From: Tissierellia bacterium
GTDB taxonomy: Bacteria; Bacillota; Clostridia; Tissierellales; Peptoniphilaceae
NCBI GenBank assembly: GCA_030537765.1
Contig: JAUNVH010000019.1
Coordinates: forward strand, 1 to 34,193
Length of the DNA: 34,193 nt
Direction of reading: 5' to 3'
Below the pieces are notes generated by a model. The model was not told where the DNA came from. It searched no databases and saw nothing but the letters and a program-made list of their open reading frames with translations. This document shows positions 1 to 34,193 of this stretch, one piece after another (the first letter of the stretch is position 1; each line of letters starts with the position of its first letter). The position numbers and the translations under genes were made by a program.

Positions 1-145
1 AAAATTGTTGAGGAATATTTCTCTAAGTGTAACACATGTCTTGACAATTAAGAATTTCTTATTAACTTCTGTAATTACTCTATTGAATTTCGGGCGATTG
101 TAATATAAAATGCATTTAAAGATAAAATTTGCATAGGAGGGAAAA

Positions 146-1333
146 ATGTACGATTTTAAAACTGTAATACCGAGAAAAAACACTGGTTCTTCGAAATGGA
201 TTCAAATGTATGAATGGAATCCAAACGTAGATGAAGATGTTGTGCCTTTATCAGTGGCTGATATGGAATTAAAAAATCCACCTGAGGTTATTGAAGGCCT
301 GAAGAAATATTTAGACAATTCAGTCTTAGGATATACACAAAGTTATGATGCTTATTTTGAATCTGTAAAAAAATGGATGAAAGAAAAGCATAATTATGAT
401 GTTAAAAGAGAGTGGATGATCAATACCCCGGGCGTGGTCAATGCATTTTTTGGTGCGGTCAATGCTTTTACAAATCCTGGAGATGGCGTTATTATTATGA
501 GGCCAGTCTACTATCCATTTTCGATGGCTATCGATATGAATGAAAGAGATTTGGTAAATTGTCCGCTATTAAAAGATGAGAATGGAAAATATACAATCGA
601 CTTTGATAAATTTGAAGAGCTTTGCAAAGTTCCAGAAAATAAGCTTTTGATTTTCTGCTCGCCTCATAATCCAGTTGGTAGAGTATGGACTAAAGAAGAA
701 TTAAAGAGGGTTGGGGAGATTGCAACTAGAAACAATGTTTTGATAGTATGCGACGAAATTTGGAATGATATTATTATGCCAGGTTATGAACATACTGTTA
801 TGGCTACAATATCTGAAGAAATTGCAAATAATACTATAATTTGCACATCTGTTTCTAAAACTTTTAATCTAGCAGGACTTGCCGTTTCAAATATCTTTAT
901 CCAAAACGAAGAAATTCGAGAAAAATATATCGATGCTATGCTAAAGATGCGCTCGTTAAATGTAAATATTTTAGGCTATAAGGCATGTGAAATTGCATAT
1001 AATGAGAGTGAAAACTGGTTAAAAGAACTTTTAGAACTACTAGATAAAAACCAAAGGCTCGTGAAAGACTATTTTGATGAGCATCATCCAAAACTTACTA
1101 GCAATTATATTGAGGGCACTTATCTTCAATGGATTGATTTTAATGCCTTAGGCATGACGAACGAAGAATTGGAAGAATTTATGCACAAAAAAGCACAATT
1201 CTTTACCGATGAAGGCTATATATTTGGCTCCGAAGGAGACGGATTTGAAAGAATCAATGTCGCCTGTCCTACAGATGTTTTGTTAAGACAATTGGAAAAA
1301 CTATCGAAGGCTTTAAAAGCTATTGGATTTTAA
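146..1333 (+). CDS. MalY/PatB-family PLP C-S lyase (cystathionine beta-lyase-like aminotransferase)
   Basis: This is a 395-residue fold-type I PLP enzyme. Visible motifs are VVPLSVADMELKNPP near the N-terminus (typical of MalY/PatB), SPHNPVGRVWTKEEL, CDEIWNDI with the PLP-contacting Asp, and SVSKTFNLAGL, where Lys238 should form the Schiff base. Members of this family cleave the C-S bond of cystathionine or cysteine conjugates, giving a thiol or H2S, pyruvate and ammonia in the cytoplasm. Plain aminotransferase activity is the alternative. The start is the ATG 5-6 bases after an AGGAGGG site at 137-143. A strong hairpin terminator follows immediately, so the gene is probably monocistronic. 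It is the first of two likely C-S lyases in the window, the other being at 8881. The family call is firm; the exact substrate is not visible from sequence. Confidence 0.9.
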   Translation: MYDFKTVIPRKNTGSSKWIQMYEWNPNVDEDVVPLSVADMELKNPPEVIEGLKKYLDNSVLGYTQSYDAYFESVKKWMKEKHNYDVKREWMINTPGVVNAFFGAVNAFTNPGDGVIIMRPVYYPFSMAIDMNERDLVNCPLLKDENGKYTIDFDKFEELCKVPENKLLIFCSPHNPVGRVWTKEELKRVGEIATRNNVLIVCDEIWNDIIMPGYEHTVMATISEEIANNTIICTSVSKTFNLAGLAVSNIFIQNEEIREKYIDAMLKMRSLNVNILGYKACEIAYNESENWLKELLELLDKNQRLVKDYFDEHHPKLTSNYIEGTYLQWIDFNALGMTNEELEEFMHKKAQFFTDEGYIFGSEGDGFERINVACPTDVLLRQLEKLSKALKAIGF

Positions 1334-1340
1334 TTTATTT

Positions 1341-1377
1341 TAGAGTACGGCTTAAATAAGCTGTACTCTATTTTTTT
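1341..1377 (+). terminator. Intrinsic terminator after the C-S lyase gene
   Basis: The arms 1341-1352 and 1359-1370 form a 12-bp stem with one G-T wobble and a short A/T loop. Eight T residues follow (1370-1377). This separates the C-S lyase gene from the DUF401 gene, whose ribosome binding site begins directly at the end of the T-run. Confidence 0.9.
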
Positions 1378-1387
1378 GGAGGATAAA

Positions 1388-2593
1388 TTGGATCTAGTAT
1401 TTGTTTTGATTATATTTTTAATAATCGTTATATTGATGAGATTTGGGCGCAAATTGCAAGAGGCAATGAGCATTGCAATTTTTGTGGGTCTAATTTTGTT
1501 TAGAGTGCCCGTTAAAGATGGCGTAAGAATAATTTTAAAAGGCGCCTTTTCTATGAGCACTATCTATCTTTTACTGGCTTTTTATTCTATCACTTTTTTG
1601 CAACGTATGATGGAAAAACGAGGCTTATTGATTTTGGCTGAAAAATCTTTGATTGAGCTATTTCATTCCAGACGCATAAATGCAATGTTTGCACCATTTA
1701 CAATTGGGCTTCTGCCATCACCTGGTGCAGTTTTAATTGCGGCACCTATTGTAAACAATGCGGCAGGAGATTTTTTAGATAGGGAGGAAAAAACTTTTGT
1801 AACTACATATTATCGCCATATTTCAGAAGCCTTTGTGCCAACTTATGCTTCGATTCTCTTGGCTTTGCAGCTTTCTGGCGTAAATATGACGGCTTTTGTG
1901 GTTTTGATGTTGCCGCTTGTTGCAGCGTTATTTTGGCTAGGCTATATTTTTTATGTTAAAAAAATTCCCAAAAATAAAAAAGTTGAAAATGATGGCTCAA
2001 AAATTAAGTATATCAAAAATTTATTTTATAGCATCTGGCCAATTTTGCTTGCGATAATTTTAATATTGAGTTTGAAAACGCAGGTCGTAATTGCAGTTAT
2101 TCCGGTAATAATTATTGCAGTATATATTTATAAATTTGATTTTAAAGAACTTTTACCATTTTTTAAAACTGCATTTGAGCCCAATATTATGCTTACAACG
2201 ATTGTGATTATGATTTTAAAAGAGCTTTTAAGCTATACGGGAGTAATTGTAAAATTGCCTGAGCTCTTTGCAAATTTTTCAATCCATCCCACAATTATAT
2301 ATGCAATTATATTTTTCATTGGTACTATTATTGCGGGCTCTAAAACTATGGTAGCAATTATTATTCCGCTTGCTTTTGCAAGTTCTTTAAATGCCGGAGT
2401 TGGGGAACTCGTTTTATATATGGCCATAAGCTATATTGCGATGCAGATTTCTCCAACACATATTTGTCTTGCAATTATTTTAGAAGAAAATAAAACTAGC
2501 TTTTCTTCTCTAATTGCAAAGACTATGCCCGTTTTGATTTCGTTTATTGCAATTACTATTTTTTATTCTTATATTTTGATAAAGGTGTTTTGA
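1388..2593 (+). CDS. DUF401-family integral membrane protein (probable transporter)
   Basis: This is a hydrophobic protein of about 401 residues with roughly ten membrane segments. It resembles the DUF401 family: a conserved LLPSPGAVLIAAPIVNNA loop, then TTYYRHISEAFVPTYAS, and near the end a second re-entrant-like IIAGSKTMVAIIIPLA and an AISYIAMQISPTH segment. The doubled motif suggests an ion-transporter-like fold with two repeats. The substrate is unknown. The longer frame opens at TTG 1376, but that lies in the terminator T-run. GGAGG at 1378-1382 fits TTG 1388 with five bases of spacing, so I use that start. A CobW GTPase starts one base after its stop, so the two are co-transcribed, and a role in metal or anion transport is possible. 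Confidence 0.75.
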   Translation: MDLVFVLIIFLIIVILMRFGRKLQEAMSIAIFVGLILFRVPVKDGVRIILKGAFSMSTIYLLLAFYSITFLQRMMEKRGLLILAEKSLIELFHSRRINAMFAPFTIGLLPSPGAVLIAAPIVNNAAGDFLDREEKTFVTTYYRHISEAFVPTYASILLALQLSGVNMTAFVVLMLPLVAALFWLGYIFYVKKIPKNKKVENDGSKIKYIKNLFYSIWPILLAIILILSLKTQVVIAVIPVIIIAVYIYKFDFKELLPFFKTAFEPNIMLTTIVIMILKELLSYTGVIVKLPELFANFSIHPTIIYAIIFFIGTIIAGSKTMVAIIIPLAFASSLNAGVGELVLYMAISYIAMQISPTHICLAIILEENKTSFSSLIAKTMPVLISFIAITIFYSYILIKVF

Positions 2594-2594
2594 T

Positions 2595-3473
2595 ATGACA
2601 AAAATTTTTTTAGTCTGCGGATTTTTAGGTTCAGGAAAGACCACATTTATACAGGAAGTCTTAAGTAAAAAAGACAATAGCTTAATTTATGCGATTGTGG
2701 AGAATGAATTTGGGGAAGTTAATATAGATTCTAAAATTTTGGCAAATAGCAATATCGCCATTAAAGAGATAACTAATGGCTGCATTTGCTGTTCCTTAAT
2801 TGGCGATTTTTCTAAAGCTATTTTAGAATTAAAAGAAAAATATCAAATTGATATTATAATTATAGAGCCAAGTGGAGTTGCGGAAATTTCGCCGCTGATT
2901 CACACTTTGCAGTCAGAAGAGCTATTTGTTATTACAATAATTGATGCCAAAAGACATTTGATATATGAAAAGAATTTCAAATCTTTTTATGAAGATCAGA
3001 TTTTTTGTGCAGATAAAATATTTTTTAGTAAAACAGATGAGCTTACAGATTTAGAAATTGAAAACTTAATTTTAGATATTAAAGATAAGCACGGCGAAAA
3101 AGATATTGAATTTAGAAATTGGCATGAATTAAACTATAATGAGTTGTTCGATATAGAAGGCTCAAAATTAATTATGAAAAATAGTAATCATCAAGATTTA
3201 AAATTTTATGAAAAAACCTTGAGACCACAAAAATATTTTGAAATTAAAGAGATTGAAAAAATTGGCGAGAAATTAAAAAATAGCGATAATATTTATAGAG
3301 TAAAGGGCTTTTTAGATAGCTTTTGCGGCAAATTAAAAATCGATTATACTCAGGGTGAATTCAATTATGAAAAGATTGACTATATGCCTGAAAATTTCCT
3401 GATAGCAATTGGCACAAGCCAAAATATTGAAATAGAAATAATAAAAATTTTAGGTGATGATATTGAAAGCTGA
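2595..3473 (+). CDS. CobW/G3E-family GTPase, putative metallochaperone
   Basis: This is a 292-residue P-loop GTPase. The Walker A motif is GFLGSGKTT (residues 9-17), followed by ENEFGEVNID. The family metal-binding C-x-C-C motif is GCICCS (Cys63, Cys65, Cys66), and IEPSGVAE is the Walker B/switch region. The shorter C-terminal half ends with the CobW_C-type region. The family uses GTP hydrolysis to hand metals such as zinc or cobalt to client proteins. AAAGGTG at 2581-2587 precedes the ATG. The gene follows the DUF401 gene by one base and overlaps the next, degenerate, CobW-like gene. The client metal and protein cannot be read from sequence. A paralogue lies at 26783. Confidence 0.88.
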   Translation: MTKIFLVCGFLGSGKTTFIQEVLSKKDNSLIYAIVENEFGEVNIDSKILANSNIAIKEITNGCICCSLIGDFSKAILELKEKYQIDIIIIEPSGVAEISPLIHTLQSEELFVITIIDAKRHLIYEKNFKSFYEDQIFCADKIFFSKTDELTDLEIENLILDIKDKHGEKDIEFRNWHELNYNELFDIEGSKLIMKNSNHQDLKFYEKTLRPQKYFEIKEIEKIGEKLKNSDNIYRVKGFLDSFCGKLKIDYTQGEFNYEKIDYMPENFLIAIGTSQNIEIEIIKILGDDIES

Positions 3474-4032
3474 TCTCTATTTATTTGCAGGTTTTCTATT
3501 TGCTGGCAAGAGCACAATTATAAATAAGCTAAAAAACAGCTTTGAAAATATTCTTATTATATCAATGGAACAAGGTTTAGAAAAAGTGGACCAAGAGATC
3601 TATTTTAATAATCTTACTGATGCTAAAGATTATTTAAAGACGATTGATCTTTCAAAATATGATGCCATTTTTATGGAGTATAATGGCACTATGCACGTTA
3701 AGAATATTTTTAGTTTTGCAAAAGATTTAGATTTAGTTTTGAGAAAGACTATTTATGTTCTAGATGGCGAGGTGGCTGAAAATTATCTCATAAATATGCC
3801 CAATTTGATATTGGAGCAGATTAATTTTTCTGATCTAATCTATATCAGAAATTTTGAAAAATTTCAATCTGATAGGGCCAAAGAGATTATAAAAACGCTA
3901 AAGCCTGGCATTAAGATTTATAAGGATGAAACTGAAATTGAAAATATTTTCGAAAAGAAAAATTATAAAATCTTGATCATAATTATTTGGATAATTTTAA
4001 TTTTGAGCTATAAATTCATATTAAAAAAATAG
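3463..4032 (+). CDS. Degenerate CobW-like P-loop protein with C-terminal membrane anchor
   Basis: This protein has 189 residues. The start has a CobW-like layout, with Walker A GFLFAGKST at residues 10-18. MEYNG sits where the full GTPase has its EPSG motif. The C-x-C-C metal site and the CobW C-terminal domain are absent. The last 25 or so residues are IIIIWIILILSYKFI-like, which would be a single tail membrane helix. GTG 3454 and ATG 3457 are also in frame, but AGGTGAT at 3452-3458 fits TTG 3463 best. The gene overlaps the upstream CobW gene by 11 bases, so translation is probably coupled. It may be a membrane-tethered partner or regulator of the GTPase next door. I do not recognise it as a named family. 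Confidence 0.7.
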   Translation: MKADLYLFAGFLFAGKSTIINKLKNSFENILIISMEQGLEKVDQEIYFNNLTDAKDYLKTIDLSKYDAIFMEYNGTMHVKNIFSFAKDLDLVLRKTIYVLDGEVAENYLINMPNLILEQINFSDLIYIRNFEKFQSDRAKEIIKTLKPGIKIYKDETEIENIFEKKNYKILIIIIWIILILSYKFILKK

Positions 4033-4054
4033 GCAGTCAATTTAATTGACTGCC
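4032..4054. terminator. Bidirectional terminator between converging genes
   Basis: GGCAGTCAA and TTGACTGCC form a perfect 9-bp stem with a five-base loop. The left arm starts in the stop codon of the CobW-like gene. Read on the minus strand it is followed by seven T residues, so it is strongest as the terminator of the msrAB gene. On the plus strand only a short T stretch follows. Confidence 0.85.
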
Positions 4055-4060
4055 AAAATT

Positions 4061-5176
4061 TTATTCTTCGAAAAATACTTTGTATTCGCCATAGCCCTCT
4101 TCATCTAATTTATCATAAGGTATAAATTTTAAGCTGGCACTATTTATGCAATATCTAAGTCCGCCCATCTCTTTTGGTCCATCGTTAAAAACATGGCCCA
4201 AATGCGTATCATCTTTGCTCTTTACTTCAACTCTTTTCATGCCATGTGAATTGTCTTCAATATAGTCTAAAGAGTCGGTAGTTAGCGGGGCGCTAAAAGA
4301 CGGCCAGCCACAACCGGCATCAAATTTCTTTTCAGAAGTAAATAGCGGTTTGCCTGAAACTATATCTACATATAGTCCTTTTTCATCAAAATCATTATAT
4401 TCGCCAGTTCCTGGCCTTTCAGTGCCAGAGTTTCTGGCTATGTCAAAAGCTTCGGCGCCTATTCGGCTTTTTAATTCTTCGTCCGATTCTTTTTCATATT
4501 CCTTATAATCTAAAACGGAATCGTAAACTTCATTTAGATTTATATGGCAATAGCCACCAGGATTTTTTTCTAAATAATCTTGATGATAATCTTCTGCATC
4601 GTAGAAATTTTTTAAAGGTTCAATTTCGACAACAGTTTTTTTGCCAAGTTTTTTCTCCACAAAGGCTACGACTTTTTCAATAGTCTTTTTTTCTAGATTT
4701 TCATCTGTATAATAGATGCCAGTTCTATACTGTGTGCCCACGTCTCCGCCTTGCTTATTTAAGCTAAATGGATCTATAACTTTAAAATATCTAATTATTA
4801 GCTCTTCCATGCTAACTATATGCGGATTATATACTAGCTTTACAGTTTCTGCTGCATCTGTTTTTCCAGTGCAGACTTCTTCATAAGATGGATTTTCGGT
4901 ATTTGAATTTGCATATCCACTCTTTGCGTCAATAACGCCTGGCACATTTGCAAAATATGCCTCCATTCCCCAAAAACAACCTCCGGCCAAATAGAGTGTT
5001 TTTTCATCTGTCTTTACTTCGTTTAAAATTTCTTTTTGCATATCTAATTTGTCCTCCATAACTTCATTATTTTCATTATTTTCTAATTTATTTTCCTGAG
5101 GTTTAGAGTTCAACTTTATGAGCGCAAATATTGCAATCAATCCGATTATAATAATTGCTATAAGTTTTTTATGCAT
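4061..5176 (-). CDS. msrAB: Membrane-anchored methionine sulfoxide reductase MsrA-MsrB fusion
   Basis: This 371-residue protein repairs both stereoisomers of methionine sulfoxide. Residues 5-22 form a membrane helix with no lipobox Cys, followed by an Asn/Glu-rich linker. The MsrA domain begins at about residue 60 with GGCFWGME (catalytic Cys67). The MsrB domain (about 225-365) has [17 protein letters not shown] and RYCINSAS with catalytic Cys near 343. The usual zinc-binding C-x-x-C pairs of many MsrB proteins are missing, so this is the zinc-free type, as in other MsrAB fusions. The anchor implies a role outside the cytoplasmic membrane. The frame extends to GTG 5185, but GAGGTG at 5183-5188 fits ATG 5176. 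The gene is isolated on the minus strand, with a strong terminator downstream. Confidence 0.93.
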
Positions 5177-5269
5177 TAGCATCACCTCGTAACTAATATT
5201 TATCCTTTATTTGCACTTTTCAAACAGTAGATATAAATGTATTTATCTTATGTTAAAGCATTAACTCAA

Positions 5270-5298
5270 TTGACAGCCAAATTATTTTCATATAAAAT
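5270..5298 (+). promoter_or_regulatory. SigA-type promoter of the SorC/MtnK operon
   Basis: The -35 is TTGACA (5270-5275), the spacer is 17 bases and the -10 is TAAAAT (5293-5298). A perfect TATAAT follows at 5299-5304. The predicted transcript starts near 5306, about 47 bases upstream of the regulator gene. Confidence 0.7.
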
Positions 5299-5324
5299 TA
5301 TAATATACAAAAGCCATGCTCTCA

Positions 5325-5336
5325 TTACAAATGTAA
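5325..5336. promoter_or_regulatory. Small inverted repeat, possible operator for the SorC regulator
   Basis: TTACA-AA-TGTAA is a perfect 5-bp dyad with a two-base centre. It lies between the predicted transcription start and the ribosome binding site (AGGAGG, 5339-5344). Its position suits autoregulation by the gene product that follows. No second copy was noticed upstream, so this is tentative. Confidence 0.3.
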
Positions 5337-5352
5337 CAGGAGGTGCAATTTT

Positions 5353-6276
5353 ATGAACAATCAATATTTAGCTAGGATTGCATACTATTATTATATAAAA
5401 AATAAAACGCAATCAGAAATTGCTAGGCTCTTTAAAGTATCTAGACAGAAGATAAATAGAGATTTAAAGATGGCTCAAAAGCTTGGAATTGTAAAAGTTG
5501 ATATTGATTTTCCGATTAATTCAGATATAGAGCTGGAGGCAAATTTAGAAGAAAATTGTAATTTAAAAAAAGCCATTGTGATCAAATCTTCGGAAGAGAT
5601 TTTAAAAAAAGAACTAGCAAATGCTGCAAAGGAGTTTTTAGACAATTATCTTTCAGACGGAATGACTATTGGAGTTACTTGGGGCACTACTCTCTATGAG
5701 CTTGCCAAAGTTTTAAATGTGAAAAATTTCAAAAATATCAAAATCAAACAATTGATTGGCGGCGTAAATCCAAATTATCCAAATTTGAGTGGAGAAAATA
5801 TAGCTAGAATTTTTGCGAACAAGCTAGGGGGCAGTTTTACTTCATTCTATTTGCCGGCAATAGTATCAGACAGATTGACAAAAAAGATTCTGCTTGAAGA
5901 AAACGATACTTTAAAAGCGTATGAAGGAATGGACAAATGCGATCTTGTAATTGCTGGCGTTGGGAGTATTGAAAGAGAAAATACTGTTTCTAAACTTGGA
6001 TATTTGAGCGAAGAAAATAGAAAACTACTTTTGCAAAAGGGCATTGTGGGCGATTTAGGCTTAATCTATTACGATCGTAAAGGAATTCCTTATTTTGAAG
6101 AAGGCGCCCCAATCTCACTGGGCTATAATCTGTTTGAAAAGCCAAAGGATATGAAACTTATGGTAATTGCAGGCGGGGAAGAAAAAGCGGAGGCCATAAA
6201 GGCAATACTTAATGGTAAGATTGTGGATATATTGATAACTGATAAGAACTGCGCAAATAAAATTGTTTGCAAATAA
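5353..6276 (+). CDS. SorC-family sugar-binding transcriptional regulator
   Basis: This is a 307-residue regulator. The N-terminal helix-turn-helix (about 14-45) reads KTQSEIARLFKVSRQKINRDL, and the rest is the SorC effector-binding domain, with GMTIGVTWGTTLYEL, IKQLIGGVNPN and DLVIAGVGSIE. SorC/LsrR-type proteins bind phosphorylated sugars and control the operon they head. AGGAGGTG lies 7-9 bases before the ATG. It is the first gene of a seven-gene operon and precedes an FGGY kinase, a typical arrangement in which the kinase product is the inducer. The effector is probably a phosphorylated ketose or deoxy-sugar made by this operon, which is inference. Confidence 0.88.
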   Translation: MNNQYLARIAYYYYIKNKTQSEIARLFKVSRQKINRDLKMAQKLGIVKVDIDFPINSDIELEANLEENCNLKKAIVIKSSEEILKKELANAAKEFLDNYLSDGMTIGVTWGTTLYELAKVLNVKNFKNIKIKQLIGGVNPNYPNLSGENIARIFANKLGGSFTSFYLPAIVSDRLTKKILLEENDTLKAYEGMDKCDLVIAGVGSIERENTVSKLGYLSEENRKLLLQKGIVGDLGLIYYDRKGIPYFEEGAPISLGYNLFEKPKDMKLMVIAGGEEKAEAIKAILNGKIVDILITDKNCANKIVCK

Positions 6277-6289
6277 AAGAGGTGAAGCT

Positions 6290-7855
6290 TTGAAAAAATA
6301 TTTCTTGGGCATAGATTGCGGCACTACGATGTTAAAAGTTAATCTATATGATGAAAAAGGCATTGCAGTTATGAGAAAGCAGATTAAAAATCCTGTAATA
6401 ACTGAGGGCAGAAAGATTGAAATTGATATGGAAAAACTATGGGATAATGTTTCTTATCTAATAAGAGAAATTATAAAAGATTCTAAATTAAATCCATCTA
6501 ATATTGTGTCGATTGGAGTTTGCGCTCAAGGTGAAGGGCTTTGGGCACTCGATAAAGATTTAAAGCCTGTGAGAAATGCAATACTTTGGAATGACAGTAG
6601 AGCCCATACTATGGTCGATTCACTACATAGTGATCGCGATTTGATAAAGCAGATAAAAAATATTACGGGATCATTTATCTTCGGTGGAGGCACTAATTTA
6701 CTTTTAAAATATATAAAAGAAAATGAAAGAGAAGTATATGATAATATTGAGCATATATTTTTTTGCAAAGACTTTATCAGATTTAAATTGACAGGCGAAA
6801 TTTTTACAGACTATTCCGATATGTCTACTTCGATTATTGATTTAAACACGAAAGAAATTTCAAATGAGATGTTAAAGCTTTTAGATATTGAGCAGATGAA
6901 AGAAAAATTTGCGCCGATGAAAAAGTCTTATGAACTGGGCGGAAAAATTACTAAAGAAGCCGCAAGGCTTACGGGATTAAAAGAAAACACTCCAGTTGCA
7001 ATTGGGATGCTAGATGTGATTTCATCGCTATCGGGAGTAGGCGCAGTAAATGATGGCGATGCATTGGTGATTATCGGCACTACAATTTCTTGTGGTGTAG
7101 TTAGGCAAGATCTAAAAGACTTTTCGGCAAATCCTGGATATGAAATTCATTTTCTAGACGATAAATTTTTAGAAGTTATGTCTACAATGTCGGGAGCTGC
7201 TAATTTAGAATGGGCAATAGACACATTTTATTCCAATGAGAGAAGAGAATATAAAGATGAGATTTATAGCTTTTTAGAAACAGAAATAAAAGACATTGCG
7301 CCTGGAGCAGAAGGCATAATTTTTCATCCATATATTAGCGAATCGGGTGAGAGAATGCCGTTTTCAAATAAAAATGCCAGAGCTCAGTTTATGGGGCTTA
7401 GTATAAATAAAGGCAGAAAATATATGTTAAAGGCAGTTTATGAAGGCGTGGCTTTGGCTATTAGAGATTGCTTAGACTCCGTATTTAAAGGCGATTATGA
7501 ATACGACAAGGATAGCATTATTTATCTCACAGGCGGAGGTTCACAAAGTGAGATTTGGGCTCAAATTATTGCAGATGCCACAGGCAGATCTGTTAAGGTA
7601 TTAGAAGGTGGAGATTTTACATGCAGAGGTGCTGCGATGCTATCTACTATGACAAATGAAGCTGATTTTTCTAAACTTCTAAATATATATGAAAACTATA
7701 AAGTCAAATGGGAATTTATTCCAGACTATGAAAATTTTGAAATCTATCAAGATCTATACTATATATATAAAAAAACTAGAATGACTAATGACAATTTATG
7801 GCACGATCTAAAGCTCGTCAGAGATAAATCGAAGAGAAAGAGGAAGAATATATGA
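6290..7855 (+). CDS. FGGY-family carbohydrate kinase
   Basis: This 521-residue two-domain kinase phosphorylates a sugar or polyol with ATP in the cytoplasm. It shows the N-terminal phosphate motif GIDCGTT, then NAILWNDSRA, a central GMLDVISSLSGVGA segment, GERMPFSNKNARAQFMGLS, and the C-terminal adenosine motif TGGGSQSEIWAQIIADATG. Xylulokinase-like, LsrK-like and erythritol-kinase-like roles are all possible; I cannot select one. The frame extends to TTG 6263, but AGAGGTGAA just before TTG 6290 and the canonical KKYFLGIDCGTT beginning favour 6290. It follows the SorC regulator by 13 bases and overlaps the dehydrogenase gene by four (ATGA), so the three are translated together. Confidence 0.85.
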   Translation: MKKYFLGIDCGTTMLKVNLYDEKGIAVMRKQIKNPVITEGRKIEIDMEKLWDNVSYLIREIIKDSKLNPSNIVSIGVCAQGEGLWALDKDLKPVRNAILWNDSRAHTMVDSLHSDRDLIKQIKNITGSFIFGGGTNLLLKYIKENEREVYDNIEHIFFCKDFIRFKLTGEIFTDYSDMSTSIIDLNTKEISNEMLKLLDIEQMKEKFAPMKKSYELGGKITKEAARLTGLKENTPVAIGMLDVISSLSGVGAVNDGDALVIIGTTISCGVVRQDLKDFSANPGYEIHFLDDKFLEVMSTMSGAANLEWAIDTFYSNERREYKDEIYSFLETEIKDIAPGAEGIIFHPYISESGERMPFSNKNARAQFMGLSINKGRKYMLKAVYEGVALAIRDCLDSVFKGDYEYDKDSIIYLTGGGSQSEIWAQIIADATGRSVKVLEGGDFTCRGAAMLSTMTNEADFSKLLNIYENYKVKWEFIPDYENFEIYQDLYYIYKKTRMTNDNLWHDLKLVRDKSKRKRKNI

Positions 7856-8871
7856 AAATACTTATAACTGCTGAAATGGATCCCAAATATGTCGAAGAGA
7901 TTAAAAGCAATTGGGATGTCGATATTGAAGGCTGGTCTAAAGAATATCGATTAATGACGGAAGAGGAGATGCAAAAACTGGTGCCCGGCTACGATGTTTT
8001 AATAACGAGTTATGACGAAATTACAAAAAAGGTCATCGATGCTGGAAAAGATTTAAAGCTAATAATATGCACAAGGGCAAATCCTGTCAATATAGATATT
8101 GATTATGCAAAAGAAAAGAATATTAAAATTAGTTATGCTCCTGGCAGAAATTCAGATTGCACGGCAGAATTTACTGTGGCTATGATGATGAGTGTGGGTA
8201 GAAATATTCCAAAGGCACATCACGAACTAAAGCTGGGAAAACACACTTCGCCAAAAGAAACAGTAAAAGATATAAAGAGTGGACTAAGAGAAGATGTGAC
8301 TTGGGATCTGAGTGCCACATCTCCATATGTGATTTTTAAAGGCAGACAATTATATGGAAATACTGTGGGAATTATAGGATATGGAAATATTGGCAGAAGA
8401 GTTGGCGAGATATTAAAGGCCTTTGGCATGAATATCTTAGTCTATAGTCCCAGCATAAAAGAAGAATTAGAAGGCGTTAAGAAAGTGGGTTTGGAAGAGC
8501 TTTTGAAAGAATCTGATTATATTACGATTCATTCAGCGGCGATTGAAAAAAACAGGCATCTCATTGGGAAAAAAGAATTTGATATGATGAAAGAAACTGC
8601 ATATTTTATAAACACATCTCGCGGCATGCTTGTAGACGAAGAGGCTTTAATTGAAGCTTTGAGAGAAGAAAAAATTGCAGGGGCTGCAGTCGATGTCTAC
8701 GCATCAGAGCCTATTGCAATCGATCATCCATTTATAACTGAACTTGAAAATATTGTCATTACGCCTCATCTTGGGGGAGCAACCTTAGAGGCGATCACAA
8801 ATCACAGCAAGATGGCGCTTTCTGAATTGAAAGCATTTGAAAATAATGAACCATTAGAATATGAATATTAG
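7852..8871 (+). CDS. D-isomer-specific 2-hydroxyacid dehydrogenase
   Basis: This is a 339-residue NAD-dependent dehydrogenase of the phosphoglycerate dehydrogenase/D-lactate dehydrogenase superfamily. The nucleotide-binding motif is GIIGYGNIG. The catalytic triad appears as Arg in NTSRGMLVDEEAL, Glu in DVYASEP and His in TPHLGGAT. A segment of about 30 residues (SGLREDVTWDLSATSPYVIF) lies just before the Rossmann domain, a feature of the subgroup found beside sugar kinases. There is no C-terminal ACT domain, so it is unlikely to be a regulated serine-pathway SerA. It overlaps the kinase gene by four bases and precedes the gamma-lyase-like gene by nine. It could reduce a 2-keto acid released by that lyase, or oxidise a sugar-derived hydroxyacid. 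Confidence 0.85.
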   Translation: MKILITAEMDPKYVEEIKSNWDVDIEGWSKEYRLMTEEEMQKLVPGYDVLITSYDEITKKVIDAGKDLKLIICTRANPVNIDIDYAKEKNIKISYAPGRNSDCTAEFTVAMMMSVGRNIPKAHHELKLGKHTSPKETVKDIKSGLREDVTWDLSATSPYVIFKGRQLYGNTVGIIGYGNIGRRVGEILKAFGMNILVYSPSIKEELEGVKKVGLEELLKESDYITIHSAAIEKNRHLIGKKEFDMMKETAYFINTSRGMLVDEEALIEALREEKIAGAAVDVYASEPIAIDHPFITELENIVITPHLGGATLEAITNHSKMALSELKAFENNEPLEYEY

Positions 8872-8880
8872 GAGGAAAAA

Positions 8881-10089
8881 ATGACTGAAGAAAAACAGAT
8901 TGACAAAAGCAAATGGGGTTTTTATACAAAATCGGTACATGTGGGAAGCGAACCATGTCCTGCAACTGGAGCGTTAGTGGCGCCGATTTATCAAACCTCG
9001 ACTTACACTTATGAAAATACTACTGAAGCGGGCCAAATCTTCTCTGGGGAAAAATTTGGTTATCTTTACGGCAGAGACCATAGCCCAACTGAATATCAAC
9101 TCGAAGAAAAAATTGCTGCGCTAGAAGGCGGCGAGGCTTGCAAAACTTTTGCTTCGGGCATGGCCGCAATCTCTGCGGTGGCACTTGCAATTTTAAATCA
9201 AGGCGACCATGTAATCTGCTCAGATGTGGTCTATGGTGGAACTTATGGACTTTTTGAAAAAATATTTAATAAATATGGAGTAGAGCATACATTTGTAGAC
9301 ACTTCTGATTTAGAAAAGCTTGAAGCCGCCATTAAAAATAATACGAAGATGATTCACATTGAAACGCCTGCAAATCCGACATTGAGACTTACAGACATTA
9401 AAAAAGTTTCTGAAATCTGTAAATCTAAAGGCATAAAGCTCGTGGTAGACAATACTTTTATGACGCCATATTTTCAAAGGCCTTTAGATCTGGGAGCAGA
9501 TATAGTAGTTCATTCATGCACAAAGTATATGGGAGGACATGGAGATTTAATTGCCGGAGCAGTTATTGCAGACGAGGACTTTATAAAAAATGGACTCCAT
9601 GAGCCAGTGACAAAAATTGGCGGACTCATATCGCCATTTACTTGCTTTTTAGTAAAACGCGGTCTTCAAACTCTGGGCCTAAGAATGAATCAGCATAATA
9701 AGAATGCTTTAGAGATTGCAAAATTCTTAGAATCGCATCCGGCAGTTGAGAAAACTATTTATCCAGGCCTTAAGAGCCATCCGCAACATGAACTTGCAAA
9801 ACAGCAGATGACAGGCTTTGGTGGGCTTATATCTTGCGAATTAAAGGGCGGTTTAAAAAACGGTCAGGCATTTTGTGACAATTTGGAATTGATCTCATTG
9901 GCAGTTAGCCTTGGCGATGTGGGTACATTGGTGCAGCATCCAGCCAGCATGACTCATAAGAGTCTTCCTAGAGAAGAGAGAATTTCATCAGGAATTACAG
10001 ATAGCTTGATAAGAATTTCATGCGGGGTAGAAGATACAAAAGATTTAATAGATGATATAAAACAGGCATTAGATAAATTAGAAATATAA
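8881..10089 (+). CDS. Cys/Met-metabolism PLP enzyme, methionine gamma-lyase-like
   Basis: This is a 402-residue enzyme of the trans-sulfuration family. It has VHVGSEP and IYQTSTYTY at the N-terminus, YGRDHSPTEYQLE (the Tyr-x-Arg pair contacting the PLP phosphate), ASGMAAISA, the PLP lysine Lys215 in HSCTKYMGGHGD, and SLGDVGTLVQHPASMTH at the C-terminus. Overall similarity is to methionine gamma-lyase, which gives methanethiol, 2-oxobutyrate and ammonia. However, the cysteine normally found in the YGCT motif of that enzyme is Gly120 here (YGGT). Cystathionine gamma-lyase or O-acetylhomoserine sulfhydrylase is therefore possible. AGGAGG lies five to six bases before the ATG. It sits mid-operon beside the aldolase and the NhaC-type carrier. 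Confidence 0.83.
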   Translation: MTEEKQIDKSKWGFYTKSVHVGSEPCPATGALVAPIYQTSTYTYENTTEAGQIFSGEKFGYLYGRDHSPTEYQLEEKIAALEGGEACKTFASGMAAISAVALAILNQGDHVICSDVVYGGTYGLFEKIFNKYGVEHTFVDTSDLEKLEAAIKNNTKMIHIETPANPTLRLTDIKKVSEICKSKGIKLVVDNTFMTPYFQRPLDLGADIVVHSCTKYMGGHGDLIAGAVIADEDFIKNGLHEPVTKIGGLISPFTCFLVKRGLQTLGLRMNQHNKNALEIAKFLESHPAVEKTIYPGLKSHPQHELAKQQMTGFGGLISCELKGGLKNGQAFCDNLELISLAVSLGDVGTLVQHPASMTHKSLPREERISSGITDSLIRISCGVEDTKDLIDDIKQALDKLEI

Positions 10090-10106
10090 ATAGGGAGGAA
10101 AATGAA

Positions 10107-10766
10107 ATGATGTATTTAAAAGAAAGACAAGAAATAATCGATTATGGTATAAAGATGTTAGAAATGGGCTTGACAAAAGGCACTGGAGGAAATTTATCGG
10201 TCTTCGTGCGAGATAAAGGCCATATGCTAATTAGTCCAAGCGGAATTGAATATCACAAGATAAAACCTGAAGACATTGTAGTCATGGATTTAGATGGAAA
10301 TATCATATCGGGCGACAAAAAGCCTTCCTCAGAACATGAAATGCATTCCATAGTCTATAAGACAAGAGATGATATAGACGCAGTAATCCATACGCATACG
10401 ATCCATTGTGCAGCTGTTTCATGCATGAATGTAGATTTGCCTGCAGTGCACTATATGATAGCTGTTGCAGGTGGAAAAAATGTCAGATGTGCAAAATATG
10501 CGACATTTGGTACGCCAGAGCTTGCAAAAAACGCCATTGAAGCGATGAAAGACAGAAAAGCAGTACTACTTGCAAACCACGGCCTTTTAGCAGGCGCAAA
10601 AGATTTGGCAAATGCTTTAAATATTACTGATGAAATAGAATTTGTGGCCCAATTATATCTCATGACAAAGGCTGCCGGCGAGCCAGTTATATTACCTGAC
10701 GAAGAGATGGATTTAATGCTCGGCAGATTTGCATCATATGGTCAAATTAAATCCGACAAAAAATAA
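10107..10766 (+). CDS. Class II aldolase, FucA-like (sugar-1-phosphate, DHAP-forming)
   Basis: This 219-residue protein follows E. coli L-fuculose-1-phosphate aldolase closely: GTGGNLSV and SPSGIEY (phosphate binding), SSEHEMH with the catalytic Glu, zinc ligands in IHTHTIH and LLANHGLL, and PAVHYMIAVAGG. Such enzymes split ketose-1-phosphates into DHAP and an aldehyde. Close relatives act on 5-methylthioribulose-1-phosphate and 5-deoxyribulose-1-phosphate in SAM by-product salvage. With mtnK two genes downstream, that role is more likely than fucose use, since no fucose isomerase is present. GGAGG at 10094-10098 serves ATG 10107 or the adjacent ATG 10110. The stop codon lies beside a small hairpin (10749-10778). 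Confidence 0.87.
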   Translation: MMYLKERQEIIDYGIKMLEMGLTKGTGGNLSVFVRDKGHMLISPSGIEYHKIKPEDIVVMDLDGNIISGDKKPSSEHEMHSIVYKTRDDIDAVIHTHTIHCAAVSCMNVDLPAVHYMIAVAGGKNVRCAKYATFGTPELAKNAIEAMKDRKAVLLANHGLLAGAKDLANALNITDEIEFVAQLYLMTKAAGEPVILPDEEMDLMLGRFASYGQIKSDKK

Positions 10767-10778
10767 TGTCGGAGATTT
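10749..10778 (+). other. Intra-operon hairpin at the aldolase stop codon
   Basis: AAATCCGACA (10749-10758) pairs with TGTCGGAGATTT (10767-10778) with one bulged A. No T-run follows, so it is not a usual terminator. It could stabilise or process the operon mRNA between the enzyme genes and the transporter gene. Confidence 0.4.
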
Positions 10779-10805
10779 GAAAATAAATTACTAGGAGGGA
10801 AAAGC

Positions 10806-12098
10806 ATGAAAAAAGGTTCGATTAAAGGTTTAATACCACTAATAGTATTCCTGCTCATATTTGCAGGCACAGGTATTATAACCGGCAAGTTTGAAAATAT
10901 GCCTCTATTAGTCGCATTCATCATAACTTCAGCAATAGCATTGGCTATGAATAAAGAGGGCGAAAAATTAAGCTTGTCTGAAAAAGTAGATATGTTTGCA
11001 AAAGGTGGCGGAGATCCGACACTGATACTGATGGTCTTAATATTTATATTAGCAGGCGCTTTCTATTCTGTTGCAGATGCAATGGGAGCCGTTAGCTCGA
11101 CAGTAAATTTGGGACTGAGCATTTTACCTGCCAATATGTTATTGCCAGGACTGTTTATAGTTGGTTGTGTTTTGAGCTTTGCAATGGGAACATCGATGGG
11201 TACGGTCAGCGCTTTAACTCCAATTGCAGTTGGAATAGCTTCTAATACTAATATCTCTATGCCTCTAATTTGTGGCGTAGTAATTGGAGGAGCAATGTTT
11301 GGTGACAATCTATCTTTCATATCTGATACTACAATTGCGGCAACTAGAACGCAAGAAGTTGAAATGAGAGATAAATTTAAAGTAAATATTTTGATAGTTT
11401 TACCGGCAGTAATCATAAATTTGATCGTTTTATTCTTTATGAATGTAAAAGTAACGGGACTTGAAACATTTGAATATAATTTAGTAAATATAATTCCATA
11501 TATCGTAATTATAGCCTTTGCACTCATGGGCCTAAATGTATTTGCAACACTTGGACTAGGAATTTTGGTCGGTTGCATAATAGGTTTAATTCACGGAGAC
11601 TTTACAGTGCTTGAGATGTTTGAAGTGCTTCAAAGAGGCATGGGCTGGATGGAAGATATTGCAATAATTGCCATAGTCGTGGGTGGTGTTGTGGCACTTA
11701 TGAATCACTATGGTGGAATAGATTATCTAATTTACAAATTGACTTCGAAAGTAAAGACTAAAAAAGGCGCCGAATTTAGTATGGCAGCATTAGTTTCTTT
11801 GATTGACGTGGCTACAACTAATAATACTATTTCTATAATTACTGCAGGTCCGATAGCAAGAGATATATCGGATCAGTTCGAAATTGATAGAAGGAGAACG
11901 GCAGGACTTTTAGATATTTTCTCATCAGGTTTCCAAGGTTTGATACCATATGGCGGACAGCTACTCGTCGCAGGTGGCCTTGCACAAATTTCACCAGGCG
12001 CAATTACACCATATTCATGGTATCCAATGCTCATAATCGTAATGGGAATAATAGCTATTATAACGGGCATACCTAAACTTAAAGAGGTAAAAAAATAG
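10806..12098 (+). CDS. NhaC-superfamily Na+/H+ antiporter-like transporter
   Basis: This 430-residue protein has about 10-12 membrane segments. It shows features of the NhaC/ion-transporter group: SFAMGTSMGTVSALTPIAVGIA, GAMFGDNLSFISDTTIAATRTQ, and a matching C-terminal half with DVATTNNTISIITAGPIA. The family includes sodium-proton antiporters, the malate/lactate exchanger MleN and the S-box-regulated methionine transporter candidate MetT. In this operon an import role for methionine, methylthioribose or a similar compound is more likely than plain pH homeostasis, which is inference. AGGAGGG is six to seven bases before the ATG. MtnK starts directly after its stop codon. Confidence 0.82.
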   Translation: MKKGSIKGLIPLIVFLLIFAGTGIITGKFENMPLLVAFIITSAIALAMNKEGEKLSLSEKVDMFAKGGGDPTLILMVLIFILAGAFYSVADAMGAVSSTVNLGLSILPANMLLPGLFIVGCVLSFAMGTSMGTVSALTPIAVGIASNTNISMPLICGVVIGGAMFGDNLSFISDTTIAATRTQEVEMRDKFKVNILIVLPAVIINLIVLFFMNVKVTGLETFEYNLVNIIPYIVIIAFALMGLNVFATLGLGILVGCIIGLIHGDFTVLEMFEVLQRGMGWMEDIAIIAIVVGGVVALMNHYGGIDYLIYKLTSKVKTKKGAEFSMAALVSLIDVATTNNTISIITAGPIARDISDQFEIDRRRTAGLLDIFSSGFQGLIPYGGQLLVAGGLAQISPGAITPYSWYPMLIIVMGIIAIITGIPKLKEVKK

Positions 12099-13307
12099 AT
12101 GGCAGAAAATAAAAAACGTCATTATAAGCTAGATTTAAATACGGTTATAGATTATGTAATAGAAAAAAATCTATTCGACGACAGAAAAAATCTAGAATCA
12201 GAAGAAATTGGTGACGGAAATATAAATTATATATATAGAGTCAAAGATAGATTGACGAATAAATCTGTCATACTGAAACAGGCCGATGTACTTTTGCGCT
12301 CTTCAGGCAGGCCACTTTCTATTGATCGCTCTAGAATTGAGGCCGAAATATTAAAATATTATGAAAACACTGCTGGCAAATTTACTCCAAAAATCTATGA
12401 TTATGACGAGATAATGTGCGTAATTGCCATGGAAGATATATCTGAGTATAAAAATATGAGAAAAGAACTCATGGAGCGTAAAATTTTTCCTAAATTTGCA
12501 GAAGATATAGTCGAATTTATGGTAAAGACATTATTACCAACGACCGATTTAATCATGGATGCCGAATTAAAAAAGCTTGAAGTAAAAAAATATATAAATC
12601 CAGAACTCTGTAAGATTTCAGAAGATTTAGTCTTTACAGAACCTTTTATAGATTATAAAGGTAGAAATATAATTACAGAGGGCAATTTGGAATTTGTGGA
12701 AGAATATCTATATAATGATTTTTTGCTTCATAAAGAAGTGGCCCTATTAAAAGAAGAGTTTATGAATAATGCTCAAGCCTTAATTCATGGAGATCTTCAC
12801 ACCGGCTCAATCTTTATAAATGAAAAGGGCATAAAGATAATCGATCCAGAATTTGCATTTTACGGCCCAATTGGCTATGATAGCGGAAATGTAATTGGAA
12901 ATCTGTTTTTTGATGCGGCCTATAATAGATTTTCTGAAGGCTTCAGTGAAGAATTTGAAAATTGGATATTAGATACTGCTGCAAACATATTAGAAAAGTT
13001 CGGAAGCGAATTGCAAAAAGAGCTTGTAGCCGAAAATATAGTCGATCCAATTAGAAAAAATGATTTATATTTAAAAGAATATATAGAATCTATTCTGTCA
13101 TATACGATGGGCGCAAGCGGTTTGGAAATTTTAAGAAGAACTGTGGGCGATTCTAAAGTTATAGAACTTCATGCATTAAAAAATGGTGAAGCGCGCATTG
13201 CAGCTGAGAGAATGTTGATAAAAATCGGAAAAGAATTTATAAAAAATAGAAGCACAATTAGAACTAAAGCAGATATTTTGAAAATTTATAAAAATTCAAT
13301 TAATTAA
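12099..13307 (+). CDS. mtnK: S-methyl-5-thioribose kinase
   Basis: This 402-residue protein aligns well by eye with Bacillus MtnK. It has EEIGDGNINYIYRV (nucleotide loop), VILKQAD, RSRIEAE, INPELCKISEDLVFTEPF, the catalytic-loop motif ALIHGDLHTGS, the metal motif IDPEFAFYGPIGYD, and a C-terminal RRTVG. It phosphorylates methylthioribose, the sugar left after the adenine of methylthioadenosine is removed, to the 1-phosphate; relatives also use 5-deoxyribose. The start is adjacent to the transporter stop, with GAGGT about 10 bases upstream. It is the last gene before a terminator. The usual partner, isomerase MtnA, is not in the window. Confidence 0.92.
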   Translation: MAENKKRHYKLDLNTVIDYVIEKNLFDDRKNLESEEIGDGNINYIYRVKDRLTNKSVILKQADVLLRSSGRPLSIDRSRIEAEILKYYENTAGKFTPKIYDYDEIMCVIAMEDISEYKNMRKELMERKIFPKFAEDIVEFMVKTLLPTTDLIMDAELKKLEVKKYINPELCKISEDLVFTEPFIDYKGRNIITEGNLEFVEEYLYNDFLLHKEVALLKEEFMNNAQALIHGDLHTGSIFINEKGIKIIDPEFAFYGPIGYDSGNVIGNLFFDAAYNRFSEGFSEEFENWILDTAANILEKFGSELQKELVAENIVDPIRKNDLYLKEYIESILSYTMGASGLEILRRTVGDSKVIELHALKNGEARIAAERMLIKIGKEFIKNRSTIRTKADILKIYKNSIN

Positions 13308-13320
13308 GCTTTAAAATACT

Positions 13321-13362
13321 AGATTAAAAGGGTCTGAAATTAATATTCAGCCCTTTTAATTA
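13321..13362 (+). terminator. Terminator at the end of the mtnK operon
   Basis: AATTAAAAGGG-type arms (13323-13332 with 13351-13360) plus an inner CTGAA/TTCAG pairing form a long stem with one bulge and a short loop. The right arm supplies the T-rich end. It separates the mtnK operon from the 5-oxoproline operon. Confidence 0.7.
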
Positions 13363-13413
13363 TAATCAATAATCATAAATTCATTAGACTATCCGCATTT
13401 ATCGCAAAAAATA

Positions 13414-13442
13414 TTTATTTAGAGCCAATAAAGGAGTATAAT
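13414..13442 (+). promoter_or_regulatory. Possible promoter of the gamma-glutamylcyclotransferase-pcp operon
   Basis: A perfect -10 TATAAT lies at 13437-13442, with a weak TTTATT at the -35 position (13414-13419) and a 17-base spacer. It follows the previous operon's terminator and precedes the cyclotransferase ATG by 53 bases. The same bases also resemble a ribosome site and ATG (AAAGGAG, ATG 13441), so the reading is uncertain. Confidence 0.4.
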
Positions 13443-13495
13443 GAAACTAATACAGAGTTTATAAAGAAGTTGAAAAATAAAAGAAAGGATATTTT

Positions 13496-13933
13496 ATGAA
13501 ATACTATATTGCCTATGGCAGTAATTTAAATAGATCATTAATGAAAAAATTCTGCCCTGGGAGTGAATTAGTAGCAAAAGCCAAAATAAAAAATGCAGTC
13601 TTGAGATTTAGAGGACATGGCTATTTGAATTTAGAAATTGGAGATTTTGATACCTTTGTCTATACTGCTATTTGGAAAATTGACAGAGCTTGCGAAAAAG
13701 CATTAGACATTTATGAAGACTATCCCAAACTTTATGACAAAGTAGAAATAGATATAAAAATAAAAGATGATTTAGTAAAAGCGTTCTATTATAAGATGAA
13801 TAAGCCTTATGATAGCGAGCGCGCGATGCCAAAAAAGAAATATGTGAAAACAGTATTAAAAGGATATAAAGATATGAACTTTGAAACTTCGGCATTAGAT
13901 GATGCGATAGAGGAGATTGGATTTGAAAAATAA
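13496..13933 (+). CDS. Gamma-glutamylcyclotransferase-like (AIG2/GGCT fold) protein
   Basis: This 145-residue protein begins YYIAYGSNLN, the hallmark substrate-binding motif of the gamma-glutamylcyclotransferase fold. The catalytic acid is probably the Glu in LDIYEDYPKLYDK. The C-terminal AFYYKM and PKKKYVKTVLKGY segments also fit. These enzymes cyclise a gamma-glutamyl group to 5-oxoproline, freeing the attached amino acid or amine. AAAGGAT lies before the ATG. The M14 peptidase gene overlaps its end by 11 bases, and a pyroglutamyl peptidase closes the operon. Together they support a role in gamma-glutamyl or pyroglutamyl compound use. The precise substrate is not visible. Confidence 0.85.
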   Translation: MKYYIAYGSNLNRSLMKKFCPGSELVAKAKIKNAVLRFRGHGYLNLEIGDFDTFVYTAIWKIDRACEKALDIYEDYPKLYDKVEIDIKIKDDLVKAFYYKMNKPYDSERAMPKKKYVKTVLKGYKDMNFETSALDDAIEEIGFEK

Positions 13934-16900
13934 TTATCATATAGTATTAGCAGATGAAAATAATTTAAAACTGAATAGATTGGCGATTGAATTGGCTCAA
14001 ATTGCAATGCTCTTTTCAGATTCTATGGCGCTTCCAAACGTTTCAAAAGAAAAAAGCCCAGAGGCAATAAATTTATATTTAAAAGACGGTTTAAAAAATC
14101 ATATAAAAAGAGATGGCAAAAATTATGAAATCATTGCCGACAATCAAGATATAATTTATGAAATTTTAGAAAATATTTTTGAAATTAAAAAAGATAGTAT
14201 CGATTATGAAATTGGCAATAGTTCTAATTTAAAATTGGAAGATATATTTGGCGAGGGCGCATTAAAAACTAGAGATAAAAATTATGTAATAAATGCAAGC
14301 CAATACAGCATTGAATTTAGAAAAGATTTTTCGTATGAGGAAATTCAAGCGGCTGCGGCCGTCGTTTCGCGGATTGCACTTGACTGTCAAAAAATACATT
14401 ATCCAATAACTGGTGATGATGCAAATATAATTATAAAAAGTAATGGAAAAAATAGGATCGAAAATTATAAAGATAAAATCAAAATTAATTGTGATATATC
14501 TAATATGAATGATTTTTATAAATTGTTAGAAATTCACGCCCAAGATGAGCTTATAAATTATTTTAATGAATCTTTGGCTTTAAAAAATTTTGACGGGCAA
14601 TATGCATATGCCAATTCATTTTATAAAGACGGAGAATATTATTTAGAAAAAATATCGGATATTAAAAAGTCGAAATTGATGCAAAATAGTAGAATCAAAA
14701 GCTACAAAGACGAAAAAATCATATTCGAACAATTTAAAGAATTTGAATGGGAAGTCGATATATTCAAAAGAGAAGTTTTAAATGTATTAGAAAATGTAAA
14801 TATTGATAAAAAAATTTATATAGAGGCTATCTTGAGTGAAGATGAAGAAATTAGAAAAAATACAGAGATAGAATTAAAAAATATATTGCATGAAAGAAAT
14901 ATTGAATCGGAAATTTCTATTTTGAATTCCTATAAACAAGGATTTAGCTGGATTGCGGAAAAATTGATTCCCAAAATTAAAAAACTAAATTTCGATCGCA
15001 TAGAAATTTTATTTAGTCAATTTTCTAAAGATCCAACCGAAGCTTGGACAGAGGAAGAGGGCGCTGTGCCAACTTATGTGAATTTAAATTTAGATAACGA
15101 GGGCAAATGGTTCGATCTGCCGATTAGACTACTTCAAGAATTATATCCGATTGACGATATCTTAGCCAAAGAATTAGATTTTGATAGAGATAAAATTGAA
15201 TTTAAGCTGCTTGAAGAAGAGAGCGAATTTAAATATGTATTCAAATTATGGCATGAAAATAAACCCATAGAAACATTTGAATTTTTGCCAAAATTTAGTG
15301 AGAGATATTATTTAGACGAATTTCCAACTATGGGACTTGTGCATCCCAATACTGCATATTTTAAAATCGTACAAGATGATAAATTGATTGCAGAAAAGTT
15401 TTTTAAAACTGATTTAGAAAATATATGGAATTATTATCAAAAAGAGATTTTGCCAAAGGCTATGGAAAATGTTGATAGCTTTCATGAGCCTATATTTTCA
15501 AAATTGAAATTAGAGATAAATCTTTCGGAATGCGACTACAAACTGCCAATTAGAGAAGATCGAATTTCAGCACTCGATAGTTTTCATGAAGATCTTTATT
15601 TTGTCGGCTTAGACTATTTTAAACTCGCATCTCAAAAGCGCTTTGGAAAAATAATGGATGCGCCCGGTCTAATTTTGCCAATAATTCACAAGACTGAAGG
15701 CAGACCAAATATAAGATGGAGCATTTCAGTACCGATAGACAGAAGGCCTTTCGTATTAAATGGAGATAAAAAATATTATATAGAAAGCAAAATTGCAAAT
15801 TCAAAATTTGAATCGATTGAAATAATTGAGGGCAAAAAATTGGCGACTATTAGCTTAAACGGTGAAAATATTGCAGCCGGATTAAAACAGTTAATAGAAA
15901 AAAATCTAGCCAATATACCAAAATCTATTTACGATTTTGACAAGCTCATTTTAAATGCCGATAAAGTCTACTGTATTGATATTAAGCGTCCTAAAAAGAC
16001 TGAGAATATTTTACAATTTGAGCATAGAAAAGATAAAATCTATAATTACGAAGATACAATTTCAGCAATCGACAATTTAAATAATACAGGGGGAATAGAA
16101 ACTGAATATCTAAGTTCTAGTTATGAAGGCAGAAAAATTCATAGCATTTACTTTGATGAACCCTCCAAAGGCTTTAAAACTTCTTATAAAAAGACTTATA
16201 CTAAGCCCACTATCTATATAAATGCAAGGCATCATGCAAATGAAGTTTCGAGCACAAATTCAACTTTTGATTTGATTAAGAAACTGGGCACTATCGAAAT
16301 TTATAAAAAGTATTTAGATAGAATGAATATTATATTTTTGCCAAACGAAAATCCAGATGGCACAGATATTCATTATGAGCTTCAAAAAGAACATCCCGAG
16401 TGGATCTTTCATATATCTAGATTTAATGCACTTGGCAAAGAATTTGGGCACGATTATTTTGTAAAAGACACAATCCATACAGAAGCTAAGGCGTTGGAAA
16501 AGATTTATAAAAAATGGCTGCCCGATATATTTATAGATGATCATGGAGTTCCGCATCATGAATGGTCTCAACAGTTTTCTGGCTATACAGCGCCAGCATA
16601 TAAAGGTTTTTGGCTGCCAAGAGCATTATTATATGGATACTTTTGGTATAGAGAAGGATTTGAGAAGAACATTTCATATGCAAAAGAATTGGAACATGCA
16701 ATCGCAAAGAGCTTTAGAGACGATGAAGAATCGACTAAATTAAACGAAGATTTAAAAGATAGATTCTTCAAATATGCAAATAATTGGCTGCCAAAGATGT
16801 TTCCTGCCAATTATTATATGGATTTAATATTTTACTGGATAGCCTTCGATGAAAAATCTACCAAGAATTATTTATCGGTCAGATTTCCAGAAATTACAGT

Positions 16901-17090
16901 CGTCGGCTATACTAGTGAAGTTACAGATGAAACTGCAACTTCTAAACATCTCAAAATGTGCAGCGATGCACATGTGAAAAATAATTTGGCAATACTTGAA
17001 ACAGTCTATAATCGACCAATTAAATTTCAAAAGAACTTTATGGAATTTAAAAATGGTCTTTTAATAGAAAATAAAAGAATAAGAAATTAA
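13923..17090 (+). CDS. Very large M14-family zinc carboxypeptidase-like protein
   Basis: This protein has about 1055 residues. The M14 metallopeptidase domain occupies roughly 728-1040: the zinc motif is RHHANE (His771 and Glu774), NPDGTDIHYE provides the substrate-binding loop, and DDHG holds the likely third zinc ligand, His874. PEITVVGYTSEVTDE near 985-1000 may carry the catalytic Glu. The first 720 or so residues match no domain I recognise; they are acidic and Lys/Glu-rich. No signal peptide is seen, so it is probably cytoplasmic and acts on imported peptides. AGGAG at 13911-13915 fits TTG 13923; TTG 13917 is also in frame but too close. It is co-translated with the cyclotransferase gene and lies 11 bases before the DUF969 gene. 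Confidence 0.83.
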   Translation: MKNNYHIVLADENNLKLNRLAIELAQIAMLFSDSMALPNVSKEKSPEAINLYLKDGLKNHIKRDGKNYEIIADNQDIIYEILENIFEIKKDSIDYEIGNSSNLKLEDIFGEGALKTRDKNYVINASQYSIEFRKDFSYEEIQAAAAVVSRIALDCQKIHYPITGDDANIIIKSNGKNRIENYKDKIKINCDISNMNDFYKLLEIHAQDELINYFNESLALKNFDGQYAYANSFYKDGEYYLEKISDIKKSKLMQNSRIKSYKDEKIIFEQFKEFEWEVDIFKREVLNVLENVNIDKKIYIEAILSEDEEIRKNTEIELKNILHERNIESEISILNSYKQGFSWIAEKLIPKIKKLNFDRIEILFSQFSKDPTEAWTEEEGAVPTYVNLNLDNEGKWFDLPIRLLQELYPIDDILAKELDFDRDKIEFKLLEEESEFKYVFKLWHENKPIETFEFLPKFSERYYLDEFPTMGLVHPNTAYFKIVQDDKLIAEKFFKTDLENIWNYYQKEILPKAMENVDSFHEPIFSKLKLEINLSECDYKLPIREDRISALDSFHEDLYFVGLDYFKLASQKRFGKIMDAPGLILPIIHKTEGRPNIRWSISVPIDRRPFVLNGDKKYYIESKIANSKFESIEIIEGKKLATISLNGENIAAGLKQLIEKNLANIPKSIYDFDKLILNADKVYCIDIKRPKKTENILQFEHRKDKIYNYEDTISAIDNLNNTGGIETEYLSSSYEGRKIHSIYFDEPSKGFKTSYKKTYTKPTIYINARHHANEVSSTNSTFDLIKKLGTIEIYKKYLDRMNIIFLPNENPDGTDIHYELQKEHPEWIFHISRFNALGKEFGHDYFVKDTIHTEAKALEKIYKKWLPDIFIDDHGVPHHEWSQQFSGYTAPAYKGFWLPRALLYGYFWYREGFEKNISYAKELEHAIAKSFRDDEESTKLNEDLKDRFFKYANNWLPKMFPANYYMDLIFYWIAFDEKSTKNYLSVRFPEITVVGYTSEVTDETATSKHLKMCSDAHVKNNLAILETVYNRPIKFQKNFMEFKNGLLIENKRIRN

Positions 17091-17101
17091 AGGAGGAATT
17101 T

Positions 17102-17791
17102 ATGGAATTATTTAAATTGATAGGCCTATTAGTGCTAATTGTCGGCTTTGCATTAAAACTAGATGCAATTTTAATCATATTTGCAGCCATGATTGCAACG
17201 GCAATAGCGGGCGGCTTAGGAATTACAGAATTTTTTACAATTTTAGGAAAGTCTTTCGTATCAAATAGAGCAATGATGATTTTTGTAATTATAATGTTTG
17301 TAACTGGTACTATGGAGAGAAATGGACTTAGAGAATCGGCTGCAAAACTTATTGGACGTTCTAAAAAAGCAACGCCTGGAAAAGTTATTATGTCTTATGG
17401 AATATTTAGGGCAATTTTTGGCGCATTTAACGCAAGTTTCGGAGGCGTTGCAGGCTTTGTAAGACCAATCATTTTACCGATGGCAGAAGGAGCAGTGCTT
17501 TCAAAACACGGCGAAGTAGACGAAAATTATTCAGAAGAAATAAAGGGCATGAGCGCCGCGATGGAAAATATAACTTGGTTTTTCTGGCAAGTGCTCTTTG
17601 TCGGAGGTTCGGGTGCGCTCTTAGTTCAAGGCACTTTGAAAGAACTGGGATATAGCGTTGAGCTAATCGATCTTGCAAAGGTTGAAATTCCGGTGGCAAT
17701 TTTTGCGCTAGTCGTTGCCAGCGTCTATTTCTTGCTAAAAGATAAGCGCTTAGAAAAGACTTATGGCAAAAATATAAAGAGGGGTGAATAG
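17102..17791 (+). CDS. DUF969-family membrane protein (permease half)
   Basis: This is a 229-residue membrane protein with about six helices. It has a conserved FGAFNASFGGVAGFVRPIILPMAEGA segment and a NITWFFWQVLFVGGSGALLVQG segment typical of DUF969. AAAGGAGG precedes the ATG. In many Firmicutes DUF969 is directly followed by DUF979 and then pcp, exactly as here, which suggests that the two proteins form one transporter. The substrate may be 5-oxoproline or pyroglutamyl peptides; this is inferred from the neighbours only. Confidence 0.85.
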   Translation: MELFKLIGLLVLIVGFALKLDAILIIFAAMIATAIAGGLGITEFFTILGKSFVSNRAMMIFVIIMFVTGTMERNGLRESAAKLIGRSKKATPGKVIMSYGIFRAIFGAFNASFGGVAGFVRPIILPMAEGAVLSKHGEVDENYSEEIKGMSAAMENITWFFWQVLFVGGSGALLVQGTLKELGYSVELIDLAKVEIPVAIFALVVASVYFLLKDKRLEKTYGKNIKRGE

Positions 17792-17792
17792 T

Positions 17793-18740
17793 ATGTCTTT
17801 CTTTTTCAATAGTGATATAGCAATAGGAACTAGAGTATTGGAAATTATATTTATAATGATAGGCCTAATACTCATATATGTTGGATATAGCAATTTTAAA
17901 GATAAGACTAATCCACAAAGAGTTGGAACTTCAATATTTTGGATTATTCTGGGTGTAGTCATCGCCTTTGGCAGATGGATACCTGAAATGTTTGTGGGCA
18001 TTATGGTAATTATAATGGCAATTCCAGCCATACTAAAAAAAGTAAAGCCGGGAAAAAACGACGCCCCGTCTAAAGAATATACGGTAGAAATGTCTGAAAA
18101 GATTGGTTTTAAAATATTTATCCCAGCCCTAACAATAGGAGTCTTTGCGGTGGGCTTTGCACTATTTGTAAAGCAATTGGGCGCATTGGTGGGAGTTGGC
18201 GTAGGTGTAATTGTCGCAGCAATTATGCTCAGAATCTTAAATAAAGATAATACCCTACCCGTATTTTTAAAAGACAATAAGAGATTATTAGACTTAGTTG
18301 GCCCACTTTGTATGTTGCCAATGTTTTTGGCAAGTCTAGGCGCTGTGTTCACAGCTGCCGGAGTTGGAGATGTGGTGGCTGATATAGTTGGCACAATTAT
18401 TCCACAAGGCAATGTCAATATAGGCATTATTGTATTTGCAATCGGCATGGCATTATTTACTATTATTATGGGTAATGCATTTGCTGCGATTACGGTTATG
18501 ACAGTGGGAATTGGCGCACCGTTCGTATTACAATATGGAGCAAACCCTGCTTTAATAGGCATGGTGGCATTAACCTCTGGATATTGTGGAACACTTCTGA
18601 CTCCAATGGCTGCCAATTTCAATATTGTGCCTGTCGCAATTTTAGAAATGAAAGATAGATATGGAGTAATCAAAAATCAGATAATACCTGCATTTTTACT
18701 TTTGACATTCCAAATCGTATATATGATTATATTTAAATAG
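17793..18740 (+). CDS. DUF979-family membrane protein (permease half)
   Basis: This protein has about 315 residues and eight or nine helices. Features are LGVVIAFGRWIPEMFVG, AIGMALFTIIMGNAFAAITVMTVGIG and VALTSGYCGTLLTPMAANFN, matching DUF979. The frame extends to GTG 17784, but GAGGGGTG (17779-17786) fits ATG 17793. The GTG lies inside that site. The start is one base after the DUF969 stop, so the two are made in equal amounts. The GTLLTPMAANFN loop resembles the re-entrant loops of ion-transporter superfamily carriers, which fits a carrier role. Confidence 0.85.
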   Translation: MSFFFNSDIAIGTRVLEIIFIMIGLILIYVGYSNFKDKTNPQRVGTSIFWIILGVVIAFGRWIPEMFVGIMVIIMAIPAILKKVKPGKNDAPSKEYTVEMSEKIGFKIFIPALTIGVFAVGFALFVKQLGALVGVGVGVIVAAIMLRILNKDNTLPVFLKDNKRLLDLVGPLCMLPMFLASLGAVFTAAGVGDVVADIVGTIIPQGNVNIGIIVFAIGMALFTIIMGNAFAAITVMTVGIGAPFVLQYGANPALIGMVALTSGYCGTLLTPMAANFNIVPVAILEMKDRYGVIKNQIIPAFLLLTFQIVYMIIFK

Positions 18741-18757
18741 ATTACAAAGGAGGAAAA

Positions 18758-19402
18758 ATGAAAATACTATTGACCGCATTTGATCCATTTGGCGGAGAAA
18801 GTGTAAATCCAGCACTAGAAGCTGTGAAAATGGTAAGAGACGAAATAGAAGGCGCTGAAATTATAAAACTTGAGATTCCAACTGTGTTTAAAAAAGGACC
18901 TCAAACTATTTTTAAAAAAATAGACGAAATAAATCCAGATGCAGTCCTTTCAATTGGACAAGCTGGAGGCAGATCTGCCATAACTGTAGAATTTGTGGGC
19001 ATAAATTGGGCAGATGGACGAATAGCCGACAATGAGGGAAATAAGCCAACAGGTGAAAAGATATTTGATGATGGAGAAAATGCCTATTTTTCAAGTTTAC
19101 CAGTAAAAGCAATGGTTGAAAATATTAGGAAAAACGAAATTCCAGCATTCTTATCTTATACTGCCGGCACATTTGTCTGCAATGATGTCTTATATAGCGT
19201 ACTATATTATATCCATAAAAATAATCTAGATATGAAAAGCGGCTTTATCCACGTGCCATTTGCACCAGATCAAGTCGTTTCAAAACCCAATAACACAAGC
19301 TCTATGAGTGTGCAAATGATAGCCAAAGCTATAGAATGCGCGCTAGAAAGTATTGTCAAAACAGACAAAGATTTAGTAAAGAGCATGGGAGAGACGGAAT
19401 AA
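18758..19402 (+). CDS. pcp: Pyrrolidone-carboxylate (pyroglutamyl) peptidase
   Basis: This 214-residue C15 cysteine peptidase removes N-terminal pyroglutamate from peptides. All three catalytic residues are visible: Glu78 in TVEFVGINW, Cys141 in YTAGTFVCNDVLY and His165 in GFIHVPF. The N-terminal ILLTAFDPFGGESVNPA is standard. Length and spacing equal the family norm (Glu81, Cys144 and His168 in characterised enzymes). AAAGGAGG precedes the ATG. It ends the operon, followed by a strong terminator, and together with the cyclotransferase makes 5-oxoproline the common product of this gene set. Confidence 0.95.
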   Translation: MKILLTAFDPFGGESVNPALEAVKMVRDEIEGAEIIKLEIPTVFKKGPQTIFKKIDEINPDAVLSIGQAGGRSAITVEFVGINWADGRIADNEGNKPTGEKIFDDGENAYFSSLPVKAMVENIRKNEIPAFLSYTAGTFVCNDVLYSVLYYIHKNNLDMKSGFIHVPFAPDQVVSKPNNTSSMSVQMIAKAIECALESIVKTDKDLVKSMGETE

Positions 19403-19405
19403 ATG

Positions 19406-19437
19406 AAATCGGAAGGCAATTTGCTTTCCGATTTTTT
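19406..19437 (+). terminator. Terminator after pcp
   Basis: AAATCGGAAGGCA and TGCTTTCCGATTT form a 13-bp stem with one G-T pair and a three-base loop. It is followed by a T-run ending at 19437. Confidence 0.9.
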
Positions 19438-19449
19438 AAAATATGTGAT

Positions 19450-19478
19450 TTGACGCATTGAAATCTTATTTTTACTAT
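19450..19478 (+). promoter_or_regulatory. Promoter of the yitT-like gene
   Basis: The -35 is TTGACG (19450-19455), the spacer is 17 bases and the -10 is TACTAT (19473-19478). It lies directly after the pcp terminator and about 68 bases before the start codon. Confidence 0.6.
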
Positions 19479-19546
19479 GTTAATATAGGGGCAAAATACA
19501 CAATTATTTCTAAAACAAAAATATTGCAAAAGGAGATACTTACTAA

Positions 19547-20389
19547 ATGAAAAGTAAATTTAATAAAATATTGGCGATAGTCATAGGCGAATTGATGTGT
19601 GCTATAGCGATCACATATTTCTTTGTGCCTCATCATCTATTAAGCGGTGGTGTGGGCGGACTTGCTATAATGATTCAGTATTTAACTGGATACTCAAGTG
19701 GTATATTTTTCTTCTTAATAAATTTGCCGCTATTTTTCTTGGGTTTTAAAAAGCTCTCGAAAGATTTTATGATATTCACATTCATGTCTTCGAATCTGCT
19801 CTCCATCTATTTAATGGCACTAAAAGCTCTAAACTTGGGCTATTTTGTAGACGATGTTTTGCTATCGGCAGTATTTGGTGGAGTCCTAAATGGCGTGGGC
19901 ATGGGCATAATGTTTAAAAATGGCACAAGCCAAGGCGGCCTAGATGTAGTTGCCATAATCGCCAGACAAGAATACAATCTAAATGTCAGTTCAGTATTGA
20001 TGGCTATGAACTTTGTAATCGTGACAATCGCATCGATTCTATTTGGAGCAACAAGGGGAATGTATACCTTGATGTCAATGTATATAGGATATCAATGTGT
20101 AGATAAAGTAATGAATGGACTCGATGAAAAGAAACAGATCATGATAATTTCACAAAAAAGCGAAGAGATTGCCAAAAAGATTATGGACGATCCGCATAGG
20201 GGAGTAACACTTTTTGAAGCCAGAGGCGCATATACTGGGGAGAAAAAAGATGTCGTCTATTGTGTCGCCTATAATCGCCAAGTTGTGAAAATTAAACAGA
20301 TTCTAGAAGAAATTGATCCTTCGGCCTTTATGTCGATTAGCGATATGGTAGAAGTGAAGGGCAAAGGCTTTATAGAACAGCAGTTTTAA
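19547..20389 (+). CDS. YitT-family membrane protein
   Basis: This 280-residue protein has five or six membrane helices in the first two thirds, with motifs LLSGGVGGLAIMIQYLTG and GMGIMFKNGTSQGGLDVVA. The last 80 or so residues form a cytoplasmic DUF2179 domain (RGVTLFEARGAYTGEKKDVVYCV). This matches the YitT/DUF161 family found in several copies in Firmicutes. The physiological role is not known. AGGAG at 19531-19535 is 11 bases before the ATG, which is long, but no closer in-frame start exists. The DUF1294 gene follows one base after its stop. Confidence 0.88.
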   Translation: MKSKFNKILAIVIGELMCAIAITYFFVPHHLLSGGVGGLAIMIQYLTGYSSGIFFFLINLPLFFLGFKKLSKDFMIFTFMSSNLLSIYLMALKALNLGYFVDDVLLSAVFGGVLNGVGMGIMFKNGTSQGGLDVVAIIARQEYNLNVSSVLMAMNFVIVTIASILFGATRGMYTLMSMYIGYQCVDKVMNGLDEKKQIMIISQKSEEIAKKIMDDPHRGVTLFEARGAYTGEKKDVVYCVAYNRQVVKIKQILEEIDPSAFMSISDMVEVKGKGFIEQQF

Positions 20390-20390
20390 T

Positions 20391-20672
20391 ATGCTTGATT
20401 ATAAAAAGTTTTTGATAATATTATTAGTTTGGAATCTATTTGTATGCTTAGTTTTTGGAATAGACAAGTTCAAAGCTAAAAAAAATAGATGGAGAATACC
20501 AGAAAAGTTTTTGCTAGCTTTGGCAATTTTTATGGGTTCTTTTGGAGCTTTAATAGGCATGAAAATTTTTAATCACAAGACTAATAATAAGCTATTTCTA
20601 TTTGGAATGCCATTAGCGATTATTTTAAATATCTATATTTTTATAAAATTAAAAAACTATATAATAATTTGA
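20391..20672 (+). CDS. DUF1294-family small membrane protein
   Basis: This is a 93-residue protein of three helices. It shows the DUF1294 signature: GIDKFKAKKNRWRIPEKFLL, then MGSFGALIGMKIFNHKTNNKLF and a final hydrophobic GMPLAIILNIYIFI. Its function is unknown. There is no clear ribosome binding site. The ATG lies one base after the yitT stop, so it is likely translated by coupling. Confidence 0.85.
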   Translation: MLDYKKFLIILLVWNLFVCLVFGIDKFKAKKNRWRIPEKFLLALAIFMGSFGALIGMKIFNHKTNNKLFLFGMPLAIILNIYIFIKLKNYIII

Positions 20673-20718
20673 TCTAAAATAGTTTGTAGAATAAAAATGA
20701 TAAAAGAAATGATAATTA

Positions 20719-20752
20719 AAAATCTCAGCTTATAAAATTGAGCTGAGATTTT
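20719..20752. terminator. Bidirectional terminator between DUF1294 and the racemase-type gene
   Basis: AAAATCTCAGCT (20719-20730) and AGCTGAGATTTT (20741-20752) form a perfect 12-bp stem with a 10-base loop. A-rich and T-rich flanks allow termination from both sides of these converging genes. Confidence 0.88.
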
Positions 20753-20770
20753 TAATATTAGATAAGGAAA

Positions 20771-21493
20771 TCAAACGGTTAAAAGCTTAGCATAACCATA
20801 AATTTTGTCGTCTATATTGCTAGTTCTCAATGCATTCCAAAAAGAAGCTTGAATAGCTGATATTACAGGTTTATTTAAATCTGATTCTAAACTTTCTAAA
20901 ATACCAATAGTTCTAAGGCCAGTGCAAAGAATTACTAAACATTCTGAATCATCGGCATCAGAATTTTTTGCTTCGCGATAAACATCTTTTAATTTTAAAT
21001 TATCGATTTCAGAATCGTAAAGTAAATTGAGAGATCTCATTTTTACAACTTCGATTTCGTTTTCATTAAAAAATATTTTAGCCTTTTCAGAAACTGATTC
21101 AATATATGGACTTAAAACAGAAATCTTTTTTATATTTAATTTTTTCAAAGCCTTTATAATTGAGCCAGAAGTAGTTATACATTTTACATTTGCAATCTTT
21201 TCCAAATCCTTAGACAAATCTAAATCGTATTTAGTGCCAGCTATAAAGCTCCCACTAGTGCAACCAAATACTAATACATCAATGGGTGCTTGTACAAGCA
21301 ATTTAGCAGCGTTTTTAGACTCTTTTGACATCTTTATTAAATGATCCTCATTTGTCTTTAAAAGTGAAATTCTACTAGTTAATGTAATTATGCCTTTAGG
21401 GGCTAATTTTTGAAATTCAGCTTCCATAATCCAGCCTGGAGCGGGATAAATGAGTCCAATTTTTAAACGCTCTCCATAATCGAAATCTATCAT
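20771..21493 (-). CDS. Asp/Glu racemase-superfamily protein, maleate isomerase/arylmalonate decarboxylase type
   Basis: This 240-residue protein has the two-cysteine layout of the superfamily. The first is in LVFGCTSGSF (about residue 78) and the second in VILCTGLRTIG (about 189). An N-terminal KIGLIYPAPG and a TTSGSIIKALKKLNIKKISVLSPY segment are typical of the maleate cis-trans isomerase and arylmalonate decarboxylase branch. These are cofactor-free enzymes of the cytoplasm. The substrate cannot be assigned. AAAGGTGAT precedes the ATG. It is a single gene with its own promoter and no informative neighbours. Confidence 0.8.
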   Translation of the reverse strand: MIDFDYGERLKIGLIYPAPGWIMEAEFQKLAPKGIITLTSRISLLKTNEDHLIKMSKESKNAAKLLVQAPIDVLVFGCTSGSFIAGTKYDLDLSKDLEKIANVKCITTSGSIIKALKKLNIKKISVLSPYIESVSEKAKIFFNENEIEVVKMRSLNLLYDSEIDNLKLKDVYREAKNSDADDSECLVILCTGLRTIGILESLESDLNKPVISAIQASFWNALRTSNIDDKIYGYAKLLTV

Positions 21494-21542
21494 ATCATCA
21501 CCTTTATTATATTTAATATATTATAAAAAGATAAATGAAAAG

Positions 21543-21572
21543 ATAATAGTGAAAATGTAAGTATATAGTCAA
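21543..21572 (-). promoter_or_regulatory. Promoter of the racemase-type gene
   Basis: Read on the minus strand, the -35 is TTGACT (21572-21567), the spacer is 18 bases and the -10 is TATTAT (21548-21543). It lies about 50 bases upstream of the start codon and beyond the tRNA terminator. Confidence 0.6.
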
Positions 21573-21619
21573 AGAGTTTTATACAAAATATTAATATTGA
21601 AAACAAATATATTAATAAT

Positions 21620-21653
21620 TAAAAAACCTCGTATTCATATTGAAATACAAGGT
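21620..21653 (-). terminator. Terminator of tRNA-Pro
   Basis: On the minus strand ACCTTGTATT pairs with AATACGAGGT, a 10-bp stem with one G-T pair and an eight-base loop. Six T residues follow. It lies 14 bases after the tRNA CCA end. Confidence 0.85.
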
Positions 21654-21666
21654 CTTAAAATAAAAA

Positions 21667-21743
21667 TGGTCGGGGTGAGAGGATTTGAACCCCCGGCCTC
21701 ATGGTCCCAAACCACGCGCGCTACCAAACTACGCTACACCCCG
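21667..21743 (-). tRNA. tRNA-Pro (anticodon TGG)
   Basis: The 77-base minus-strand gene has a seven-pair acceptor stem (CGGGGTG with CACCCCG), discriminator A and an encoded CCA. The anticodon loop is TTTGGGA, giving anticodon TGG for proline CCN codons. The T arm carries GGTTCAAATCC. The D arm, TAGCGTAGTTTGGTAGCGC, is standard for proline tRNA. It has its own promoter and terminator, so it is a single transcription unit. Confidence 0.97.
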
Positions 21744-21755
21744 AACAGCTATACT

Positions 21756-21784
21756 AATATATCATAACCAAATAGAAAGTGCAA
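21756..21784 (-). promoter_or_regulatory. Promoter of tRNA-Pro
   Basis: On the minus strand the -35 is TTGCAC (21784-21779), the spacer is 17 bases and the -10 is TATATT (21761-21756) preceded by an extended TGA. The transcript would start six or so bases before the mature tRNA. Confidence 0.65.
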
Positions 21785-21873
21785 GTAAAATTTTAAAAAT
21801 TTTGTCTATTGGTCATAATTTTTAAACACAATTGTTATTATACCATAAATTTCATAAAAGTATAGCCTAAATT

Positions 21874-23217
21874 TTAAACAATTCTAATCCATTTTCCAGA
21901 ACTGAAACGAGGATATAAAAGCATAAGCTTTATAATCTCTGTTGCTGCGATTACTCCATAGACTGCCTCTACTGGCAAATTAAATATAAATGAAGCAATG
22001 AGCGCACCAGGTACTGCCAAAAGCCATGTGACTGCACCTTCTCTTTGCAAGACAAACATGGAATCGGCGCCGCCTCGCAAAATTCCACCTAATAATATAT
22101 CGTTTGAGAATCTTATTGGCAATATTAAACCGCGTATTCTCAAAAGATTTTTACATACTCCAATCAGCAAAGGATCGTCTAAGCGAAATATTTTCAAAAA
22201 CAAGCCTGGGAAAATTAAGAGCATTGCTCCAATAACTATGCCAGCTTTGAACGCAAGACTTAAAAATTTTTCGGCAAGCTCTGTGGCATTATCTATAAAA
22301 CCATTGCCGAGTTCGAAGCCCAATAGCACTACGCATGCAGCTGCCAGGCCCCTAAACATGACATAAGTTATATTTTCGATAGTTGTACTCAAAAGCATTG
22401 ATGCCAAGGCTTGTTGTCCCAAATTTGCGTATGAGATCTGATACATATTTTGTGCAAGCCCCCAAAATACATCGGTTAATAGTATTGGGAATGCAACTAT
22501 TATGAACCGTTTTAAAGACATTAGATATTTGCTTTCTGCTCCTTTAAAACGCTTTATAAAATATTCTTTACGCAAAAGTGAAAGACTTACAAATATTATA
22601 AATTCTAGACCTCTGGACAAACTTGTGCCGAGTGCTGCGCCAGAAACTCCTAGCTTAGGGGCTCCAAGTTTTCCAAATATAAATGCATAATTTAAAACTA
22701 TATTTGTAAAAAAGCTCAATATAGAAACTTTTAGCGGAATATTTGGGCTGCCTCCCGTTCTAAATCCTGCAGCAAATACTGCGTTTAGCGCAAAAAAAAT
22801 CATGCTTGGCGCTAAATAGCGCATATATGAAGAGGCTTCTACAATTAATTCCATATCTTTAGTATAAAGCGATAATATATTTTTGGGTATAAAAATTGAA
22901 ACATAGGCAAAGATGGCCGATATTGTGAGCAAAATGCTCAAAGAGACTTTTGTGGTATTGAATAGATTCTCATATTTTTTAGCACCATAGTCTCTGGAAA
23001 AAAATATTTCTGTAGAGGCTGTCATTGCAATTACAACGCAGACTAGAAGAAAGTTAAATTGCACAACCAGACTCACAGCGGCTATTTTTGTTTCTCCCAA
23101 AGATGATATCATCGCCGTGTCGACTAAATTAAGCGATGTGGCAATCAATTGTTGGAGCGTTACGGGCAGGGCGATAGGCAGCATTTTCTTTAAAAAATTG
23201 CTATCAATCTTACTCAT
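21874..23217 (-). CDS. MATE-family efflux transporter
   Basis: This 447-residue protein has about 12 membrane helices. MATE features are the N-terminal MLPIALPVTLQQLIATSLNLVDTAMIS, FNFLLVCVVIAMTASTEIFFSRDYGAKK and FRTGGSPNIPLKVSILSFFTNIVLNY. Such proteins export cationic compounds in exchange for sodium or protons. AGGTGTC precedes the ATG. It lies 15 bases after surE on the same strand and is probably the third gene of the walJ-surE operon. It is only distantly similar to the MATE protein at 30227. Confidence 0.9.
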   Translation of the reverse strand: MSKIDSNFLKKMLPIALPVTLQQLIATSLNLVDTAMISSLGETKIAAVSLVVQFNFLLVCVVIAMTASTEIFFSRDYGAKKYENLFNTTKVSLSILLTISAIFAYVSIFIPKNILSLYTKDMELIVEASSYMRYLAPSMIFFALNAVFAAGFRTGGSPNIPLKVSILSFFTNIVLNYAFIFGKLGAPKLGVSGAALGTSLSRGLEFIIFVSLSLLRKEYFIKRFKGAESKYLMSLKRFIIVAFPILLTDVFWGLAQNMYQISYANLGQQALASMLLSTTIENITYVMFRGLAAACVVLLGFELGNGFIDNATELAEKFLSLAFKAGIVIGAMLLIFPGLFLKIFRLDDPLLIGVCKNLLRIRGLILPIRFSNDILLGGILRGGADSMFVLQREGAVTWLLAVPGALIASFIFNLPVEAVYGVIAATEIIKLMLLYPRFSSGKWIRIV

Positions 23218-23232
23218 AATGACACCTAAATT

Positions 23233-23970
23233 TTATTTGAACTGCTTTAAAAGCTCTTTGTCGTTAAAATTATAATTTATTGGACTCACTGTGACATATC
23301 CTTGAGACAGATATGCGCGGTCATTATTACCTGTTAGTTCCGTGCGATGTCTTCCTGTTAGCTTTACAAGCGATATATCATTTTTTTCTTCAATAATAAA
23401 TTCATCAAATATTACTCCGCCCACTTCGCAAACCTTTATGCCCTTAATATCTTCTTCTTTGTGATGTGGCACATTTATATTTAATACGATCTGTTTATTA
23501 TCAATTTCGAGACGATATTTTTCATACAAATTGACTCCCAAAATAGCCGCTTTTTCAAAATCACATTCGCCTCTTTTTACTTCGGCTGAAATTGCAACGC
23601 CTGGTAGATTAAATATATTGGCTTCTATGCAAGCTGAAACTGTTCCCGAATAGAGAATATCGGCCCCTGCATTTAAGCCAAAATTGCAGCCTGAAAATAT
23701 TGCGTCAATATCTTTATAAAGCACGCTAAGTGCCACTCTAACGCAATCTGCTGGAGTTCCTGTTAAGGAATATGCAATTTGATTTAAACCATCAATTTCA
23801 ACTTTTTTAAGTTCCATATCTTGATGTACTGTGATCGCATGTGATTTTGCAGACATTTCTGTATCTGGCGCAACAACATAGACCTTGTGGCCTCTGTCTT
23901 GTAATTTCAATGCAATTTGTCTAAGGCCTTCGGAGTGAATTCCATCGTCGTTCGTAAGTAATATGTTCAT
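23233..23970 (-). CDS. surE: 5'-nucleotidase SurE
   Basis: This protein has about 245 residues. It has the SurE metal-site motif ILLTNDDG at the very N-terminus, YSLTGTPADCVRVAL, and SGCNFGLNAGADILYSGTV. SurE is a metal-dependent phosphatase of nucleoside 5'-monophosphates and short polyphosphate. The frame extends seven codons further upstream, but AAGGGGGA just before ATG 23970 and the canonical MNILLTNDDG beginning decide the start. It follows the walJ-like gene by 10 bases. Confidence 0.95.
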   Translation of the reverse strand: MNILLTNDDGIHSEGLRQIALKLQDRGHKVYVVAPDTEMSAKSHAITVHQDMELKKVEIDGLNQIAYSLTGTPADCVRVALSVLYKDIDAIFSGCNFGLNAGADILYSGTVSACIEANIFNLPGVAISAEVKRGECDFEKAAILGVNLYEKYRLEIDNKQIVLNINVPHHKEEDIKGIKVCEVGGVIFDEFIIEEKNDISLVKLTGRHRTELTGNNDRAYLSQGYVTVSPINYNFNDKELLKQFK

Positions 23971-23980
23971 AATTTCCCCC

Positions 23981-24781
23981 TTAAATTTCAATTATATCGG
24001 TCGGCTCGTATCTTGGAGCCACTTTTAAAATTAAATCTTTACTATCTTCAATTTTATATTTATGATCTTTCAAAATTTTTGCCACAGTTTCATAGGCAAT
24101 ATCTGGTGTATTATTGTCTTTTGACAGATGGCCAAGTATGACCGTTTCATTTTTGCCATTTAATAATTCTGTCAAAACATTGGCAGTATGTTCATTTGAA
24201 AGATGGCCTCTAGTGCTCAAGATTCTTTGTTTGAGAGGCCAAGGATAAAATCCATTTTTCAACATATCTTCATCGTGGTTAGCTTCGATATAATAAATAT
24301 CGGAATTTCTTATTATATCCTTCATTGGATTAGAAATCCAGCCCGTATCTGTAACTATTGAAATTTTTTTATTGCCATATTCAATACTATATCCTACAGC
24401 CTCAGAGGCATCATGAAAAAGTGGAATGGGCGTAAAGAGAATGTCGCGATATTCGAAACTCTTTTCGCTAGAAAAAATTTCTATATTTTTTTCAAACAAT
24501 TTGTCTAGCTTTTTTCCCATCGACATAATTGTATTTTCGTTTCCAAAAACTTTTAAATCATATCTTCTGGCCAATACTCCAACTCCAGCTGAATGATCAG
24601 AATGCTCATGTGTTACAAAGATTGCATCTAGTTCATCAGGCGATACTCCAATGCCTTTTAATAAAATTTCAATTCTCTTTCCTGAAAGGCCGGCATCAAT
24701 TAAAAATTTGCTAGTATTCGTTTCTATATATAAACAATTTCCGCTCGAACCACTTGCGAGCGAACAAAATCTAAAATTCAT
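23981..24781 (-). CDS. walJ: MBL-fold metallo-hydrolase, YycJ/WalJ type
   Basis: This 266-residue protein begins FRFCSLASGSSGNCLYIE, the recognisable start of YycJ/WalJ proteins. The metallo-beta-lactamase motif THEHSDH follows, then VTDTGW and EANHDEDML, which provide further metal ligands, and LGHLSKDNN near the C-terminus. It is thought to be a DNA or RNA nuclease-like hydrolase; in many Firmicutes it sits by the WalRK genes, which are not here. GGAGGT lies six bases before ATG 24781, so the upstream TTG 24784 was not used. It heads the operon with surE and the MATE gene. Confidence 0.88.
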   Translation of the reverse strand: MNFRFCSLASGSSGNCLYIETNTSKFLIDAGLSGKRIEILLKGIGVSPDELDAIFVTHEHSDHSAGVGVLARRYDLKVFGNENTIMSMGKKLDKLFEKNIEIFSSEKSFEYRDILFTPIPLFHDASEAVGYSIEYGNKKISIVTDTGWISNPMKDIIRNSDIYYIEANHDEDMLKNGFYPWPLKQRILSTRGHLSNEHTANVLTELLNGKNETVILGHLSKDNNTPDIAYETVAKILKDHKYKIEDSKDLILKVAPRYEPTDIIEI

Positions 24782-24800
24782 CAATAAACCTCCATGCTCA

Positions 24801-24809
24801 ATTATAACA
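24801..24809 (-). promoter_or_regulatory. Extended -10 promoter of the walJ-surE-MATE operon
   Basis: On the minus strand TGT-TATAAT (24809-24801) is a perfect extended -10. The -35 region is poor. It lies about 20 bases before the start codon and diverges from the veg promoters. Confidence 0.5.
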
Positions 24810-24873
24810 TATTTTTATTTAAAGTATCGGAATTAAAAATTCAAATAAAAAATAGCATTTCTAAATAAAAGGC

Positions 24874-24902
24874 TTGACATTTTGCTTATTAAAGCTTAAA
24901 AT
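24874..24902 (+). promoter_or_regulatory. veg promoter P1
   Basis: The -35 is TTGACA (24874-24879), the spacer is 17 bases and the -10 is TAAAAT (24897-24902). It lies upstream of a second complete promoter. Confidence 0.75.
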
Positions 24903-24910
24903 AATAATTT

Positions 24911-24939
24911 TTGCAAAAATTATAAATTTGTGGTATAAT
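24911..24939 (+). promoter_or_regulatory. veg promoter P2, extended -10
   Basis: The -35 is TTGCAA (24911-24916), the spacer is 17 bases and the -10 is a perfect TATAAT (24934-24939) preceded by TGG. The transcript would begin near 24946, some 34 bases before the veg start. Confidence 0.8.
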
Positions 24940-24979
24940 TTATTAAAATATATGTGTCCATTGAAAGGTGTGGTTTTGA

Positions 24980-25252
24980 TTGAGCAATATGGATATTATT
25001 CGAAAAGAACTGGAAAGCCATATCGGAAAAAGGGTAGTTCTCAAAGCAGACAAGGGCAGGAAGAGAATTGTCACAAAGCAGGGGATTATCGAGTCAGTTT
25101 TTCCGAGTCTTTTTGTCATTGAACTAACAGGTAAAGAGCACACGGGACAGAAAATTACCTACACTTATTCTGATGTGCTTACTGAAACAGTTAAATTGAC
25201 AATCTATGATGACGGCGTAGAGATGCCGAAGAAGAAAAAGAAGATATCATAA
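24980..25252 (+). CDS. veg: Veg family protein
   Basis: This 90-residue protein matches the Veg family, with GKRVVLKADKGRKR, IIESVFPSLFVIEL and YTYSDVLTETVKLTIYD. Veg is a small, strongly expressed protein with an Sm-like fold; in Bacillus it has been linked to biofilm gene control. The C-terminal tail is very lysine-rich. AAAGGTG at 24964-24970 suits the TTG at 24980. The internal ATG 24989 would be too far away. Two strong tandem promoters precede it and a GAAA-loop terminator follows, so it is a monocistronic unit. Confidence 0.93.
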   Translation: MSNMDIIRKELESHIGKRVVLKADKGRKRIVTKQGIIESVFPSLFVIELTGKEHTGQKITYTYSDVLTETVKLTIYDDGVEMPKKKKKIS

Positions 25253-25261
25253 ACTAATTTT

Positions 25262-25288
25262 AAAAAAAGGCCGAAAGGTCTTTTTTTA
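25262..25288 (+). terminator. Terminator of veg
   Basis: AAAAAGGCC and GGTCTTTTT pair around a GAAA tetraloop, with one G-T pair, and run into a T-tract. Confidence 0.9.
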
Positions 25289-25714
25289 TGCCCAAATTTA
25301 CTAAAAAATTAAACAATAATCTTTTAGAAAATATTTCTAATGCAAACTGAATTTATGTATAAAAATATAATTTTTTGGAAATACTTTAAGTTTTGACTTT
25401 ATATTCTTGATAATTTAGTAAATCCATTATATAATAAAAATATATCATCTGGATCAAATTAGATATTGATTAAAGCAGTTTTTAAAATGCAGTTTAAATT
25501 CATTGGAAATCACATATAAAAAATGAATTTGTAAACAATTGATATCAATATGCCCACTGATATTAAAAATTAAAAAGGTATACTATTGCCTTGATTGTTA
25601 TTTTTATAACAACCAAAATTGGTTCGTTGTTTATTTCGATTCTAAAATCGTTAACCATGGACGCACTGAATCGAAACATTTAACCATGGTAAAATATTTA
25701 AAGGAGTGGTTTTT
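25289..25714 (+). promoter_or_regulatory. Dyad-rich leader of the adh-cobW operon, no gene seen
   Basis: This 426-base AT-rich stretch holds several symmetrical elements. They are AAATTCATT/AATGAATTT (25496-25504 with 25522-25530), the 12-base palindrome ATTGATATCAAT (25538-25549), the Rex-like dyad listed separately, TTTCGATTC/GAATCGAAA (25634-25642 with 25668-25676), and a direct repeat TTAACCATGG (25651-25660 and 25680-25689). A -10 TATACT is at 25579-25584 with a weak CTGATA 16 bases upstream. A 63-codon frame here has no ribosome site and no family look. Confidence 0.55.
25595..25612. promoter_or_regulatory. Candidate Rex operator upstream of alcohol dehydrogenase
   Basis: TTGTTAT-TTTT-ATAACAA is a perfect 18-base dyad, and the symmetry extends to 25591-25616 with one G-T mismatch. 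It differs by one base per half from the known clostridial Rex consensus TTGTTAA-N4-TTAACAA. It starts 10 bases after the -10 TATACT, where a bound repressor would block initiation. Rex senses the NADH/NAD ratio and often controls fermentative alcohol dehydrogenases. Confidence 0.5.
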
Positions 25715-26782
25715 ATGGAAGGTAAAATGAAGGGCTTTGCAATGTTAAAGATAGGTGAAACTGGCTGGATTGAAAAAGATATTCCAGAATGTGGTCCTAT
25801 GGATGCAATCTGTAAGCCAATCGCATTGGCACCATGTACTTCAGACATTCACACTGTTTGGGAAGGTGCTATTGGCGAAAGACACAATATGATCTTAGGT
25901 CATGAAGGCTGTGCAGAAATTGTTGAAGTTGGTAAGCTTGTTAAAGATTTCAAACCTGGTGACAAAGTTTTAGTACCAGCTATTACTCCAGATTGGAATT
26001 CACTAGAAGCTCAAAATGGATATCCAATGCATTCACACGGAATGCTCGCTGGTTGGAAATTCTCAAACTTCAAAGACGGAGTTTTCGGAGAATATTTCCA
26101 TGTAAATGATCCAGACGGAAACTTGGCTCTTCTACCTGAAGGTGTAGACCCTGCTGATGCTGTTATGCTTTCAGACATGGTACCAACAGGTTTCCACGGT
26201 GCAGAACTTGCAGATATTCAATATGGTGATTCAGTTTTAGTTATTGGAATTGGCCCAGTTGGACTTATGTCAGTTGCAGGAGCAGCTTTAAAAGGTGCTT
26301 CCAGAATTTATGCTGTTGGAACTAGACCAAAATGTATTGAAGTTGCTAAAGCTTATGGCGCAGATACTTTCATCAGCTACAAAGACGGCCCAATCGCAGA
26401 TCAAGTTCTTGATCTTACAAGCGGAAAAGGCGTTGACAAAGTTATATTAGCAGGTGGAGATTGCGACACATTTATCGACGCTGTTAAAGCTCTTAAAGCT
26501 GGCGGAAAGATAGGTAATGTAAACTATCTTGGAAGCGGAGACTATGTAAGAATCCCAAGAGAAGAATGGGGAGTTGGCATGGGTCACAAGATGATCAATG
26601 GTGGCTTAATGCTAGGTGGACGTCTAAGAATGGAAAAACTTGGCAGCTTAGTTGCTACTGGAAGATTAGACGTTTCAAAAATGATTACTCATAGATTCGA
26701 AGGATTTGAAAAGATTGAAGATGCACTTTATCTAATGAAAGATAAACCTGCTGATTTGATTAAACCTGTAGTAGTTCTATAA
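25715..26782 (+). CDS. NADP-type zinc secondary alcohol dehydrogenase
   Basis: This 355-residue medium-chain dehydrogenase is very close by eye to the Clostridium beijerinckii secondary alcohol dehydrogenase. It shares MKGFAML, PCTSDIHTVWEGAIGE, MILGHE, HGMLAGWKFSNFKDGVFGEY and LMKDKPADLIKPVVVL. The zinc ligands are Cys41, His63-Glu64 and Asp154 (SDMVPTGFHGAEL). GIGPVGLM is the nucleotide loop, and GTRP with a later Tyr favours NADPH. It interconverts ketones or aldehydes and alcohols. GTG 25706 is in frame, but AAGGAG at 25701-25706 fits ATG 25715. Codon choice (many GGT, GCT and GTT) differs from the neighbours and fits high expression. A CobW GTPase follows with no gap. Confidence 0.93.
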   Translation: MEGKMKGFAMLKIGETGWIEKDIPECGPMDAICKPIALAPCTSDIHTVWEGAIGERHNMILGHEGCAEIVEVGKLVKDFKPGDKVLVPAITPDWNSLEAQNGYPMHSHGMLAGWKFSNFKDGVFGEYFHVNDPDGNLALLPEGVDPADAVMLSDMVPTGFHGAELADIQYGDSVLVIGIGPVGLMSVAGAALKGASRIYAVGTRPKCIEVAKAYGADTFISYKDGPIADQVLDLTSGKGVDKVILAGGDCDTFIDAVKALKAGGKIGNVNYLGSGDYVRIPREEWGVGMGHKMINGGLMLGGRLRMEKLGSLVATGRLDVSKMITHRFEGFEKIEDALYLMKDKPADLIKPVVVL

Positions 26783-27670
26783 TTGAAGATCCTTATCGTA
26801 TCTGGGTTTTTAGGAGCCGGAAAGACAACTTTTATAAAGCATCTGGCGAAGGTGCTAGATAGAAAATTTGTCATCATGGAGAATGAATACGGCAATTTGA
26901 ACTTAGATAAAGTCGATTTGGAACGAAGCAGTTTGGAAATATGGGAAATGACTGAAGGCTGCATATGTTGCTCTATTGAGGGGGACTTTGCAGCCTCTGT
27001 TTTAACTGTGGCCAATGCTTTGGATCCTGATATTTTGATAGTTGAACCTACCGGAGTGGGACAACTAAGTGCAATCTTAAAAAATTTAAAGCGGATTGAA
27101 TACGAAAGAATCAGACTGCTTGAACCTATAACATTAGTAGATTGCAATACTTTTGAAGAGAGTATGAAAGAATATGGCGATTTCTATTCTGATCAGATTA
27201 AAAATGCCGGTAAAGTTTTTATAACTAAACAAGAAGATGCCAATGTAAATTCTCTTTATCAAGAATTGATGGAGATTAAAGGTGATGAGAGAGTCTACAA
27301 AGATCATTATAGTGAATTTGACAAAGAATTCTATGAAAAACTATTAAACACATATTGGAATGACGGAATTAGAGAACATAGTATGGAAGACATTCCCGAT
27401 TTTACTACAATAAGTTTTGAAAATTTTGAATTTAAAGATAAAGATGAGATTCTTTCAATGAGCAATATGATCCTTCGAGGCAATTTTGGAAAAATATATA
27501 GAGCAAAAGGCTATATTCCCGTTGGAGATGAGACTATAAAATATGATCTAGTCGATAAAAAGCTAGATGTCGTCTACTCCGATGTAAAAAAATCGGCAAT
27601 GGTATTTATTGGTCAGAACTTAGATAAAGAAAGTCTTAAAATACTCTTTGAAACTTATAAAACAGAATAA
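26783..27670 (+). CDS. CobW/G3E-family GTPase, putative zinc metallochaperone
   Basis: This 295-residue GTPase has Walker A GFLGAGKTT (8-16), ENEYGNLNLD, the C-x-C-C site GCICCS (Cys60, Cys62, Cys63) and VEPTGVGQL. The C-terminal half is shorter and more variable. The TTG start lies immediately after the adh stop with no clear ribosome site, so translation must depend on that of adh. This fixed pairing with a zinc enzyme suggests it may load zinc into the dehydrogenase, which is inference. It is a paralogue of the protein at 2595 but clearly diverged. A terminator follows. Confidence 0.87.
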   Translation: MKILIVSGFLGAGKTTFIKHLAKVLDRKFVIMENEYGNLNLDKVDLERSSLEIWEMTEGCICCSIEGDFAASVLTVANALDPDILIVEPTGVGQLSAILKNLKRIEYERIRLLEPITLVDCNTFEESMKEYGDFYSDQIKNAGKVFITKQEDANVNSLYQELMEIKGDERVYKDHYSEFDKEFYEKLLNTYWNDGIREHSMEDIPDFTTISFENFEFKDKDEILSMSNMILRGNFGKIYRAKGYIPVGDETIKYDLVDKKLDVVYSDVKKSAMVFIGQNLDKESLKILFETYKTE

Positions 27671-27676
27671 TAAAAA

Positions 27677-27698
27677 TAGCGAGATATATATCTCGCTA
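27677..27698. terminator. Bidirectional terminator between cobW and glutaredoxin genes
   Basis: TAGCGAGA and TCTCGCTA form an 8-bp stem around TATATA, itself partly self-pairing. A-rich and T-rich flanks serve both converging genes. Confidence 0.82.
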
Positions 27699-27701
27699 AT
27701 T

Positions 27702-27941
27702 TTATGCATTAAATTTTTCTTTTAAATAATTGATTATATCGCTTGATTCGTACATTCCCTTATCTCCAATTAAGAGCATTGGAACTTGTAACATGCCGCC
27801 ATATTTTATAACATCATTTCTAAAAGTTTTATCTTTTGAAATATCTCTTATCTCTATTTCAATATTGTTTTCGTCCATAAATTTTTCTACTTTTCTACAA
27901 TATGGACATACTTCACTGACATATAAAGCTAAATTTTCCAT
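27702..27941 (-). CDS. Glutaredoxin-like protein
   Basis: This 79-residue thioredoxin-fold protein carries the redox site CPYC (Cys12 and Cys15), the cis-proline loop MLQVPMLLI, and GMYESSDIINYLKEKF at the C-terminus. This is the standard glutaredoxin layout. It reduces disulfides or transfers electrons in the cytoplasm. The partner may be a thiol other than glutathione in an anaerobe. AGGAGGGA lies five bases before the ATG. It stands alone on the minus strand. Confidence 0.9.
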   Translation of the reverse strand: MENLALYVSEVCPYCRKVEKFMDENNIEIEIRDISKDKTFRNDVIKYGGMLQVPMLLIGDKGMYESSDIINYLKEKFNA

Positions 27942-27999
27942 TTAATCCCTCCTAAAAGATTTATAATAAGATTATACCCAGAAACAAAATAAAAAACAC

Positions 28000-28029
28000 T
28001 TGACAATATAATTAACAAAAGTTTATAAT
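28000..28029 (+). promoter_or_regulatory. Promoter of psuK-psuG
   Basis: The -35 is TTGACA (28000-28005), the spacer is 18 bases and the -10 is a perfect TATAAT (28024-28029). The predicted start near 28036 supports choosing ATG 28059 over ATG 28038 for the first gene. Confidence 0.8.
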
Positions 28030-28058
28030 ATAAACAAATGATAATAATTGGAGGAAAT

Positions 28059-29156
28059 ATGACCAATAGAGAAAAACAAATTCTCAGGCTTATAAAATCT
28101 AATCCCAGTATCAGTCAAAAAGAAATTGCAGAAATTTTGCAAATATCACGCTCATCTGTGGCCGTTCATATAACTAGACTTATGGAAAAAGGTTATATAT
28201 TGGGCCGTTGCTATCTGATTGCAAAAGATCAATATGCAACAGTTATCGGTGGCACCACATTAGATATTGTTGGTCGCTCAACAGAAAGCCTCAGAGATCA
28301 CGATTCAAATATTGGATCGATAAATGTATCATCTGGTGGCGTGGCTAGAAATATTGCCGAAAATATGGGCAGACTCAATATGACTGTGAGATTTATCAGC
28401 GCCTTTGGCAACGATATTGCAGGAGATACAATAAAAAAGAGCCTGTCTGATTTTGATATAGATTATTCATACTCATACAATTCACCAGATTTACCAAGTG
28501 CGAAGTATATGGCCATATTAGATGATGATGGCGATATGCTGATGGCCGTTTCTGATTTGTCGATTATAGAAAATATTACGCCTGAATTTATAGAATCGAA
28601 TTTAGAGATTATAAGGAGTTCAGAAATTACTGTATTAGATACTAATTTGCGTCTAGATACATTGGAATATATTTTAAAATCGATTCCTGGCAAATATTTT
28701 ATCGACACAGTTTCATTAAAAAAATCTGAAAAGCTAAAAAATCTATTGTCCTATATTCATACCTTAAAGCCAAATAGATATGAAGCTGAAATTTTATCTG
28801 GAATTAAAGTCTATGATTTTGATTCAGCAATTAAAGCTGGCAAAAGGCTAAATGAATTGGGAGTTAAACGAGCCATAATTACTCTGGGTGAAAAGGGTGC
28901 CGTCTTAACTGAAGGTGATGAAATACTCAAGGCGACTGCAAAGCCAATTGAAGCTGTTAATGCAACTGGCGCAGGCGATGCACTTATGGGCGCTTTGGCA
29001 TATTCCTATATGGAAGGCTATTGCAATTCAGAAGCTTTGAAAATAGCTTTGGCAGCAGCCAGAATCACTATTGAAGACAGAAATACTATTAGCAATAAAA
29101 TAAATGAAGAAAATCTATCTATAAGAAAAGGAGAAATAAAAATATGCAAGAATTAA
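28059..29156 (+). CDS. psuK: Pseudouridine kinase with N-terminal winged helix (PfkB family)
   Basis: This 365-residue protein combines a DNA-binding domain and a kinase. Residues 1-55 form a winged helix-turn-helix (NREKQILRLIKSNPSISQKEIAEILQISRS split over the helix pair). The PfkB domain follows, with GGTTLDIVGRS, SSGGVARNIAENMGRL, FGNDIAGD, and the ATP/anion-hole motif NATGAGDALMGA holding the catalytic Asp. E. coli PsuK has the same two-part layout. It phosphorylates pseudouridine for the glycosidase encoded next. GGAGG at 28050-28054 serves ATG 28059. The end overlaps psuG by 13 bases. The DNA-binding part may regulate the operon. Confidence 0.9.
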   Translation: MTNREKQILRLIKSNPSISQKEIAEILQISRSSVAVHITRLMEKGYILGRCYLIAKDQYATVIGGTTLDIVGRSTESLRDHDSNIGSINVSSGGVARNIAENMGRLNMTVRFISAFGNDIAGDTIKKSLSDFDIDYSYSYNSPDLPSAKYMAILDDDGDMLMAVSDLSIIENITPEFIESNLEIIRSSEITVLDTNLRLDTLEYILKSIPGKYFIDTVSLKKSEKLKNLLSYIHTLKPNRYEAEILSGIKVYDFDSAIKAGKRLNELGVKRAIITLGEKGAVLTEGDEILKATAKPIEAVNATGAGDALMGALAYSYMEGYCNSEALKIALAAARITIEDRNTISNKINEENLSIRKGEIKICKN

Positions 29157-30067
29157 AAAAATATCTAGATGTAAAAGATGAAGTTAAAGAAGCTCTAGCA
29201 CAAGGAAAACCTGTGGTGGCTTTAGAATCTACAATAATTTCACACGGCATGCCATATCCTGAAAACTTAAACACTGCATTAAGATGCGAAGAGATTATTA
29301 GAGAGCAAGGAGCAATTCCTGCAACAACGGCAATTATCGATGGAAGAATTAAAGTTGGATTAAGTCGTGAAGAATTAGAATTTATGGCCACATCAAAAGA
29401 TATCATAAAGGCCAGTAGAAGAGATTATCCTATAATCGTAGCTAAGGGCCTAAATGGCGCTACGACAGTTGCAACCTCAATTCTCACAGCATCACTTGCC
29501 AAAATTAAAATCTTAGTCACAGGCGGTATTGGCGGCGTTCATAGAGGAGCTGAAGAAACTTTCGATATAAGCAGAGATTTGCAAGAAATTCAATCTACTG
29601 ATATTGCAGTCGTATGCGCTGGTGCAAAATCTATATTAGATATTGGTTTGACTTTAGAATATTTAGAAACTTTTGGAGTGCCAGTTTTAGGTTATAAAAC
29701 TTCAGAAATGCCAGCTTTTTATACAAGAGAAAGCGGATTTAAAGTAGATTATAATATCGAAAGCTATTCGGAGATGGCTAAAGTGCTTCACACAAAATGG
29801 GCATTAGGTCTAAAAGGTGGAGTTTTAATTACAAATCCAATCCCAAAAGAGTATTCAATGGATAAAGATATTATAAATACTGCAATAGAGGAAGCTTTAG
29901 AGCTTGCTAAAGAAAAGGGAATTAAAGGCAAAGAAACTACACCATTTTTATTAGACGAAGTCTTAAAAGTTACAGAAGGAAAGAGTCTATTTGCAAATAT
30001 AAAATTAGTTGAAAATAATGCTCTAGTTGGAGCAAATATCGCAATCGAACTTGCAAAATTAAAATAA
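29144..30067 (+). CDS. psuG: Pseudouridine-5'-phosphate glycosidase
   Basis: This 307-residue enzyme cleaves or forms pseudouridine 5'-phosphate from ribose 5-phosphate and uracil. It shows the family signatures VALESTIISHGMPYPEN with the catalytic Glu, IPATTAIIDGRIKVGL, LVTGGIGGVHRGAEETFDIS, and VCAGAKSILDI with the catalytic Lys. AAAGGAG precedes the ATG inside the end of psuK. With psuK it completes recycling of pseudouridine from RNA turnover. Confidence 0.95.
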   Translation: MQELKKYLDVKDEVKEALAQGKPVVALESTIISHGMPYPENLNTALRCEEIIREQGAIPATTAIIDGRIKVGLSREELEFMATSKDIIKASRRDYPIIVAKGLNGATTVATSILTASLAKIKILVTGGIGGVHRGAEETFDISRDLQEIQSTDIAVVCAGAKSILDIGLTLEYLETFGVPVLGYKTSEMPAFYTRESGFKVDYNIESYSEMAKVLHTKWALGLKGGVLITNPIPKEYSMDKDIINTAIEEALELAKEKGIKGKETTPFLLDEVLKVTEGKSLFANIKLVENNALVGANIAIELAKLK

Positions 30068-30074
30068 AATTCTA

Positions 30075-30160
30075 GCCTCTCAAATGGAAAGATTCAATAT
30101 AATGGACCAAAAATTATTACTGTGTTATTATATTGAATGTCATTTGAGAGGCGTTTTTTT
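30075..30160 (+). terminator. Long two-part hairpin and terminator after psuG
   Basis: An outer 12-bp stem (GCCTCTCAAATG 30075-30086 with CATTTGAGAGGC 30141-30152) encloses a second 12-bp stem (ATTCAATATAAT 30092-30103 with ATTATATTGAAT 30127-30138). Five bases on the left and two on the right separate the stems, and a 23-base loop closes it. Seven T residues follow. It is much larger than other terminators here. Confidence 0.75.
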
Positions 30161-30226
30161 AAAACGCTAGATATTATTAAAATATTTAAATTATCAATTT
30201 TAAAAATTTAGAAAAGGTGAATTATC

Positions 30227-31588
30227 GTGAGGACAAAAAATCAATTGGGAACAGAAAATTTGAAGACACTTATGCGAAAACTTGCAATTCCAGGAATTGT
30301 AGCACAGTTGATTAATATTTTATACAATATGGTCGATAGAATGTATGTTGGCCATATGGCAAAAGATGCATCGATTTCACTGACTGCATTGGGAGTATGT
30401 GCACCGATATTAATACTTATTTCTGCCTTTTGCAATCTAGTTGCTTTTGGCGCATCGCCGCTTGCATCTATAGAATTGGGCAAGGGAGAAAATCGTCAGG
30501 CAGAAAAAATATTAGGTACTGGATTTGCATTTTTGATTGCAATTTCAATATTATTAACTGCAATAGTATTAATATTTAAAAAGCCACTCATATATCTATT
30601 TGGCGGCACGAACAATTCATATCCATTTGCAAATAGCTATCTAGAAATTTATGTACTGGGCACAATATCAGTATTAGTATCTTTAGGTTTAAATGCAATG
30701 ATAGTATGCCAAGGAAAGGCAAAAGTTGCAATGTTTACAATTGTGATTGGTGCAGTTTCTAATATTATTTTAGATCCTATATTTATCTATCTACTCGATA
30801 TGGGCGTAAGAGGAGCGGCGCTTGCAACCGTCATCTCTCAAACAATTAGCGCAGTCTTTGTGATTAAGTTTTTGATTAGTGACAAATCTCAGATAAGATT
30901 AAAAAGAGAATATATAAAATTTGATACTGTACTTATAAAATCGATACTAGCCTTGGGCGTTTCAGGTTTTGTAATGAGCGCCACAGAAAGCGCCATAATT
31001 ATGGTATTTAATATTGGCTTAATTAAGCATGGAGGCTCTTTGGGCGATACTTATATAGGCGTGATGACAATACTTCAAAGTGCAATGATGCTTCTTTTCA
31101 TGCCGATTTCAGGATTTACTCAAGGAGTTCAGCCCATAATTTCTTATAATTTTGGGGCATCTAATAACGAAAGAGTTGTAGATACTGTAAAGCTAATGGC
31201 GAAGCTAACTAGTCTGTGGACTCTTGCATTTTGTGCTTTCTGTTATCTGCTACCAGCTTATTTTGCAAGGATATTTACAACTGATAGTAATTTGATAGAA
31301 TTAATTAGAAAAATTCTACCTATATTTATGGCCGGCATGTTTTTATTTGGACTTCAAATGACGGCGCAAAGTTTTTTTGTCGGCACCAATCAAGCTAAGA
31401 AATCACTATTTATTGCATTACTTAGAAAAGTTATACTCTTAATTCCACTAGCAATTATACTTCCTAAATATATGGGAGTAATGGGAGTGTTTTGGGCCGA
31501 ACCAATTTCAGATTTAATATCTGTGACTGTGTGTACAATTTTATTAATTGCAAGTTTAAAAAAATTAGATAATTTAAAAGCTGCATAA
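30227..31588 (+). CDS. MATE-family efflux transporter (second copy)
   Basis: This 453-residue exporter has about 12 helices. MATE features are LAIPGIVAQLINILYNMVDRMYVG, NLVAFGASPLASIELGKGE, LNAMIVCQGKAKVAMFTIVIGAVSNIILDPIFI, and PISGFTQGVQPIISYNFGA in the C-terminal half. It would use a sodium or proton gradient to export organic cations or drugs. It belongs to the subgroup with the QGVQPIISYNFG motif, unlike the copy at 21874. The start is GTG 30227, six bases after AAAAGGTGA. It is a single gene between two terminators. Confidence 0.92.
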   Translation: MRTKNQLGTENLKTLMRKLAIPGIVAQLINILYNMVDRMYVGHMAKDASISLTALGVCAPILILISAFCNLVAFGASPLASIELGKGENRQAEKILGTGFAFLIAISILLTAIVLIFKKPLIYLFGGTNNSYPFANSYLEIYVLGTISVLVSLGLNAMIVCQGKAKVAMFTIVIGAVSNIILDPIFIYLLDMGVRGAALATVISQTISAVFVIKFLISDKSQIRLKREYIKFDTVLIKSILALGVSGFVMSATESAIIMVFNIGLIKHGGSLGDTYIGVMTILQSAMMLLFMPISGFTQGVQPIISYNFGASNNERVVDTVKLMAKLTSLWTLAFCAFCYLLPAYFARIFTTDSNLIELIRKILPIFMAGMFLFGLQMTAQSFFVGTNQAKKSLFIALLRKVILLIPLAIILPKYMGVMGVFWAEPISDLISVTVCTILLIASLKKLDNLKAA

Positions 31589-31593
31589 AAATT

Positions 31594-31620
31594 AATCCCC
31601 GAAAAAAAATTCGGGGATTT
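31594..31620. terminator. Bidirectional terminator between MATE and TPM genes
   Basis: AATCCCCGAA and TTCGGGGATT form a 10-bp stem around six A residues, followed by T residues on either strand. Confidence 0.9.
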
Positions 31621-31637
31621 TAAATATTAATTCAATT

Positions 31638-32480
31638 TTACCAACTGCCTGAGCCACCGCCGCCTCCGCTGCGACCGCCTCCGCCTCTAAAACCGCCAGA
31701 GCCACCAAAGCCTCCTCCAGAGCCTCTATAGCCTCCGAATCCGCCTCCTCTGCCCATTTGACGACCTACATAATACCAAGTTGACCAATTTCTTCTAGAT
31801 CTACCGCCACCACCAGAGATAAAGTATAGTAAGATCAATAATAATATTATCTTTGTAAGCGAAATGCCTTCATCTTTAGTTGTGACTGTATTTTTTTGAA
31901 TATCAGAATCACCAGTACCTGAAAAACTATAATCATAATAATCGCTCAGATACATTAAAATTCGATTATATCCATTTAGTATTCCGTCTTCATAATTCTC
32001 ATTTACAAACTCGGGTATCATATAATTATTTATAATATCTTTAGTATAGCTTGCAATAATTACATGCTCTAATCCGTATCCGACTTCAATTCGAGTATAT
32101 CCCTTGTCTGAAGAGCTAAATTTCGGTTTGACAACGAGCAAAATTCCTTCATCTTTTTCTTTAGAGCCTATTTTCCATTTTTCAAATAGTCTAGTCGCAT
32201 AAGAATCGATATCTAAACCGTCTAAATCTTCTACAATTGCCACAACGACTTGAGCATTAGTGTTTTCATCTAATTCGCGAGACATTTTGAAAATATAATC
32301 TTTGGCATCTTGACTCAATATTCCAATTTCATCATAGATATAAAACTCTCTACTTTGCTCAGGGAGTCTTCCATAATCAAAATCAGAAATGGCTTTGACA
32401 GAAACAGGCGAAATAACAGCATTTAAAATTATAACAATTAAAACTAAAATATTCAGTTTATTGCGCAGCGTATTTCGCAT
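31638..32480 (-). CDS. Secreted/membrane TPM-domain protein with Gly-rich tail
   Basis: This protein has about 280 residues. It opens with a signal peptide (hydrophobic 9-27, possible cleavage after VKA), then a TPM (DUF477) domain: FYIYDEIGILSQDAKDYIFKM, NAQVVVAIVEDLDG, KIGSKEKDEGILLVV and RIEVGYGLEHVI. A membrane helix (KIILLLILLYFIS) and a tail of GGGFGG-like repeats ending in SGSW follow. Most of the protein should lie outside the cell with a cytoplasmic Gly-rich end. AGGTGATT fits ATG 32480; the frame to GTG 32489 starts within that site. It follows lemA by 13 bases, a pairing common in bacteria. Its function is unknown. Confidence 0.88.
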   Translation of the reverse strand: MRNTLRNKLNILVLIVIILNAVISPVSVKAISDFDYGRLPEQSREFYIYDEIGILSQDAKDYIFKMSRELDENTNAQVVVAIVEDLDGLDIDSYATRLFEKWKIGSKEKDEGILLVVKPKFSSSDKGYTRIEVGYGLEHVIIASYTKDIINNYMIPEFVNENYEDGILNGYNRILMYLSDYYDYSFSGTGDSDIQKNTVTTKDEGISLTKIILLLILLYFISGGGGRSRRNWSTWYYVGRQMGRGGGFGGYRGSGGGFGGSGGFRGGGGRSGGGGGSGSW

Positions 32481-32493
32481 GATAATCACCTAA

Positions 32494-33045
32494 TTAAAAA
32501 TTGACTTTGGGTGCTTCTTTATCAGCTTCATTAATTTGAAAATATTCTCTTGGACCAAAGCCTAAAATATTTGCAAAAATCTTCTTAGGAAACTTTTTAA
32601 CTTCGACATTATAAACTTTTACATTATCATTATATCTTAGTCTTTCGGTGGCCAATTTATTTTCAATCGATGTAAGCTCGGCTTGCAAACTTAAGAAGTT
32701 TTCATTTGCTTTCAAATCTGGATAAGCTTCTGCCACTGCGTTAATATCGACCATAGCGCGATCTAGCTGTTCATTAGCTTCAGCATATTCTTCAGGTGTG
32801 CGCGCTTTCATAACTTTAGATCGAGCTTCAGTGACTTTAATAAACACTTCACTTTCGTGATCTGCATATCCTTTTACAGTTTCTACTAAATTTGGAATCA
32901 AATCGGCTCTTTGTTTGAGCACATTTTCAACTTGTGCCCAAGAATTATCGACAGACTCCGAAAGGTCAATCAGACCGTTATAAGTAGTCATAAAAAAACC
33001 AGCGATTAATAAAATCGCAATTAAAATAACAAAACCTTTTTTCAT
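32494..33045 (-). CDS. lemA: LemA family protein
   Basis: This 183-residue protein has one N-terminal membrane helix (about 4-20) and then a long helical bundle. The LemA signature is YNGLIDLSESVDNSWAQVENVLKQRADLIPNLV, followed by YADHESEVFIKVTEARSKV and AYPDLKANENFLSLQAELTS. LemA proteins form membrane-anchored helical bundles of unsettled function. GAGGAGAG precedes the ATG. It heads the two-gene minus-strand unit with the TPM protein. Confidence 0.93.
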   Translation of the reverse strand: MKKGFVILIAILLIAGFFMTTYNGLIDLSESVDNSWAQVENVLKQRADLIPNLVETVKGYADHESEVFIKVTEARSKVMKARTPEEYAEANEQLDRAMVDINAVAEAYPDLKANENFLSLQAELTSIENKLATERLRYNDNVKVYNVEVKKFPKKIFANILGFGPREYFQINEADKEAPKVNF

Positions 33046-33133
33046 TTTACTTCTCTCCTCATTTTTAATCTATATACTTTAATACCCCGTTAGCCTAAAA
33101 ACAAACAAATTAAGCTAGATACGAAAGTTTTAC

Positions 33134-33162
33134 TTGATTATATAAAAATATTTATATAAAAT
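33134..33162 (+). promoter_or_regulatory. Promoter of the degV-type gene
   Basis: The -35 is TTGATT (33134-33139), the spacer is 17 bases and the -10 is TAAAAT (33157-33162). An overlapping TATAAA lies at 33155-33160. It is about 40 bases before the start. Confidence 0.6.
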
Positions 33163-33201
33163 AATTTATGTAGATTATTTAAATAGATAAGGAGAAAAAA
33201 T

Positions 33202-34041
33202 ATGTTAAAAATAATAACTGATTCCACATCGGATTTAGACAAAAAAAAGATTGACGAATTGGGGGTTGAAGTCGTTCCACTATATGTTACATTTGGAGAA
33301 GAGATCTATAAAGATGGAATAGATATAGACAATGAGAGCTTTTACAAAAAATTAAAGACTTCAAAAGTTTTGCCAAAGACATCGCAAGTGAATGTGGGAG
33401 AATTTTATGAAGTTTTTAAAAAGCATATAGAAAATGGAGATGAGATCTTAGGTATTTTTGCCTCTGCAAGTCTCAGTGGAACTTTCCAATCTGCAGTTGC
33501 AGCAAGAGAGATGTTAGATCAAAAAGAAAAAATCAGTCTAGTAAATTCTAATACTGCCGCTATAGGTTTGGAAATTTTAATAAGGCATGCAGTAAATATG
33601 AAAAATAATAATCACGGCAGAGAAGAAATCTTTAAAACGCTTGAAAAATTAAAAGAAAAAATTAGAATAATAGCCATGGTATCGACTTTAAAATATTTAC
33701 AGATGGGTGGCAGACTTTCAAAGACGAGTTCGATTATAGGTTCAATATTAAAAATAACGCCAATACTTTCTCTCTATAAAGGTGAAATTATAATGCTCGA
33801 TAAGAAGAAAGGGAAAAATTTGGCAATGAAATCTATTTTGATGCAAATGAAAAAATTTGGAATAAATAGCGATTACCCAATACTTCTAACTGAAGGAGAA
33901 GCAAAAGAAGATATGGAAAAATTAAAGCAGTTAATCGAAAAAGAGCTGAGTCAAAAAATAGAAATCGAATCAAAATTGGGAAGCGTAATAGGCACACATG
34001 TAGGCCCCGGCGCAATTGCATGCGCTTTTGTCGAAGATTAA
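33202..34041 (+). CDS. DegV family fatty-acid-binding protein
   Basis: This 279-residue protein starts LKIITDSTSDLD, the DegV hallmark, and has VLPKTSQVNVGEF, FASASLSGTFQSA (lipid carboxylate site), LKYLQMGGRLSKTSS and VIGTHVGPGAIA at the C-terminus. DegV/FakB proteins bind fatty acids; FakB presents them to the kinase FakA for use in phospholipids. No fakA is nearby. AAGGAG precedes the ATG. It is a single gene before tuf. Confidence 0.92.
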   Translation: MLKIITDSTSDLDKKKIDELGVEVVPLYVTFGEEIYKDGIDIDNESFYKKLKTSKVLPKTSQVNVGEFYEVFKKHIENGDEILGIFASASLSGTFQSAVAAREMLDQKEKISLVNSNTAAIGLEILIRHAVNMKNNNHGREEIFKTLEKLKEKIRIIAMVSTLKYLQMGGRLSKTSSIIGSILKITPILSLYKGEIIMLDKKKGKNLAMKSILMQMKKFGINSDYPILLTEGEAKEDMEKLKQLIEKELSQKIEIESKLGSVIGTHVGPGAIACAFVED

Positions 34042-34071
34042 AATATATTAATAAATAAATGGCCTAGTTTA

Positions 34072-34100
34072 TTGATTTATTATAAGCGATATTGTATGAT
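34072..34100 (+). promoter_or_regulatory. Promoter of tuf
   Basis: The -35 is TTGATT (34072-34077), the spacer is 17 bases and the -10 is TATGAT (34095-34100). The start codon of tuf lies about 45 bases after the predicted transcript start. Confidence 0.65.
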
Positions 34101-34150
34101 TATAGATAGATAAAACTTTGGCAAAAATAGTTATTTAGGGAGGAAAGAAA

Positions 34151-34193
34151 ATGTCAAAAGCAAAATTTGAAAGAAACAAACCGCATGTCAATA
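34151..34193 (+). CDS. tuf: Elongation factor Tu, N-terminal fragment (cut by window end)
   Basis: The 14 visible codons read MSKAKFERNKPHVN, the standard start of bacterial EF-Tu (A/[23 protein letters not shown]). AGGGAGGAAA lies before the ATG. The gene continues beyond the window. EF-Tu carries aminoacyl-tRNA to the ribosome. A tuf copy with its own promoter and no fusA upstream suggests either a separate single copy or a second copy. Confidence 0.9.
   Translation, partial: MSKAKFERNKPHVN

Follow-up and report, generated by a model that had tools for sequence, protein, structure and literature searches.

A DUF969/DUF979 carrier pair in a Tissierellia operon belongs to a separate branch of its family linked to a giant M14 peptidase

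Introduction

The locus described here raises the question of where 5-oxoproline (5-OP) goes in bacteria that make it without a 5-oxoprolinase, and of what a two-part carrier encoded beside the 5-OP-forming enzymes might transport. The locus lies in a contig of 34,193 nucleotides (JAUNVH010000019.1) from a Tissierellia bacterium, and this whole stretch is referred to as the window. An initial annotation had described it as an operon centred on 5-OP, in which the membrane proteins DUF969 and DUF979 form a carrier for pyroglutamyl peptides, gamma-glutamyl compounds, or 5-OP.

A role for DUF969/DUF979 in 5-OP transport was proposed by Niehaus et al. (2017), as cited in PMC11467057 and PMC12795558. 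The former assigns DUF979 to the ion transporter superfamily and presents a confident model of a DUF969/DUF979 heterodimer (ipTM about 0.9 for C. difficile), and the latter describes a preliminary experiment in which a C. jejuni mutant in cj0552-4 (DUF969, DUF979, and DUF2891) no longer grows on 5-OP. The identification of DUF969/DUF979 as a 5-OP carrier is already in print for the family and is not new here, and such pairs are now starting to be labelled 5-OP transporters wholesale. The abstracts and passages that we covered of the literature on DUF969/DUF979 mention neither an M14 partner nor two clades.

Results

Five Genes Form a Single Operon

The open reading frames for GGCT, a 1057-residue M14 protein, DUF969, DUF979, and Pcp are arranged head to tail on the forward strand from 13496 to 19402, and Pfam confirmed all five families (Table 1). 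The close gene order that had been annotated was therefore borne out, as was the single base between the DUF969 stop and the DUF979 ATG. The GGCT and M14 reading frames overlap, with the M14 protein starting at TTG 13917 or at TTG 13923, the latter having the better spacing to GAGGAG. The upstream terminator stands 3' of a methylthioribose kinase gene. A promoter and terminator scan detected neither of the flanking terminators, both of which came from folding of the flanks. With intrinsic terminators at both ends, the five genes appear to be transcribed as a unit. An identical run of the five genes is present in Peptoniphilus duerdenii ATCC BAA-1640 and in Peptoniphilus sp. BV3C26, which, together with the co-occurrence of DUF979 and Pcp described below, argues that the gene order is not due to chance. 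The five-gene set is a real operon.

Table 1. Positions of the operon genes and of the flanking terminators in the window.
Feature	Position	Strand	Basis
Intrinsic terminator of upstream unit	13323..13360	+	Hairpin dG -16.0, 3' side T-rich; upstream border of operon
GGCT/AIG2, gamma-glutamylcyclotransferase-like, 145 aa	13496..13933	+	PF06094 E 4.4e-8; YGSN motif
Giant M14 protein, 1057 aa	13917..17090	+	PF00246; predicted zinc carboxypeptidase domain at about 700-1035
DUF969 membrane subunit, clade II	17102..17791	+	PF06149 E 1.9e-73; clade and motifs
DUF979 membrane subunit, clade II	17793..18740	+	PF06166 E 3.8e-111; tree
Pcp, pyroglutamyl peptidase I (C15)	18758..19402	+	PF01470 E 1.1e-69; TIGR00504 above cut-off
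Intrinsic terminator closing operon	19405..19435	+	14-pair hairpin, dG -17.9, then T6

GGCT and Pcp Are Predicted to Release 5-OP

GGCT is predicted to be a gamma-glutamylcyclotransferase from its match to GGACT (PF06094), which is weak (34.1 bits against a cut-off of 22.8), and from a candidate catalytic residue, Glu74, that is invariant across the window protein and four relatives. PF13772 also scored above its cut-off, and a search of GGCT against PDB sequences returned no match. Pcp has the features expected of a pyroglutamyl peptidase I (C15): the match to Peptidase_C15 is full-length (235 bits), a sequence search matched PDB 3lac (E 1.8e-57), and the candidate catalytic set E78, C141, and H165 is present and invariant in the alignment.

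The Giant M14 Protein

The Pfam match of the M14 protein to PF00246 (46.7 bits) is confined to residues 731-821 of 1057. An AF2 model based on an alignment of 45 rows has a mean pLDDT of 91, and structural comparison of this model indicates that residues 700-1035 resemble M14 carboxypeptidases (Z 26.7, rmsd 2.7 over 253 residues). The zinc ligands H773, E776, and H876 and the catalytic E1001, as assigned by motif, are conserved in the 45 aligned proteins. R835 and R902 are likewise conserved and are candidates only for binding of the C-terminal carboxylate.

Residues 1-700 returned nothing convincing from Pfam (E 10), NCBIfam, or PDB sequences, and this part modelled alone has a pLDDT of 83.5. 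Weak matches were obtained between residues 265-606 and cyclic amide hydrolases of the Toblerone fold (Foldseek E 1.3e-3, probability 0.33, TM 0.16; VIA Z 6.0 over 90 residues), and the best VIA match of the N-terminal part was to the cellulose synthase subunit BcsB (Z 10.1 over 206 scattered residues). Both were set aside as too weak to name the fold. E279, S307, K340, R404, Q407, and E408 in this part are kept in at least 44 of the 45 aligned proteins. It is extremely unlikely that these residues mark a second catalytic site within the N-terminal 700 residues, directed at a cyclic amide (the pyroglutamyl ring, for example), through which the giant protein would itself replace the missing 5-oxoprolinase or open blocked N-termini; the weak fold matches to cyclic amide hydrolases are the only hints of this.

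Several relatives of the M14 protein that are not accompanied by DUF969/DUF979 adjoin an oligopeptide ABC transporter (SBP_bac_5, OppC_N, and oligo_HPY; loci L123, L145, L146, L155, and L161). This suggests that imported peptides are the likely M14 substrate and that the DUF969/DUF979 carrier could take the place of a peptide importer. Two other relatives (L149 and L150) are encoded near an amidohydrolase.

Two Clades of DUF969/DUF979 Pairs

Both membrane subunits, which are adjacent, gave full-length matches that scored above their Pfam cut-offs (DUF969, 247 bits; DUF979, 372 bits). In one Tissierellia MAG (L091) a single ORF of 545 aa spans both subunits, but it retains an internal ribosome site and ATG, and as a sign of fusion it was given little weight. 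Comparison of gene neighbourhoods at 40 DUF979 loci in relatives and at 80 named M14 loci revealed two modules. Module I comprises DUF969-DUF979-Pcp, frequently with GGCT and a CRP/FNR-type regulator downstream and, in clade I as defined below, sometimes accompanied by the 5-oxoprolinase PxpABC. Module II comprises M14-DUF969-DUF979-(M29-like)-Pcp, in many cases accompanied by a divergently oriented TetR gene. The M29-like partner was identified by a marginal score to PF02073 and was not found in the window genome.

Phylogenetic reconstruction of DUF979 (99 rows) separated these modules into two clades, with all 53 members of clade II linked to M14 and 45 of 46 members of clade I lacking it. 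In a thinned tree the split received full support (100/100) and was present in 200 of 200 bootstrap trees, and trees of DUF969 (support 99) and Pcp (support 81) divide into the same two groups. The window pair falls in clade II rather than in the clade that holds the 5-oxoprolinase-linked pairs (support 100/100). Most members of clade II had been identified by way of M14; the seven unbiased rows, which came from the relatives and phylum samples, are all M14-linked (G000, G025, G054, the second copy in G077, G098, G119, and G362), and PxpA was absent from the genomes of these seven. One genome (G077) carries a pair of each clade, which indicates that the split is not just species history. Two strongly supported clades within the DUF969/DUF979 family, one of them linked to M14, are a new observation.

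Members of clade II occur in the Bacillota, Spirochaetota, Chloroflexota, and Cryosericota and are common in gut Lachnospiraceae and Peptoniphilus. M14 is encoded nearby in all 56 clade II loci, Pcp in 46, and the M29-like protein in 39. No Pcp gene lies within 6.5 kb in the remaining 10 of the 56 loci, of which a few are cut off by a contig end; M14-linked loci without Pcp include the second copy in G077, G098, G362, L129, and L151. GGCT is restricted to Peptoniphilus-type loci and one other. The constant partner in clade II is thus M14 and not a 5-OP enzyme, and the description of the operon as centred on 5-OP is not supported.

Co-occurrence Among Relatives

Screening of 121 genomes, comprising the window genome and its family and order, identified (above cut-off) DUF979 in 42, Pcp in 66, GGACT in 35, PxpA in 20, PxpC in 21, the giant M14 protein in 7, and Hydantoinase_B in 2. 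DUF979 and Pcp occur together in 41 of the 42 DUF979 genomes against 22.9 expected (p = 1.7e-13), and DUF979 and GGACT occur together in 24 genomes against 12.1 expected (p = 1.5e-6), in tests that ignore shared ancestry. DUF969/DUF979 do accompany pcp, as the initial annotation had proposed, and the opposite outcome that it had named for a co-occurrence analysis, pairs found mostly without any 5-OP enzyme, is not the case. Pcp was encoded without DUF979 in 25 genomes of the order. Many relatives carry Pcp with neither DUF979 nor PxpA.

DUF979 and PxpA were found together in only 2 of 42 DUF979 genomes of the order against 6.9 expected (p = 0.010, shared ancestry ignored), or in 2 of 27 when counted by genus (p = 0.06). 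Mutual exclusion of the two, although seen in the order, is not put forward as a general rule: a sample of 398 genomes from the phylum has PxpA in 5 of 15 DUF979 genomes, four of them on the same contig.

5-Oxoprolinases Are Scarce in Clade II

PxpA, PxpC, and the OPLAH-type/Hydantoinase_B protein (PF03746, PF02626, and PF02538) were all absent from the window genome, which is 97.6% complete. PxpA was identified in 4 of 47 further clade II genomes, for which completeness is not given and two of which are Peptoniphilus genomes also in the relatives set, whereas the phylum-wide set of 398 genomes has it in 120 (p = 0.001). Free 5-OP uptake would therefore be futile here unless an enzyme outside the known types uses 5-OP, and with PxpA missing both here and in 43 of 47 clade II genomes, this end product is unlikely to serve as food. 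With neither known type of 5-oxoprolinase present, the proposal that free 5-OP uptake is the main role of the operon was set back. PxpABC does occur with DUF969-DUF979-Pcp elsewhere: G164 (L171) combines DUF969-DUF979-Pcp-PxpA-PxpB-PxpC with an M14 gene in a single gene run, and PxpABC is near DUF969-DUF979-Pcp in G344. PxpABC loci also have 5-OP carriers of their own, PxpT/YcsG in C. glutamicum (PMC13274462).

Residues That Distinguish the Clades

Eight positions in DUF969 are switched between clade I and clade II in a fixed or nearly fixed manner (A106F, S110N, L111V, L113F, H116V, Q118G, N159W, and N164V), and these cluster around the invariant motifs GG(x)FxRP and EN(x)F(x)Q. The corresponding stretches in the window protein are FNASFGGVAGFVRP at 109-122 and ENITWFFWQV at 155-164, with Ala at 111 and V, G, W, and V at 116, 118, 159, and 164, respectively. 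In the PxpABC-linked rows L171 and L174 these positions have the residues of clade I. Few such switches were found in DUF979 and hardly any in Pcp. Judging from the nearby conserved motifs, the switched positions may lie at the substrate site, and these differences point to a different substrate in clade II.

Discussion

We propose, with a probability of about 0.4, that the two-protein clade II carrier imports small N-blocked peptides that are dismantled in the cytoplasm by M14, GGCT, and Pcp, such that the operon would be a cytoplasmic module for peptide utilisation. DUF969 and DUF979, each contributing one repeat of an ion transporter superfamily fold, would jointly form one secondary carrier, a view that also draws on the published modelling; the idea of a two-part carrier found alongside Pcp thus stands, given the co-occurrence and the published evidence for transport of 5-OP by other family members (PMC12795558, PMC11467057). 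The imported compounds would be small and acidic, namely pyroglutamyl or gamma-glutamyl di- or tripeptides, which the giant M14 metallopeptidase may trim inside the cell. Pcp would then take off the pyroglutamyl residue and the GGCT-like enzyme would cyclise gamma-glutamyl groups, yielding free amino acids and 5-OP, for which the genome has no known 5-oxoprolinase and which is presumably lost from the cell. No account of bacterial 5-OP export emerged from a search of the literature. The direction of transport, the substrate, and the order of cleavage in this scheme are inferred. Because the carrier keeps its link to M14 at loci that lack Pcp, and because M14 elsewhere stands beside peptide importers, the carrier most likely imports the M14 substrate, and N-blocked peptides appear to be the class that all three enzymes of the operon could manage. 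Among the substrates named in the initial annotation, N-blocked peptides fit this operon best, whereas free 5-OP fits clade I and is a poor fit here. Against peptide import are the observations that 5-OP is the compound moved by the family member for which a phenotype is on record (PMC12795558), that 10 of 56 clade II loci lack Pcp, and that GGCT occurs in few lineages.

Several alternatives bear on the same observations, the foremost being export of 5-OP and its exchange against peptides. DUF969/DUF979 might instead export 5-OP as a waste valve for the dead-end product of Pcp and GGCT, with peptides entering by other transporters; this would account for two 5-OP-forming enzymes in a genome with no known 5-oxoprolinase and for the near-constant presence of Pcp in DUF979 genomes of the order, where Pcp without DUF979 is found in 25 genomes. 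Export nonetheless seems unlikely, since an exporter of the Pcp product would not be predicted to have M14 as its fixed partner, including at Pcp-free loci, and many relatives have Pcp but neither DUF979 nor PxpA. An exchange of an incoming pyroglutamyl (or gamma-glutamyl) peptide for outgoing 5-OP would resemble other decarboxylation- or cleavage-linked antiporters. It would unite the linkage to M14 and Pcp with the missing 5-oxoprolinase and would account for the transporter being encoded in one operon with the enzymes that do the cleaving, but we regard it as quite unlikely given the existence of Pcp-free loci, and no sequence feature examined here tells exchange from symport.

Free 5-OP uptake as a nitrogen or carbon source, as published for the family, has in its favour the growth defect of the C. 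jejuni mutant (PMC12795558) and the pxp-linked members L171 and L174. It is very unlikely for this operon in light of the missing PxpA, PxpC, and Hydantoinase_B in the window genome, the scarcity of PxpA in both DUF979 genomes of the order and clade II genomes, and the lack in clade II of the DUF969 letters of the pxp-linked rows. There is also little likelihood that the carrier brings M14 a substrate unrelated to pyroglutamate, such as another N-acyl or unusual peptide, with Pcp and GGCT as mere neighbours in general peptide breakdown. The constancy of the M14 link compared to that of Pcp, the M14 relatives beside Opp systems without Pcp or GGCT, and those near an amidohydrolase are consistent with such a substrate, but the module's Pcp proteins cluster separately (support 81), which suggests inheritance together with the carrier and not chance acquisition.

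Collectively, the earlier interpretation is supported in part: its idea of a carrier is correct and is published for the family, but the operon is part of a distinct branch, linked to M14, with which 5-OP uptake agrees poorly. A label applied to every pair would pass over the whole of clade II, for which another substrate is probable and whose partner, a giant peptidase, has 700 N-terminal residues that fall in no described family. Four of the switched DUF969 positions (116, 118, 159, and 164) make the difference between the clades directly testable. If import of N-blocked peptides is the true role, it shows how anaerobes that ferment amino acids take up such peptides.

Comparison with Known Systems

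The M14 zinc carboxypeptidases (e.g., 7eqx and 4b6z) share their fold and HxxE...H zinc motif with residues 700-1035 of the window protein, which differs in its 700 additional N-terminal residues of no known family and in having Asn (N775) next to the first zinc His, a place taken by Arg in carboxypeptidase A. PxpABC loci, like the DUF969/DUF979 family, concern 5-OP; however, PxpT is an APC/NRAMP-type protein unlike DUF969/DUF979, and PxpABC is not in the window genome. The window pair agrees with the published 5-OP transporters, such as that of C. jejuni, in its two Pfam families, their order, the single-base gap, and the adjacent Pcp, but it belongs to a separate clade with switched DUF969 residues, is linked to M14, and lacks PxpABC. 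A search for AbgT in DUF969 and DUF979 gave no match at E 0.01. In the abgABT system, which imports and cleaves p-aminobenzoyl-glutamate, a secondary carrier likewise stands beside cytoplasmic peptidases and handles an N-blocked substrate. AbgT belongs to the same superfamily as the DUF969/DUF979 carrier but is one protein and works with M20 peptidases, whereas the DUF969/DUF979 carrier is two proteins.

Gene neighborhoods of DUF969/DUF979 pairs

A single run of genes at locus L171 (genome G164) comprised DUF969, DUF979, Pcp, and the 5-oxoprolinase genes PxpA, PxpB, and PxpC, plus an M14 gene. The DUF969/DUF979 pair at this locus has the residues characteristic of clade I despite the presence of the M14 gene, which indicates that clade II is not defined by M14 alone. 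Genes for an amidohydrolase resembling D-aminoacylases and for a peptide transporter were identified close to distant M14 relatives at loci L149 and L150.

A CRP/FNR-type regulator of ~231 aa (cluster c3) adjoins clade I DUF969/979-Pcp genes at L032, L033, L041, and 15 other loci, and is a candidate sensor of 5-oxoproline status.

Genes flanking the window operon and atypical frames

The second gene cluster in the window encodes a sugar-binding regulator, an FGGY kinase, a 2-hydroxyacid dehydrogenase, methionine gamma-lyase, a class II aldolase, an NhaC-type transporter, and methylthioribose kinase, and looks like a unit for the salvage or breakdown of methylthioribose/methionine.

Locations of additional features
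Feature	Location	Strand	Context	Basis
Second gene cluster	window 5353-13307		just 5' of the M14/DUF969/DUF979 operon	family matches
Arylmalonate decarboxylase/Asp-Glu racemase family protein	window 20771-21493	-		
Single 545-aa ORF spanning DUF969 and DUF979	L091 7113-8750		Tissierellia MAG	
DUF979 match (22 bits, below cut-off)	G000:C32:2115-2585 (L002)		within a 472-aa frame	

The joined frame at L091, a candidate fusion or assembly error, retains both the internal DUF979 ribosome site and its ATG. The frame with the weak DUF979 match, elsewhere in the window's own genome, probably encodes a different protein of the ion-transporter superfamily.
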